A stretch of DNA of 64,000 bases from Caldimonas manganoxidans ATCC BAA-369 (GTDB lineage Bacteria; Pseudomonadota; Gammaproteobacteria; Burkholderiales; Burkholderiaceae_C), in assembly GCF_000381125.1 (NCBI RefSeq), contig NZ_KB905944.1:1-64000 (forward strand), written 5' to 3'. This document shows, one piece after another, positions 1-64,000 of this stretch (positions are counted from its first letter, which is position 1; each line of letters opens with the position of its first letter). The notes below the pieces were generated by a model. That model was not told the DNA's origin. It did not search any database and saw only the letters and a program-made list of their open reading frames with translations. The translations under genes and the position numbers were made by a program.

Positions 1-84
1 GGTGTCGAGCCTGACGTCATCGACGACCCACGGCGGCTGCAAGCCCAGCGCGCTGGTGAACAGAGCTTCTACGGCAATGCCCAT
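1..84 (-). CDS. ISL3-family transposase, N-terminal fragment
   Basis: Only the first 28 codons are inside the window. They start at the ATG of bases 84-82, preceded by a good ribosome binding site (AGGAGGATGAG). The peptide begins MGIAVEALFTSALGLQPPW, the usual opening of ISL3-type transposases, in which a short helical start with a G-L-x-x-P-W stretch precedes the zinc-binding region. The DDE catalytic domain is off the window. The gene points away from the element end at 219, which is the normal arrangement. It is too short for independent family confirmation. Confidence 0.65.
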   Translation of the reverse strand, partial: MGIAVEALFTSALGLQPPWVVDDVRLDT

Positions 85-191
85 GGACTCATCCTCCTGA
101 TCAAACACGCCCCGTGGACATGTGCACAGGCCGGCCAGCGGCCTGCACACATGCCCACCGGGCTCGACGACCAGGAGTCATTGTGACTGTT

Positions 192-219
192 GGGTTCCAC
201 ACGAAATGACGAAGAGCCC
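192..219. repeat. Terminal inverted repeat of the ISL3-like element
   Basis: The last bases of the insertion sequence run from about 192 to 219. Read from outside in, they start GGGCTCTTCGTCATTTCGTG. The partner repeat is beyond the left edge, so the exact repeat length cannot be measured here. The outer limit is set by the point where the TIR reading frame loses its expected sequence. Confidence 0.55.
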
Positions 220-270
220 TATTTCCTTGTTCTTGCTGCTATGGCTGATGAATACGTCAAAGTTGGGCAT
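220..270 (-). pseudogene. TIR-domain protein gene, truncated by an insertion sequence
   Basis: The frame starts at ATG 270-268 with a GAGG ribosome binding site and encodes [17 protein letters not shown]. This is the beta-A strand and the SHSSKNKE loop that open bacterial TIR domains, which in defence proteins commonly cleave NAD+ or make cyclic ADP-ribose-type signals. After codon 17 the ISL3-like element begins. The frame reads about 13 more codons into it and stops at a TGA (180-178), so no folded TIR domain is made. It starts 10 bases after the stop of the nuclease-like gene and probably shared its transcript. The remainder of the gene, with any sensor domain, should lie left of the element, outside the window. 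The TIR call rests on 17 residues but the motif is characteristic. Confidence 0.7.
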
Positions 271-280
271 GGCGCAGACC

Positions 281-943
281 TCAGCAGTTCGGGATTTTAA
301 TACAAATGGCGGCGCACCAGACATGAAAATCACCAACGCTGCCTTGAGATAGCAGCAACTGGCCGAGCGTTGCTGATCTTGGAACGGTATCGACGCAAGC
401 ATCCGAAACGGTCAACTGCGAGGCCGAATTACCCTTTTCGATCTCCTTCTTCAAAAGAGCAAGCCCTTTATCGCGCTCTTGTTGAGCTGACTTTGTAGGA
501 GGGAATGTTTGGCTGGTCCAGGCAACAAGCTGCCACGATGTCGCCCTTCGTTGATTGCCATCCTGAGCAACTTCGTCAGGAAAACGCTGAAGTTTGCGCA
601 AGTCCTCCTGCAAGTTGAAGCCGAGAGCATTTTTCCGAATGGTCTTGAGCTCAAAGGCCAAGGCTTGCTTGCCATAGACGAGCACCGCATCAAGCTTTTT
701 GTGGGCGCCGCGCCCAGAGGTTTGCTTTTTCAAAGGGAACTCGAGGAAAGCTCCAAACCCGCGCTTGTGCGCTACGGCCAACACATAGGGTCTGATAGCC
801 GACTCGAAGGCTGCCTCGCTGCGCCCCAGGAAGTGATCAGCGAGCATGCCCGCGACCACGCCATCACAAATCGCCTTCGCAGCCAGTGGTTCAGGCTTGA
901 TTCCGAAGCGGTGGTGAACGGAAGGCAAGCGTTTCATTGTCAT
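281..943 (-). CDS. PD-(D/E)XK nuclease-like protein, probable defence gene
   Basis: A protein of about 220 residues with no family name I recognise. From the ATG at 943 it carries a helix with Glu47, then Asp85 in [11 protein letters not shown] and, after a hydrophobic strand, Glu98-x-Lys100 in [10 protein letters not shown]. This D-(n)-ExK layout is the active site of PD-(D/E)XK (restriction-endonuclease-fold) nucleases. The 943 start is chosen because GGGGAAG lies just upstream; the frame stays open to 991. It overlaps no real gene and is followed after 10 bases by the TIR gene, which suggests an operon of nuclease-like protein plus TIR effector. It could also be an enzymatically dead sensor using the same fold. 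The frame is intact although its partner is broken. Confidence 0.6.
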
Positions 944-944
944 G

Positions 945-1172
945 TCATGCTTCCCCTTGCCCTGATGCCGAGCACTGTTGTTTATTGGCAAAAGCGGCTC
1001 TGATCATCGCCACAACGCCAATACCAACCGCAAGCCATAGCGTGAGACTCCGGCTGACGAGCGATGCGGTGATGGCATCCGCCTGACCAACGCCTGCAGC
1101 CGACAGAAGCAATACGATAGGGAAGGTGTTCAAAACGCCCGCGGCGATGGCCACTGAGGCGAGATATTCCAC
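945..1172 (-). pseudogene. C-terminal remnant of a membrane protein (lysylphosphatidylglycerol-synthase/flippase type)
   Basis: About 75 residues containing two hydrophobic segments. The stretch ITASLVSRSLTLWLAVGIGV resembles the last transmembrane helices of the lysylphosphatidylglycerol synthase / UPF0104 flippase family, where an A-S-L-x-x-R-x-L-T-L-W-L pattern is common. No upstream part of such a protein is present: the similarity ends near 1190, where an abrupt junction is likely. A GTG at 1172-1170 could start a 75-residue two-helix protein, but it has no clear ribosome binding site. The stop codon lies 1 base before the start of the nuclease-like gene. I favour a decayed gene end. A small intact membrane partner of the nuclease/TIR pair is the alternative. 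Confidence 0.4.
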
Positions 1173-1239
1173 ATGGTGACTAATCGTTCCTCGGGACTTT
1201 TTCAACGGCCTGCTAGAGCATGAGTGGGGTAAAGCCCCC

Positions 1240-3144
1240 TCAATCAAGAGCTTCGCCTTGATTCGCACCCGCTGAAGCTCGGTTACGAAGAGTGGCGCAG
1301 CGGTACATTTGCAGGACCCCAGCCCCTGGCCGCTGCACGGTGACATGCGCATCGAGCCCCCGCGCTGGACTGGATAAAACGACAAGGTCCAAGTCTGGGT
1401 CGAGGCACAGGGATCTCAGCGCCCGACCGTCCCATCGGGCAGGGTAATAGTACGGCGCATGCAGATCATCAGTTTGGAATGCCTGATCCCATGGAGTGGG
1501 CGGCTGCAGCCCCCGGATACGATGCAAGCGAGTTTGAAGAAGCACCGCATGATCGCGCGAGAACACGATTCCAATGGCCTGCACGTTTTGGGCGTATCCC
1601 GCCGTTGCCAGTTCGAGCCATGGCCCCAGATCACTATCAGGCCAGTACACCACGTCGCCACGTTGATAACTCCCACGTAACGAAGCATTCTGGCCGGCCG
1701 GATCGTAGCGTGATTCGACCAAACGCAATGCACTGGGACGCTGGTCCCACAAGACCCCAGAGATCAGGACCAGAGCGACGACCCCCCAGATCTTGATCCA
1801 CCCGTTGAGGCGGCTGACGCCCCACACCATCAGCAATGGAACGACCAACGTCGTCAGCATTGTCGGGACTTCAATAGATCTCGTAATTCCCGGAAGGATC
1901 CAATGCTGATAGGTGTCGTGTGAAAAGACGGCGAAGAAAGTGACAAGCAGCAGCCACACGGCTCCCGCAGTTACAACCACCTTTCGTGAGGGCAAAGACA
2001 GGTCTCCCCAGACCTTAGCTGGAATCTCGCCGATCTTGGGGCAGACGTGCAGGGCCCACGTGATCAGCAGTAGCACACCACCCCAGGCCTGGCCTGCCAG
2101 CAGATATGAACCCAACAACACGGCGGGCCACAGCCATGGATATGCGCTCCTTCGCGATTGTCGACACACATCTACCGCGGCGATGATGCCCACTGCCACT
2201 GCGAGCCATAGCGCCCGCCAAGGCTGCGCCTGAACGGGCCAAGCAGCCGGAAAGTGAAAAGAGAGCACCACACTTGCAAACAGGCCCCATGCAGCAAGGC
2301 AACCCACCAGCAAATACAGCCTTCGATAAGTTTCTGTGCCCAGACGTCCGGCAATCAACAAGATGGCAAGCCACCATAGGTTCTGATCCAAAGCCAAGGC
2401 TTCGACACTGGGAGCGAGCACGATGGCAGATGTGGATTGCACGAGTTGGAACCATGCTGCATCCATCGGTTGCAAGGGTTCCAGGCCAAGCGCAGCTGCG
2501 CCGATGACGACGACCAACCCCACCAGCAGCGCAGCCGCGATGGATCGATCGGGCATAGCCAAACCCAATACGGCCAAGACGCCCCAACTCGCCATCAGCG
2601 GGTGAAGGGCAATGCCTGCTGAAAGGGCGGCCACCGCTATCAAACGGCCGCCTTGGACATATGCCGCCATGCCCGCGAGCGTCAGTCCCATCGCATAGGG
2701 CCTAGCTGTTGCGAACGACTCTGTCAGAACGAAGATCTTCGAGGCGATGAAGGTATAGGGTGGCGCCAGAACACACAACAACACGGCCGCCCACAGCCCC
2801 CATCTTGGGCCGATCGTGACTCGCGCCAACCACACCGCCCCGACCGCCCAAACCATACCTCCAACCAGAGCCACCGCCTTGGCCGCGACATCCACGGGAC
2901 TCACGGCCAGCAGCCCGGCATAAAGCTCGTCGAACAGGCTGGAGCGGTCCTGAGCCCCGAACATGAACCAGACGTCACGCGCAAACGCCTCGGGCGCGAG
3001 ATGGCGGTAAGCCATCACCAGGTAGACACGCGCGTCGTGCCATATCCCCTGGTAGGGGTTTGCCCACAACCAGGTCACCCAAACCACCAGAAGTGCTGCC
3101 AGTGCCTCGGTGGTTTGGGGTGCAGGTGCTTTTGACAAGCGCAT
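1240..3144 (-). CDS. Large polytopic membrane protein of a pilin or surface-glycan locus
   Basis: A protein of 634 residues from ATG 3144, or 657 from a GTG at 3213 that would overlap the previous gene by 62 bases; I chose the ATG because it follows the upstream stop after 7 bases. Roughly ten to twelve hydrophobic segments fill residues 15-480, followed by a soluble C-terminal domain of about 150 residues. The first loop holds WHDARVY, an acidic motif in the position where GT-C membrane glycosyltransferases carry their catalytic Asp. I do not recognise a named family. It is the last gene of the run pilA, gtrA-like, FAD oxidoreductase, so a glycan-transfer role on pilin or envelope is an inference from position. 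Confidence 0.6.
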   Translation of the reverse strand: MRLSKAPAPQTTEALAALLVVWVTWLWANPYQGIWHDARVYLVMAYRHLAPEAFARDVWFMFGAQDRSSLFDELYAGLLAVSPVDVAAKAVALVGGMVWAVGAVWLARVTIGPRWGLWAAVLLCVLAPPYTFIASKIFVLTESFATARPYAMGLTLAGMAAYVQGGRLIAVAALSAGIALHPLMASWGVLAVLGLAMPDRSIAAALLVGLVVVIGAAALGLEPLQPMDAAWFQLVQSTSAIVLAPSVEALALDQNLWWLAILLIAGRLGTETYRRLYLLVGCLAAWGLFASVVLSFHFPAAWPVQAQPWRALWLAVAVGIIAAVDVCRQSRRSAYPWLWPAVLLGSYLLAGQAWGGVLLLITWALHVCPKIGEIPAKVWGDLSLPSRKVVVTAGAVWLLLVTFFAVFSHDTYQHWILPGITRSIEVPTMLTTLVVPLLMVWGVSRLNGWIKIWGVVALVLISGVLWDQRPSALRLVESRYDPAGQNASLRGSYQRGDVVYWPDSDLGPWLELATAGYAQNVQAIGIVFSRDHAVLLQTRLHRIRGLQPPTPWDQAFQTDDLHAPYYYPARWDGRALRSLCLDPDLDLVVLSSPARGLDAHVTVQRPGAGVLQMYRCATLRNRASAGANQGEALD

Positions 3145-3151
3145 CAATCGA

Positions 3152-4777
3152 TCAGCCGCGCCCACCCACCACAGCCGGTTCACGTTCGCCAGCGTCCGAG
3201 GACGGGGATTCACGATCCACTTTCATTTCGTGGTATTCGTCGTCGATGTTGACTGCCCAGATCTCGGCACGATTGACATGGCCATGCATGATCGCTTCCG
3301 CAGCCAGCTTGCCCGTCAGCATCGAGTGGTCCTGATTGTTGTAGCGATGCATGCCGTTACGCCCAACCAGATACAGGTTGCCAAACGTGTCCAACCATTG
3401 ACGGACCACACCGAATTGATCGTAGGTGCCAAAGTACGCTGGGTAGGCTTTTTCCACGTGGACGACGTTCCAATCCATAACATCGCTTGGGTCGATGAGG
3501 TCGATGGAGGCCAACTCCCGAATCGCAAACTGAGCAAACTCCTCTTTGGGCATGCTCCACAGCGCATCGCCTTCGTTGCAAAAGTATTCCAGGCCAAGCC
3601 ACACTGTGTTCTGGTCTTGAACAAGCGCAGGGCTCCAGTTGTTGAAGATCTGAAGGCGACCTAGCTTGACCTCCTTTTCCTGCACGTAGATCCAGTTGTC
3701 CGGTAACACGTGGGTGTTCGCCCCTGGCACGGCATAGCGGCTCGGCTTGAGTTTGCGGACCAACACACCCACCGTGATGAAATCACGGTATAGCAAGCCG
3801 TCGGCGATCCTGAGCACCTCCGGTGGAGGCGCAGGCGACATGCCTCGCACCAAGTCACGTACCGGCATCGTCGAGATCACTTCATCAGCTGCGATGAACT
3901 CCCGCTGCGTGCCCTCGCGAAGGACCTCCACGCCAACGACACGTCCGTTGGCATGGCGCACGCCAACCACCTTCACGCCGAATTCGATGCGCCCACCCAG
4001 CGCTCGAATCTTGTCCGCAGCGGCTTCCCACATCTGGCCTGGGCCCAAGGGCGGGTACAGAAACTGTTCGATTAGGCTGGTGTGTTTCACGGGGCTGGCG
4101 CGCTTGGGCAGCAGCGTCCCTATCGCGTGCTTCAAGGCTTCTGCAATCGACAAGCTCTTGATCCGCTGCGCCCCCCATTCGGCACTGATTTGCGAACAAG
4201 GCACGCCCCACACCTTTTCCGTGTAGTCCTTGAAGAAGGTGCGATAGAGCTCCCCTCCGAAGCGATTGATGATGAAGTCCTCTAAGCTCTTTTCCGGCCG
4301 GCGCCGTGTCTGCGCCCAGGCATAGCTGAAAAGAATGCGCACCAATCTCCACGCCCCCAGGTTGGCAATGGTGGTCCAGTTCAGCTTGAGCGGATAGTCG
4401 AAGAAGCGCCGAAGGAAGTAGATTCTCGACAACCGCGGACGCACCAACAGGCAGGCCGCGTCGTCTCTGGCGCCTGCAGACGTCACAGCTAGCTTTTTCC
4501 CGTGGTACTGCACCTCGACGGGCTCGCCCTTCGGTGCACGCACGGGCAGCAGGGCCTGCCACCATTGCATCACCCAATCGGATTTCGAGAAGAACCTATG
4601 TCCACCGAGATCCATGCGGTTGCCACGGTATTCGATCGTCTTCGAAATTCCGCCCACCTGGGTATCGGCCTCCAAAATGATCGGCTTGATGTGGGATCGT
4701 GTAATCAACTCGTGAGCCGCGGTCAGACCCGCAGGACCAGCGCCAATGATCACAACGTTTTTGGGCGAGACTGTCAT
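3152..4777 (-). CDS. NAD(P)/FAD-dependent oxidoreductase, UDP-galactopyranose-mutase-like
   Basis: A flavoprotein of 541 residues. It opens with [16 protein letters not shown] (residues 8-23), the GxGxxG dinucleotide-binding fold, followed by [14 protein letters not shown], the Glu that binds the FAD ribose, and [10 protein letters not shown] at about 57-66. This opening is typical of the amine-oxidase/UDP-galactopyranose mutase-like proteins encoded in polysaccharide and glycosylation clusters. The substrate cannot be read from sequence; an isomerase or oxidoreductase acting on a lipid- or nucleotide-linked sugar is plausible. It lies 15 bases downstream of the GtrA-like gene and 7 bases upstream of the large membrane protein, so all three are probably co-transcribed. 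Confidence 0.8.
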
Positions 4778-4792
4778 GGGGATTCGAGAGGT

Positions 4793-5167
4793 TCAAGCAC
4801 GTTTGAAGACGAAGGTGGATCGGAAGTAGAAGTTGAGGACGATGACCACGGCTGCCGCCAGCAACTTGGCGACCAGCACTGGCCACCCCAGGTCCCCGAC
4901 CAGTGTCTCCACCAGAACCACTGTACCGATCAACCCCCCAAGGCCACTGAGCGCAAACCACCCGAACTGCGCTGACAACTTCATCTTGCGGGCCGCCGGG
5001 AACACCACCCGGCGACAAAGCGCAAAGTTCAGTACGAGCCCTGCTGTGAAGCCCACAGCCGCGGCGACGCCGGGCGGTAGCCCCCACCAGATCACCATGG
5101 CCATCAGCAGCCCGGCATCCGCCAAGAACGCTATGCCGCTGGCGGCCGAGTAGGCGACAAACTGCAT
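4793..5167 (-). CDS. GtrA-like membrane protein
   Basis: A 124-residue protein with four hydrophobic helices, the usual size and layout of GtrA family proteins. It shows the typical opening QFVAYSAASGIAFLADAG and ending VLNFYFRSTFVFKR, an F-x-x-R-x-x-V-F pattern at the C terminus. GtrA proteins are thought to flip undecaprenyl-phosphate-linked sugars across the inner membrane for glycosylation of surface polymers. It begins 45 bases after a strong terminator that follows pilA, so its expression may depend on read-through from pilA or on a promoter not seen here. Together with the next two genes it suggests a glycan-transfer function. Confidence 0.85.
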   Translation of the reverse strand: MQFVAYSAASGIAFLADAGLLMAMVIWWGLPPGVAAAVGFTAGLVLNFALCRRVVFPAARKMKLSAQFGWFALSGLGGLIGTVVLVETLVGDLGWPVLVAKLLAAAVVIVLNFYFRSTFVFKRA

Positions 5168-5211
5168 GACTAAAGACTGGGGTCAGCCAGAGGCACAGGG
5201 GTTAGGGGTAG

Positions 5212-5235
5212 AAAAAACCCCGCCAAGGCGGGGTT
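5212..5235 (-). terminator. Rho-independent terminator after pilA
   Basis: A perfect 9-bp stem (AACCCCGCC / GGCGGGGTT) with a 2-base loop at 5216-5235. On the minus strand it is followed by a run of six T (5217-5212). It lies 30 bases after the pilA stop and ends 45 bases before the GtrA-like start, so it should cut down transcription from the pilin promoter into the glycosylation genes. Confidence 0.85.
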
Positions 5236-5264
5236 CGATTTGTTGATTGCAGAACCTGCTAGCT

Positions 5265-5711
5265 TTAAGTGTTGCGGCACTCTTGGGGCACGAAGCGATG
5301 ATTGGTCGCGGGAGCAGTGCAACGCCACGTCACCGCTGCTGCCGTGGCACCGGCTGTCGGGGTCAACGTGATCGTGAAACCGCCAGCGCGAGTCGTCGTG
5401 GTGACCGTCAGCACGCCGTTGTTGCACGCGGTCGACTGAACGTTCTGCGTGGCCGTCGAGATGGCGGTAAAGCCGTTGCACACCGTATCGGTATCGATTG
5501 TTCCACCGTTGGCAGCAATGTTTTCCGCAATGGTCGCCTTGGCACCGGCGAGTTGTGCCAGTGCCTCGGACACACGAGCGCGAACGGTGTAGTCCTGATA
5601 AGCCGGCAGAGCAATCGCCGCCAAAATACCGATGATCGCCACGACGATCATCAGTTCGATCAGCGTGAAGCCCTTCTGGGCCGAACGCTTCATCATGTGC
5701 AGTTGCTTCAT
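5265..5711 (-). CDS. pilA: Type IV major pilin
   Basis: A prepilin of 148 residues. It has a short leader ending in QKG followed by [20 protein letters not shown], the prepilin peptidase site (G before F) with the invariant Glu5 and the hydrophobic N-terminal helix of type IVa pilins. The C-terminal region has a cysteine pair closing a D-region loop (C in TWRCTAP and in PQECRNT). ATG 5711 is preceded by GGAGAG; a second Met at codon 6 would give a shorter leader. It is the first gene of a unit with a sigma-54-like promoter upstream and a terminator downstream. The Thr/Ala-rich C-terminal half offers possible O-glycosylation sites, consistent with the adjacent glycan genes. Confidence 0.9.
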
Positions 5712-5751
5712 ACTGTCTCTCCAAAGAGGTGGGGGTTGTGCGCCTCCCTCT

Positions 5752-5768
5752 ATGCAGGGCCCATGCCA
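5752..5768 (-). promoter_or_regulatory. Sigma-54-type promoter of pilA
   Basis: On the minus strand the sequence TGGCATGGGCCCTGCAT has GG and GC separated by exactly 10 bases, matching the -24/-12 consensus TGGCAC-N5-TTGCA. Transcription would begin near 5743, about 32 bases before the pilA start. Pilin genes in Pseudomonas and many betaproteobacteria are driven by sigma-54 with PilR; no PilR gene is in this window. Confidence 0.6.
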
Positions 5769-5926
5769 GCCGGGTGGGCCAGCGTGGGCGTGACGGAATC
5801 GGCATTCGGGGCGTCAGGGCGCCCTTTTGGGGGACTGGGAGTGTCACCTCGTGTGTCCGCGCTGACAAAAATGGTCAGCGCTTTGCCTTCGTTTCGCTGA
5901 TGCGCAAGTGCGTGACGGGATTGCGC

Positions 5927-5963
5927 TTGGCCCATGATTGCATGAAGGGTACAATGCAATCAT
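5927..5963 (+). promoter_or_regulatory. Promoter and operator of the FitAB-like module
   Basis: A -35 TTGGCC (5927-5932) and a -10 TACAAT (5950-5955) are separated by 17 bases. They are overlaid by a perfect 10-bp inverted repeat, ATGATTGCAT (5934-5943) and ATGCAATCAT (5954-5963), with a 10-base spacer. The repeat covers the spacer and the -10 box, the arrangement expected for autorepression by the ribbon-helix-helix antitoxin encoded 28 bases downstream. Confidence 0.7.
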
Positions 5964-5990
5964 CTCAGGCATCTCGGGGGATTTGCCATC

Positions 5991-6245
5991 ATGCCTTCCG
6001 TCACTGTTCGCAACGTTCCTGAGGCGGTGCACCGTGCCTTGCGCGTTCGTGCGGCCCAGCATGGCCGCAGTGCCGAGGCAGAGATTCGGGACATCCTGGA
6101 ACAAGCCGTCAAACCGGCCCAGCGCGTGCGCCTGGGCGACGAGTTGGCCGCCCTGGGCCGCAAGGTGGGCCTGACCCCCCAGGACTTCGAGGCCCTTGAG
6201 CAGGTTCGCGACACCACGCCGGCCGAGCCGCTGAGGTTTGAATGA
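5991..6245 (+). CDS. FitA-like antitoxin (ribbon-helix-helix)
   Basis: An 84-residue protein that starts with a ribbon-helix-helix DNA-binding domain (MPSVTVRNVPEAVHRALRVR, then SAEAEIRDILEQAV at about 28-41), the pattern of FitA/VapB antitoxins. The C-terminal tail would wrap the toxin. It overlaps the toxin start by 4 bases (ATGA), giving translational coupling. The palindrome over its promoter is the likely binding site of the toxin-antitoxin complex. The whole length fits the family. Confidence 0.85.
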   Translation: MPSVTVRNVPEAVHRALRVRAAQHGRSAEAEIRDILEQAVKPAQRVRLGDELAALGRKVGLTPQDFEALEQVRDTTPAEPLRFE

Positions 6246-6664
6246 TCCTGCTGGACACCAACGTCGTGTCTGAAGCGATGAAGCCGCAGCCGGATCCCTC
6301 CGTGCAGGCGTGGCTGAACGAGCAAGCCGCTGAAACGCTGTATCTGTCCAGCGTGACGCTGGCCGAGCTGTTGTCTGGCGTCCAGGCGCTGCCGGCCGAC
6401 AGGCGAAGGAACATGCTGGGCCTGGCGCTGGACGGACTGCTGGCGCTGTTCCAGGACCGCCTGTTGCCGTTCGATGCCGAAGCCGCGCGGCGCTACGCGG
6501 AACTGGCCGTTGCCGCGCGAGGCCGCGGGCGGGGCTTCCCCACACCGGACGGCTACATCGCCGCCATCGCAGCCGCTCATGGTTTCATGGTCGCCAGTCG
6601 GGATGTCGGCCCTTTTGCCGCGGCCGGGCTGAAGGTCATCGACCCCTGGAAGGGGAGGCCATGA
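6242..6664 (+). CDS. FitB-like PIN-domain toxin (VapC family RNase)
   Basis: A PIN-domain ribonuclease of 140 residues. Visible acidic sites are Asp5 in LLDTNVVSEA, Glu in TLAELLSGV (about residue 43) and the Asp in TPDGYIAAIAA (about 102), followed by VASRDVGPF (Asp about 120): the four-acid metal site of PIN nucleases. FitB/VapC toxins cut specific RNAs, often tRNA, when freed from antitoxin. The gene is the second of a two-gene operon with the FitA-like antitoxin and appears intact. A weak hairpin at 6677-6700 follows and could act as its terminator. Confidence 0.88.
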   Translation: MILLDTNVVSEAMKPQPDPSVQAWLNEQAAETLYLSSVTLAELLSGVQALPADRRRNMLGLALDGLLALFQDRLLPFDAEAARRYAELAVAARGRGRGFPTPDGYIAAIAAAHGFMVASRDVGPFAAAGLKVIDPWKGRP

Positions 6665-6676
6665 GTGGTCAGAGCA

Positions 6677-6700
6677 AGAGGGCTTTGTAGAGCCCTTCAC
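6677..6700. repeat. 24-bp direct repeat shared with the HigA-like gene (copy 1)
   Basis: These 24 bases, starting AGAGGGCTTTGTAGAGCCCT and ending TCAC, recur exactly at 7512-7535 inside the HigA-like antitoxin gene, where on the minus strand they encode part of EGLYKALS. Here they lie between two other toxin-antitoxin modules. The repeat contains a 6-bp inverted repeat (AGGGCT/AGCCCT). It may be the scar of an earlier HigA-like gene, or a hairpin kept as a terminator. Confidence 0.6.
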
Positions 6701-6701
6701 A

Positions 6702-6735
6702 GTTGCGGTACGCAACACCTTACCTTAAAGTAAGG
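6702..6735 (+). promoter_or_regulatory. Promoter and operators of the AbrB-PIN module
   Basis: A -35 TTGCGG (6703-6708) and -10 TAAAGT (6726-6731) are 17 bases apart. Two perfect inverted repeats lie on them: GTTGCG-GTA-CGCAAC (6702-6716) over the -35 and CCTTAC-N6-GTAAGG (6718-6735) over the -10. These are probable binding sites of the downstream AbrB-type antitoxin complex. Confidence 0.55.
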
Positions 6736-6753
6736 ATTTCTGGGAGATCGACC

Positions 6754-6996
6754 ATGACCACTGCCACCATCACGTCCAAGGGCCAGATCACGATTCCAGC
6801 CGACGTGCGTCATGCGCTTGCCGTGGATGCCGGTGACCGCGTGGAGTTCGTCCAGATCGAGCCTGGTCAGTTCCTTTTCCTGGCGGCGAATCGGTCTGTG
6901 ACGGAACTGAAGGGCATGTTTGGCAAGCCTGCCAGAGTCGTGTCCATCGACGAGATGAACCTGGCCATTGCTTCTCGCGGAGCTTCGGCACGATGA
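6754..6996 (+). CDS. AbrB/SpoVT-type antitoxin (VapB)
   Basis: An 80-residue protein with the swapped-hairpin AbrB fold signature SKGQITIPADVRHAL (about residues 8-22), followed by VDAGDRVEFVQIEPGQFLF. Start ATG 6754 is chosen because GGGAG lies just upstream and the DNA-binding motif begins within ten residues; the frame is open further back to 6703 but that part covers the promoter. It overlaps the downstream PIN toxin by 4 bases (ATGA). It should neutralise that toxin and repress the operon. Confidence 0.85.
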   Translation: MTTATITSKGQITIPADVRHALAVDAGDRVEFVQIEPGQFLFLAANRSVTELKGMFGKPARVVSIDEMNLAIASRGASAR

Positions 6997-7388
6997 TCGG
7001 GCTGGATACCAATGTGCTGGTCCGCTACATCATGCAGGACGATGTGAAGCAGGCCGCCAAAGCGACGAAGCTCATGGAAAGCCTGTCGGCGCAGGCCCCC
7101 GGCTTCATCACGCTCGTGTCGGTTGTCGAGCTCGTTTGGGTTCTGTCGTCGAGCTATGGTCTGGACCGCAAGCAGGTGGCGCAAGCGCTGGAGATCATCC
7201 TTCGATCCAGGCAACTCATCGTTGACCACGCAGAGCATGTGGTGCGTGCGCTTCGCGCCTTCACTGCGGGGAACGCTGACTTTGCGGACTGCCTGATCGA
7301 GCGGATAGCAGCGTCGGCTGGCTGCGCACAGACGATGACTTTCGACGCAGCGGCCGCGAAAGCCGCGGGCATGACGCTGATTCAGTAA
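6993..7388 (+). CDS. PIN-domain toxin (VapC family)
   Basis: A 131-residue PIN ribonuclease. The acidic site residues are visible as Asp5 in GLDTNVLVRYI, Glu in VSVVELVWVL (about 49), Asp in NADFADCLIERIA (about 97-100) and Asp in TMTFDAAAAKAAG near the end. It is translated from an ATGA overlap with the AbrB-type antitoxin, the common order for VapBC. It differs in sequence from the FitB-like toxin 330 bases upstream, so the two modules are not tandem duplicates. Confidence 0.87.
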   Translation: MIGLDTNVLVRYIMQDDVKQAAKATKLMESLSAQAPGFITLVSVVELVWVLSSSYGLDRKQVAQALEIILRSRQLIVDHAEHVVRALRAFTAGNADFADCLIERIAASAGCAQTMTFDAAAAKAAGMTLIQ

Positions 7389-7428
7389 CCGCCCATTGAG
7401 GCGATGAGCGGGCTCTCCGCGGCACCGG

Positions 7429-7725
7429 TCAAGCCGGCGTCACATGCAGCCGCAAACCCAAGGCGCCGAGAACTTTCAGCACCGTCGCAAAACTGGGGTT
7501 GCCATCTGGCGAGAGGGCTTTGTAGAGCCCTTCACGGCTCAGTCCGGCTTCGCGGGCTGTCTGCGCCATACCACGGGCTCGAGCCACGTCCCCCAAAGCC
7601 TTGGCGATGAATGCCGGATCGTCGCCCGCTTCTTCCAGCACGGCTTCCAGATAGAGCGCGCAGTCTTCGGGCGTCCGAAGATGATCCTGCACATCCCAGG
7701 GGGTCGTCTTGATCGTCATGGTCAC
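7429..7725 (-). CDS. HigA-like antitoxin (COG3636 addiction module antidote)
   Basis: A 98-residue protein. The N-terminal half (PWDVQDHLRTPEDCALYLEA) and the helix-turn-helix (AREAGLSREGLYKALS, about residues 58-73) are typical of the COG3636 antidote family, which pairs with RelE/HigB-like toxins. It overlaps the end of the upstream toxin gene by 4 bases (ATGA), with toxin first and antitoxin second, the HigBA order. It converges on the PIN toxin at 7388. Bases 7512-7535 inside this gene are repeated exactly at 6677-6700. Confidence 0.85.
   Translation of the reverse strand: MTMTIKTTPWDVQDHLRTPEDCALYLEAVLEEAGDDPAFIAKALGDVARARGMAQTAREAGLSREGLYKALSPDGNPSFATVLKVLGALGLRLHVTPA
7512..7535. repeat. 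24-bp direct repeat (copy 2, inside the HigA-like gene)
   Basis: This is an exact copy of the 24 bases at 6677-6700. It is coding sequence of the antitoxin helix-turn-helix here, so this copy is presumably the source. Confidence 0.6.
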
Positions 7726-8012
7726 AACTCCTTCACCATGTCCAAAGCCTCGCGGATATCACTGTCCTGCGTGGTGTTGTCGCCGCCCACCAGCAACAAC
7801 ACCACGCACCCAGCGCGCCACGTGTAGTAAACCCGGTAGCCTGGTCCGTGGTCGATCTTCATTTCCACCACACCCGCCGTCAGCACGCGGTGCTGGCCCG
7901 GATTGCCCTCTTGCAAGCGACGCAAGCGCACGAGGATGCGCGCTTGGGCTTGTCTGTCTCGCAGGGACTCAAACCATCGGCTGTATCGGGCGGTCTGCCG
8001 AATTTCGACCGT
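7722..8012 (-). CDS. RelE/HigB-like toxin without a standard start codon
   Basis: The conserved toxin reading frame runs from codon ACG at 8012-8010 to the stop at 7722, 96 residues, beginning (T)VEIRQTARYSRWFESLRD and continuing through ILVRLRRLQEGNPG and DHGPGYRVYYTW, the full RelE/ParE-superfamily killer fold. An in-frame TGA lies two codons before ACG. No ATG, GTG or TTG occurs until a GTG at 7931, which would remove the first 27 residues. The likely promoter would place the transcription start on the A of ACG. The toxin may therefore be leaderless with a non-standard start, weakly expressed, or dead by an ATG-to-ACG change. It overlaps the HigA-like gene by 4 bases. Confidence 0.7.
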   Translation of the reverse strand, partial: TVEIRQTARYSRWFESLRDRQAQARILVRLRRLQEGNPGQHRVLTAGVVEMKIDHGPGYRVYYTWRAGCVVLLLVGGDNTTQDSDIREALDMVKEL

Positions 8013-8047
8013 GCGTCAACTATAGTTAACATCCGGAGGGATGTAAA
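8013..8047 (-). promoter_or_regulatory. Promoter and operator of the HigBA-like module
   Basis: On the minus strand there is TTTACA (8047-8042), 17 bases, then TATAGT (8024-8019): a near-consensus sigma-70 promoter. A nearly perfect 16-bp palindrome, GTCAACTATAGTTAAC (8015-8030), covers the -10 and is the likely operator for the antitoxin. The seventh base after the -10 is the A of the ACG codon that opens the toxin frame. Confidence 0.7.
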
Positions 8048-8080
8048 CCATGGACCACACCCTGGCAAAGACCCTCCGGA

Positions 8081-9190
8081 TCACACTAGCGCCGGGTAGT
8101 CGATGTAGCCCTGCGCCCCACCCCCGTAGAAGGTCTTCACGTCCCAGGCATTGAGGGGGGCGCCTTCGCGCAAGCGGCGCACGAGGTCGGGGTTGCTGAT
8201 GAACAGGCGGCCGAAGGCCACGGCGTCGGCCCGGCCTTGGGCCACCGCGGCTTCGGCCAGGGTTTTGTCGTAGCCGTTGTTGACGATCCAGGCGCCACGG
8301 CCGCCGGCGTTGCGGTAGGCGCGGCGCAGGGCGTCGAAGTCGAAGGGCCGGTCGGGCAGTTCGCGCGGGCCGCCGGTGGCGCCTTCGATGAGGTGCAGGA
8401 AGGCCAGGCCCAGGGGGGCGAGCGCGCGCACCACGTGCTCGAACAGGGGCTGGGGGTCGGCATCGACGATGTCGTTGGCCGGGGTGATCGGCGACAGGCG
8501 GATGCCGGTGCGCCCAGGGCCGATGGCCTCGGCCACCGCGCGCGTCACTTCGAGCAGCAGTCGGGCCCGGTTCTCGATGGTGCCGCCGTAGGCATCGGTG
8601 CGCTGGTTGGCGCCGGTCTTGAGGAATTGGTCGAGCAAGTAGCCGTTGGCCGCGTGGATTTCCACGCCGTCGAAGCCGGCTTCCTCCACGGCCGCGCGAG
8701 CGGCACGGGCATAGTCGGCCACGAGCGCGGGCAGTTCGTCGATGCGCAAGGCCCGCGGGGCGGACACCGGCTGGAAGCTGCCCTGACCGTCGGGGCCAAT
8801 GAGGTAGGTGCGGGTCTGGGCCTGCAGGGCCGAGGGGGCCACCGGCGCCTGGCCGTCGGGCAGCAGCGAGGTGTGCGAGACGCGGCCCACGTGCCACAGC
8901 TGGACCACGATGCGGCCACCGGCGGCATGCACGGCCTCGGTGACGCGGCGCCAGCCGGCCAGCTGCTCGGCGGTGTACAGCCCCGGCACCTGGGCATAGC
9001 CTTGGGCCATGGGGCTGATGGCCGTGCCTTCGGAGACGATCAAGCCCGCGCTGGCACGCTGGGTGTAGTAGGTGACATGCAAGTCGTGCGGCACGCCGCG
9101 CGGGGCGCGGTTGCGGGTCAGCGGCGCCATCACGACACGGTTGGCGAGGAACAGGTCGCCGGCCTGGAGAGGATCGTACAGAGTGTTCAT
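8081..9190 (-). CDS. nemA: Old-yellow-enzyme alkene reductase (NADH:flavin oxidoreductase)
   Basis: An FMN enzyme of 369 residues that reduces activated C=C bonds and nitro compounds with NAD(P)H. Family marks are LFLANRVVMAPLTRNRAP near the start, EIHAANGYLLDQFLK (about 178-192) carrying the His/Asn pair that binds the substrate anion, and YGGTIENRARLLLEV. The C-terminal DAVAFGRLFISNPDLVRR is the phosphate-binding segment. The length is standard for NemA-type proteins. Start ATG 9190 is chosen from family alignment; the open frame runs on upstream to 10123 only because of the high GC. No operon partner is evident. Confidence 0.9.
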   Translation of the reverse strand: MNTLYDPLQAGDLFLANRVVMAPLTRNRAPRGVPHDLHVTYYTQRASAGLIVSEGTAISPMAQGYAQVPGLYTAEQLAGWRRVTEAVHAAGGRIVVQLWHVGRVSHTSLLPDGQAPVAPSALQAQTRTYLIGPDGQGSFQPVSAPRALRIDELPALVADYARAARAAVEEAGFDGVEIHAANGYLLDQFLKTGANQRTDAYGGTIENRARLLLEVTRAVAEAIGPGRTGIRLSPITPANDIVDADPQPLFEHVVRALAPLGLAFLHLIEGATGGPRELPDRPFDFDALRRAYRNAGGRGAWIVNNGYDKTLAEAAVAQGRADAVAFGRLFISNPDLVRRLREGAPLNAWDVKTFYGGGAQGYIDYPALV

Positions 9191-9214
9191 GGCCGCCAAG
9201 CGTAGCGGCAGCGC

Positions 9215-9254
9215 GCCAAGCCTGCAGTGAGCGCGGGGCCTGCAGGGGCTTGGC
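9215..9254. repeat. Imperfect hairpin between two genes
   Basis: GCCAAGCC-TGCAG (9215-9227) pairs with CTGCAG-GG-GGCTTGGC (9240-9254) with a two-base bulge. It lies after the stop of the phosphodiesterase-like gene and before the reductase gene on the minus strand. It has no T-run, so it is a weak terminator candidate at best. Confidence 0.35.
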
Positions 9255-9288
9255 ATTTCTGCTATGGGGCCGAGCCGCCCCCCCAAGC

Positions 9289-10065
9289 TCAGAGCTCGAA
9301 CACTTGCCCGGCTTCCAGATGGGCGATGCGGTGGCTGCCGTCCAGGGCGCGCACTTGGTCGGCAATGCGCAGCATTTCCCCGGGTTTGGCATGGGTGAGG
9401 TACAAGGGCCAGCGCGGATCGATGTGCTGCAACTCGCGGCGCAGGCTGCTGGGGCAGTGGTGCTGGCTGAGCGCCGCCAAGGCGCGCTCCTGGTCGCCAA
9501 AGGCGGTCTCGATCACGAGCATGCCGACCTGCCGGCCGGCCAGGCGCGGCCACAGCGCAGGGTTGGGACCGGTGTCGCCGGTGTAAACCCACCAGCGCCC
9601 CGCAGCAGCGCCCACGCCGGCACATACGGCATAGCCTACGGCCGGCACGGTATGCCGCGCCGGCAGCACCTCGATGGTTTTGCCGCCGAGTTCGAGCCGC
9701 TGGCCGACTTCGATCGGCGAGAAGCGCAACACCGGGGCCTCGGCCGAGGGCAGCCGGCCAAAGTCCGGCCAAATCACATCGTTGAGCACGTGGCGGCGCA
9801 AGGCTTCGATCGTGGCCGGCAAGGCATGCACGACGATGGGCTGCCGGCGCCGCCCCATCACACTGTCGGCCAGCAGCGGAATGGCCACGATGTGGTCCAA
9901 GTGGGAGTGGCTGACGAGGATGTGATCGATGCGGGCCAGCTCCTCCAGCGTGAGATCGCCCACGCCGGTGCCGGCATCGACGAGCAAATCGTCGTCGAGC
10001 AAAAACGCCGTGGTCTTGCAGCCGGCGGCAATGGCGCCGGAGCAGCCCAGGACGCGGATCTTCAT
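9289..10065 (-). CDS. Metallo-beta-lactamase-fold cyclic-nucleotide phosphodiesterase-like protein
   Basis: A protein of 258 residues from ATG 10065 (MKIRVLGCSGAIAAGC). The motif HSHLDHIVAIPLL (about residues 52-64) matches the class II 3',5'-cyclic-nucleotide phosphodiesterase version of the HxHxDH zinc site. Further ligands are expected in VLPARHTVPAVGYAV, YTGDTGPNP (bridging Asp) and YLTHAKPGE (last His). The protein would hydrolyse cAMP or a related phosphodiester in the cytoplasm. Starts further upstream (10101) add a tail with no family match. The substrate is inferred from motif type only. Confidence 0.78.
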   Translation of the reverse strand: MKIRVLGCSGAIAAGCKTTAFLLDDDLLVDAGTGVGDLTLEELARIDHILVSHSHLDHIVAIPLLADSVMGRRRQPIVVHALPATIEALRRHVLNDVIWPDFGRLPSAEAPVLRFSPIEVGQRLELGGKTIEVLPARHTVPAVGYAVCAGVGAAAGRWWVYTGDTGPNPALWPRLAGRQVGMLVIETAFGDQERALAALSQHHCPSSLRRELQHIDPRWPLYLTHAKPGEMLRIADQVRALDGSHRIAHLEAGQVFEL

Positions 10066-10234
10066 GGTGGACAAAGCGGGTGTTGGGGCCGATGCGATCA
10101 CACGAGCTCACTGTGCCGCACATTGGTTCGGCAGTGTGCCAACAACCCTCCCTCGAACGGAGGGGATACCCGCGCGATTCCTGCGGCTGGCGTGAGCTTG
10201 TTCACGCCCCTGGGGCCTTCGTGGCGGCGCGGGC

Positions 10235-10951
10235 TCAGCCCTGCACGAACTGCATCTGGGTGCCGGCCAGTTCGATGACGTCGCCGTTCTTCAAGGGCAC
10301 GGGGTCATTGCCCACGGCCGTGCCGTTGACGGTGGGCCTCATGGCGCCTTCGACATGGGCAAACACATAACCGCCGGGCCGCTTGGTGATGGAAGCCACC
10401 TGCACGCCGGGCTTGCCCACGGTGGTGACCACTTTGGTGAGGCTGACCTCGCGACCGGCGGCCGCGCCATTGAGCACCTTGATGCTGGCCGTGGGCACCG
10501 CAGAGCCCAAGCCGCCAAAGCCCGAAGGCGACCCCAGGCCGCCAAAGCCGCTGGCCGCACCGCCGGCCAGCGGCGAGACCGGCGCGGCCCCGCCCAGCGG
10601 CGCCCCGGCAGGAAAGCCACCGCCGCCGGGCCTCATGACCATGGTCTTTTCGTAGTCGGCCGCGTCTTCGGTGAGGTACTTGATCTTGTACTTGCCGATT
10701 TCGATGGTGTCGTTGTTCGACAGGAGTTGCTTCTTGACGGCTTTGCCGTTGACGTAGGTGCCGTTGGTGCTGTTGAGGTCCTCGATGAAGACGTCCGCAC
10801 CGACCATCTGCAGCACCGCGTGCTCGCCGCTGACGGCCAAGTTGTCGATCACGATGTCGTTGTAAGGCCGGCGCCCGAGGGTGGTTTTGTCCTTGGTGAG
10901 CTGGACTTCCTTGATCACCACGCCGTCGAGTGACACCACGAGTTTCGCCAT
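10235..10951 (-). CDS. Double FHA-domain protein
   Basis: A 238-residue protein. The first FHA domain covers about residues 1-95, with LGRRPYNDIVIDN, SGEHAVL and STNGTYVNG, the Arg, Ser-x-x-His and Asn residues that bind phosphothreonine. A Gly/Ala/Pro-rich linker spans about 110-150. A second, degenerate FHA fold follows (150-238), with PTVNGTAVGNDPVPLKNGD but lacking a clear GR...SxxH set. It probably reads out Ser/Thr phosphorylation. It starts 39 bases after the end of a PP2C phosphatase gene on the same strand, suggesting one signalling unit, but no kinase gene is nearby. Confidence 0.85.
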   Translation of the reverse strand: MAKLVVSLDGVVIKEVQLTKDKTTLGRRPYNDIVIDNLAVSGEHAVLQMVGADVFIEDLNSTNGTYVNGKAVKKQLLSNNDTIEIGKYKIKYLTEDAADYEKTMVMRPGGGGFPAGAPLGGAAPVSPLAGGAASGFGGLGSPSGFGGLGSAVPTASIKVLNGAAAGREVSLTKVVTTVGKPGVQVASITKRPGGYVFAHVEGAMRPTVNGTAVGNDPVPLKNGDVIELAGTQMQFVQG

Positions 10952-10990
10952 GTTGATCCTCTAGTCGGATTGTGTTGTTCGTGCCGTGCG

Positions 10991-11815
10991 TCAACGTCGA
11001 AAGGGCCACCACGAGCGCCCTGCGGGGGCTGGTGCGCCTACGGCACGCACCAGAATGACGGCTATGTTATCCCGTCCACCGGCGGCGTTGGCCGCAGCCA
11101 CCAAAGCCGCGCCGGCGGCAGACAAGTCGTGGGTGGACTGCAACACCGCGGCGATCTCCTCGTCGCTGATCATGTCCGACAGCCCGTCCGAGCACAGCAG
11201 GATGAGGTCGCCGGGTTGCAAATCGTGCAAATGGGTTTCCAGCAAGACGCTGTCTTCGACGCCCACGGCCCGGGTGACGAGGTTCTTGTTGGAGGAATAG
11301 GCGGCCTGCTCCGGGGTGATCAGCCCGGCGTCGAGCTGCTCTTGCAGCAAGGAATGGTCTTTGGTGATTTGCACGAGCTTGCCCGCGCGCAGGCGATAGG
11401 CCCGCGAGTCGCCGATGTGGCCCACCAGCAGCCGCCCTTCGCGCAGCACGCACACGACCAGGGTGGTGCCCATGCCGGCGTACTGCGGGTTGGAGTTGGC
11501 GGCGTTGAAGATGGCACGGTTGGCGTTTTCCACGCAGATGTCCATCGCGCGACGCACGTCGGCATCGCTGGCCTGCGCGGACGCTTCGATCAGCCAGCGG
11601 CCCAGCTCGGACTTGATGAAGGCCGTGGCCATGCCGCTGGCGATCTCGCCGGCGTTGTAGCCGCCCATGCCATCGGCCAGCACGGCCAGGGCCGCCTGTT
11701 CGTCCACGGCCACCGAATCCTCGTTGTTGTCGCGCGAGCGCCCGGGGTCGGTCAGGCAGAAGAATTCGAAGGACATGGTGCTCGCAGGCCCGGCGCCGGA
11801 CAGGGATCGAAGCAT
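10991..11815 (-). CDS. PP2C-family Ser/Thr protein phosphatase (Stp-like)
   Basis: A phosphatase of 274 residues if started at ATG 11815, which has GGAG nine bases upstream; an ATG at 11776 begins exactly at the domain (MSFEFFCLTDPGRSRDNNED). All PP2C motifs are present: NNEDS, LADGMGGYNAGE (metal-binding Asp-Gly), GDSRAYRLR, LLCSDGLSDM and GGRDNIAVILV. It should remove phosphate from Ser/Thr residues with Mn2+ or Mg2+. It lies directly upstream of the FHA gene. The partner kinase is not in the window. Confidence 0.88.
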   Translation of the reverse strand: MLRSLSGAGPASTMSFEFFCLTDPGRSRDNNEDSVAVDEQAALAVLADGMGGYNAGEIASGMATAFIKSELGRWLIEASAQASDADVRRAMDICVENANRAIFNAANSNPQYAGMGTTLVVCVLREGRLLVGHIGDSRAYRLRAGKLVQITKDHSLLQEQLDAGLITPEQAAYSSNKNLVTRAVGVEDSVLLETHLHDLQPGDLILLCSDGLSDMISDEEIAAVLQSTHDLSAAGAALVAAANAAGGRDNIAVILVRAVGAPAPAGRSWWPFRR

Positions 11816-12189
11816 CGTCAAAAGCTCCGGCAGGCAGGCAACAGGCAACCCCCGGGATCTGCGCCCGAATTGTGCCGTGAGTCGTCACGGCACGGTGCGT
11901 CTCGCGCCCCCTGGAGCGGGGGGGCGGGCCCTGCACGCCCTCGGGCGCTGCCGACGAATGAACCTCGCGAACTGCCCTGGTGGTGGTGACCCATGCGTGA
12001 TCTGCTCTGCGACGCTGTGCTGGCTTGAACCCGGTGCGCCCGAACGCAGGGCGCATCGACTTCGGGCACGATCACGTTAGCAGAGCCCCCGCGGCGACAC
12101 AAGGCGGGCGGCCCCACCCTGCCCCCACCGGAAGGCCGCGGCGCTGCGGCCGCGCCACAGGGCCGCGCGCGGCACGCCCCCCAGGCGGC
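11816..12189. other. Intergenic region with a hairpin and no gene found
   Basis: Between the PP2C gene start and the terC stop are 374 bases with no frame I can support. It holds one perfect 9-bp inverted repeat, GTGCCGTGA / TCACGGCAC with a 4-base loop (11872-11893), about 60 bases upstream of the phosphatase start, which may be an operator or leader hairpin. The rest is GC-rich without recognisable sites. Confidence 0.5.
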
Positions 12190-12921
12190 TTAGGCCGCGG
12201 AGCCGCTGGGCTGGCGCTGCCGCGCCACCCACTTGCCCACGGCCAGCACCAGCAGCGCGCCGGCGATGCCCATGGCGTACTTGATCGTCGCGTCTTGCGG
12301 CAGCTTGGGCATCCAGGTCCAGTCCGCCGGGTCGGCCACCGCCGGATCGCCCAATGCCATGGTGCCGGCGATCCAACCGAGCAGCATGCCGCCCAGGGTG
12401 ATGATGATGGGGAAGCGGTCCATGAGCTTGATGACGAGCTGGCTGCCCCACACGATGATGGGGATGGACACCAGCAGGCCAAAGATCACCAGGCCCATGG
12501 TGTGGTGGCCACCGGCGCTCTCGGCCGCCCCGGCAATGGCGATGACGTTGTCGATGCTCATGACCAAATCGGCCATGATGATGGTCTTGATCGCACCGAG
12601 CAGCCGGTCGCTGCTTTCGATGTTGGCGTGATCGCCGTCCTCCTCGGGGACCAGCAATTTCACGCCGATCCACACCAGCAAGGCCGCCCCGAGGAGCTTG
12701 ATGAAGGGGATCTTCAGCAGCGTCAGCGCAAAGAAGATGAAAATCACGCGCAGGCCGATGGCGCCGGCGGTGCCCCACAAGATGCCAGCCATGCGTTGTT
12801 GGGCCGGCAGCCGGCGGCAAGCCAGGGCGATGACGACCGCATTGTCGCCACCGAGCAAGATGTCGATCATGATGATCTGACCGACGGCGATCCAGAATTC
12901 TGGGGTGAGGAGGGCATCCAT
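12190..12921 (-). CDS. TerC/YjbE-family integral membrane protein
   Basis: A 243-residue protein with about seven transmembrane helices. It carries the two family signatures DILLGGDNAVVIALA (about residues 18-32) and MSIDNVIAIAGAA (about 107-119), with the conserved Asp residues in the membrane. TerC proteins of this type are linked to metal efflux, including manganese loading of secreted enzymes. Start ATG 12921 is chosen because it has AGAGGAT upstream and matches the usual opening LTPEFWIAVGQII. Its leader contains a strong hairpin (12957-12986). It is downstream of sucCD but separated by a terminator. Confidence 0.88.
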   Translation of the reverse strand: MDALLTPEFWIAVGQIIMIDILLGGDNAVVIALACRRLPAQQRMAGILWGTAGAIGLRVIFIFFALTLLKIPFIKLLGAALLVWIGVKLLVPEEDGDHANIESSDRLLGAIKTIIMADLVMSIDNVIAIAGAAESAGGHHTMGLVIFGLLVSIPIIVWGSQLVIKLMDRFPIIITLGGMLLGWIAGTMALGDPAVADPADWTWMPKLPQDATIKYAMGIAGALLVLAVGKWVARQRQPSGSAA

Positions 12922-12956
12922 GTTGAGGTGATCCTCTGGGTTCCGGGAAAACGAAC

Positions 12957-12986
12957 GGCGCCGGCACAGCGCAATGCCGGCGCCCA
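12957..12986 (-). promoter_or_regulatory. Leader hairpin upstream of terC
   Basis: A perfect 10-bp stem (GGCGCCGGCA / TGCCGGCGCC) lies 36-65 bases before the terC start and is followed on the minus strand by GTTCGTTTTCC. It could be an attenuator-like terminator in the mRNA leader. I looked for a yybP-ykoY manganese riboswitch, which precedes many terC genes, and could not recognise its core. Confidence 0.4.
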
Positions 12987-13106
12987 TGGGCTGGAGTGTA
13001 GAAGTCTCACCCAACGCCGGTGCTGCGCAGAATTACGTAGCTGCCGGCGCGCCCGCAGCGCCCGTGTGAACGACGGCACGCTGAACGACCGGGCGCGCAG
13101 AAACAG

Positions 13107-13130
13107 CCAAGGCCGCCCGAGGCGGCCTCG
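13107..13130 (-). terminator. Probable terminator after sucCD
   Basis: An 8-bp stem, AGGCCGCC with GGCGGCCT, around a 3-base loop lies at 13110-13128. On the minus strand it is followed by TGGCTGTTTC. It sits about 22 bases after the sucD stop. Confidence 0.6.
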
Positions 13131-13151
13131 ATGCCCGGTGCGAGCTGGCCC

Positions 13152-14045
13152 TTACAGGATGGACTTGAGCAGCTTGCCCATCTCCGAGGGGTTGCGCGTG
13201 ACCTTGAAGCCGCACTCCTCCATGATGGCCAGCTTGGCCTCGGCAGTGTCGGCCCCCCCGCTGATGAGCGCGCCGGCATGGCCCATGCGCTTGCCCGGCG
13301 GCGCGGTGACGCCAGCGATGAAGCCCACCACCGGCTTTTTCATGTGGGCCTTGCACCAGCGCGCGGCTTCGGCCTCGTCCGGGCCACCGATCTCGCCGAT
13401 CATGATGACGGCATCGGTGTCGGGGTCGTCGTTGAACATCTTCATCACGTCGATGTGCTTGAGGCCGTTGATCGGGTCGCCGCCGATGCCCACCGCGGAG
13501 CTTTGGCCCAGGCCCAGCTCGGTCAGTTGCGCCACGGCTTCATAGGTGAGCGTGCCGGAGCGGGAGACCACGCCGATGCGGCCCTTGCGGTGGATGTGGC
13601 CGGGCATGATGCCGATCTTGATCTCATCGGGCGTGATCAGCCCCGGACAGTTGGGCCCCAGCAGCAGGGTCTTCTTGCCGCCGGCGGCCTCCTTGGCTTT
13701 CATTTTGTTGCGCACCATCAGCATGTCGCGCACGGGAATGCCCTCGGTGATGCACACCACGAGGTCCAGGTCGGCCTCGACGGCCTCCCAGATCGCCGCG
13801 GCCGCGCCCGCCGGCGGCACATAGATCACCGAAACCGTGGCCCCGGTGGCCGCCTTGGCTTCTTGCACCGTGGCGTAGATCGGGATGTCGCTGAACTTCT
13901 CGCCGGCTTTCTTGGGGTTGACGCCAGCCACGAAGGCATTCTTGCCGTTGGCATAGGCTTGGCAGCCCAGGGTATGGAACTGGCCGGTCTTGCCGGTGAT
14001 GCCCTGGGTGATGACCTTGGTGTCCTTGTTGATCAGGATGCTCAT
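13152..14045 (-). CDS. sucD: Succinyl-CoA ligase (ADP-forming) alpha subunit
   Basis: 297 residues, the standard length. It binds CoA in its N-terminal Rossmann domain ([12 protein letters not shown], about residues 14-25) and carries the phosphohistidine loop [13 protein letters not shown] near residue 250. [12 protein letters not shown] is the conserved mid-region motif. With SucC it makes succinate, ATP and CoA from succinyl-CoA in the TCA cycle. It lies 17 bases downstream of sucC on the same strand. The sucAB and lpd genes are not nearby. Confidence 0.97.
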
Positions 14046-14062
14046 GTTCGTTTCCTTCGGGC

Positions 14063-15226
14063 TCAGGCTTGGACGGCGGCGACGACCTTCTGCGCGGCCT
14101 CGGCCATGGTGTCGGCGGAAATGATGGGCAGGCCCGAGTCGGCCAGCATCTTCTTGCCCAGATCTTCGTTGGTGCCTTTCATGCGCACCACCAGCGGCAC
14201 GGACAGGTTGACGGCCTTGCAGGCGGTGATCACCCCTTCGGCGATGGTGTCGCAGCGCATGATGCCGCCAAAGATATTGACCAGGATGGCTTTGACCTTG
14301 GGGTTCTTCAGCATGATCTTGAAGGCCTCGGTGACTTTCTCGGCCGTGGCCCCGCCGCCCACGTCGAGGAAGTTGGCCGGCTCGCCACCGAAGAGCTTGA
14401 TGGTGTCCATCGTGGCCATGGCCAAGCCGGCGCCATTGACCAAGCAGCCGATGTTGCCGTCCAGGCTGATGTAGGCCAGGTCGAACTTGGAGGCTTCGAC
14501 TTCGGCCGGATCTTCTTCGTCCAGGTCGCGGTAGGCGACGATTTCGGGGTGGCGGAACAAGGCGTTGGCGTCGAAGTTGAACTTGGCGTCCAGCGCGACC
14601 AGGTGACCCTTGGAGTCGCAGTTCAGCGGGTTGATCTCGACCAGCGAGGCATCGGTCTGCATGTAGCAGGTGTAGAGTTTTTGGAACAGCTCGACGCCTT
14701 GCTCGACGGTGTGCCCGGTAAAACCGATGGCGGTGGCCACTTTGCGGGCCTGCTCCGGGGTGAGCCCGACCAGCGGATCGATGTATTCGGTGACGATCTT
14801 CTCCGGCGTGCGGTGGGCCACTTCCTCGATGTCCATGCCGCCTTCGCTGGAGGCGATCAGCGCGACCTTCTGCGTGGCGCGGTCGGTCAACAAGGACACG
14901 TAGTATTCCTTGCCGATGTCGGCGCCCTCTTCGATGTACAGGCGTCGCACTTTCTGGCCTTCGGGGCCCGTCTGGTGCGTCACCAGCTGCATGCCGAGGA
15001 TTTTTTCGGCCCAGGTCTTGACCTCGTCGAGCGTCTTGGCCACCTTCACGCCGCCGCCTTTGCCGCGGCCGCCGGCATGGATTTGGGCCTTCACCACCCA
15101 GACCGGGCCGCCCAGCTTCTGGGCCGCCTCGATGGCTTCTTGCACGGTGAAGGCGGGGATGCCGCGCGGCACCGGCACACCGAAGTTGCGCAAGATTTCC
15201 TTGCCTTGATACTCATGGATCTTCAT
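14063..15226 (-). CDS. sucC: Succinyl-CoA ligase (ADP-forming) beta subunit
   Basis: 387 residues, close to the 388 of E. coli. It opens [20 protein letters not shown] and has an ATP-grasp domain with the glycine-rich loop [14 protein letters not shown] (about residues 46-59) and the C-terminal [15 protein letters not shown], which contacts the alpha subunit's phosphohistidine. Start ATG 15226 matches the invariant family opening; the frame extends upstream without support. It forms a two-gene operon with sucD. Confidence 0.97.
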
Positions 15227-15237
15227 GGTGTGTCTCT

Positions 15238-15849
15238 CTACGTGGAGGTCTGCGGGGGACGGGTGGAAGTCTGCGGGCCGGCCGCAGCCGAAGCCTCGGC
15301 CCGGTACCAGCGCGGGTAGTAGATGCGCACCGCCTCGCCGTCGGCGCGCAGCGCATGGCAGCGATCGATCTGAAAGGGCTGCTGGTCGGAATCGGACTGG
15401 CCGCTTTCTTGGGTGTCGAGCACTTCGCCGGCGAAGGCCTGCACCACCGCCGTGGGCAGCACCTGCGCCATCTCGGTGAGGTGAGTGCAGCCTTGAATGC
15501 CGCCCAGCCGCTCCTTGACCTGCTGGCGAAAGCGCTGCATCAAGTTCAGCCCGACCAACCGCCCATAGACCTCGCCGTAGGCATCGCAATGGCCGGGATA
15601 GGGCATCGCGTCGGTGCAGGCGTTGGCCGCCAGGATGTTCATCTGCTCGTCGATGACCAGGCGCAGGCGCATGTCATGCACCGGCTCGCCGGCACGGCGC
15701 AGGCCGCTGGCCAGCGGATAGTCGCGCGTCTTGACATCGATCAGCCGCGCTTCGACCTCCCAGCGTCCTGGGCCACAGGCGTAGACCGCCACATCGATGC
15801 TGCGGCGGTGCTTGAGCTGGCGCTCGGGAGGGGCCGGAGGCAAAGCCAT
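15238..15849 (-). CDS. DUF2889 domain protein
   Basis: A 203-residue protein of unknown function. The body [26 protein letters not shown]... and [20 protein letters not shown] matches the DUF2889 family, whose members keep a C-x-H-L-x-E motif. There is no signal peptide or membrane segment. The stop is 11 bases before the sucC start on the same strand, so it probably shares a transcript with sucCD. The last 20 residues are low-complexity (Pro, Thr, Ser). Confidence 0.8.
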
Positions 15850-15944
15850 GGGCAGGAAGTTTCAGGCGGTTTCGGCAAGCCCACCACTTTAGCATGCTGC
15901 GTCGCACCAACCTCGCCCCGTCGTGCGACAGACGAACACGCGCC

Positions 15945-16032
15945 GCCGTGTCATGACACGGCCTCGGGCAGCTCATGCAAAGCTTGCATGAGCACGGCCC
16001 TCACTTCGACGGCGCGACGCACTACAGTGCGT
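15945..16032 (+). promoter_or_regulatory. Three consecutive inverted repeats upstream of gdhA
   Basis: Within 88 bases there are three perfect dyads: GCCGTGTCATGACACGGC (15945-15962), GCTCATGCAA/TTGCATGAGC with a 3-base spacer (15971-15993), and ACGCACT/AGTGCGT with a 2-base spacer (16017-16032). They lie 70-157 bases upstream of the dehydrogenase start and are likely binding sites for regulators, one or more of them unknown. No clean sigma-70 promoter is obvious. Confidence 0.55.
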
Positions 16033-16101
16033 GGCACGGCCTGCCAGGGGTCACGAGTCTTTGGCAGCGGCCGCCTCCATGGTCCACTGTAGGAACACAG
16101 C

Positions 16102-17406
16102 ATGAGCCACACCACCTCACCGTTGCCCGCCTCGTCCTCGGGCTTGTCGTATGTTCATCCCACGCCCACCAGCCCTTGGGGCACTTACCTGTCGCAAGTG
16201 GATCGCGTGATCCCTTATCTGGGTCCGCTGGCGCGCTGGGCCGAGACGCTCAAGCATCCCAAGCGCACGCTCATCGTGGACATCCCCATCGAGATGGACG
16301 ATGGCACGGTGCGTCATTTCGAGGGCTACCGGGTGCAGCACAACCTGTCGCGCGGCCCCGGCAAGGGAGGGGTGCGTTACCACCCGGCCGTCACGCTGGA
16401 GGAGGTGATGGCCCTGGCGGCCTGGATGACGATCAAGAACGCCGCGGTCAACCTGCCCTACGGCGGCGCCAAAGGCGGCATCCGGGTCGATCCGAAGCAG
16501 CTGTCGATGAAGGAGCTGGAAAAGCTGACGCGGCGCTACACCAGCGAGATCGGCATCATCATCGGCCCGCAGCAGGACATCCCGGCCCCGGACGTGAACA
16601 CCAACGCCCAGATCATGGCCTGGATGATGGACACTTACTCGATGAACGTGGGCGCCACGGCCACCGGGGTGGTCACCGGCAAGCCCATCCACCTGGGCGG
16701 CTCGCTGGGCCGCGTCAAAGCCACCGGGCGTGGCGTGTTCGTCACCGGGCGAGAGGCCGCGCGTCGCCTGGGCCTGAACCTGGACGGCGCACGCGTGGCC
16801 GTGCAGGGCTTTGGTAACGTGGGCTCGGCCGCCGCCGAGCTGTTTGCCGGCGCCGGCGCGAAGATCGTCGCCGTGCAAGACCACACCGGCACGATCGTCA
16901 ATGCGCAAGGCTTCGACATGCACGACCTGATGGCCACGCTGCACCGCGACGGCGGCGTGGGCGCCTTCACCGGCGGTGAGCGCATCGACCCGGAAGATTT
17001 CTGGAGCGTGGACTGCGACATCCTGATTCCCGCCGCGCTGGAAGGCCAGATCACCCCGGCGCGGGCCAATCGCATCAAAGCCCGTCTGGTGCTCGAAGGC
17101 GCCAACGGCCCGACCTTGCCCGAGGCCGACGACGTGCTGGCCGAGCGTGGCATCCTGGTGGTGCCCGATGTGATTTGCAACGCCGGCGGCGTGACCGTGA
17201 GCTATTTCGAGTGGGTGCAAGACTTCTCGAGCTTCTTCTGGACCGAAGACGAGATCAACCTGCGCCTGGACAAGATCATGGTCGATGCGCTGAAGAAAAT
17301 CTGGGAGACGGCCGACCGCCTGAAGGTTTCGCTGCGCACCGCCACCTTCGCCGTGGCCTGCGAGCGCATCCTGATGGCCCGCCAGGAGCGCGGCCTGTAT
17401 CCCTGA
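16102..17406 (+). CDS. gdhA: Glutamate dehydrogenase (Glu/Leu/Phe/Val dehydrogenase family)
   Basis: 434 residues. It catalyses reversible oxidative deamination of glutamate to 2-oxoglutarate and ammonia. The catalytic lysine motif is visible in [16 protein letters not shown] (about 121-136), and the nucleotide-binding fold in [18 protein letters not shown] (about 233-250). The length and the NAD-type fold suggest the hexameric NAD(P)-dependent class found widely in betaproteobacteria. AGGA precedes the ATG. Its stop abuts the stop of the convergent ubiA gene with no gap. Cofactor preference is not decided here. Confidence 0.93.
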
Positions 17407-18279
17407 TCAGCGCAGCCAGGGGTCGATCACCAAGCCCAGGAACACCGCCAGACCCACCCAGTGGTTCTGGCGGAAGGCGGCAAAACAGCCTTCCCGGCTG
17501 CGGTCGCGGATCAGCACGTAGTGCCACACCATCTGGGCCGCGGCGGCGGCCAGTCCCAGCACCAGGCCGCCGCGGTAGCCCTGCTGCCAGCACAGCACGC
17601 CCCAGCTGGCCAGGTACAGGCCGTACAAGCCCATCACGGCGCACACGTCGAAGCGGCCGAAGGTGATGGCCGAGGTGCGGATGCCGATCTTCAGGTCGTC
17701 GTCGCGGTCGACCATGGCGTACTCGGTGTCGTAGGCGATCACCCAGAACAAGTTTCCGACCAGCAAGGCCCAGGCCAAGGGCGGCACGCTGCCGCCGGCG
17801 GCCGCAAACGCCATCGGGATGCCAAAGCTGAAGGCCACGCCCAGCACGGCCTGCGGCATGGAGAAAAAGCGCTTGGTGAACGGGTAGACGATGGCCACGG
17901 CCAGCGCGGCGAACGACCAGGCGACGGTGGCGGCATTGGTGGTGAGCACGAGCAAAAATGCCACCAGCGCCAGCCCGGCGGCCAGCCCCAGCGCTTCGCG
18001 CACCGAGACCGCACCGGTGGTGACCGGCCGCTGGGCGGTGCGCTTGACATGCCGGTCGAAATCGCGGTCGGCCACGTCATTGAGGGCGCAACCGGCCGAG
18101 CGCATCAGAAAGGTGCCGGCGGTGAACACGACCAGCAGGTGCCAGCCCGGGAAGCCCCCGGCGGCGATCCACAGCGCCGCCAGCGTGGGCCACAGCAGCA
18201 GCAGCGAGCCCACGGGCTTGTCCCAGCGGATCAGTTGCAAATACAGGTCGAGACGGGAAGGGGAAAGCGCAGGGTTCAC
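17407..18279 (-). CDS. ubiA: 4-hydroxybenzoate octaprenyltransferase
   Basis: A 290-residue integral membrane prenyltransferase of ubiquinone biosynthesis that attaches the polyprenyl chain to 4-hydroxybenzoate. It has the two Asp-rich Mg-diphosphate motifs, [19 protein letters not shown] (about residues 67-85) and [17 protein letters not shown] (about 183-199), within seven to nine predicted helices. The opening [20 protein letters not shown] is typical. It ends tail-to-tail with gdhA and follows dps on the same strand after 26 bases. Confidence 0.96.
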
Positions 18280-18305
18280 GATCGCCGATTATCCCGCCAC
18301 GGCGC

Positions 18306-18809
18306 TCAAGCCTCCAGCAAGCTGCGCAGCATCCAGGCGGCTTTCTCGTGCACGTCCAAGCGCTGGGTGAGCAAGTCGGCGCTGGGCTCGTCATGGGCCT
18401 TGTCCACCAGCGGGAAGACGCTGCGCGCGGTGCGCGCCACGGCCTCGTGGCCTTGCACCAGGATGCGGATCATCTCCTCGGCCTTGGGCGGCTCGGCCGG
18501 CACGTCGGGCACGCTGCTGGCGCGGGCGAAATGGGCATGCGAGGCCATGGCCGTGAAACCCAGGGCGCGGATGCGCTCGGCGATGGGGTCGACCGCGTTC
18601 CACAGCTCGGTGTACTGCTCCATGAACATGGTGTGCAGCGTGTTGAACATCGGCCCGGTGACGTTCCAGTGGAAGTTGTGGGTGGTCAGGTACAGCGTGT
18701 AGGTGTCGGCCAGCAGTTTGTTCAGGCCGGCGGCAATGGCCGCGCGGTCTTTCTCGGGAATGCCGATGTTGACCGGCGGGACGGAAGACTTGGTTTTGGC
18801 TTTGGCCAT
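18306..18809 (-). CDS. dps: Dps-family ferritin-like DNA-protection protein
   Basis: 167 residues, the usual Dps size. The inter-subunit ferroxidase residues are visible in [16 protein letters not shown] and [14 protein letters not shown] (His, His, Asp, Glu). It oxidises Fe(II) with H2O2 and stores it, protecting DNA during oxidative stress. The ATG has GGAG upstream. It lies 32 bases after oxyR on the same strand, so OxyR probably controls it within one operon. Confidence 0.93.
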
Positions 18810-18841
18810 GCAGACTCCTTGGAAGGTAGACACGGAAAGAT

Positions 18842-19765
18842 TCACTCGGACAGCCGACGCACGCCGGCCAGCTCGCAGGCATAGATGGCATTGCGCAGCG
18901 CCGCGATGGCTTCGTAGCGGGTGAAGGTGCGACGCCACACCAACACCACGCGGCGCGTGGGCACCGGCGGCGCAAAGGGGATGTAGGCCACATGCGGCTG
19001 CGGCTCGCGCGGCACGCTGAGCTGCGGCACCACCGTCAAGCCCATGCCGGAGGCCACCATGTGCTTGATGGTCTCCAGCGACGAGCCTTCGAAACTCTTG
19101 CGGATGCCCTCGGCATCGCTGGAGAAGCGGGCAAACTCCGGGCAGACCTCCAGCACATGGTCGCGAAAGCAATGGCCGGTGCCCAGCAGCAGCATGGTCT
19201 CGCGCTTGAGCTCCTCGGAGGCGATCTGCTGGCGCGAGGCCAGCGGGTGGCTGCGCGGCACGGCCACCATGAAGGGCTCGTCATACAAGGGAGCCGTTGC
19301 CAGACCGCCGTCGGGAAAGGGTTCGGCCAGAATGGCGCAATCGAGCTCGCCGGTGCGCAGCATCTCCAGCAGCTTGACGGTGAAGTTCTCGTGCAGCATC
19401 AGCGGCATCTGCGGCACGCGCTCGATGGTTTGGCGCACCAGGTCGGGCAGCAGGTAGGGGCCGATGGTGTAGATCACGCCCAGCTTGAGCGGGCCGTTGA
19501 GCGGGTCTTTGCCTCGCTTGGCGATTTCCTTGATCGCGGCGGCTTGGTCCAGCACGGCTTGGGCCTGGCGCACGATTTCTTCGCCCAGCGGCGTGACGCT
19601 CACCTCGCTGGCGCCTCGCTCGAAGATCTTCACGTCCAGCTCGTCTTCGAGCTTCTTGATCGCCACGCTCAGCGTGGGCTGGGAGACGAAGCAGGCCTCC
19701 GCCGCGCGGCCGAAATGCTTCTCGCGCGCGACGGCGACGATGTAACGCAGCTCGGTCAGGGTCAT
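18842..19765 (-). CDS. oxyR: Hydrogen-peroxide sensor, LysR-family activator
   Basis: 307 residues. The N-terminal winged helix ([20 protein letters not shown]... [15 protein letters not shown]) is followed by the regulatory domain. The redox pair is visible as [17 protein letters not shown], two cysteines eight residues apart at about 199 and 208, exactly the OxyR disulfide pair. Start ATG 19765 fits the family opening [10 protein letters not shown]. It lies upstream of dps, its expected target, and downstream of recG. Confidence 0.95.
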
Positions 19766-19841
19766 CGCGGACGCCTCCGCAGGCAGAAGGAAAAAACTAT
19801 CGGGGCCATGTCACGATTGTGCGCCGGATGGCCGCCCGTGG

Positions 19842-19856
19842 ATAGCCTGGGGCTAT
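19842..19856 (-). promoter_or_regulatory. Possible OxyR half-site upstream of oxyR
   Basis: ATAG-N7-CTAT lies about 77-91 bases upstream of the oxyR start and overlaps the recG stop codon. It equals half of the four-part OxyR consensus; the second half is not recognisable, so this is only suggestive of autoregulation. Confidence 0.3.
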
Positions 19857-21904
19857 GCCTTGAGGTAATCGACCTTGGCCGCCAGCCAGCGCTCGATGTG
19901 CGCTTGCGCCGCCGCAGGGTATCGATCCAGCAGCACCCGGGCGATGCGTCGGGCCGCATGCAGCCAGTGCTCATCCTCGGTCACGTCGGCAAAACGCAGC
20001 AGCGGTGCGCCGGACTGGCGCGCGCCCAGAAACTCGCCGGGGCCGCGAATTTGCAGATCACGACGCGCGATCTCGAAGCCATCGGTGGTCTGGACCATCG
20101 CTTTGAGGCGGGCTTTGCCGGCATCGGACAACGGTGGCGTGTACAGCAGCACGCACACGCTGGCCACGGCCCCGCGGCCCACGCGCCCGCGCAACTGGTG
20201 CAGCTGGCTCAGACCAAAGCGCTCGGCATGCTCGATCACCATCAGGCTGGCATTGGGAACGTCCACACCCACTTCGATGACGGTGGTGGCCACCAGCAGC
20301 TGCATCTGGCCGCGGGCGAACTGCTCCATCACCGCGGCCTTGTCGGCCGCCGGCATGCGCCCGTGCAGCAGCCCCACCGGCGTGCCGGGCAAGGCTTCGC
20401 ACAGCTGCCGATGGGTCTCGGTGGCATTGCGCAGGTCCAGCGCCTCGCTCTCCTCGATCAGCGGACACACCCAGTACACCTGCCGGCCTTGGGCCACCTC
20501 GGCGCGGATCTTGTCGATGACGGCCTGGCGTTTGTCGTCGGCAAACACTTTGGTGACGATGGGCGAACGCCCAGGGGGCAGCTCGTCGATGGTGCTCACG
20601 TCGAGGTCGGCGTAGTAACTCATCGCCAGCGTGCGCGGAATGGGCGTGGCGCTCATCATCAACAAATGCGGCTCGAGCGCCTGGGCCTGCCGCTTGCGCC
20701 GCAAGGCCAGACGCTGGGCCACGCCAAAGCGATGCTGTTCGTCGATGAGCGCCAGCCCGAGCTTGGCAAAGGTCACGGGCTCCTGGATCACCGCATGGGT
20801 GCCGACCACGAGCTGGGCTTGGCCCGAGGCCACCCGGGCCAAGGCCTCGCTGCGGGCTTTGCCCTTGAGGCTGCCGGTCAGCCAGGCCACCTCCACGCCC
20901 AGCGGCTCCAACCAGTGGACGAGCTTGCGGAAATGTTGCTCGGCCAGGATCTCGGTGGGCGCCATCAACGCGCACTGCCAGCCCGCATCGATGGCAATGG
21001 CCGCTGCCAGCGCGGCCACCACGGTCTTGCCCGAGCCGACATCGCCTTGCAGCAGACGGTGCATGGGCTGCGGGCGGGCAATGTCACGCGCGATGTCCTC
21101 GACCACGCGGCGCTGGGCGCCGGTCAGTGCAAACGGCAACGCCGCCAGCAAGCGTTCGTGCAGCCCGCCGGGCCGTGCCGGCAAGGCCGGTGCGCGCAAC
21201 CGCGCCCGCTCGCGCTGGGCTTGCAGCTGCGACAGCTGCTGCGCCAGCAGCTCTTCGAATTTCAGTCGCTGCCACGCCGGATGGCTGCGGTCTTCCAGCG
21301 CGGCCAGGGGCGTGCGCGGCGGCGGGTGGTGCAAGGTCTGCAACGCCTCCCGCAGGCTCGGCAGGCCAGGCGGCACCAGTTCGGCAGGCAGGACTTCCCC
21401 CAACTCGGCCCGCGCCAGGCCGCCGGCGACGGCCTTGCGTAAGTAGGCCTGGGGCAGCGCCGCCGTGGTGGGGTAGACGGGCGTCAGCGTGCTGGCCAGC
21501 GGGGTGTCCGCCGTCACGGCCTTGAAGCTGGGGTGCACCATTTCGCGGCCCTGAAAGCCGGCTCGCAGCTCGCCACGCACCCGCACGCGCTGCCCCACGG
21601 CCAAGGTTTTTCGATGATGGGGGTAAAAGCTGAAAAAGCGCAGCCGCACCGTGTCGCTGCCGTCGTCCAGGGTGACCACCCATTGCCGGCGCGGGCGCAG
21701 CACGATGTCGCTGTGGGTGACCACGCCTTCGACTTGCACCACCTCGCCGTCGCGCGCCTCGGCCAGGCGCGTCAGCCGGGTTTCGTCCTCGTAGCGCAGC
21801 GGCAGGTGCAGCGCCAGGTCGATGTCGCGCACCAGCCCCAGCTTTTCCAGGGCCTTTTGGGGGGCAGATTTTTCCTGCTTGGGCGCGGCGCGGACCTCGG
21901 ACAT
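19853..21904 (-). CDS. recG: ATP-dependent DNA helicase RecG
   Basis: 683 residues. It remodels stalled forks and branched DNA. The N-terminal wedge/OB domain is followed by the helicase motor with Walker [15 protein letters not shown] (about residues 290-303), the DEQH box LIDEQHRFG, motif [14 protein letters not shown] and motif [17 protein letters not shown], which is specific to RecG/Mfd-type helicases. It is divergent from queA with a 65-base gap. The first residues [12 protein letters not shown] are unstructured. The length is typical. Confidence 0.96.
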
Positions 21905-21969
21905 GGGACAATTCTGCCTTTGCTTCGTTCACCCACCGTTGGCACGGGTCGGTCTGGCCCTCAACTTCG

Positions 21970-23016
21970 ATGTCACACACCTACACCCTGAGCGATTTCG
22001 ACTTCGCTCTGCCCCCCGAACTCATCGCCCAGCATCCGGTGCCCGAGCGCAGCGCCTCGCGTCTGCTGGACGGGCGCTGGCTGCCGCCGGCGGACCGCAT
22101 CTTTCGCGAGCTGCCGCAACTGCTGGCGCCAGGCGATTTGCTGGTCTTCAACGACACGCGGGTGATCAAGGCACGGCTGTTCGGCCGCAAGCTGAGCGGC
22201 GGCGCGGTAGAAGCCCTGGTCGAGCGGGTCTTGCCCGGCGGCGAGGTCTGGGCCCATCTGCGCGCGAGCAAGTCCCCCAAGCCGGGCAGCACGGTGCGTT
22301 TCGCCGACGCCTTCGATGCCGAGGTGCTCGGCCGCTGTGGGCCCGACGACGCCCTGTTCCATCTGCGCTTCCCGGACGATCCCCTGCTGCTGTTGGAACG
22401 CCACGGTCACGTGCCGCTGCCGCCATACATCACCCATGCCGACAGCGAGGACGACGCGCGCCGCTATCAGACGGTGTTTGCCGCCAAGCCCGGCGCGGTG
22501 GCCGCGCCGACGGCCGCCTTGCACTTCGACGAGGCCGTGCTGGCCGGCTTGCGTGAGCGCGGCGTGGATTTGGCGCAGGTGACGCTGCATGTGGGCGCCG
22601 GCACCTTTCAGCCGGTGCGCACCGAGAATCTGGCCGAGCACAAGATGCACAGCGAATGGTTCGAGGTGAGCGCCGAGACGGTGGCGGCCATCGAGCGCAC
22701 GCGCGCGGCCGGCGGACGCATCGTGGCCGTGGGCACCACCACGCTGCGCGCGCTGGAGTCGGCGGCCGTCTCGGGCCGGCTCCAGGCCGGCAGCCGCGAG
22801 ACCGATTTGTTCATCACCCCCGGCTTCACCTTCCGGGTGGTGGAGATGCTCATCACCAACTTCCATCTGCCCAAAAGCACGCTGATGATGCTGGTCAGCG
22901 CCTTCGCGGGCCATCGGCACATCATGGCGCTGTACCGCCACGCGATCGAGCAGCGCTACCGCTTCTTCAGCTACGGTGACGCGATGCTGCTGAGGCGCAC
23001 CCCGCTTCCGGATTGA
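21970..23016 (+). CDS. queA: tRNA preQ1(34) S-adenosylmethionine ribosyltransferase-isomerase
   Basis: 348 residues. The enzyme transfers and isomerises the ribose of AdoMet onto preQ1 in tRNA, making epoxyqueuosine. Family landmarks are [24 protein letters not shown] at the N terminus, [18 protein letters not shown], and [22 protein letters not shown] in the C-terminal half. It is followed after 9 bases by tgt, the preceding step in queuosine synthesis, so the two form an operon divergent from recG. Confidence 0.96.
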
Positions 23017-24177
<1,161 letters not shown>

Positions 24178-24184
<7 letters not shown>

Positions 24185-25020
24185 GCGTGCTGCTCGAGCA
24201 GGTAGCTGGCCCCCTCGTATTGCGCCAGCACCTCGGTGAGCCAAGGCAGCACCGCCGCCAGCGTGTCGTGCAGCACCCAGGGCGGATTGATCACGAACAT
24301 CCCGCTGCCCAGCAGGCCAAAGCCTGCCTGCACCGGGCGGGCCACGGTCATGCGCACGTGCAGCCAGCCCTTGGGCGCCAGGCGCTTGAGCCGCTGGGGC
24401 AATTGCTGCGATTCCAGCCGCTGCAACTGCGGATACCACACCATGTAAACCCCTTCGGCAAAGCGCTGCACGGCCTCGCGCAGGGTCGCCACCACTCGGC
24501 CATAGTCGGCCTTCAGCTCGTAGGGCGGGTCCATCAGCACGACGCCGCGGCGCGACGGCGGCGGCCACTGGCTGCGCAGCGCGGCAAAGCCGTCGGCCAC
24601 GTGCACCTCGACATGGGGCTGAGCACCGAAGCGGCGCAACAGCTGGCGGTGGTCGGTGGGGTGCAGCTCGTACAAGCGCAATCGGTCTTGCGGGCGCATC
24701 ACGGCACGCGCGAACGCCGGCGACCCCGGATAGTGCCTGAGCACGCCGTCCGGGTTGTGCTGGCGCACGATCTGGACGTAATCGTCCACGGCCGGCGGCA
24801 GATCGTCCCGCAGCACCAGCCGTCCGATGCCCTCGAGATATTCGGCATGCTGTTGCGCATGGCGGGCCCGCAAGTCGTAGCCGCCGGCACCGGCATGGGT
24901 GTCGATCAGCCAATACGGCTTGTCTTTCTGGCCGAGGTAGCGCAACACCTGGGTGAACACCAGGTGCTTGAGCACATCGGCATGGTTGCCCGCATGGAAC
25001 GCGTGACGATAGGCCAGCAT
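24178..25020 (-). CDS. rlmJ: 23S rRNA (adenine(2030)-N6)-methyltransferase
   Basis: 280 residues, the E. coli RlmJ length. It opens MLAYRHAFHAGNHADVLKH, the family hallmark, and carries the catalytic amino-methyltransferase motif VLMDPPYE (DPPY, about residues 163-166) and the AdoMet-binding DTHAGAGGYDLRARHAQ. It methylates A2030 of 23S rRNA. Start ATG 25020 is set by the family opening; the frame is open further upstream to 25113. Convergent with tgt. Confidence 0.95.
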
Positions 25021-25067
25021 GGGACGACGAGACGAGCAAAAGGCCCCACTGTAGCCTCGAACAAGGC

Positions 25068-26273
25068 TCAGACCATGCCGCGCGACTTCAAGGCGGCGAT
25101 TTGTTCGTCGCACAGCCCCAGCTCACGCAGCACGGCCTCGGTGTCTTCGCCCAAGGTGGGCGCGCGCCGCCGAATCGCCCCGGGGGTGCGTGAGAGCTTG
25201 GGCACAATGCCGGGCACCTCCACCCTCAAGCCATCGGCCGTGGTGACGGACTCGATCATGCCCCGGGCCCGATAGTGCGGATCTTCGGCGATGTCGCGCG
25301 CGGTGTAGATACGGCCTGCGGGCACTTCGGCGGCATGGAGCACGTCCAACACCTCGGTGACGGTGCGCGTTGCGGTCCAGGCACCGATGGCCGCGTCGAT
25401 CTCGGCCACGCGCTGGACACGGCCCACGTTGTGGGCCAACTCCGGGTCTTGCCCGAGGTCCTGGCGGCCAATGGCGGCCATCAAGCGCTTGAAGATGGAG
25501 TCGCCATTGCCAGCCACCAGCACCCAGCCATCGACGCACGCGTAGGCATTGCTGGGCGCGATGCCTGGCAGGGCCGAGCCGGCCGGCTCGCGCACCACGC
25601 CAAAGGCGCTGTACTCGGGCAGCAGGCTTTCCATCACGTTGAAGACGCTTTCGTACAAGGCCACATCGACCACCTGGCCGCGGCCCGAGCGATGGCGCTC
25701 GTGCAGGGCCATCAGCACACCGATGACCCCATGCAGCGAGGCCAGCGTGTCGCCCAGGCTCACGCCCACACGCACCGGCACGCGGCCCGGCTCGGCCGTG
25801 AGGTAGCGCAGCCCGCCCATGGCCTCGGCCACCACGCCGAAGCCCGGACGGTCCTTGTAGGGGCCGCTTTGGCCATAGCCGCTGATGCGCAGCATCACCA
25901 GGCCCGGGTTGGTGCGCGAGAGCTCCTCATAGCCCAACCCCCACTTTTCCATCATGCCGGGCCGGAAGTTCTCGATCAGCACATCGGCTTCGTCGGCCAG
26001 CCGGCGCACGATCTGGCGATCGGCCGGCTCGCGCAGGTCCAGCACCACACTCTTCTTGTTGCGCGACTGCACCTGCCACCACACGCTGGTGCCGTTGTGC
26101 AGCAATCGCCACTGGCGCAGCGGATCGCCCGTGCCCGGCGGCTCGATCTTGATCACCTCGGCGCCGAAATCGGCCAAGGTCTTGGCGGCAAACGGCCCAG
26201 CGATGAGCTGGCCCAATTCCAGCACCTTGAGGCCGGCCAGCGGGCCCGTGGGGGAAGACGACGGCGTGTTCAT
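25068..26273 (-). CDS. CaiB/BaiF (family III) CoA-transferase
   Basis: 401 residues. Members move CoA between carboxylic acids through an aspartyl-CoA intermediate. Visible landmarks are GLKVLELGQLIAGPFAAKTLADFGAEVIKIE at the N terminus, LIENFRPGMMEKWGLGYEEL (about 104-123) and GRGQVVDVALYESVFNVME. The substrate is unknown: formyl-CoA, succinyl-CoA/glutarate and mesaconyl transferases all look like this. It overlaps the ChaN-like gene by 4 bases (ATGA), which is an unusual partner. It is the third gene of a LysR, ChaN, CoA-transferase run. Confidence 0.9.
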   Translation of the reverse strand: MNTPSSSPTGPLAGLKVLELGQLIAGPFAAKTLADFGAEVIKIEPPGTGDPLRQWRLLHNGTSVWWQVQSRNKKSVVLDLREPADRQIVRRLADEADVLIENFRPGMMEKWGLGYEELSRTNPGLVMLRISGYGQSGPYKDRPGFGVVAEAMGGLRYLTAEPGRVPVRVGVSLGDTLASLHGVIGVLMALHERHRSGRGQVVDVALYESVFNVMESLLPEYSAFGVVREPAGSALPGIAPSNAYACVDGWVLVAGNGDSIFKRLMAAIGRQDLGQDPELAHNVGRVQRVAEIDAAIGAWTATRTVTEVLDVLHAAEVPAGRIYTARDIAEDPHYRARGMIESVTTADGLRVEVPGIVPKLSRTPGAIRRRAPTLGEDTEAVLRELGLCDEQIAALKSRGMV

Positions 26274-27055
26274 CGGGAAGCAGGGGGAGTGATCGCCGGC
26301 ATGCCGCGCGCACGCAGCTCGGCGCAATGGTCACGAGAGGGTCCGGCCGGGGTGATGCGCACCTCATCGAAGCCTTCGGGGGGCTGGGCGCCCTCGGGCA
26401 CGAACGCCGTGGTGCGCAGCCTCAGCGCGGGGGCATGACGCGGCAGATGCAAGGGCACGCCCGTGGCGCGCGACGCGTGCACGGCCCCCGTCAGCAGCAG
26501 CACGACGGCCTCGGGCGCGGCCCCATGCGCCGCGGCGGCGACCGTGGCGGCCAAGGCGTCGTCGCGGGCGATCTGCATGCGCACCAGCGCCGGCAGTTGT
26601 GCCTGGCTCACCAGGCCACAGTGGCCGTCATGCACCGCGGCCAACAGCCGTCGATGCGCTGCGGCCGGCACGCTGGCCTCCCACTCGGGCTGGCTCATCG
26701 CCTCGCGCAAGCGTGGTCGCGGCAGGTTGCCGCCGTACACCGTCGCGCCGGCACGCACGGCGGCCATCACCACCGGGCCATAGGCGGCCCATGGCCAGGC
26801 GGCGTCCTGCCAGGCCAGCGCCTGGCGCACCTGGGCTTCGGTGGCCTCTGGCGGGAGGCCTTGGGTCTGGCGGCCGCGTTCGGCCATCTCCAGCACCAAG
26901 GCCCACAGACGACCTTGCGCGGCCAGCTCATGGACGATGAGTTCGGCCTGACGCTGGTGCTCGGGCTGGTCATGCAACTCGCCCAGCAGCCATGCCGTCT
27001 GGGCCCACCCCGGAGCGGCCAGGCCCATGCACAGGATCCACCAAATGCGTCTCAT
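26270..27055 (-). CDS. ChaN-family (DUF399) heme/iron-related protein
   Basis: 261 residues with an N-terminal signal peptide (MRRIWWILCMGLAAPGWAQ) suggesting export. The motif LLGELHDQPEHQRQAELIV matches the opening of ChaN-like proteins, which bind heme in Campylobacter ChaN and are thought to act in iron uptake. No lipobox cysteine is visible after the signal. It overlaps the LysR gene before it and the CoA-transferase after it by 4 bases each (ATGA both times), so the three are translationally coupled. Confidence 0.8.
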   Translation of the reverse strand: MRRIWWILCMGLAAPGWAQTAWLLGELHDQPEHQRQAELIVHELAAQGRLWALVLEMAERGRQTQGLPPEATEAQVRQALAWQDAAWPWAAYGPVVMAAVRAGATVYGGNLPRPRLREAMSQPEWEASVPAAAHRRLLAAVHDGHCGLVSQAQLPALVRMQIARDDALAATVAAAAHGAAPEAVVLLLTGAVHASRATGVPLHLPRHAPALRLRTTAFVPEGAQPPEGFDEVRITPAGPSRDHCAELRARGMPAITPPASR

Positions 27056-27960
27056 GCCAGCATCTTAGGGCCGGACGGCGCCATCGCCCGGCGCAGGGCT
27101 TCGATCGCGAAGCGCACCTTGGCAGGCTGGACGTCTGGCCGAGGCGTCAGTGCATACATGCCCAGGGGCGGCGGATGCCAATGCGGCAACAAAGGCACGA
27201 GGCGACCGGCCTTGACGGCCTCCTCGACGTCGAGATCGCCCATCACGGCCACCCCCAGACCAGCCTCGCACATCTGCTGCAACGACAGTTGGTTGTTGCT
27301 GGTCACGCGCGCCTGAACCCGCAGGCGCTCCACGGCACCGCCGGGGCCATGCAGCTCCAGCGTCGCGCCCAAGCTGCCGCCGGCCGTGCGCAGCCAGTCA
27401 TGGCTCAGCAAATCGGCCGGTGTGACCGGCACGCCGCGCGCGGCCAGATAGGCCGGCGCCGCGCACAGCATCATCCGCATCTCGCCCAGGCGATGAGCCA
27501 CCCAGGTGGAGTCGGGCAAGCGGCCGAAACGAATGGCCAGATCGATGCGCTGCTCGACCAAATCGATCAGCGCATCGTCCACCTGCAGATGCAAACTCAA
27601 CCCGGGGTTGGCTGCCAACAGCGGCGCCAAGGCCGGCCCCAAATGGCGCGCAAACCCCACCGGGGACGACACCCGCAGCTCGCCCACCGGTGCATCGCGC
27701 AGCTGGGCCAACTGCTCGCCAGCGTAACGCGCCGCTGCCAGCATGGCCGCACAGCCCTCATGAAACCGCTGACCGGCCGCGGTCAAGCGCAGTTTGCGCG
27801 TGGTGCGCACCAGCAGCGTCACGCCCATGTCGCGTTCGAGCTGACGCACCTGCTGACTCACGGCCGAAGCGGTGGTGCCCAACACCCGCGCGGCCCCCTT
27901 CATCGAGCCCTGTTCGACCACGACGGCCAACACGGCCATGCGTTTGAGCTGCTCGATCAT
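27052..27960 (-). CDS. LysR-family transcriptional regulator
   Basis: 302 residues. The N-terminal helix-turn-helix is MAVLAVVVEQGSMKGAARVLGTTASAVSQQVRQLE, followed by a standard periplasmic-binding-fold effector domain. It resembles the CrgA/DmlR-type subgroup, but the effector cannot be read from sequence. It is divergent from an NAD(P)-binding protein gene, the usual LysR layout, and at the same time translationally coupled to the ChaN-like gene downstream. Start ATG 27960. Confidence 0.92.
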   Translation of the reverse strand: MIEQLKRMAVLAVVVEQGSMKGAARVLGTTASAVSQQVRQLERDMGVTLLVRTTRKLRLTAAGQRFHEGCAAMLAAARYAGEQLAQLRDAPVGELRVSSPVGFARHLGPALAPLLAANPGLSLHLQVDDALIDLVEQRIDLAIRFGRLPDSTWVAHRLGEMRMMLCAAPAYLAARGVPVTPADLLSHDWLRTAGGSLGATLELHGPGGAVERLRVQARVTSNNQLSLQQMCEAGLGVAVMGDLDVEEAVKAGRLVPLLPHWHPPPLGMYALTPRPDVQPAKVRFAIEALRRAMAPSGPKMLA

Positions 27961-27967
27961 GAAGTTT

Positions 27968-28007
27968 TTCTAAAGAAAGAAGGCAAATTCGACCATCTAG
28001 TTTAGAA
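27968..28007. promoter_or_regulatory. Divergent LysR/reductase regulatory region with an inverted repeat
   Basis: TTCTAAA (27968-27974) and TTTAGAA (28001-28007) form a perfect 7-bp inverted repeat with a 26-base spacer, in the AT-rich 100 bases between the LysR gene and the divergent NAD(P)-binding gene. It is a plausible site for the LysR protein. Confidence 0.4.
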
Positions 28008-28060
28008 GGAATCGCTGCTCTATCGTTCAGGGTGAATCGTTTCGATGAAAGGAGATGCCC

Positions 28061-28705
28061 ATGAACATCGCTCTGATCGGCCCCACCGGCTTCGTCGGCT
28101 CGGCCGTGCTGGCCGAAGCCTTGCAACGCGGCCATGCGGTGACCGCGCTGTCGCGCCACCCCGACACGCTATCGGCCCAGGCGGGCCTGACGGTGGTGCA
28201 AGCCGATGCCACCGACCCCGCCCAGGTGGCCGCCGCGGTGGCCGGCACCGACGCCGTGGTCAGTGCCTACAACCCGGGCTGGACCCACCCGCAGCTTCAT
28301 GACGAATACCTGCGTGGCACGCGCGCCATCTTCGAGGGCGTCAAACGCGGCGGCGTCAAACGCCTGTTGGTGGTGGGCGGCGCCGGCAGCCTCTATGTGG
28401 CCCCTGGCGTGCAGCTGGTGGACACGCCCACCTTCCCGGCCGAATGGAAACAAGGCGCGCTGGCCGCCCGCGAGGCGCTCGACCTGATTCGACAGGAGAC
28501 TTCGCTGGACTGGACCTTTCTGTCCCCGCCGGTCTTTCTGCAGCCCGGCCAGCGCACCGGCGCTTATCGTCTGGGCCGCGACGAGGTGCTGATGGCTGGC
28601 GACCAGCCTGCGGGCATTTCGGTGGCCGACCTGGCCGTGGCGGTGTTGGACGAGATCGAACGGCCCCGCCACCTGCAACGGCGTTTCACCGTGGCCAGCC
28701 CTTGA
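28061..28705 (+). CDS. NAD(P)H-binding atypical short-chain dehydrogenase
   Basis: 214 residues. It opens [20 protein letters not shown], a GxxGxxG nucleotide-binding fold of the atypical SDR (YwnB/NmrA-like) class, and has [12 protein letters not shown], where such proteins keep GxxGS, but no Tyr-x3-Lys catalytic pair is evident. Start ATG 28061 is preferred over 28055 because AAAGGAG precedes it. It is the divergent neighbour and probable target of the LysR regulator. These proteins often act as quinone or redox-sensing reductases; the substrate is unknown. Confidence 0.87.
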
Positions 28706-28789
28706 AGGCCTGCGCCGTGGTCGCGCCCCGATCGAGCCGGCAGTGGCAAGACGACTGGCGGCCCGCCCGGCGCCCGCAAGGGGCCGCCC

Positions 28790-29359
28790 TCAGCGCCCCA
28801 GCGGATTGACGCCGAACAGCCAAGCATGGGCCCCGAGCACGAACACGCCGTAGATCAGCAGCCCACCGGCGACGGCCAGCGCATCGTTGATCGGGGCTGC
28901 GGCGCTCTCGGCGGCGGCCGGGCGATGCCGCAGCGCGAGGCGGTCGGCCACGGCCCACACCAGAAATCCGCCAAACAGCAGCACGTCGGCCACGGTGCCA
29001 TTGGCCAGCAGGTGCGCCAGGGCCCAAAACTTGGTGGCCGCCAGCATGGGATGCTGGGTCGCCCGTCGGATGCGTCCGGGCAGATAGGCCGCCAGCAGCA
29101 GCACGAAGACCGGCAGCATCAGCAACAGCGCCAAGTGGCGCAAGCCCGTCGGCGGGGTGTAGAGCACCACCGGCGCCTGCCGGGCCAGGCCATAGCCGTA
29201 CACGATGAGCCCCAGGCCCACCGCAGCGATCAGCGAATACAGCCCCTTCCAAGGTCTTTCGCCCAGACGGGCCACCATGCCATCACGCCAGGGACGCGCC
29301 ACGATGGACACCGAATGCACCCCCAGGAACAAGATCAATCCCAACACCAGCACACTCAT
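28790..29359 (-). CDS. NnrU-family integral membrane protein
   Basis: 189 residues with five or six hydrophobic helices. The opening GLILFLGVHSVSIVARPWRD and the central ATQHPMLAATKFWALAHLLANG are the hallmarks of the NnrU domain, with conserved His residues in the membrane. NnrU was named from a nitric-oxide-reductase region in Rhodobacter; related proteins include the 15-cis-zeta-carotene isomerase, a heme-containing membrane enzyme. No denitrification genes are near, so the function here is unclear. Confidence 0.88.
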   Translation of the reverse strand: MSVLVLGLILFLGVHSVSIVARPWRDGMVARLGERPWKGLYSLIAAVGLGLIVYGYGLARQAPVVLYTPPTGLRHLALLLMLPVFVLLLAAYLPGRIRRATQHPMLAATKFWALAHLLANGTVADVLLFGGFLVWAVADRLALRHRPAAAESAAAPINDALAVAGGLLIYGVFVLGAHAWLFGVNPLGR

Positions 29360-29522
29360 GGACAGCTCCGGTCATCGCAAGGTCGGCGTGGCGCCACCGT
29401 CGGTGGCGCGATACTATGCAAAAAGCCGCATCCTGCCCATCGGCACCTGCGGCAGCCCATCCGACCCCCGTAGGGCGGCACGCGCCGTTCCGGCTCGGCC
29501 GCGCCGAACTCCATCCTTGACC

Positions 29523-30023
29523 ATGACGATGCACACCCCCTCCCCCGCCCCGCGCTGGTACTGGGAAGACTTCGCGCCCGGCTCGGTGCGCGAGTTCGGC
29601 GCCAAGCGGGTCGATCGCGACGAGGTGATCCGTTTCGCCCGTGAATTCGATCCTCAGCCCTTCCACCTCGATGAGCAGGCCGCCGCCGCGCACCCGCTGT
29701 TCCAAGGGCTGGCCGCCAGCGGCTGGCACACCTGCGCGATGGTCATGCGCATGATGTGCGACGAGTACTTGCTGGAAGCCGCCAGCCTGGGCTCGCCAGG
29801 GCTGGACAAGCTGCAGTGGTTGCGGCCGGTCTATCCCGGCGACGTGTTGCGGGTGCGCATGCAAGTGCTCGAAGCCCGGCCGATGAACAGCAAGCCGCAC
29901 GTGGGGCTGGTGCGTTCGCAATGGGAAGCCATTGCGCGGCGCCCCAACGGCCAGGACGAGGTGGTGTTGCGCATGGAAGGCTGGGGCATGTTCCAGCGGC
30001 GCCAGCCGGCCGCCTCGGCCTGA
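29523..30023 (+). CDS. MaoC-family hot-dog dehydratase
   Basis: 166 residues in a single hot-dog fold. The hydratase motif is visible as RFAREFDPQPFHLDEQAA (Asp and His, about residues 38-55), followed by SGWHTCAMVMRMM. It probably hydrates an enoyl-CoA or acts on a related thioester. It begins 163 bases after the divergent NnrU gene start and ends directly before the cheZ stop on the opposite strand. No acyl-CoA partner gene is adjacent. Confidence 0.9.
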   Translation: MTMHTPSPAPRWYWEDFAPGSVREFGAKRVDRDEVIRFAREFDPQPFHLDEQAAAAHPLFQGLAASGWHTCAMVMRMMCDEYLLEAASLGSPGLDKLQWLRPVYPGDVLRVRMQVLEARPMNSKPHVGLVRSQWEAIARRPNGQDEVVLRMEGWGMFQRRQPAASA

Positions 30024-30692
30024 TCAAAACCCCAGCGAAGCCAGCAAGTCGTCCACCTCGTCTTGCTTGAGCGCTTTGTCCGGCACCTGGGGCCCGGCCA
30101 AGTCTTGGCTCGAGGGCACGCCAGCCGGCTTGCTGCGCTCGGCCGCCACCCCCCCGCCCACGCCCTGCAGTTGCTCGGGCGCGCTGGCCACCAGCAGGTC
30201 CAGCAGCTGTTGCTCGGTGCGGGAGATGATGTCGATCACCTTCTTGATGACCTGACCGGAGAGGTCTTGGAAGTCCTGCGACAGCATGATCTGGCTGAGA
30301 ATCTCGCTTTGGCCCTGGGCAAAGCTGGCGGCGCGCTCGGCATAGTCGGCACACAGCTTCATCATCGCGCGTGAGCGTTGGGGCGACAGATCGGTCGTCT
30401 CGGCCAATCGACGCAGACTGTCGGCCAGCTCCCGGCCCTGGGCGGCCACCTGCTCGCACTGGGGTTTGGCCTCGTCCACCAGGTTGAGCACCTTGTGAGC
30501 CGCCTGCTCGGTCATCTGGCCCACATAGGCCAGGCGCTCGCGCGCATCGGGGATCTCCTCGGCCAGACGAGGCAGCTCCGGGCCCACGCCCAAGGCCAGC
30601 ATCGCCTCATGGAGCTGGCGCGTGATGCGGCCCAACCAAACGAAAGCTTCTTCTTTGGAAATCGTGGCGCTCGTGCCAGGTTCGGTCTGCAT
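30024..30692 (-). CDS. cheZ: Chemotaxis phosphatase CheZ
   Basis: 222 residues, mainly two long helices forming the CheZ four-helix bundle. The catalytic Gln is expected in SQDFQDLSGQVIKKVIDII (about 142-160), and the C-terminal CheY-binding peptide is present as QDEVDDLLASLGF at the very end. It dephosphorylates CheY-P to reset flagellar rotation. Start ATG 30692 fits the family; the frame opens earlier to 30764. No cheY or other chemotaxis or flagellar gene is within the window, so this is a separated cheZ. It is convergent with the MaoC gene. Confidence 0.9.
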   Translation of the reverse strand: MQTEPGTSATISKEEAFVWLGRITRQLHEAMLALGVGPELPRLAEEIPDARERLAYVGQMTEQAAHKVLNLVDEAKPQCEQVAAQGRELADSLRRLAETTDLSPQRSRAMMKLCADYAERAASFAQGQSEILSQIMLSQDFQDLSGQVIKKVIDIISRTEQQLLDLLVASAPEQLQGVGGGVAAERSKPAGVPSSQDLAGPQVPDKALKQDEVDDLLASLGF

Positions 30693-30847
30693 GGGGGGTC
30701 CAGAGTCAGCGGCTCGATGAGCTACCGATTCTGCCAAAGGCCACCAGCGACCCACAGCCCCCACGCGGCCATGCCAGGGTGTCCCTGAGGGCCATGACCG
30801 GCTCGCCCTGCGCTACAGTGTTACGCAGAGCGGCCGTCCATCGGCCG

Positions 30848-31237
30848 ATGGATGCCACCATGGCCAAGCCGATACTGCCCAGTCTGACTGCCCTGGCCCT
30901 GATGGGGGGTGCCGTGGGCGCACAGGCCGAGGACCTGCGCTGGGATGCGCAGGGCACCGCCAGCCACGTGTTCACCGTCGCCCCCCGATCCGAACACGCA
31001 GCCTGCAGCCGGCTGGCTGCGGGCGAGCGGGTCGTGTGGGCCTTCGTGGCCCAAGGGCCGGTGGATTTCTCCGTGCGCGACGCACGCACCCGCCAAGTGG
31101 TCGGCGACTCGTCGCGCAGCGCCGTGCGCGAGGCGCGCGACGCGCTGGAGGTGACGCGCCCGCAAGCGGTGTGCTGGGCCTGGGTCAATCGCGGCACTGC
31201 TGACATCCAGGTGTCGCTGCAGCTGCGCAAACACTGA
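30848..31237 (+). CDS. Small exported protein of unknown function
   Basis: 129 residues from ATG 30848, or 125 from ATG 30860. A signal peptide is visible (MAKPILPSLTALALMGGAVGAQA), giving a mature periplasmic protein of about 100 residues with two cysteines (in AACSRLAAGERVVW and QAVCWAWVNRG) that could form a disulfide. I do not recognise the family. It lies 11 bases upstream of the HDOD gene on the same strand and may share its transcript. Confidence 0.65.
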   Translation: MDATMAKPILPSLTALALMGGAVGAQAEDLRWDAQGTASHVFTVAPRSEHAACSRLAAGERVVWAFVAQGPVDFSVRDARTRQVVGDSSRSAVREARDALEVTRPQAVCWAWVNRGTADIQVSLQLRKH

Positions 31238-31248
31238 ACCCCCAACGC

Positions 31249-32055
31249 ATGCCCGTCGATCCCGCCCTTCGCGCCCTGAACATCGATCTGCCGGCCCGAC
31301 CGCAAGTGCTGGTGGAGCTGTCGCTGCTGCTGGCCGAAGACGAGGTGGACTTCAAGGCCATGGCCGCGCTCATCGAAAAGGACATGGCCCTGGCCGCCAG
31401 CGTGCTCAAGACCTTGAACGCGCCCCTGTATGGCCTGCGCCACCAAGTGCGCACCGTGCAGCAGGCCCTGCAGTATCTGGGCAGCAGCCACGTGGCGGCG
31501 ATCGTCTACGAGATGGGCCTGCGCTCGGTCTTTCCCGCCACCCCCGAGCTGGACCTGCTGTGGTCACGCGCGAGCCGGCGCGGTCTGCTCATGGGCCTGA
31601 TGGCCCGGCAGCTCGGGCTGCAGGCCTTCGTGGCCCATTCGGCCGGCTTGTTCGAAGAATGCGGCAAGGCGGTGATGGTGCGGCATGCTCCGCAGCGCTA
31701 CGGCCCGATGCTGCAGGCCGCGCCTTCGGACGACCTGCTCTTGCTGCAGGAAATGCAGGCCTTCGGCGTCAGCCATGATGCGCTGGGGGCGGCCCTGTGC
31801 GAGACCTGGATGCTCGATCCGGCCGCCATCGCCTGCGTGCGCTACCACGTCAGTGTGCGCAGCGGCGGCACCTGGCCCTCCTTGCCCGCCGCGCGCCCTT
31901 TGTGCGCGCTGTCCACCGTGGCGCACTACCTGATGTGCGCGCCGGCCATGCTCGAAGCGGCCGTGCCGGCAGTGGCCGCGCTCGCGCCGCTGGACGAAGC
32001 GGCCTTGATGCAAGTGGCGCGCGAGGTGCAATCCGTGATGTCCACCCGCCTGTGA
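31249..32055 (+). CDS. HDOD-domain signalling protein
   Basis: 268 residues. The HDOD fold covers most of the protein: LPARPQVLVELSLLLAEDEVDFKAMAALIEKD, then LAASVLKTLNAPLYGLRHQV, and SVQALQYLG-type text (VQQALQYLGSSHV). HDOD proteins lack the metal-binding HD pair and act as signalling scaffolds linked to motility, c-di-GMP and competence regulation. There is no extra receiver or kinase domain. It follows the small exported protein and precedes the Bug receptor. Confidence 0.88.
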   Translation: MPVDPALRALNIDLPARPQVLVELSLLLAEDEVDFKAMAALIEKDMALAASVLKTLNAPLYGLRHQVRTVQQALQYLGSSHVAAIVYEMGLRSVFPATPELDLLWSRASRRGLLMGLMARQLGLQAFVAHSAGLFEECGKAVMVRHAPQRYGPMLQAAPSDDLLLLQEMQAFGVSHDALGAALCETWMLDPAAIACVRYHVSVRSGGTWPSLPAARPLCALSTVAHYLMCAPAMLEAAVPAVAALAPLDEAALMQVAREVQSVMSTRL

Positions 32056-32178
32056 ACTGCAGATCGGAACTCGACCGCCGACCCTGACCCCTGCGCGACA
32101 GATGTTCAGGACAAATCCGGGTGGTTGGCCGAGGATCGGGGTGCCATCCTCGATGCCACTGGTTTTCGAGGAAGCACC

Positions 32179-33147
32179 ATGAAGCGTCGACACCTCCTGC
32201 AAGCCCTGGGCGGATCGGCCGTGGCCCTGGGCGTGGCTCCCTGGGTGCGAGCCCAGGCGTTCCCGAGCCGGCCGATCACGCTGATGATCGCCTTCCCAGC
32301 CGGCGGCCCCACCGACGTCACGATGCGCGTCCTGGCAGACAATGCCTCCAAGATCCTCGGCCAGCCGGTGGTGATCGAGAACCGATCCGGCGCCGGCGGC
32401 ACCCTGCCGGCACAGGCGCTGCAATCCGCCAAACCCGACGGCTACACCCTGGCCCAAATCCCGCTGGGCGTCTTCCGTCTGCCCTATACCACCAAGATCA
32501 ACTGGGATCCGGTGAAAGACATCACCTACATCCTTTGCGTCACGGGCTATGCCTTTGGCGTGGTGGTGCCGGCCGACTCGCCCTTGAAGGACTGGAAAGA
32601 CTTCGTCGCCTATGCCCGCGCCAACCCCGGCAAGCTCAGCTATGGCTCGACCGGTGTGCTCACCAGCCCACACCTGACCATGGAGGAGATCGCCCAAAAG
32701 CTGGGCCTGCAACTGAACCACATCCCCTACCGCGGCAGCGCCCCGCTGATGCAAGACCTGCTGGGCGGCCAGCTGATGGCCGCGGCCGACTCCACCGGCT
32801 TTGCCCCGCATGTGGAAGCCGGCAAACTGCGCCTGCTCAACACCTGGGGCGCCAAACGGCTCAAGCGTTTCCCCGATGTGCCCACGCTCATGGAGCTGGG
32901 CCTGGGCATCGTGCAAGCCTCACCCTATGGCATCGGCGCGCCCAAAGGCATGGACCCGGCACTGGTCAAGACCTTGCACGACGCCTTCAAGCAAGCGATG
33001 GAAATGCCCAACCATGTCGAAGCCCTGGCCAAGTACGACCAGGAGCTGATGTACATGAACTCCGCCCAGTACGCTCGTTTTGCCGAGGAGACCTTCGCCA
33101 AGGAAAAAGCCTTGATCGACAAGCTCGGACTGGCCAAACCCAGCTGA
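32179..33147 (+). CDS. Bug-family (TctC-like) periplasmic solute-binding protein
   Basis: 322 residues with a signal peptide (MKRRHLLQALGGSAVALGVA, cleaved after about WVRAQA). The mature start FPSRPITLMIAFPAGGPTDV is the classic opening of Bug/TctC receptors, which bind carboxylates for tripartite tricarboxylate transporters. GAGGTLPAQALQSAKPDGYTL is the second landmark. Start ATG 32179 has GAGGAAG upstream. No tctAB membrane genes accompany it, which is common for the expanded Bug family in Burkholderiales. The ligand is unknown. Confidence 0.92.
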   Translation: MKRRHLLQALGGSAVALGVAPWVRAQAFPSRPITLMIAFPAGGPTDVTMRVLADNASKILGQPVVIENRSGAGGTLPAQALQSAKPDGYTLAQIPLGVFRLPYTTKINWDPVKDITYILCVTGYAFGVVVPADSPLKDWKDFVAYARANPGKLSYGSTGVLTSPHLTMEEIAQKLGLQLNHIPYRGSAPLMQDLLGGQLMAAADSTGFAPHVEAGKLRLLNTWGAKRLKRFPDVPTLMELGLGIVQASPYGIGAPKGMDPALVKTLHDAFKQAMEMPNHVEALAKYDQELMYMNSAQYARFAEETFAKEKALIDKLGLAKPS

Positions 33148-33158
33148 GCGTTGCCGAC

Positions 33159-33668
33159 TCACCGCGGCGGCGCCACGTAGGCCCCAGATTTGCCTCCGCG
33201 CTTTTCCAGCAGACGAATGCCGCCCAGGGTCATGCCGCGGTCCACGGCCTTGCACATGTCGTAGATCGTCAGCAGGCCCACCTGCACGGCGGTCAGCGCC
33301 TCCATTTCCACGCCGGTGCGCCCCAGGGTCTCCACCTGGGCGCGGCAGCGCACCCGGCAAGCCGCGGCCTCCACCTCGAAGTCCACCGCCACCCGCGTGA
33401 GCGGCAGCGGGTGACACAAGGGGATCAGGTCGGCCGTGCGCTTGGCGCCCTGGATGGCGGCGACGCGGGCGATGCCCAGCACGTCCCCCTTTTTCGCGGT
33501 GCCGGCCACGATCATCTGCAAGGTGGCCGGCTGCATCTCGATGTGGCCTTCGGCCACCGCCACACGGTGCGTCACGTCTTTGGCCGACACATCGACCATG
33601 TGGGCCTGACCTTGCGCGTCGAAATGCGTCAACCCTGCGGGCGCAGGATTTGGAATGGATGGCTTCAT
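33159..33668 (-). CDS. moaC: Cyclic pyranopterin monophosphate synthase
   Basis: 169 residues. It converts the MoaA product to cyclic pyranopterin monophosphate in molybdenum-cofactor synthesis. Active-site text includes [18 protein letters not shown] (about residues 63-80) and the catalytic Lys/Asp in [13 protein letters not shown] (about 124-136). Start ATG 33668 matches the usual opening [18 protein letters not shown]. It is convergent with the Bug gene (11-base gap) and divergent from the M48 protease gene. Other moa genes are not nearby. Confidence 0.96.
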
Positions 33669-33800
33669 GAACCACGCATGATAGCGAGGCGCGCCGCAAG
33701 TGTTTCCAGTGTGTAAAGACACCGAACCTCGGGGCGCCAGCGGTTTCCAATGGAGCTTTCTGCCACGAACCGGGCCTTGCGTCCTGGTATGGTCTGCTCC

Positions 33801-35357
33801 ATGCCCCGCCCTTCACATCTTCGACACCGCCTGGTGGGCCTGATCTTGGCCTGCGGCCTCAGTGGCCTGGCCCCCTCGGCCACCCCGCCCTGCGCGGCCC
33901 AAGCCTCCACGGCCCTGCCTGCGTTGGGCGACACGGTTTCGGCCGAGTTCGGCCCGATGGCCGAACGCCAGCTCGGCGACCGCATCATGCAAGTGATCCG
34001 CCGCGATCCGGCCTATGCCGACGATCTGGTGCTGCAAGACTACCTGCTGCGGCTGTGGCGTCCCCTGTTGTCGGCCGCCCGAGCACGCGGCGACCTCTCC
34101 GCCGAGCTGTCCGACCGCTTTGCCTGGGAAGCCTTTCTGGTGCGCGACCGGACGGTCAACGCCTTCGCCTTGCCCGGCGGCTACGTCGGCGTGCACCTGG
34201 GCCTCATCGGCATGACCACCACCGCCGACGAACTCGCCTCGGTGCTCGCGCACGAACTGGCCCATGTCACGCAGCGCCACATCGCCCGGGGGCTGACGCA
34301 GCAGCGCCAACAGTCCATGCTGGCCATCGCCTCGATGATCCTGGGCGTCATGGCCGCCAGCCGCAGCCCGGATGCGGCCAATGCGCTGATCACCGGCGGG
34401 CAAGCCGCCGCCGTTCAAGGCCAGCTCAACTTCTCGCGCGACATGGAACGCGAGGCCGACCGCATCGGTTTGGGGCTGCTCGAAGGGGCGGGCTTTTCGG
34501 TGCTGGGCATGCCCAGCATGTTCGAGCAGCTGCAGCAAGTCTCGCGTCTGAACGACGACAATGCCTTCCCCTATCTGCGCAGCCACCCGCTGACCAGCGA
34601 ACGTATCGGCGAAGCCCGCACCCGCACCGGGCTGCAAGGGCGCACGCCGCCGGCGCCCACACTGGAACACGCCCTGATGCAAGGCCGTGCGCGTGTGCTG
34701 ATGGACCCGCGCCCCGACGCCGCGCGCAACTGGCTGAGCGCGCAAAACGCCAGCTCGCCCGAACGCCCGGCCGCGCTCCTGCAAGCCAGCACCGAAGCCC
34801 ATGCCGCCGCCGCGCTGCGCGACTGGCCACGCATGCAAGCCGCGCTCCAACGCGCCGCCCCCTTGGTGCAAGGAGACGCCCGCGCCAGCCGAGCGCTCGC
34901 CCTCATCCAGGCCGATCTGGCCCTGACTCGAGGCCAAGCCGCCCAAGCCCAAGCCGCCCTGGCCGCCTACCGTGGCGACGGCTCGCGCGCCAGCGAGCTG
35001 CTGATGGCGCAAGCCGTCTTGGCCGACGGCCAGGCCGAAGCCAGCGCATGGCGACATGCCGCCGAAGACCTCCAGACCTGGGCCACCTTGCATCCGCGCG
35101 ACCATCGCGCCTGGGAATTGCTCGGACAAGCCTGGGAGCGCCTCGGGCAGCCGCTGCGCAGCATTCGCGCCCAGGCCGAGGCGCGCTACCTGCTGGGCGA
35201 CCTGCAAGGCGCCATCGACCGCCTGCGCGCCGCCCAGCGGCTGAGCCGTGCCGCCGAAGGCGCCGCCGAATTCATCGAGGCCTCGGTGATCGACGTGCGC
35301 CTGCGCGACATCGAGGCCGAATGGCTGCAACGGCGCAAAGAAGAGGCTACACGCTGA
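33801..35357 (+). CDS. M48-family metalloprotease with TPR region (BepA-like)
   Basis: 518 residues from ATG 33801 (an ATG at 33789 is also possible). A signal peptide covers about residues 1-32, so it acts in the periplasm. The zinc site is [10 protein letters not shown] (HExxH, about residues 151-160) with the third ligand Glu in [13 protein letters not shown]. The C-terminal 250 residues are Ala-rich helical repeats like TPRs. This is the layout of BepA/YfgC, which helps outer-membrane protein assembly and degrades misfolded ones. It is adjacent to moaC and recX but functionally separate. Confidence 0.9.
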
Positions 35358-35435
35358 GGGCCAGGCCGCCGCTGGCTGCGGCTCTGCACGCGCCATCGCT
35401 GTCGGGGGCCAGCGGCGTGCGCCACCGGTCTTGGG

Positions 35436-35909
35436 TCAACCGTCGCCACGCACCACGCGGCGGATGACCTCGGGGCTGAAGCCTCGGGCAGCCAGGAAGC
35501 GCATCTGGCGCGCACGTTCGGCCGGATCGAGGGCCGCTTCACCGCCAAAGCGGCGCGCCCAGACGGCCCGGGCGCGCTCGAATTCGGTGGCGCTCAGGGC
35601 TTGCAAGACCTCGGTGACCGCCTCGCCGCTGAGTCCATGGCCTTGCAGCTCTTGCCGGATGCGCGCCGTTCCGAAGCGGGCGGCTTTGCGGTGCACCACC
35701 GATTCGACGAAACGTGCGGGGCTCAGCCAGCCTGCGGCCTGCAGGGCATCGAGCACGGCTTCGACCTCGTCGGGGCTTTGGGCATGCGGCGCCAGCTTGC
35801 GGGCCAGCTCCAGGCGCGAGTGTTCACGCCGCGCCAGATACTTCAGGGCCCGACCCTTCAAGGACAGGGGAGGCATGCCCATGGCAGCGCGCGGGCCGCG
35901 CGGCCTCAT
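35436..35909 (-). CDS. recX: RecA regulator RecX
   Basis: 157 residues of three-helix repeats typical of RecX. The opening [23 protein letters not shown] and the mid-part [29 protein letters not shown] are family landmarks. It binds RecA filaments and limits recombinase activity. The ATG at 35909 overlaps the recA stop (ATGA), so it is translated by coupling; internal ATGs at 35882 and 35876 are alternatives. It shares the LexA-controlled recA promoter. Confidence 0.93.
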
Positions 35910-37024
35910 TCTTCCGTCAGGTCTTCGGCCGGGTCTTTGGCGGCGCGGGCTTTGCCCTTGGCCGTGGGCTTGGCCGGCACATCGGCCGCAGGCGCGGCGG
36001 CCCCGGCCAGCAACGGCACCCCCAGGGCCTCGCGCACTTTGTTTTCGATCTCGAAGGCCAGATCGGGGTTTTCTTTCAGGAATTCACGGGCGTTGTCCTT
36101 GCCCTGGCCGATCTTCTCGCCGTTGTAGGCATACCAGGCCCCGGATTTTTCCAGCACCCGGGTGGCCACCCCCAGGTCGAGGATCTCGCCTTCGCGCGAG
36201 ATGCCTTCGCCGTACAGGATGTCGAACTCCGCGGTCTTGAACGGGGGCGAGACCTTGTTCTTGACGACCTTGACCTTGGTTTCGCTGCCGATGACTTCCT
36301 CGCCTTTTTTGATCGAGCCCACGCGGCGGATGTCCAAGCGCACCGAGGCGTAGAACTTGAGCGCATTGCCGCCAGTGGTGGTCTCGGGCGAGCCGAACAT
36401 CACGCCGATCTTCATGCGGATCTGGTTGATGAAGATGACCATGCAGTTGGTCTTCTTGATCGTGGCGGTGAGCTTGCGCAAGGCCTGGCTCATCAGACGG
36501 GCTTGCAGGCCCGGCAAGGCATCGCCCATCTCGCCTTCGATCTCGGCCTTGGGGGTCAGCGCGGCCACCGAATCGACGATGACGAGATCGACCGAGCCCG
36601 AACGCACCAGCGCATCGACGATTTCCAGCGCCTGCTCACCCGTGTCGGGCTGGCTGATGAGCAGGTCCTGCAGGTTCACGCCCAGCTTTTGCGCGTACTG
36701 CACGTCCAGCGCGTGTTCGGCGTCGATGAAGGCGCACACGCCGCCTTGCTTTTGCATCTGCGCCACCACCTGCAGCGTGAGCGTGGTCTTGCCCGAGGAT
36801 TCCGGGCCGTAGATCTCGATGACGCGGCCACGGGGCAGACCGCCCACGCCCAGGGCGATGTCCAGGCCCAGCGAGCCGGTGGAGACCACTTGGATGTCCT
36901 CGACGGCCTCGCCCTCGCCCAGGCGCATGATCGAGCCCTTGCCAAACTGCTTTTCGATCTGGGCCAGCGCGGCTTGCAGGGCTTTGGCTTTTTCAGTGTT
37001 CAGGGCCTTGACGGGTGCGTCCAC
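35906..37024 (-). CDS. recA: DNA recombinase RecA
   Basis: 372 residues. Walker A is [13 protein letters not shown] (about residues 77-89), with [18 protein letters not shown] and the DNA-binding loop [17 protein letters not shown]. It drives homologous recombination and LexA cleavage. The start is taken as GTG at 37024 because GAGGAG lies 6 bases upstream and the protein then begins [16 protein letters not shown]; the next upstream ATGs add residues foreign to the family. It is coupled to recX. Confidence 0.97.
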
Positions 37025-37064
37025 GAATCTCTCCTCGAGGGTTGGCTGATGGGGTCTCATGCGC

Positions 37065-37080
37065 CTGTTCCGATGCACAG
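37065..37080. promoter_or_regulatory. LexA (SOS) box upstream of recA
   Basis: CTGT-TCCGATGC-ACAG matches the LexA consensus CTGT-N8-ACAG and lies 41-56 bases before the recA start. A weak promoter (TTTACG-17-CAAAAT on the minus strand) ends about 20 bases upstream of it. This predicts DNA-damage induction of recA-recX. Confidence 0.8.
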
Positions 37081-37162
37081 GCTGGATGCATGCACAGTAT
37101 TTTGTGCCACCCGTACTCTCGCGTAAACAGATTTTTTGGTCAGTTTGCCTTACTATCTAGGC

Positions 37163-37651
37163 ATGTCCTCCTCACGGCCCAACGACACTTGGCGCCAGAC
37201 TCACCTGGGCCGCCTGCTCGGCCATGCGATGCGCCGCTTCGACGCCCGGGTGCTGGCGTTGATGGCCCGCGACGTGGACGTGCCGCTGGCCTTGGCCCAC
37301 CTGGCGGCGCGCCAGCAGGTGACGGCCGCGCACATCCACATCACCCGCCACCTGGCGCTGGAGGGGTCGCGCTTGACCGAGCTGGCGGCCCAGGCCGGCA
37401 TGAGCAAGCAGGCCATGGGCGACCTGGTGGACCAATGCGAGGCCTGGGGCCTGGTGGTGCGCGAGGCCGACCCGCGCGATGCCCGTGCCCGGCTCGTGCG
37501 CTTCACCCCCAACGGCCTGGCCTGGCTGGAGGCCTTCCGGCGCGCCGTGGCCCAGGCCGAGGCCGAGTTCCGCGCCGAAGTGGGCGAGGACGTGGCCACG
37601 GTCGTCAAGCTGGGGCTGGAGGCCTATGCGGGCGGCTGGCCGTCAGCCTGA
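37163..37651 (+). CDS. MarR-family transcriptional regulator
   Basis: 162 residues from ATG 37163 (a TTG at 37136 is open in frame but less likely). The winged helix is visible in GSRLTELAAQAGMSKQAMGDLVDQ, then the wing EADPRDARARLVRFTPNG. The ligand and targets are unknown. No ribosome binding site precedes the ATG; instead TACTAT, a possible -10, ends six bases before it, so the transcript may be leaderless. It is divergent from recA with about 138 bases between starts and lies 50 bases upstream of the response-regulator gene. Confidence 0.88.
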   Translation: MSSSRPNDTWRQTHLGRLLGHAMRRFDARVLALMARDVDVPLALAHLAARQQVTAAHIHITRHLALEGSRLTELAAQAGMSKQAMGDLVDQCEAWGLVVREADPRDARARLVRFTPNGLAWLEAFRRAVAQAEAEFRAEVGEDVATVVKLGLEAYAGGWPSA

Positions 37652-37701
37652 TGTGAGGGGGCTGGCCTAAAATCGGTCGCTCACATCGTGAGGAGACAGC
37701 C

Positions 37702-38373
37702 ATGCGCATCCTGATCGCGGAAGACGATCAAGTGCTGGCCGATGGCCTGCTGCGCTCGCTGCGTGGCTCGGGCTATGCGGTCGATCAAGTCGGCTCGGGC
37801 ACCGAGGCCGACGCGGCACTGACCTCGCACGAATTCGACCTCGTCATCCTCGATCTGGGCCTGCCCAAGCTGCACGGCTTGGAAGTCTTGCGTCGGCTGC
37901 GCTCGCGCGGCAGCACCACCCCGGTGCTCATCCTCACCGCGGCCGACAGCGTGGAAGAGCGCGTCAAGGGTCTGGACCTCGGGGCCGACGATTACATGGC
38001 CAAGCCGTTTTCGTTGCAGGAGCTCGAAGCGAGGGTGCGAGCGCTCACGCGCCGCGGTCTGGGTGCGGCCTCCGCGCTGATCAAGCATGGGCCCCTGACG
38101 TTCGACCAAACCGGGCGGGTGGCCTACATCAACGACCAAATGATCGAGCTGTCGGCGCGCGAGCTCAGCCTGCTGGAAATCTTGCTGCAACGCACGGGCC
38201 GCCTGGTGAGCAAGGATCAGCTCGTCGAGCGCCTGTGCGAATGGGGCGACGAGGTGAGCAACAACGCCATCGAGGTTTACATCCACCGACTGCGCAAGAA
38301 GATCGAGCAAGGCCCCATCCGCATCGCCACCGTGCGCGGACTGGGCTACTGCCTCGAGAAGATCCCGCAGTAA
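37702..38373 (+). CDS. OmpR-family response regulator (TctD/QseB-like)
   Basis: 223 residues. The receiver domain has the acidic pair EDD at 7-9, the phospho-acceptor Asp in DLVILDLGLPK (about residue 51) and Lys in YMAKPFSLQELE (about 101). The winged-helix output domain ends with VYIHRLRKKIEQ. It should control genes in response to the histidine kinase encoded 25 bases downstream. Sequence style resembles TctD and QseB; the target regulon is not seen here. Start ATG 37702 has GAGGAG upstream. Confidence 0.93.
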   Translation: MRILIAEDDQVLADGLLRSLRGSGYAVDQVGSGTEADAALTSHEFDLVILDLGLPKLHGLEVLRRLRSRGSTTPVLILTAADSVEERVKGLDLGADDYMAKPFSLQELEARVRALTRRGLGAASALIKHGPLTFDQTGRVAYINDQMIELSARELSLLEILLQRTGRLVSKDQLVERLCEWGDEVSNNAIEVYIHRLRKKIEQGPIRIATVRGLGYCLEKIPQ

Positions 38374-38398
38374 CGCAGCACGACACAGGCGTCCCACC

Positions 38399-39979
38399 TT
38401 GGCCCGCGAACAGCGTTCGCTCTTTGGCGAGATCCTGGACTGGATGCTCGCGCCGCTGTTGTTGCTGTGGCCCATGAGCGTGGGCCTGACCTGGGTGGTG
38501 GCCGAGAACATCGCCAACCGGCCTTTTGATCGTGCGCTGACCGAGACGGCGCGCAATCTGGCTCAGCAGGTGGCCGTCTCGCACAACGAGGTGATCTTTC
38601 AGTTGCCGCCGACGATCTCGGAGTTTCTCAAGGCCGACAATGCCGATGACATCTACTTCCAAGTGCTGGGCGTGCGCGGCGAATTCGTCAGCGGCGACCA
38701 CAGCCTGCCGGTGCCGGTGGCCGAGGAGCCGCATGAGCCCGGCACGGTCAAACTGCGCTCCGATGCCATCGACAATGTGCCCATCCGCGTGGCCTATGTC
38801 TGGGTGGAGGTCGATGGGGCCGACGAAGGCCAGCATGCGCTGGTGCAAGTGGCCGAAACACTGAACAAGCGCTCGCACCTGGCCACCGAGATCATCAAGG
38901 GCGTGATCCTGCCGCAATTCGTGATCCTGCCGCTGGCGGTGGTGCTGGTGTGGCTGGCTCTGTCGCGCGGCATCGCGCCGCTGTCGGAACTGCAGCAGCG
39001 CATCCGGCGCCGCCAAAGCGACGACCTCAGCCCCATCGACGAGCACGACGCTCCCGAGGAAGTGGCCCCCTTGGTGCGCTCGATCAACGACTTGCTGGCA
39101 CGCCTGGACCAATCCATCAAAACGCAAAAGCATTTCCTGGCCGACGCGGCCCACCAACTCAAGACGCCATTGGCCGGACTGCGCATGCAGGCCGAACTCG
39201 CCCAGCGCGAGATCGACGCCGGACAACGCGACCCGCAGGAGCTCAAGCGCTCGCTGCGCCAGATTGCGCGCTCCAGCCAACGCGCCGCGCACATGGTCAA
39301 CCAGCTGTTGGCGCTGGCGCGCGCGGAAAACCAAGGCCAAAGTCCGCGCCGCCACGAAGTGCCATTGGGCGAGATCGTCACCGAGGTGGTGCGCGACTTC
39401 GTGCCACGCGCGATGGACAAGCGCATCGACCTGGGTTATGAGGGTCCCCCTCGCGGCCTGGGGCCGGCGGGCCGCTCGCTGCTGCGCGGTAATCCGCTGC
39501 TCATCAAAGAGCTGGTGCGCAACCTGGTGGACAATGCCTTGCTCTACACCCCGCCGGGCGGCACGGTCACCGTGCGCGTGCTGCACGACCCTTTCGGCCA
39601 AGTGGTGGTGCTGCAGGTGGAAGATTCCGGCCCTGGCATTCCCGAGAATGAGCGCGAACTGGTGTTCCAGCCCTTTTACCGGGCCCTGGGCACCGAGGTG
39701 GACGGCAGCGGCCTGGGCCTGGCCATCGTGCGGGAAATCGCCCAGCAGCATGGGGCCGAGGTGTCGATCGAGGATGCGCGCCCCGCCGCTGCCGAGGCCC
39801 GCGGCACGCGCGTGACGGTGCGCTTTCCGGTGGCACGCGAAGCCTTGTGGCCGGATGAGCCGCCCCCCCTCCACGGCCCCCCCGCCGCAGCGGGCCTTGC
39901 ACTGAACCGTGTGCTGCGCCCCAGGAAGGGAGACTCTGGGGAAAACACGGGTGTGCAAAAAAGAACGGCCGTTCTTTAA
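38399..39979 (+). CDS. Sensor histidine kinase (TctE-like)
   Basis: 526 residues, starting at TTG 38399. TM1 is at about 11-36 and TM2 at about 165-187, with a periplasmic sensor between them. Then come a HAMP-like linker, the phospho-accepting His in HFLADAAHQLKTPLAGLRM, the N box VRNLVDNALLYTPPGG, the G1 box VEDSGPGIPE and the G2 box GSGLGLAIVREIAQQHGA. It pairs with the upstream response regulator. The last 50 residues after VRFPVAR are Pro-rich and not family-like, and they run through the palindrome at 39960-39977. Confidence 0.9.
   Translation: MAREQRSLFGEILDWMLAPLLLLWPMSVGLTWVVAENIANRPFDRALTETARNLAQQVAVSHNEVIFQLPPTISEFLKADNADDIYFQVLGVRGEFVSGDHSLPVPVAEEPHEPGTVKLRSDAIDNVPIRVAYVWVEVDGADEGQHALVQVAETLNKRSHLATEIIKGVILPQFVILPLAVVLVWLALSRGIAPLSELQQRIRRRQSDDLSPIDEHDAPEEVAPLVRSINDLLARLDQSIKTQKHFLADAAHQLKTPLAGLRMQAELAQREIDAGQRDPQELKRSLRQIARSSQRAAHMVNQLLALARAENQGQSPRRHEVPLGEIVTEVVRDFVPRAMDKRIDLGYEGPPRGLGPAGRSLLRGNPLLIKELVRNLVDNALLYTPPGGTVTVRVLHDPFGQVVVLQVEDSGPGIPENERELVFQPFYRALGTEVDGSGLGLAIVREIAQQHGAEVSIEDARPAAAEARGTRVTVRFPVAREALWPDEPPPLHGPPAAAGLALNRVLRPRKGDSGENTGVQKRTAVL
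39960..39977. promoter_or_regulatory. 18-bp perfect palindrome upstream of the lipase operon
   Basis: AAAGAACGGCCGTTCTTT is a perfect 18-bp palindrome, 84 bases before the lipase start and overlapping the last codons of the kinase gene. The central AACGGCCGTT resembles TetR-type operators; a terminator role is also possible because it ends in a short T-run. It lies where a lipase promoter would be. Confidence 0.5.
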
Positions 39980-40060
39980 TGCAGCCACCACGCCACGGCC
40001 AGCCCTGCGCGGGCCGGCCGCCGCAGTCGAGCGTGGACCCCATCACCGAGGAGACACCCC

Positions 40061-40996
40061 GTGAAACGACGTTTGCACCAAAGTGCGCTGGCCGTGGCTT
40101 GTCTGGGCTGCGCCGCCGCACTGCCCCTGTCGGCGCAGGCCGACACCTACACCCAAACCCGTTACCCCATCGTGCTGGTGCACGGCCTGTTCGGCTTCGA
40201 TGCGGTCGGGCCGATCGACTACTGGTACGGCATCCCCTCGGCGCTGCGCGCCGGCGGTGCCAAGGTCTACGTGACCCAGCAGTCGGCCGCCAACGCCAGC
40301 GAGGTGCGGGGTGAGCAACTGCTGGCCGAGCTGCGTCGCCTCAAAGCGGCATACGGGCACCAGAAGTTCAATCTCATCGGCCACAGCCATGGCGGCCATA
40401 CCATTCGCTACGTGGCGGCCGTGGCGCCGGAGCTGGTGGCTTCGGTCACCACGATGGGCACGCCGCACCTGGGCAGCCCGGTGGCCGACGCCATCCAAAC
40501 CGGCACCGGCGTGACCGGCACCACCGCCACGGTGGCCGCCTTGGTCAACGGATTTGCCAGCGTGATCAGCCTCTTGTCCGGCGCCCCCGGGCTGCCGCAA
40601 AACTCCGAAGCCGCGATGATCTCGCTGACCACGCAAGGCAGCGCGGCCTTCAATCAACGCTTTCCGCAAGGCCGGCCCACGAGCTATTGCGGCCAAGGCC
40701 CCTCCAGCGTCAACGGCGTGCGCTACTACTCGGCCAGCGGCAGCTCGGTGTTGACCAATGTGCTGGACCCGAGCGATGGCTTTTTGGGCTTGACCTCGCT
40801 GGCCTTCCGCGGCCAAGACAACGATGGCCTGGTCGGGCGCTGCGCCTCGCGTTGGGGCATGGTGCTGCGCGACAACTATCCCTGGAACCATCTCGACGAA
40901 GTCAACCAAGCCTTCGGCCTGCGCGGACTGTTCACCCCGGACCCGGTGGCTTTCTATCGCACCCATGCCAACCGGCTCAAGCAAGCCGGTTTGTGA
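40061..40996 (+). CDS. lipA: Secreted triacylglycerol lipase (family I, foldase-dependent)
   Basis: 311 residues with a signal peptide (cleaved after LSAQA, about residue 28). The oxyanion region is YPIVLVHGLFGFDAVGP, the nucleophile elbow LIGHSHGGHTIRY (Ser about 110), the Asp probably lies in GQDNDGLVGRC and the His in YPWNHLDEVNQ. Two cysteines (SYCGQG and GRCASR) would form the single disulfide of these lipases. It hydrolyses long-chain triglycerides outside the cell after type II secretion. A GAGGAG site precedes the ATG, and the foldase gene follows after 9 bases. Confidence 0.93.
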   Translation: MKRRLHQSALAVACLGCAAALPLSAQADTYTQTRYPIVLVHGLFGFDAVGPIDYWYGIPSALRAGGAKVYVTQQSAANASEVRGEQLLAELRRLKAAYGHQKFNLIGHSHGGHTIRYVAAVAPELVASVTTMGTPHLGSPVADAIQTGTGVTGTTATVAALVNGFASVISLLSGAPGLPQNSEAAMISLTTQGSAAFNQRFPQGRPTSYCGQGPSSVNGVRYYSASGSSVLTNVLDPSDGFLGLTSLAFRGQDNDGLVGRCASRWGMVLRDNYPWNHLDEVNQAFGLRGLFTPDPVAFYRTHANRLKQAGL

Positions 40997-41005
40997 GAAG
41001 GTGAG

Positions 41006-41950
41006 ATGGGCAAGGGTGCCTTGGCCCTGACGCTGGCCACCGTCGCGGTGGCCGTGGTCCTGACCTGGAGCTACGCGCAAGACGAAGCACCGCCGCTGGC
41101 CCAGCCAGCCACCGCACCGCTGGGCCGCACCGAAGGCTTCAGCCTGATGGGGGCGGCCCCCTCGCCTTTGCGCAGCCTCGGGCCGGCGCTGTCGCGCTCG
41201 GTGGCCGATGTCGAGCAGGCGCTCTTCGTCGACGGCTCGCTGCGCGAGGCCGCCCTCGACGGCGACTGGAGCGTCGATGCGGCCGGCCGGTTGCAGCCCA
41301 GCCTCGCCTTGCGCCGGCGCTTCGATCAATTGCTCACCACACTGGGCGAAGTCAATCTGGACGAGCTCACCGCCTGGCTGCGCGACCGCACCTTGCGCGA
41401 CGTGGGGCCACACGCCAGCGCCGAGATCTTGGCCGTGTGGGACCGCTACATCGCCTTGCTGGAGCGGCCCCATGCCAGCGCGGCCCGCTGGGGCGACCCC
41501 CACAGCTGGGCCCAAGCCTTGGCCGAACGTCAGCGCGCACGCCGCGACATCCTAGGCCCGGTGTGGGCCGAGGCCTTCTTTCGCGACGAGGAAGAAGCCC
41601 TGCGGCGACGCCTGGAGGCTAACACGCCTCCCAACACGCCTGCAAGCTCGCGCGACCTCTCGGAGGCCCCATCGCCGCTGCTGCACCCGGACCCCCAGTT
41701 CAGCGCCGAAGAGCTGCACCGCCGGCGCATCGAGCAGTTTGGCCTCGAAGCCGCCGAACGTCTGCGCGCCGAAGACGAGGCCCAGGCCCAGTGGCAAGCC
41801 CGGCTGGACCAGGCGCGCCAGCAGCTGCAGGCCCTACGGCAGGCTGCCCACCTGTCCGAGCCCCAACGCCGCGACGCCATCGAGGCTTGGATCGCCAGCC
41901 ACTTCGACGCGACAGAGCAGCTGCGCGTGCGCGCTTTGTTGGGACTGTGA
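41006..41950 (+). CDS. lifO: Lipase-specific foldase (lipase chaperone)
   Basis: 314 residues. It has an N-terminal membrane anchor (about 4-20), an Ala/Pro-rich spacer, then two minidomains joined by a long Glu/Arg/Gln-rich helix region. The foldase motif RxxFDx...GE is visible as RRRFDQLLTTLGE (about residues 103-115). It stays in the inner membrane and folds the lipase in the periplasm. It is directly downstream of lipA, the usual pairing. The motif has Gln where many foldases have Tyr. Confidence 0.92.
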   Translation: MGKGALALTLATVAVAVVLTWSYAQDEAPPLAQPATAPLGRTEGFSLMGAAPSPLRSLGPALSRSVADVEQALFVDGSLREAALDGDWSVDAAGRLQPSLALRRRFDQLLTTLGEVNLDELTAWLRDRTLRDVGPHASAEILAVWDRYIALLERPHASAARWGDPHSWAQALAERQRARRDILGPVWAEAFFRDEEEALRRRLEANTPPNTPASSRDLSEAPSPLLHPDPQFSAEELHRRRIEQFGLEAAERLRAEDEAQAQWQARLDQARQQLQALRQAAHLSEPQRRDAIEAWIASHFDATEQLRVRALLGL

Positions 41951-41964
41951 GAGTCCCGTCGCGC

Positions 41965-43272
41965 TCAGCGCCCCATCACCCGCTGCGGCAACCAGGTGAC
42001 GATCTCGGGCACCAGGTAGATCACGGCCAGTGCAACGATCATCAGCACGAACATCGGCGCGGCCTGACGCGCGATCCACGGCAGCTCTCGGCCGGTCATG
42101 CCCTGCAGCACGAAAAGATTGAAGCCCACCGGTGGCGTGATCTGGGCGATCTCCACCACGATGACGAGAAACACGCCAAACCACAGCAGGTCGATGCCGG
42201 CAGCCTGCACGATGGGCAGCACCACGCCCATGGTCAGCACGATCATCGAGATGCCATCGAGAAAGCAGCCCAACAGGATGTAGAACACCATCAAGGCCAC
42301 CAGCAGCGCCAAGGGCGACAGGCCCAGCGTGCCGATCCATTCGGCCAGGTGACGCGGCAGGCCGATGTAGCCCATCGACAGCGTCAGGAAGGCCGCGCCC
42401 GCGAGAATGAGGGCGATCATGCAGTACAGGCGCGTGGCGCCCATCAAGGAAGCGCGAAAGGTCTCCCAGCTCAGCGAGCCTTGCGCGGCCGACAGCACCA
42501 GCGCGCCCACCACGCCCAGCGCCGCCGCCTCGGTGGCCGTGGCGATGCCGGTGTAGATGGAACCCAGCACCGCCAGGATCAGCAGCACCACCGGGATCAG
42601 GCTGCGCGAGGCTTTGAGCTTGTCCCGCAGGGACAGTCCCGGCTCGGCCGCGGGGATCTGATCGCGATGGAATGCGGACCACACCATCACGTACAGCATC
42701 AACAACCCGGCCACCAGCAGGCCGGGAAAGACCCCGGCGGCAAACAGCCGCGCGATCGACACGTCGGCCGTCACGCCGTAGACGATCATGATCAGCGACG
42801 GCGGAATCAGCAGGCCCAAGGTGCCGGCCCCAGCCAGCGAGCCCACGACGATGCCCTGCGGATAACCACGACGCTGCAGCTCTGGCAACGCCATCTTGCC
42901 CACCGTGGCGCAGGTGGCCGCCGACGAACCCGACACCGCCGCAAAGAGGGTGCAGCCCAGGATGTTGGTGTGCAGCAAGCGGCCGGGCAGGCGGTTCATC
43001 CAAGGCGCCAGCCCCTTGAACATGTCTTCGGACAGCCGCGTGCGGAACAGGATTTCGCCCATCCACACGAACAGCGGCAAGGCCGTGAGCGTCCAGCTCG
43101 AGGCCGAGCCCCAGATGGTCAGCGCCATCGCATCGCCGGCTGGGCGCGCGCTGAACAGCTGCATGCCGATCCAGGCCACCCCGGTGAGCGTCAGGCCAAT
43201 CCACACGCCCGTGCCCAGCAGGGCAAAGAGGCTCAGCACCAACAAGGTGGTGATCAGCACGTCGTTCATCAC
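41965..43272 (-). CDS. dctM: TRAP transporter large permease subunit (DctM type)
   Basis: 435 residues with about twelve transmembrane segments. It forms the Na+-driven membrane channel of a tripartite ATP-independent periplasmic transporter. Typical stretches include GLLIPPSLIMIVYGV and IAQITPPVGFNLFVLQG. It overlaps the small-subunit gene by 4 bases (ATGA) and is convergent with lifO, 14 bases apart. Its substrate depends on the DctP partner; gene context points to pyroglutamate. Confidence 0.93.
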   Translation of the reverse strand: MMNDVLITTLLVLSLFALLGTGVWIGLTLTGVAWIGMQLFSARPAGDAMALTIWGSASSWTLTALPLFVWMGEILFRTRLSEDMFKGLAPWMNRLPGRLLHTNILGCTLFAAVSGSSAATCATVGKMALPELQRRGYPQGIVVGSLAGAGTLGLLIPPSLIMIVYGVTADVSIARLFAAGVFPGLLVAGLLMLYVMVWSAFHRDQIPAAEPGLSLRDKLKASRSLIPVVLLILAVLGSIYTGIATATEAAALGVVGALVLSAAQGSLSWETFRASLMGATRLYCMIALILAGAAFLTLSMGYIGLPRHLAEWIGTLGLSPLALLVALMVFYILLGCFLDGISMIVLTMGVVLPIVQAAGIDLLWFGVFLVIVVEIAQITPPVGFNLFVLQGMTGRELPWIARQAAPMFVLMIVALAVIYLVPEIVTWLPQRVMGR

Positions 43273-43766
43273 AACCCCGCTTCACGCTGCTGCGACCCCC
43301 GCCCGCGCACGGCCAGCCACCATTCATCGACGAATGCGACGAACAGCAGCAGCGTGCCGATGGCCATGGCCAGTTGCGGAATCCACAGCGGCGTGGCGTC
43401 GATGCCCGTGGAGATGTCGTGGAAGGCATGCGACTGCCACACCAGGCGCGCGCTGTAGAACGCGAAGAGCCCGGACAGGCCCACGGCGACCGACAGGCTC
43501 CACAGCTCCAGCGCCCGCCGGCCCTGCGGGCCCAGCGCATGGAGCACCAGGGTCACACGGATGTGCTCGCCGCACTTGAGCGTGTGGGCCAGCGCCAAAA
43601 AGGCCGCCGCGGCCATGAAATACCCGGCATAGGCATCCATGCCACGCAGCGGCAGCGTGTGGAAGCGGTCGATCACGCTGCCCAAGACCATGGCCAAGGT
43701 GCCGATCATGCACAGCGCCGCCAGCGCCGCCGCGCCGTCATAAAGCGCATCGAGGACGCGACGCAT
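43269..43766 (-). CDS. dctQ: TRAP transporter small permease subunit (DctQ type)
   Basis: 165 residues with four transmembrane helices, the DctQ layout. LYDGAAALAALCMIGTLAMVLGSVIDR is the first helix, and GMDAYAGYFMAAAAFLALAHTLKCGEHIRV contains the family's short E-H-I-R-V motif. Start ATG 43766 shares a base with the stop of the binding-protein gene (TGATG). It bridges the large subunit and the periplasmic receptor. Confidence 0.9.
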   Translation of the reverse strand: MRRVLDALYDGAAALAALCMIGTLAMVLGSVIDRFHTLPLRGMDAYAGYFMAAAAFLALAHTLKCGEHIRVTLVLHALGPQGRRALELWSLSVAVGLSGLFAFYSARLVWQSHAFHDISTGIDATPLWIPQLAMAIGTLLLFVAFVDEWWLAVRGRGSQQREAGL

Positions 43767-44734
43767 CACATTTTCTTGTAGGCGTCCACGATCGCCTGGC
43801 CCTCTGGGCCCGCCTTGTCCAGCCACTCCTTGAGCAGCACCTCACCCACTTTCTGCAAGTCCGCCTTCAATTGCGCCGACGGCGGCTGCACCGTCATGCC
43901 TTGGGCCTTGAGCGTGGCCAACGTGTCGGTATTGACGCGCTGGCTGGCCGCCCAGCCGCGTTCTTCGGCCGCAGCCGCCGCCTTGAGCACCGCCTCCTGC
44001 GTGGCCTTGTCCAGAGCCTCGAAGGCCCGTTTGTTCGCAATCACGGCGTTCTTCGGCAACCAGGCCTGCGTGTCGTAGTAATACTTCAGGTGCTCGAAGA
44101 GTTTGCTGTCCACCCCGGTGGCGCCCGAGGTCATCATCGACTCGACCACGCCGGTGGCCAAGGCCTGCGAGAGCTCGGCGGCTTGCACCGTGACGGGCTG
44201 TGCGCCCACCAGCTCGGCAATGCGCGAGGTGGCCGGGCTGTAGGCGCGCCACTTGCTGCCCTTGAGGTCGGCCGCGGCATTCAGCGGCTTTTTGCTGTAG
44301 ATGCCTTGCGGCGGCCAGGGCACCGAAAAGAGCAGCATCAGGCCCTGTTCGGCGAGCTTCTTCTCCAACGCCGGCTTTTGCGCGGCATACAGCTTGCGAG
44401 CCGCCGCATAACTGTCGGCCAAGAACGGGATGCCATCCAGGCCGAAAGGCTGCCACTCGTTCTGGAAGTTCACCAACAAGATCTCGCCAGCCTGCGCCTG
44501 ATTGCCCTGCACCGCCCGCTTGATCTCCGGCGCCTTGAACAACGAGGCGCCCGGGTGCACGGTGATGGACAGCTTGCCCCCGCTGGCATCGCCCACCTCC
44601 TTGGCGAACTGGGCGATGTTCTGGCTATGGAAGTTGCTGGCGGGGTAGGCGGTGGGCAGGTCCCACTTGGTCTGCGCAAAGACGCTGGCGGCAAACCCCA
44701 CCAGTGCAGCAGCAACGAGAGATGGCTTGAGCAT
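43766..44734 (-). CDS. dctP: TRAP transporter periplasmic binding protein (DctP type)
   Basis: 322 residues with a signal peptide (MLKPSLVAAALVGFAASVFA). The mature protein starts TKWDLPTAYPASNFHSQNIA and contains GAQPVTVQAAELSQALATGVVESM, the region around the conserved Arg-type carboxylate site of DctP receptors. Bordetella pertussis DctP6/DctP7 of this broad type bind pyroglutamate, and the neighbouring oxoprolinase and peptidase genes suggest the same ligand here. That ligand is an inference. It is first in the minus-strand operon dctPQM, divergent from the MarR gene. Confidence 0.92.
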   Translation of the reverse strand: MLKPSLVAAALVGFAASVFAQTKWDLPTAYPASNFHSQNIAQFAKEVGDASGGKLSITVHPGASLFKAPEIKRAVQGNQAQAGEILLVNFQNEWQPFGLDGIPFLADSYAAARKLYAAQKPALEKKLAEQGLMLLFSVPWPPQGIYSKKPLNAAADLKGSKWRAYSPATSRIAELVGAQPVTVQAAELSQALATGVVESMMTSGATGVDSKLFEHLKYYYDTQAWLPKNAVIANKRAFEALDKATQEAVLKAAAAAEERGWAASQRVNTDTLATLKAQGMTVQPPSAQLKADLQKVGEVLLKEWLDKAGPEGQAIVDAYKKM

Positions 44735-44864
44735 GAGAACCTCCAATCCGGTCGAAAGCGGCCGCAAGCGGCCGCCGGGCAGGCTGGTCACGCAAGAACG
44801 GGGCCAGGGCGTGCCCCCAATGTAGTGGGTTGCCGTCGATTCGGGATCGGTGTTTTCCCGTCAT

Positions 44865-44917
44865 GTCGACAATTTATCGATAAAACGTCGATGACTGTCG
44901 TACATTGGCGTACAGTC
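44865..44917. promoter_or_regulatory. Divergent operator region between dctP and the MarR regulator
   Basis: Two dyads lie between the divergent genes: TTTATCGATAAA (44873-44884), nested in a TCGAC...GTCGA repeat (44867-44889), and GACTGT-N13-ACAGTC (44893-44917). Both are well placed for the MarR-family regulator encoded 73 bases further on to control transporter and oxoprolinase genes together. Confidence 0.5.
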
Positions 44918-44989
44918 AACCCATCGGCCTGCGCCCAGTGAAGCCCCCGTGGTCGATCTTGGTGCGCCCCGTGCCCCAGGAGGATCACC

Positions 44990-45544
44990 ATGCCGCGCCG
45001 CAAGTCCGCGCCCCTCACCCCCGCCAGTGCCGCGCCCGAGGCGCGGCGCCCCATCGTCTCGTCGGCCCATTTGGTCTCACCGCGCAGCAGCGAACTGAGC
45101 GAATTCGAGTTCGGGCTCATCGTCTCTCACAACGCCTTCTCGCGCTGGATCGTGCACTGCATGGCCGCGGCCGGTCTGCGCGAGCTCACGCCGCTGGACG
45201 TGTTGGTGCTGCACCATGTCAATCACCGCGCACGCGACAAGCGCCTGTCGGACATCTGCTTCATCATGAACGTCGAGGACACGCACCTCATCAACTACTC
45301 CTTGAAAAAACTGCAAAACCTCGGCGTGGTGCAATCCAGCCGCAATGGCAAAGACGTCACCTACGCCACCACCGAGACCGGCCGGCGCTATGTGGAGCGC
45401 TACCGCGACATTCGCGAGGCCTGCTTGATCAGCGCCTTGAATGCCAACGAGGCGCTCAACCATGAAATCGGCGAGCTGGCCCGGCTGTTGCGTGTCCTGT
45501 CCGGTGTGTACGATCAGGCCGCACGCGCGGCCGCTTCGCTGTGA
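44990..45544 (+). CDS. MarR-family regulator of the probable pyroglutamate locus
   Basis: 184 residues. A winged helix-turn-helix of the MarR fold is visible in [25 protein letters not shown] with the wing [16 protein letters not shown]. The N-terminal 40 residues are an unstructured basic tail. A GAGGAT site precedes ATG 44990. It sits between the TRAP operon (divergent) and the oxoprolinase gene 17 bases downstream, so it is the likely local regulator. Pyroglutamate or glutamate as effector is inference. Confidence 0.85.
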
Positions 45545-45561
45545 ACCTCGAGGAGCTGCCC

Positions 45562-49200
<3,639 letters not shown>

Positions 49201-49206
49201 ACGGGT

Positions 49207-49279
49207 GGCAGGCCCGCCGAGAGGAGACGGATCGAAGCGATTCCCCAACCGCTGCAACACCCCCGCACGGGGGCCTGCC
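49207..49279 (+). repeat. Long-range inverted repeat in the pcp leader
   Basis: GGCAGGCCC (49207-49215) and GGGCCTGCC (49271-49279) are perfect complements 55 bases apart, with a smaller hairpin inside (CCCCCGCACGGGGG). The structure fills most of the 120 bases between oplAH and pcp. It could limit transcription into pcp or form a structured RNA leader; no known riboswitch was recognised. Confidence 0.4.
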
Positions 49280-49320
49280 CAAACATCGAATCTACCAAGT
49301 ATGACCGAGTGACGCACGCC

Positions 49321-49968
49321 ATGAACATCCTGCTCACCGGCTTCGAGCCCTTCGACGGCGACGCCCTGAACCCCTCGCAGGCGCTGGCCCAGGCGCTGCA
49401 CGGCCAGTCCGTGGACGGGGCCCCGATCACCGGCGTGGTGCTGCCCTGCGTCTTCGGTGAGGCGCTGGACAGGCTGCACCACGCACTCGAGCAGCACCGG
49501 CCGGACCTCGTGTTGGCGCTCGGTCAGGCCGGCGGTCGTGCCGACCTCAGCCTGGAGCGGGTGGCGATCAACATCGATGACGCCCGCATCCCCGACAACG
49601 CCGGCCGCCAGCCCATCGACACGCCGGTGGTGCCCGGCGGCCCGGCCGCCTACTTCAGCACCCTGCCGATCAAGGCCATCGTGGCCGAGCTGCGCGCTGC
49701 GGGCCTGCCCGCCTCGGTGTCACAGACGGCCGGCACCTTCGTGTGCAACCATGTGTTCTACGGCCTGATGCATGCCCTGGCCACGCGGCATCCCGACGCA
49801 CGCGGCGGCTTCATGCATGTGCCGCTGCTGCCCGAGCAGGCCGCGCGCCAGAGTCCACCGGCAGCCAGCATGGCGCTGGAGACCATGCGCCAGGGCGTGC
49901 TGGTGGCCTTGCAGACGGCGCTGCACGAGCGGGTGGATCGCACGCTAGGCGCAGGTGCGTTGAACTAG
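49321..49968 (+). CDS. pcp: Pyroglutamyl peptidase I
   Basis: 215 residues, the normal size of the C15 cysteine peptidase. The opening MNILLTGFEPFDGDALNPS is diagnostic. The catalytic Glu lies in SLERVAINIDDARIPDN (about residue 80), Cys in AGTFVCNHVFYGLMH (about 143) and His in GGFMHVPLLPEQ (about 167). It removes N-terminal pyroglutamate from peptides, giving 5-oxoproline, the substrate of the oxoprolinase encoded just upstream. Start ATG 49321 is preferred over GTG 49309 by family match. Confidence 0.95.
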   Translation: MNILLTGFEPFDGDALNPSQALAQALHGQSVDGAPITGVVLPCVFGEALDRLHHALEQHRPDLVLALGQAGGRADLSLERVAINIDDARIPDNAGRQPIDTPVVPGGPAAYFSTLPIKAIVAELRAAGLPASVSQTAGTFVCNHVFYGLMHALATRHPDARGGFMHVPLLPEQAARQSPPAASMALETMRQGVLVALQTALHERVDRTLGAGALN

Positions 49969-50142
49969 CCCGCCTCGACCTCGCCCACCTGGCCCCCCCT
50001 CCCGAGGCATGCTCAGCTGACCATCGGGCGGCCCCAACACCCACCCCGTGCACGGCGGCCACAGACCGCAACGCGGCCGGCGGCGCTCGGCGCCGCCCCC
50101 AGCGCACGGGTCTACACTTCGTGAAAACCCTAGGGGGCTGCC

Positions 50143-51252
50143 ATGCACTCGCCTCGTCTTCCGATCGACCTCGCGCTGCAAGGCGGCGGCTCCCATGGCG
50201 CGTTCACCTGGGGGGTGCTCGATCGGCTGCTGGAAGACGAGGGCCTGGTGGTGCAGGGCATCTCCGGCACCAGTGCCGGGGCCTTGAATGGTGCGGTGCT
50301 GGTCACCGGGCTGGTGCGCGGCGGGCCTGAGGGTGCGCGGGCGGCCTTGCGGGCGTTTTGGGAAGACGTGGGGCGCAGCGGCCAGGTGTTCTCGCCGTTT
50401 TCGCTGACGCAGGCGGCCGCGGCGCAGCACAACAGCTTCAACTTCGACGCGCTGCCCAACTACCAGTGGGTGACCAGCTTCTGGCGCAGCTTCAGCCCGT
50501 ACGAGTTCAACCCGCTCAACCTCAACCCGCTGCGCGACGTGGTGCGCCGGCATGTGGACGAAGCCGCGCTGCGCCACGCCCATGCCCGGGTGCCGGGCCT
50601 GAGCCTGTTCGTGACGGCCACCTCGGTGCACACCGGCCAGGCGCGCGTGTTCACGGGCGAAGACCTCAGCATCGATGCGCTGCTGGCCTCGGCCTGCCTG
50701 CCGTTTTTGTTCCAAGCGGTGCAGATCGACGGCCAGCCCTACTGGGACGGCGGCTACACCGGCAACCCGGCGCTGTATCCGTTGATCGACCGCAGCGACG
50801 CGCTCGACATCCTGCTGGTGAGAATCAACCCGCTGAGGCGCGAAGGCACGCCCACCCGCAGTGTGGAGATCATGGACCGGGTGAACGAAATCACCTTCAA
50901 TGCCAGCCTGATCGCCGAGCTGCGCGCCATCGCCTTCGTGTCGCGGCTGCTGCGAGAGCACGCGCTCGACCCGCGGCACCACAAGGACCTGCGCCTGCAC
51001 ATGGTGGCCGACGACGAGGGGCTGGCGCCCTTCAATGCCTCGAGCAAGCTCAACACCGATCCGGCATTTTTGGAACAGTTGTTCGGGCTGGGCCGCGCCG
51101 CGGCCGACCGTTGGCTGGCTGCCCATCGCGCCGACCTGGGGCGGCGTTCGTCGCTGGACATCGAGGCCCTGTTCGGCGGCCGCCCCGGCCCAGTGGGCCC
51201 CAGCACCGCGCTGCGCCGCCGTCCCTGGTGGCGGCGCTGGCTGCGGCGATGA
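50143..51252 (+). CDS. Patatin-like phospholipase
   Basis: 369 residues. It shows the full patatin catalytic set: the oxyanion loop ALQGGGSHGAFTWG (about residues 9-22), the nucleophile Ser in GISGTSAGALNG (about 43-54) and the dyad Asp in YWDGGYTGNPAL (about 205). No signal peptide is seen, so it is probably cytoplasmic or membrane-associated. It likely hydrolyses phospholipids or acyl esters. It has no clear operon partner: pcp is upstream after 174 bases and gatB is convergent 3 bases away. Confidence 0.92.
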   Translation: MHSPRLPIDLALQGGGSHGAFTWGVLDRLLEDEGLVVQGISGTSAGALNGAVLVTGLVRGGPEGARAALRAFWEDVGRSGQVFSPFSLTQAAAAQHNSFNFDALPNYQWVTSFWRSFSPYEFNPLNLNPLRDVVRRHVDEAALRHAHARVPGLSLFVTATSVHTGQARVFTGEDLSIDALLASACLPFLFQAVQIDGQPYWDGGYTGNPALYPLIDRSDALDILLVRINPLRREGTPTRSVEIMDRVNEITFNASLIAELRAIAFVSRLLREHALDPRHHKDLRLHMVADDEGLAPFNASSKLNTDPAFLEQLFGLGRAAADRWLAAHRADLGRRSSLDIEALFGGRPGPVGPSTALRRRPWWRRWLRR

Positions 51253-51255
51253 GCC

Positions 51256-52713
51256 TCAAGCGCCGAGTTTTTGCCGCAGCAACTCGTTGACTTGGGCCGG
51301 ATTGGCTTTGCCTTTGGTGGCTTTCATGACCTGCCCGACCAAGGCATTGAAGGCTTTTTCCTTGCCGGCGCGGAATTCTTCCACCGACTTGGGGTGGGCT
51401 GCCAGCACCTCTTGGACGATGGCTTCCAGCGCACCGGTGTCGTTCATCTGCTTGAGGCCTTTGGCCTCGATCAGGGCATCGACATCGCTGCCTTCGCCGC
51501 TCCAGAGTGCTTCGAAGACTTGCTTGGCGCCGTTGTTGGAGACGGTGCCGTCTTGGATGCGCAGGATGAGCGCCGCCAATGTGGCCGGCGGCACGGGCGC
51601 TTGGGCAATGTCCTTGCCTTCGGCATTGAGCCGGCGCGACAGCTCGCCCATCAGCCAATTGGCCACGAGCTTGGGTTGCTGACAGGCATCGCGCGCGGCC
51701 TCGTAGTAGCGCGCCAGGGCGAGACTTTGCGTCATCATGGTCGCGTCGTAGGCCGGCAGGCCGTCTTCGCGTTGAAAACGCTCGGCCATCACGCTGGGCA
51801 GCTCGGGCATGTCGGCCTTCACCTGCTCGACCCACTCGGGCGCGATCACCAGCGGGGGCAGGTCGGGGTCGGGGAAGTAGCGGTAGTCGTGCGCGTCTTC
51901 CTTGCTGCGCATGGCCCGCGTCTGGCCGGTGTCGGGGTTGAACAGCACGGTGGCCTGTTCGATGGGCAGGCCGTCTTCGAGCTGGTCGATCTGCCAGTGG
52001 ACTTCGTAGTCGATGGCTTGCTGCAGGAAGCGAAAACTGTTGAGGTTTTTGATCTCGCGGCGCGTGCCCAGGGGCTGGCCAGGCTTGCGCACCGAGACGT
52101 TGGCATCGCAACGGAAGCTGCCTTCTTGCATGTTGCCATCGCAAATGCCCAGCCACACCACCAGCGCATGCAGGGCCTTGGCATAGCCCACGGCCTGCGC
52201 CGAAGAACGCATGTCGGGCTCGGAGACGATCTCCAACAGCGGCGTGCCGGCGCGGTTGAGGTCGATGCCGGTGTGGCCGTGATAGTCCTCGTGCAGCGAC
52301 TTGCCGGCGTCTTCTTCCAGATGGGCGCGGGTCAGGCGCACGCGGTGCTTGACCTCACCCACGTAGAACTCGATCTGCCCGCCCTGGACCACGGGAATTT
52401 CATATTGGCTGATCTGGTAGCCCTTGGGCAGGTCGGGGTAGAAGTAGTTTTTGCGCGCAAAGATGGAGCGCGGCGCCACCGTGCCCTGGACGGCCAGGCC
52501 GAAACGGATGGCGCGTTCGACCGCGGCCCGGTTGAGCACCGGCAGCGTGCCCGGCAGGGCCAGGTCCACCGCGCAGGCCTGGGTGTTGGGCGCGGCCCCG
52601 AAAGCGGTGCTCGCGCCGGAAAAGATCTTCGATTGCGTGGACAGTTGCACGTGCGTCTCGAGGCCAATCACCACCTCGTAGCCCCGCACGAGTTCGGATG
52701 CGGTGTGGGTCAT
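51256..52713 (-). CDS. gatB: Asp/Glu-tRNA amidotransferase subunit B
   Basis: 485 residues. It carries the kinase site that phosphorylates Glu-tRNA(Gln) and Asp-tRNA(Asn) before amidation. Typical regions are [24 protein letters not shown] at the N terminus, [20 protein letters not shown], and the C-terminal YqeY-like helical tail ending [21 protein letters not shown]. It starts at ATG 52713, which overlaps the region just after the gatA stop by one base gap. With gatA and gatC it forms one operon. Confidence 0.97.
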
Positions 52714-52714
52714 C

Positions 52715-54202
52715 TCAGCAGCCCTCCGGCGCACGGAGGTGAAAGTCGGTGGCTTGTTGGAAGGCATGCGCGGCATGCAGCAGCTGGCTTTCCTTCCAGT
52801 AGTTGCCGATCAGTTGCAAGCCCACGGGCAGGCCCTCTTCGCCAAAGCCCGCCGGCACGCTCATGCCCGGCAGGCCGGCCAGACTGGCCGGCAAGGTGAA
52901 GATGTCGGCGAGATATTCCTGCAGCGGGTCGGTCTGGCTGCCCAAGGCGCGCGCCACGGTGGGCGACACCGGGCCGGCGATCAGGTCGCAGTGGGCAAAG
53001 GCCGCCTGGAAGTCTTCGGCAATCATGCGACGCAGCTTCTGGGCTTGCAGGTAGTAGGCATCGTAGTAACCATGACTGAGCACATACGTGCCGATCATGA
53101 TGCGGCGCTTGACCTCGGCCCCGAAGCCTTCGGAGCGGCTTTTCTTGTACATGTCGAGCAAGTCGGCATAGTGCTTGGCGCGGTGCCCGTAGCGCACGCC
53201 GTCATAGCGGCTGAGGTTGGAGCTGGCCTCGGCCGGGGCGATGATGTAGTAGACCGGGATGGACAGCTCGGTGCGCGGCAGGCTCACCTCCACCAGCGTG
53301 GCACCGAGCTTTTCGAACTCGGCCAGCGCCGCGCGCACCGCCGCAAGCACGCCAGCGGCCACGCCCTCGCCGAAGAACTCGCGCGGCATGCCGATGCGCA
53401 AGCCCTTGAGCGGCTGGGCCGCCGTGGCCCCTTCGCGCACGGCGCGCAGGGCCGCAGCATAGTCTTCCACGGGCTGCTGCGCCGAAGTGGCGTCGCGCTC
53501 GTCGAAGCCGCTCATGGCCCCCAGCAGCAAGGCGCAGTCTTCGGCGCTGCGTGCCAACACACCGGCTTGATCCAGGCTGGAGGCAAAGGCGATCATGCCG
53601 TAGCGCGAGCAGCGGCCATAGGTGGGCTTGATGCCGGTGATGCCGGTCAAGGCCGCGGGCTGGCGCACCGAGCCCCCGGTGTCGGTGCCGGTGGCCGCCG
53701 GAATCAAGCGCGCGGCCACCGCCACGGCCGACCCGCCCGAGGAGCCTCCGGCAATGCGCTGCGGATTCCAGGGGTTGCGCGCCGGGCCGAAGGCGGAATG
53801 CTCGTTGCTGCCGCCCATGGCGAACTCGTCGCAATTGAGCTTGCCCAACGTGACCGCGCCGGCCTGTTTGAGTCGCGCCACGACGGTGGCATCGAAGGGG
53901 CTGCGGTAGCCCTCGAGCATCTTGGAGGCCGCCGTGCTGGGGAAGTCGACCGTCACGAAGATGTCTTTGTGCGCCAGCGGCACGCCCAGCAGCGGGCCCG
54001 TCTCGCCTCGGGCGCGACGCGCGTCGGCGGCCTGCGCCTGGGCCATCGCCACGGCCTCGTCGGTGCAGACGAAGGCGCCCAATTGTTCGTGGGCGGCAAC
54101 GCGCGCAAGCAGATGTTTCGTGATTTCGACGCTGGAGAGGGTCTTGGCCTGGAGTCGGCGGGCCAGTTCGGCCACGCCCAAGTGGTGCAGTTCGGTGCTC
54201 AT
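52715..54202 (-). CDS. gatA: Asp/Glu-tRNA amidotransferase subunit A
   Basis: 495 residues. The amidase releases ammonia from glutamine or asparagine for transamidation. The catalytic Lys is in [12 protein letters not shown] (about residue 78), the cis-Ser in [13 protein letters not shown] and the GSSGGS loop in [17 protein letters not shown], together the Ser-cisSer-Lys triad. The length is typical. It sits between gatC (7 bases upstream) and gatB on the minus strand. Confidence 0.97.
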
Positions 54203-54209
54203 CGGGCCC

Positions 54210-54509
54210 TCACTCGATGACTTTGGGCACGAGGTACAGCCCGTCTTCGACGGCCGGGGCGCTGCGCTGATGAGCCTCGCGCTGGTCGGTCTCGGTCACC
54301 ACGTCCTCACGCAAGCGCAAGACCACGTCTTGCACGGCCGACAGCGGGGTGTACAGGGGTTCGACGCCAGTGGTGTCCACCGCGCGCATGCGTTCGACGA
54401 TGGCGAAAAAGCCGTTGAGCTGTTCGAGCATCTGGGCCTGCTCGTCCTCGCTCAGCGCCAGCCGAGCCAGGTGGGCGATGCGGCCCACGTCCTGAAGTGT
54501 CAAAGCCAT
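54210..54509 (-). CDS. gatC: Asp/Glu-tRNA amidotransferase subunit C
   Basis: 99 residues, the usual small stabilising subunit that wraps GatA and GatB. It opens [21 protein letters not shown] and ends with [22 protein letters not shown] and LYLVPKVIE, all family signatures. Start ATG 54509 fits the family. It is the first gene of gatCAB and divergent from mreB, an order common in Burkholderiales. Confidence 0.95.
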
Positions 54510-54576
54510 GGGAAATCGTTTGCGTTTGGGGCGTCCCGCACGCATCGGTGCAGGGTCATTCGGGTATTATCTTCGG

Positions 54577-54585
54577 TTATCCACA
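54577..54585 (+). promoter_or_regulatory. Perfect DnaA box in the gatC-mreB intergenic region
   Basis: TTATCCACA matches the DnaA consensus exactly and lies in an inverted repeat (CGGTT...AACCG). It is between the divergent gatC and mreB genes, 180 bases before the mreB start. A possible -10 TATTAT lies at 54565-54570. A single box may titrate DnaA or regulate mreB; no origin is indicated. Confidence 0.5.
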
Positions 54586-54753
54586 ACCGGCCTGGACGCA
54601 GCGATTTCGTCGGGGCTCTCCCCCCGAACGAGCGCTGGATCCGGAGCCGGTTTCGTGCAAGAAGCCGGGTCCACCGTCGCAGCGGGCGGCCCGATACAAA
54701 ACCAACGCCTGCGGCCGCCCAGGGCTGCCTGGTCGGCCGCCCGGGAACCCTGA

Positions 54754-55800
<1,047 letters not shown>

Positions 55801-55858
55801 AGGCCCTGCCGCCGATGGGCCGGCCGTCGTCCCCGAGTGTCTGACCTGCGCACGCGCC

Positions 55859-56782
55859 ATGCCCCTGGGTACGCTGGACCGCACCCCTCCGCCGTTCTTC
55901 CGCCAAGGCCCGTCGGCCTTCACGCGGCTGATCGTCTTTTCGGCGCTGGCCCTGTTCCTGATGGTGGCCGACCGCCGGCTGAGCGTCACCGAGCCCTTGC
56001 GCGCGGTCATCGCCACGGCGCTGCATCCGGTGCAACAAGTCTTGCTGATGCCGGTCCAAGCCATCAGCGCCGCCGGCCAGTACCTGCAGGGGCTGGCCGC
56101 AGCGCGCGCCGCCGAAGCGCAGGCCCGTCGTCAGCTGGCCGATCAGGCCGTGCGTCTGAGCCGCCTGGACCTGCTCGAACAAGAAAACGCCCGGCTGCGC
56201 GAGCTGCTGCAGCTGCGCAGCACGGTGTCCACCCGCACGCTGGCGGCCGAGGTGCTCTATGACCGGCCCGACCCTTACACCCGCAAAGTGGTGATCGACC
56301 GCGGACTCACCCAAGGCGTGGTGCCGGGCTCGCCCGTGATCGATCCCACCGGGGTGATCGGCCAAGTGACCCGGGTGTATCCGCTCACCTCGGAGGTGAC
56401 GCTGCTGGTGGACAAGGATGCCGTCATTCCCGTGCTCAACACCCGCACCCAGGTGCGCGGGCTGGCCTATGGCGACCCCCAGCGCGCCGGCTTGGAGTTG
56501 CGCTTCATGCCCACCAACGCGGATGTGCGCGAGGGCGACACCCTGGCCACCTCGGGCGTGGACGGCGTCTATCCCGCGGGCTTGCCGGTGGCCGTGGTCA
56601 GCCGCGTCGAACGCCGCGCCGACAGCGCCTTCGCCCGCATCCTGCTGGAGCCGGTCGGACAACTGGACAGTGCGCGTCATGTGTTGGTGCTCGAACCCGT
56701 GGGCCATGCATTGCCGCCACCGCCGGAGCCCGCCTCCGAAGCCCTGCCGCGCTCGCAGCGCCGCAGCGCCAACGGCCGCTGA
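55859..56782 (+). CDS. mreC: Rod-shape protein MreC
   Basis: 307 residues with one N-terminal transmembrane helix (about 23-40), a coiled coil (about 75-115, AARAAEAQARRQLADQAVRLSRLDLLEQENARL as a heptad-like run) and the beta-barrel MreC domain (about 120-280) with DRGLTQGVVPGSPVID and GDTLATSGVDGVYPAGLP. It joins MreB to the periplasmic wall synthases. It starts 58 bases after mreB and precedes mreD. Confidence 0.94.
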   Translation: MPLGTLDRTPPPFFRQGPSAFTRLIVFSALALFLMVADRRLSVTEPLRAVIATALHPVQQVLLMPVQAISAAGQYLQGLAAARAAEAQARRQLADQAVRLSRLDLLEQENARLRELLQLRSTVSTRTLAAEVLYDRPDPYTRKVVIDRGLTQGVVPGSPVIDPTGVIGQVTRVYPLTSEVTLLVDKDAVIPVLNTRTQVRGLAYGDPQRAGLELRFMPTNADVREGDTLATSGVDGVYPAGLPVAVVSRVERRADSAFARILLEPVGQLDSARHVLVLEPVGHALPPPPEPASEALPRSQRRSANGR

Positions 56783-56797
56783 ACGCAGGTCTCAGCC

Positions 56798-57316
56798 ATG
56801 ATGCCGCGCGGATCCGACCAACTCTTGCTGCCGGCCAGCCCGGTGTTCATCTGGGCGTCGCTGGCCGTGGCCCTGGCCTTGAACATGCTGCCCTTGGGGC
56901 GCTCCCTGGCGATGCCCGACTGGCTGGCGCTGACGCTGGTGTTCTGGAACGTGCATCAGCCGCGGCGCATCGGCATCGGGGCGGCCTTCGTCTTCGGCCT
57001 GGTCATGGACGTGCATGAAGGCGCGCTGCTGGGGCAGCATGCCTTGGCCTACACGCTGTTGAGCTATTTCGCAATCACCATCCACCGCCGCTTGCTGTGG
57101 TTCTCGCTGCTGGAGCAAGCGCTGCAGATCCTGCCGCTGTTTTTTACCGCCCATGCGGCGCTCGTCTTGATCCGGCTGGCCGCCGGTGGCATCTTCCCGG
57201 GATGGGAGCTGCTGCTGGCTCCGGTGCTGGAGGCCGCGCTATGGCCGCTGGCCAGTTGGGTGCTGTTGGCGCCGCAGCGGCGTGCGCCCGATCCGGACGA
57301 GAACCGTCCGCTGTGA
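56798..57316 (+). CDS. mreD: Rod-shape protein MreD
   Basis: 172 residues with five or six transmembrane helices, the usual MreD size. Recognisable stretches are FIWASLAVALALNMLPLG, LVFWNVHQPRRIGIGAAFVFGLVMDV and LLSYFAITIHRRLLWFSLLEQAL. It is an inner-membrane partner of MreC in the elongasome. It lies 15 bases after mreC and 7 bases before mrdA. Confidence 0.93.
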   Translation: MMPRGSDQLLLPASPVFIWASLAVALALNMLPLGRSLAMPDWLALTLVFWNVHQPRRIGIGAAFVFGLVMDVHEGALLGQHALAYTLLSYFAITIHRRLLWFSLLEQALQILPLFFTAHAALVLIRLAAGGIFPGWELLLAPVLEAALWPLASWVLLAPQRRAPDPDENRPL

Positions 57317-57323
57317 TCCAGAC

Positions 57324-59384
57324 ATGACCGAGCTGAAGGACGTCGAACGCGAGCTGTCGCGCTTTCGCGCCCGGCTGTTGTTTGCCGCCGCCATGGTGCT
57401 GGCATGCTTTGGCCTGGTGGTGGCGCGGCTGGTGTACTTGCAAGTGCTCCAACACGACGAGCTCAGCGCGCGGGCCGAGAACAACCGCATCGCCGTGCTG
57501 CCGATCCCGCCCAACCGCGGGTTGATCCTGGACCGCCATGGGATCGTCCTGGCCCGCAATTACGCCGCCTATACGCTGGAAATCACCCCCTCGAAAGTGG
57601 ACGACCTGGACGCCACGATCGACGCCTTGTCGGAGCTGGTGACCATCAGTGCGGCCGACCGCCGGCGCTTTCGGCGCCTGATGGAAGAAACCAAGGGCCT
57701 GGATTCGCTGCCGGTGCGCACCCGGCTCAGCGATGAAGAAGTGGCGCGCTTTGCGGCGCAGCGCTACCGCTTCCCCGGTGTGGAGGTCAAAGCGCGGCTG
57801 TTCCGCCACTATCCGCTGGGCGACGTGGGCAGCCACGTGGTGGGCTACATCGGCCGCATCAACCAGGCCGAAAAAAAGGCCATGGAAGACTGGCCCGAGG
57901 AGGAGCTGGCCAACTACCGCGGCACCGAGTACATCGGCAAGCTCGGCGTGGAGCAAGCCTACGAGCGCGAGCTGCACGGCACCACCGGCTTCGAGGAAGT
58001 GGAGACCAGCGCCGGCGGGCGCGCGGTGCGCCGACTGCGCTCCAGCCCGGCCACACCGGGCCACACCGTGGTGCTGTCGATCGACATCAAGTTGCAAGCC
58101 TTGGTCGAGCAGCTCTTCGGGGATCGGCGCGGCGCACTGGTGGCCATCGACCCTGGCAGCGGTGAGGTGTTGGCCCTGGTGAGCAAACCGACCTTCGACC
58201 CCAATCTCTTCGTCGAAGGCATCGACGTGGAGAACTGGCGCGCGCTGAACGAATCGATCGACCGGCCGCTGCTGAACCGTGCGCTGCGTGGCACCTATCC
58301 GCCAGGCTCGACCTACAAACCTTTCATGGCGCTGGCCGCGCTCAACACCGGCACCCGCACGGCCAGCCAGACGATCATGGACAACGGCGTGTTCGTGTTC
58401 GGCAACCACCGCTTCCGCAGCCACGGCGATACCGGGCTGGGTCCGGTGGATATGCGCCGTTCGATCATCAAGTCCAGCAACGTGTACTACTACACCCTGG
58501 CCAACGAAATGGGCGTGGACCTCATCCACGACCAAATGGCCCCCTTCGGCTTCGGCCAGCTCACAGGCATCGACTTGCCCGGCGAGGCGCGCGGTGTGCT
58601 GCCGTCCACCGATTGGAAGCGCCGCACCTACCGGCGGCCCGAGCAGCAACGCTGGTATGCCGGGGAGACCATCTCGTTGGGCATCGGCCAGGGCTACAAC
58701 AGCTTCACGATGTTGCAATTGGCGCATGCCATGGCCACGTTGACCTCCGGCGGCCAGCGCCACAGGCCGCATGTGGTGCGCGAGATCCGCGACCCCGTGA
58801 CCCATGAAGCCCGTGCGGTGAACCACGAGCCGTTGCCCCCGTTGGCGCTCAAGCCCGAACACGTCAAAGTGGTGCTCGAAGCGATGTACGCGGTCACGCA
58901 GGAAGGCACCTCCACGCGCAGCTTCGTCGGCGCGCCGTACCGCAGCGGCGGCAAGACCGGCACGGCGCAGGCCGTCTCCATCCGCCAGAACGAGCGCTAC
59001 GACGCCGCCAAGCTGGCCGAGTATCTGCGCGACCATGCGCTGTACGTGGCTTTCGCGCCGCTGGAAGATCCCCGCATCGCCGTGGCGGTGATCGTGGAAA
59101 ACGCTGGCTTCGGCGCGCAGTCGGCCGCGCCGATTGTGCGGCGGGTGTTCGACTACTGGCTCGCGGGCCTGTACCCCAGCGAGCAAGACATTGCCGCCGT
59201 GCAGCGCGGCGAGGCCGCCGCCCCCATCGGCACCCCTCGCCTGGCCGCCACGGTCGCCGTGCAGCCGGTCTCTTCGGCGCTGGAGGGCAGCCGCTTGAGC
59301 GGCCCGGCCATCGCCCTGCCCGCCGACGACCCGGCGTCGGCCACCCCCTTGTCGCCGGCCCCCCGCGCGGCGCGTGTGCCATGA
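57324..59384 (+). CDS. mrdA: Penicillin-binding protein 2 (elongation transpeptidase)
   Basis: 686 residues. One N-terminal membrane anchor (about 16-36) is followed by the pedestal domain (RGLILDRHGIVLARNYAAYTLE) and the transpeptidase domain. The three active-site motifs are SxxK in PPGSTYKPF (about residue 329), SxN in IIKSSNVYYY and KTG in GGKTGTAQAV. The C-terminal 60 residues are low-complexity Ala/Pro. It cross-links lateral peptidoglycan together with RodA, whose gene overlaps by 4 bases (ATGA). Confidence 0.96.
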   Translation: MTELKDVERELSRFRARLLFAAAMVLACFGLVVARLVYLQVLQHDELSARAENNRIAVLPIPPNRGLILDRHGIVLARNYAAYTLEITPSKVDDLDATIDALSELVTISAADRRRFRRLMEETKGLDSLPVRTRLSDEEVARFAAQRYRFPGVEVKARLFRHYPLGDVGSHVVGYIGRINQAEKKAMEDWPEEELANYRGTEYIGKLGVEQAYERELHGTTGFEEVETSAGGRAVRRLRSSPATPGHTVVLSIDIKLQALVEQLFGDRRGALVAIDPGSGEVLALVSKPTFDPNLFVEGIDVENWRALNESIDRPLLNRALRGTYPPGSTYKPFMALAALNTGTRTASQTIMDNGVFVFGNHRFRSHGDTGLGPVDMRRSIIKSSNVYYYTLANEMGVDLIHDQMAPFGFGQLTGIDLPGEARGVLPSTDWKRRTYRRPEQQRWYAGETISLGIGQGYNSFTMLQLAHAMATLTSGGQRHRPHVVREIRDPVTHEARAVNHEPLPPLALKPEHVKVVLEAMYAVTQEGTSTRSFVGAPYRSGGKTGTAQAVSIRQNERYDAAKLAEYLRDHALYVAFAPLEDPRIAVAVIVENAGFGAQSAAPIVRRVFDYWLAGLYPSEQDIAAVQRGEAAAPIGTPRLAATVAVQPVSSALEGSRLSGPAIALPADDPASATPLSPAPRAARVP

Positions 59385-60538
59385 ACGTGACCTTCGAACG
59401 TCCCTCGCTGTGGCAGCGGCTCAAGCCGATGCTGTTCGGCTTCGATCCGGCGCTGTCGGCCGCGGTGCTGCTGCTGTGCGGCGCGGGACTGCTGATCATG
59501 TACTCGGCCGGCTACGACCACGGCACCCGCTTCGTCGACCATGCCCGCAACATGCTCATTGCCGCCGCCGTGGTCTTCCTGGTGGCGCAGGTGCCGCCAC
59601 ATCGGCTGATGGCCATCGCCGTGCCGCTGTATACCGTCGGCGTGGTGCTGCTGCTGGGGGTGGAGTTCTTCGGCATCACACGCAAAGGGGCCACCCGCTG
59701 GTTGAACATCGGCCTGACCGTGATCCAGCCCAGCGAAATCATGAAGATCGCCGTGCCGCTGATGCTGGCCTGGTGGTTCCAGCGCCGCGAGGGTCAGCTG
59801 CGCGTGCCCGACTTTCTGGTGGCTGCGGTGATTTTGGCCGTGCCGGTGGGCCTGATCCTGCGCCAGCCCGATTTGGGCACCTCGCTGCTGGTGCTGGCCG
59901 CCGGTTTGGCCGTGATCTTCCTGGCCGGGCTGTCCTGGAAGCTGGTGATCCCGGCGGTGACCGCCGCGGTGATCGGCGTGGTGGCCTTGGTGAGCCTGGA
60001 AGAGCGCATCTGCGCGCCCGGGGTGGATCTGAAAGTGCTGCACGAGTACCAGCGCCAGCGCATCTGCACTTTGCTGGATCCGACCAAAGACCCGCTGGGC
60101 AAGGGCTTCCACACCATTCAAGGCATGATCGCCATCGGCTCGGGGGGGTGGACCGGCAAAGGCTTCATGAAAGGCACCCAAACCCATCTGGAATTCATTC
60201 CCGAGCGGACCACCGACTTCATCTTCGCCGCTTATTCCGAAGAGTTCGGGCTGGTGGGCAATCTGGCGCTCATCCTGGGCTTTGTCTTTCTCATCTTGCG
60301 CGGCTTGATGATCGCCAGCGAGGCGCCCACCCTGTTCGCGCGCCTGATGGCCGGGGCGGTGACCTTGATCTTCTTCACCTATGCCTTCGTCAACATGGGC
60401 ATGGTCAGTGGCATTCTGCCCGTGGTGGGCGTGCCGCTGCCCTTCATCAGCTATGGCGGCACCGCCATGGTCACGCTCGGTCTGGGCCTGGGCATGCTGA
60501 TGTCGATCGCACGCAGCAAGCGCTTCATGCCGTCTTGA
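59381..60538 (+). CDS. rodA: Peptidoglycan glycosyltransferase RodA
   Basis: 385 residues with about ten transmembrane helices of the SEDS family, which polymerises lipid II for lateral wall growth. Landmarks are GITRKGATRWLNIGLTVIQPSEIMKIAVPL, LRQPDLGTSLLVLAAGLAVIFLAGL and the catalytic region FIPERTTDFIFAAYSEEFGLVG, followed by VGVPLPFISYGGTAMVTLGLGLGML. Translationally coupled to mrdA. A GC-rich hairpin (60539-60571) follows its stop. Confidence 0.96.
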   Translation: MNVTFERPSLWQRLKPMLFGFDPALSAAVLLLCGAGLLIMYSAGYDHGTRFVDHARNMLIAAAVVFLVAQVPPHRLMAIAVPLYTVGVVLLLGVEFFGITRKGATRWLNIGLTVIQPSEIMKIAVPLMLAWWFQRREGQLRVPDFLVAAVILAVPVGLILRQPDLGTSLLVLAAGLAVIFLAGLSWKLVIPAVTAAVIGVVALVSLEERICAPGVDLKVLHEYQRQRICTLLDPTKDPLGKGFHTIQGMIAIGSGGWTGKGFMKGTQTHLEFIPERTTDFIFAAYSEEFGLVGNLALILGFVFLILRGLMIASEAPTLFARLMAGAVTLIFFTYAFVNMGMVSGILPVVGVPLPFISYGGTAMVTLGLGLGMLMSIARSKRFMPS

Positions 60539-60571
60539 GCGACGCCCGGCCGCGCGCGGGCGGGCGTCGCC
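60539..60571. terminator. GC-rich hairpin between rodA and the GST gene
   Basis: GCGACGCCC (60539-60547) pairs with GGGCGTCGC (60562-60570) between two convergent genes. It may terminate both transcripts; there is no T-run. Confidence 0.45.
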
Positions 60572-60579
60572 CGCCCGAC

Positions 60580-61245
60580 TCAGCCGAGCTGATAGGGCCC
60601 CCCCTTGGCCAACGCGCGCTGATACGCCGGCCGGGCCTGCATGCGCTGCAACAGATGGCGCAGCAGCGGGTAACGATCGTCCAGTCCGCCCCGTGCGGCC
60701 GACGCCTCCAGCACGAAGCTCATCTGGACATCGGCCGCCGTGAACTCATCGCCCGCAAACCAAGGGCGATCGGCAAGTTCGGACTCCATGAACTCGAGAT
60801 GGCGCTCGATGTTGGGCCTGACGACCAGGTCTTTGACCTTGCGCGCAATGCCCGCAGCCACCGGACGCACCAGCCACGGCGACTTGCGCTCCACCATGTC
60901 GAACACCAGCTTCATCACCAGTGGCGGCATCGCCGAACCTTCGGCAAAGTGCATCCAAAAGGTGTAGCGCAGCGCCTCGGGCGTGCCTGGCGCGGGCTTG
61001 AAGCGGCCTTGGCCGTAGCGGTCCACCAGGTATTCCAAGATGGCGCCGGATTCGGCCAGCACCAGCTCGCCATCGGTGATCACCGGCGACTTGCCCAGCG
61101 GATGCACCTGGCGCAACTGCGGCGGCGCCAGCATGGTCTGGGGATGACGCTGATAGTGACGGATCTCGTAAGGCAGCTGCAGCTCTTCGAGCATCCACAG
61201 CACGCGCTGCGAGCGCGAGTTGTTGAGATGATGGACGGTGATCAT
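60580..61245 (-). CDS. Glutathione S-transferase family protein
   Basis: 221 residues. The thioredoxin-like N-terminal domain has MITVHHLNNSRSQRVLWMLEEL (Ser/Asn activating region near 10-12) and GKSPVITDGELVLAESGAILEYL, the glutathione gamma-Glu-binding cis-Pro and E-S motif. The C-terminal domain is all helical with FAGDEFTAADVQMSFVLEA. It resembles GST3-like bacterial enzymes. The substrate is unknown. Convergent with rodA; no operon partner. Confidence 0.92.
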   Translation of the reverse strand: MITVHHLNNSRSQRVLWMLEELQLPYEIRHYQRHPQTMLAPPQLRQVHPLGKSPVITDGELVLAESGAILEYLVDRYGQGRFKPAPGTPEALRYTFWMHFAEGSAMPPLVMKLVFDMVERKSPWLVRPVAAGIARKVKDLVVRPNIERHLEFMESELADRPWFAGDEFTAADVQMSFVLEASAARGGLDDRYPLLRHLLQRMQARPAYQRALAKGGPYQLG

Positions 61246-61317
61246 GTGAACCGGGGGGGTCGAGTCTCAGCCTCAAGCTTACCGGCAAGCGGCATCGGCT
61301 CCGGCGCCGCGTGTCGT

Positions 61318-62379
61318 TCAGACCCGCCAGTGATTGTCCAGCTGCAATGCCGGCACGCGCAGGCGCTCGGTGGCCAAGCCGGCCTCCGGATGCCCGCCCA
61401 TCCACAACCGCTCCTGGGGATCGACGGCCAACGCGCAGGCCTCGCTCAGCGGCACCCAGCCGCGCGCCCGCCCATCGGGGTGGTACAGCGCCACTCCCCC
61501 GGCGCGCGGACAAGCCACCGCAAAACCCTCGGCCGTGCCGGCGATGTCGCCACCGTAGCCGGCCAGCGGCCGATCGAAAGGCACCGCGCGCAAGCCCTCG
61601 GGCTCCAGCAGTGCCAGCACCGGGGCGTGCTCGCGCTGTGTGGCCTCATCGTGCTCGGCTTGCAAGGCCACGCCCAACCGCGATCCGCTCCATGCCAGGT
61701 GGCGCACGCTCAGCCGCTCATCGCGCAACCGCCATTGCCCCAACAGCTGCCCGGCACGCCAGTCCAGACACACCAGCGAGGCGTCCATGCGGTCCAAGCC
61801 CCACTTGCGGCGCCCGGTCTCGGGACGGGTCTCGATGCCGCCATTGGCCACATACAAGCGGTCCGGGTGCTGCCGATCCCACAGCAGCTGATGCGGATCA
61901 CGGCCATGGCTGGGCCATTCCTGCATCACCTCCAAGGTCCTTGCATCCCGTACGGCCACGAGGCCCATGCCGCTGTCCAGGTCGGTTTCGGTGGTCAACA
62001 CCACGCGGCCCTCGGGATGGGGCAACACATGGCCATTGAGGCTGCGGCCGGGGTCCAACCAGGCCCATCGCGGTGATGTGGCCGGCGCCCAGCGCAGCAG
62101 CCAATCCCCCGGGCGGCGGGCCGCGGCATACACGCTGCCGTCCGGGCCGATCCACACCCCGTGCGCCCGGGTGGGCAGGTCCACGGCCGTGTGGACACGC
62201 CAGGCGCCTTGCGCCCTGTCGGCCAGCAGCCAGCCCACTTGGTAGCGCCCGTCGGCCAACCGCCAACTGGCCAACAGGCGCGGCCCCGGCTCGGCCCAGG
62301 CCCAGGCGCTGGCCCCACCCAGGGCCGCCCCCAGCCACAGGCCGAAACGTCGCCGCGTGAGCTCAATCGCCATCGGCAT
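61318..62379 (-). CDS. DUF1513 beta-propeller protein of an iron-linked operon
   Basis: 353 residues with a twin-arginine signal (TRRRFGLWLGAALGGASAWA), so it is exported folded. The rest is a repeat-containing propeller-like domain; HGVWIGPDGSVYAAAR and GRDPHQLLWDRQHPDRLYVANGG are typical of DUF1513. These proteins commonly stand next to imelysin and DUF1111 genes in iron-regulated clusters; their biochemical role is unknown. It overlaps the imelysin gene stop by 17 bases and is last in the visible operon. Confidence 0.88.
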   Translation of the reverse strand: MPMAIELTRRRFGLWLGAALGGASAWAWAEPGPRLLASWRLADGRYQVGWLLADRAQGAWRVHTAVDLPTRAHGVWIGPDGSVYAAARRPGDWLLRWAPATSPRWAWLDPGRSLNGHVLPHPEGRVVLTTETDLDSGMGLVAVRDARTLEVMQEWPSHGRDPHQLLWDRQHPDRLYVANGGIETRPETGRRKWGLDRMDASLVCLDWRAGQLLGQWRLRDERLSVRHLAWSGSRLGVALQAEHDEATQREHAPVLALLEPEGLRAVPFDRPLAGYGGDIAGTAEGFAVACPRAGGVALYHPDGRARGWVPLSEACALAVDPQERLWMGGHPEAGLATERLRVPALQLDNHWRV

Positions 62380-63397
62380 CGGAAAACCCCATCCTCACAT
62401 CGAAGGCCGGCGCCAGTTCGGACTCCGCCAGCCGTTTGAGGGCCGCCAGCGCCTGCGCAGCCCCGGTGACCGTCTCCGGCTGCTGCGGCGTGGCCGCCAG
62501 CACACCGCGTTCGGCCCCCTCGACGGCTGCGCGCCAACGGTCGGCCAGCTCGTTCCACCCGCGACCGCGCAAATACGATTCGAAAGACACCAGCCCCTCG
62601 CCCGGCGTCGGCACCTGCGCGCCGGCACGCGCCAAGGCCGCGATCGCTTCCCAATGGTGGCGCCAGCTCTGGACCGTGCGGCCGCTGGTTTGCCGCGGCA
62701 GGGTCTGCAAGGCGCCGGAACGCAGGGGTTTTTCCATCGCGGCCCAACGCAGCCGCTCCACGGCCCCCACCCATTGATTGACCAGTTCGTCCATGCCGGC
62801 GGCCACCTCGGCCTCGGACCAGTCCTGCGGGGTGCGCTGCGCCAAGCGCTCGAAGTCGTCACGCAGGGCCTGCATGTGGCGCGTCAGATCCTGCCCCAGT
62901 TCCTGCGCATACGCACAAGCCGGGCTGGCCGCAGCCATGGGCTGACGCCACAGCAGCCACTCCAGCGCGGGCCAGCCCTTGGCCGGCGTGCCGATGCGTT
63001 CCAGCGCCTCGGCCCCGCGCGGTTGCGCACGCACGGCCCGCTCGATCAGATTCGGCCGGGTCGGCGCAAAATCGATCTGCCGCAGGCTGCGTCGCCACAG
63101 CACGGGCCCAGTGGCCACGGCCGACAGCCGCTCCCAGGCCGCCACGGCCTCGCCCCAGCGCCGGCGCGCCTGCTCCATGCCGAGCTCGCCGCGGCACGTG
63201 GCCCCCAGGGTCTGCGCCAGCACGAGCGCGGCTTCATGGGCGGCACGCGCCTGAGGGACCGCAAACCACCGATACCACCCCACCAGCACATCCGCCGGGG
63301 TATAGAACGGCACGGCCACCACCTGCCAAGAGGCTTGGGCTTGCGCACCGCCGGCCATGCCCAGCGCGAGGGCCCCCAACACATGTCGACGGTTCAC
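62363..63397 (-). CDS. Imelysin family (ICMP/EfeO-like) periplasmic protein
   Basis: 344 residues starting at GTG 63397, which overlaps the upstream stop by 4 bases (GTGA). A signal peptide (about MNRRHVLGALALGMAGGAQA) precedes two helical-bundle repeats. The usual iron-binding GxHxxE motif is altered: KGWPALEWLLWRQ has Pro in place of His while Glu and the L-L-W context remain, so metal binding may differ from classical imelysins. Likely a periplasmic partner in iron acquisition. It sits between the DUF1111 cytochrome and DUF1513 genes. Confidence 0.85.
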   Translation of the reverse strand: MNRRHVLGALALGMAGGAQAQASWQVVAVPFYTPADVLVGWYRWFAVPQARAAHEAALVLAQTLGATCRGELGMEQARRRWGEAVAAWERLSAVATGPVLWRRSLRQIDFAPTRPNLIERAVRAQPRGAEALERIGTPAKGWPALEWLLWRQPMAAASPACAYAQELGQDLTRHMQALRDDFERLAQRTPQDWSEAEVAAGMDELVNQWVGAVERLRWAAMEKPLRSGALQTLPRQTSGRTVQSWRHHWEAIAALARAGAQVPTPGEGLVSFESYLRGRGWNELADRWRAAVEGAERGVLAATPQQPETVTGAAQALAALKRLAESELAPAFDVRMGFSDADGD

Positions 63398-64000
63398 AGC
63401 GACTCCACGAACTTCACCAAGGCCTCCCGATCCTCGCGGCTCATGCGCAGCACCTGTTGTTTGCTGTCCTCGGCCTCGCCGCCATGCCACAAGATCGCTT
63501 CCAGCACCCCACGCGCCCGGCCATCGTGCAGCAAACGCTGGTGGCCGTTGACATCGCGCAGCAGCCCGATGCCCCACAGCGGTGGCGTGCGCCACTGACG
63601 GCCATGGGCTCGAAAGTCGGGCCGACCGTCGGCCAGCGCCTCGCCCATGTCGTGCAGCAGCAAATCCGTGTAGGGCCAGATGGTTTGATCTTGCAGCGCC
63701 GGGCTGCTCAGCGGCGGAAACGGCGCCTGCGCCGTGCGATAGCTGGGACGGTGACACACCGCGCACTGCGCTTGCGCAAACAACTGCTGGCCGCGCAGCA
63801 CCTGCGGATCGCGCGCGTGGCGGCGCGCCGGCGGGGCCAGCGTAGCGGTGTAGAAAATCACGTCCTGCAACGTCTTGTCGTCGATTTCCGGCGCCTGACC
63901 TCGCGCCCCTCGGGGCGCGGCCAAGCAATCGGCTTGCGCAGGCGTGCAAGCCTCTTGCGGGAAATACGAGGACGTGATGCCCATGTCCCCGAGAAACGCT
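63394..64000 (-). CDS. DUF1111 di-heme oxidoreductase-like protein, C-terminal part
   Basis: At least 201 residues are inside the window; the frame runs off the right edge, so the start is missing. The visible part begins AFLGDMGITSSYFPQEACTP, a landmark of DUF1111 (thiol oxidoreductase-like) proteins. It has one heme-binding motif, CAVCH in FAQAQCAVCHRPS, and ends with VLEAILWHGGEAEDSKQQV. These proteins are periplasmic c-type cytochromes related to MauG-type di-heme enzymes; a second CxxCH should lie upstream. Its stop overlaps the imelysin GTG start, placing both in one operon. Confidence 0.88.
   Translation of the reverse strand, partial: AFLGDMGITSSYFPQEACTPAQADCLAAPRGARGQAPEIDDKTLQDVIFYTATLAPPARRHARDPQVLRGQQLFAQAQCAVCHRPSYRTAQAPFPPLSSPALQDQTIWPYTDLLLHDMGEALADGRPDFRAHGRQWRTPPLWGIGLLRDVNGHQRLLHDGRARGVLEAILWHGGEAEDSKQQVLRMSREDREALVKFVESL

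Follow-up and report, generated by a model that had tools for sequence, protein, structure and literature searches.

Does the first kilobase of this stretch of the Caldimonas manganoxidans ATCC BAA-369 genome hold the remains of a defence system in which a nuclease-like protein was paired with a TIR-domain protein? A preliminary description had proposed such a pair, broken by an insertion sequence, and had suspected an undescribed antiphage system. TIR-type genes frequently serve bacteria in defence against viruses. The window, i.e., the whole stretch of 64,000 nucleotides analyzed here, comprises bases 1-64000 of contig C16 (76,000 bases), and its base 1 coincides with the end of this contig; the genome is available as 3.53 Mb in 89 contigs.

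Organization of the locus and its insertion element

The features recognized at this end of the contig are the following.

1..218, minus strand: end portion of an ISL3-like insertion sequence (repeated in 12 other contigs; element ends compared)
84 down to 1, minus strand: first 28 codons of an ISL3-like transposase (by comparison with locus L062, where the transposase start was read)
219..226, no strand assigned: candidate 8-bp target duplication CTATTTCC (comparison of element flanks)
220..270, minus strand: first 17 codons of a putative TIR-domain gene (PADLOC ThsB and PDC-S66 matches)
281..943, minus strand: 220-residue orphan protein with a PD-(D/E)XK-like motif D85, E98, K100 (reading frame and motif; no family match)
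945..1172, minus strand: frame of 75 residues that starts with GTG and contains two hydrophobic stretches, possible third operon member (reading frame)

On the minus strand, the 75-residue frame (945-1172) is followed by the 220-residue frame (281-943), which starts 1 base after its end, and by the TIR start (270-220). The stop of the 220-residue gene ends at 281 and the TIR ATG lies at 270, confirming the gap of 10 bases described before, and a GAGG ribosome-site motif (282-279) overlaps this stop, 8 bases before the ATG. The short gap and the motif over the stop argue for co-translation of the 220-residue gene with the TIR gene. The 75-residue frame has no match in Pfam or PADLOC; counting it, the operon may comprise three genes. 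Likewise, the reported interruption of the TIR gene after codon 17 holds, as the element ends at 218 and base 219, the last host base, opens codon 18.

An insertion sequence is indeed present at the locus, namely an ISL3-like element repeated in 12 other contigs. Searched as DNA against the same genome, bases 1-943 gave 14 rows, i.e., the window and 13 others in these 12 contigs, all 13 being confined to query bases 1-219. The ISL3-type transposase family PF01610 has 10 matches in the genome, nine of which are C-terminal transposase ends near contig ends that adjoin the other end of the element; the tenth, on C5, is a different gene. The 8 bases outside each end were compared for 11 left-end and 14 right-end strings, with some nested or look-alike sites left in the comparison, and gave six exact pairs (C50-C2, C38-C32, C8-C3, C10-C31, C33-C56 and C54-C43) besides one further pair with one mismatch, which competes with an exact pair. 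According to the six exact pairs, the element makes 8-bp duplications. It thus shares with the ISL3 family the PF01610 transposase and the 8-bp duplications seen at other copies, whereas the window copy differs in that its flank CTATTTCC has no partner among the 11 left-end flanks in the assembly. Either the other junction is unassembled or recombination between copies would have removed it. We favour the latter, since the only TIR_2 match in the genome is a complete gene on another contig, C21; still, seven of the 13 other right-end strings, including nested or look-alike sites, are likewise without partner, so that the missing duplication may reflect an assembly gap. Elsewhere in the genome, near position 69000 of contig C19 (L065, G000:C19:60000-69258), one element copy is apparently inserted in another.

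The TIR start and the 220-residue protein

A stretch of 20 residues around the TIR start matches two PADLOC models of ThsB (E 0.0021 and 0.015, over 15 and 14 residues, respectively) as well as PDC-S66 (E 0.0039). With these matches, the TIR-domain opening claimed previously stands and is unlikely to be a product of chance, and the locus very likely contains a broken TIR gene. The same 20 residues gave no match in Pfam, NCBIfam or the PDB. A full TIR domain with catalytic glutamate is absent here, the gene being cut in codon 18, and a TIR_2 scan of this genome, with E values up to 10 admitted, did not find the remainder beyond the element in the assembly, its single match being the C21 gene. 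Thus, the locus shares with Thoeris ThsB and other bacterial TIR proteins the start stretch that matches the ThsB and PDC-S66 models, but differs from Thoeris in that only 17 TIR codons remain and in that PADLOC gave no ThsA match in the 220-residue protein or the ten right-side neighbours.

The complete TIR gene lies in a possible defence cluster on the minus strand of C21 (L066, G000:C21:1-9000, positions 3175-8739), which features a PDC-M61B match (E 8.4e-163), an HmaC ATPase (1577 bits) and the 316-residue TIR protein, whose gene overlaps that of HmaC by 4 bases. A plasmid of Rhodoferax antarcticus carries a TIR protein 51% identical to this one; in a 16.9 kb stretch of the plasmid, tblastn found no HmaC or PDC-M61B relative.

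The PD-(D/E)XK site ascribed to the 220-residue protein was substantiated only in part, as D85, E98 and K100 are present in hydrophobic context, with no profile match to any PD-(D/E)XK family. The D85/E98-x-K100 spacing presumably fits the PD-(D/E)XK phosphodiesterase superfamily, with which the protein shares the hydrophobic-D...hydrophobic-E-x-K motif and from which it differs by the lack of a profile match and of fold evidence. In composition shuffles, D85-(x12)-E98-x-K100 in hydrophobic context arose in 20 of 20,000 cases, using a stricter pattern written after the sequence was seen, and the loose D...ExK motif in 11,746 of 20,000. Structure prediction from the single sequence was too poor to use (mean pLDDT 39.8, pTM 0.28). 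The nuclease identity of the protein is a guess at the level of the motif. Its frame features no internal stop and the best codon score of the six frames (0.215; others 0.168 to -0.247), the opposite frame scoring 0.168 with 3 stops. This score is below those of all ten neighbouring genes (0.264-0.454), which are themselves the training set, and the GC content of the gene is 0.540 vs 0.575-0.676 in the ten neighbouring genes measured. The low GC content and codon score fit a foreign origin, but also make a weaker case for coding.

The search for relatives of the 220-residue protein gave no family match in Pfam, NCBIfam, PHROGs or PADLOC, no tblastn match among plasmids and phages, and only the own copy in 60 related genomes. 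Four designed repeat proteins in the PDB (E 0.004-0.005 over 43-44 residues) were judged chance. Of the 399 family genomes, 18 besides the own one gave a total of 19 matches at E 0.009-0.099; upon realignment, the 19 loci proved short, biased or stop-bearing among the six rows listed and were likewise attributed to chance. The same applied to one other match each in 398 phylum genomes (E 0.0098) and in nine genus genomes (E 0.0076, aligning 71 residues within a frame of 407 aa); when these were realigned, L078 gave no alignment and L060 only E 0.19 and 7.5. Pattern scans matched 192 stretches in genome contigs and six in viral contigs, none of them confirmed as relatives. A degenerate motif pattern found 4 viral and 62 genome loci, 51 of these 66 with an open frame across the motif; the best phmmer value was E 0.0016 (82-residue frame), the next 0.014, and none was judged a relative, while two TIR-motif rows among these loci look spurious. 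The best reading of the gene is that of an orphan for a putative PD-(D/E)XK protein.

Genomic surroundings and recurrence of the pair

The preliminary description had placed the locus in a defence island, which the neighbourhood does not bear out: none of the ten proteins on its right side (1240-7931) was recognized as a defence gene by PADLOC or Pfam. PADLOC gave no defence match at E <= 0.001 for them, aside from a fragment match of 44 residues between the FAD domain of an FAD oxidoreductase and a desaturase model, which was not taken as a defence gene. Pfam recognized the FAD oxidoreductase, GtrA, type IV pilin, FitA-PIN, MazE-like-PIN and HI1420-type antidote, and nothing in two of the ten (657-aa and 69-aa frames). 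The three toxin-antitoxin modules described nearby were recovered, the 69-aa partner of the third pair being without Pfam match. From these annotations, the surroundings are read not as a defence island but as a putative locus for pilin and surface sugars that also carries toxin-antitoxin pairs. Within it, the type IV pilin is followed by FitA-PIN, MazE-like-PIN and the HI1420-type antidote with the 69-aa frame (5265-7931). In addition, several plasmids contain, with weak E-values and mostly at spots where no gene is listed, a counterpart of the short stretch at 1190-1221, located between the small membrane frame and the 657-aa gene; another mobile element may have left this stretch behind as a scar.

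Recurrence of the pair was approached from the TIR side in the 399 family genomes, 120 of which feature TIR_2 at E <= 1e-8. Among about 150 matches listed, 144 loci of this one family were read (the own C21 gene, 29 given by the search and 114 fetched), with six left out, mostly near contig ends. All 144 loci read among the matches listed contain a TIR frame, and 92 of them, the own included (91 of the 143 non-own), feature a total of 135 upstream frames of at least 80 aa between -60 and +150 bases relative to the start of the TIR domain. No frame resembling the 220-residue protein was found upstream of TIR in the 143 non-own loci among the matches listed (of which 91 have an upstream frame within this distance), and the best phmmer value of the upstream frames against it was E 0.51, again among the matches listed. 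A loose motif test picked out five upstream frames; the four from other genomes (L185, L209, L217 and L218) showed no resemblance when read by eye, and the remaining one (L011) is the terminal part of HmaC in the own genome. A literature search, weak because the motif name is not searchable as written, brought up no paper on the searched combination in the part of the literature it reached.

Possible origins and meaning of the locus

The locus may be what is left of a broken accessory operon for a small membrane protein (the 75-residue frame), a putative PD-(D/E)XK protein and a TIR protein, a tentative reading whose chance we put somewhat below even. It is supported by the 10-base gap, the ribosome-site motif placed over the stop, the match of the TIR start to ThsB models, the 20 in 20,000 shuffles that reproduce the motif, and the 220-residue frame, which is free of internal stops and has the best codon score of the six. 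Further support comes from the element, six other copies of which have exact 8-bp duplications that the window copy lacks, and from the sole TIR_2 match lying elsewhere. Against it stand the lack of a relative of the 220-residue protein, the poor fold model, the low codon score, recognized neighbours that are not defence genes, and the absence of a similar partner from the 143 other TIR loci (among the matches listed). This last result, together with the lack of relatives in the 60, 399, 398 and nine sampled genomes (weak, chance-like matches aside) and the element and possible scar flanking the locus, speaks for two unrelated accessory genes, an orphan and a solitary TIR gene, which arrived separately beside the pilin and surface-sugar locus, were then broken and never formed a two-part system. 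Such separate arrival is a serious though doubtful possibility, and the spacing and ribosome-site motif that argue for co-translation weigh against it.

The 220-residue protein, moreover, need not be a nuclease. With the D...ExK residues present by chance, it might be a sensor, an antitoxin-like partner or an immunity protein of the TIR protein, which we consider rather unlikely; the missing profile match to any PD-(D/E)XK family, the lack of a usable structure model and the ease with which shuffling produces the loose motif point this way, whereas the motif with its hydrophobic strand context is rare in shuffles, albeit by a pattern devised once the sequence was known. It appears quite improbable that the locus is a disarmed copy, left with the sensor after the element cut off the effector, of a very rare defence operon of three genes (for a small membrane protein, an orphan PD-(D/E)XK sensor and a TIR effector) that is unrelated in sequence to the system models scanned.

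Judged by spacing and motif alone, the locus could be a real defence unit of two or three genes, with a chance not far short of even; its best reading is that of a decayed accessory operon, probably of abortive-infection type, whose TIR part the element cut off. In such an operon, the PD-(D/E)XK-like protein would sense or cut foreign DNA and thereby release the TIR protein, the effector, which would act on NAD or make a nucleotide signal, so that infection could lead to NAD loss and cell arrest. TIR expression would have ceased with the insertion of the element, and the 3' part of the gene was probably lost afterwards by deletion between element copies; the system would be dead here and its first gene a leftover. 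A role in virus defence cannot be shown from sequence alone, and the undescribed antiphage system suspected before is not established by a single broken copy whose first gene is without relatives found. As such a copy, the locus is chiefly a lead. Should the decayed operon be real, the known TIR-based defences would gain a nuclease-like partner, and the locus would exemplify the loss of a costly effector while its partner stays.
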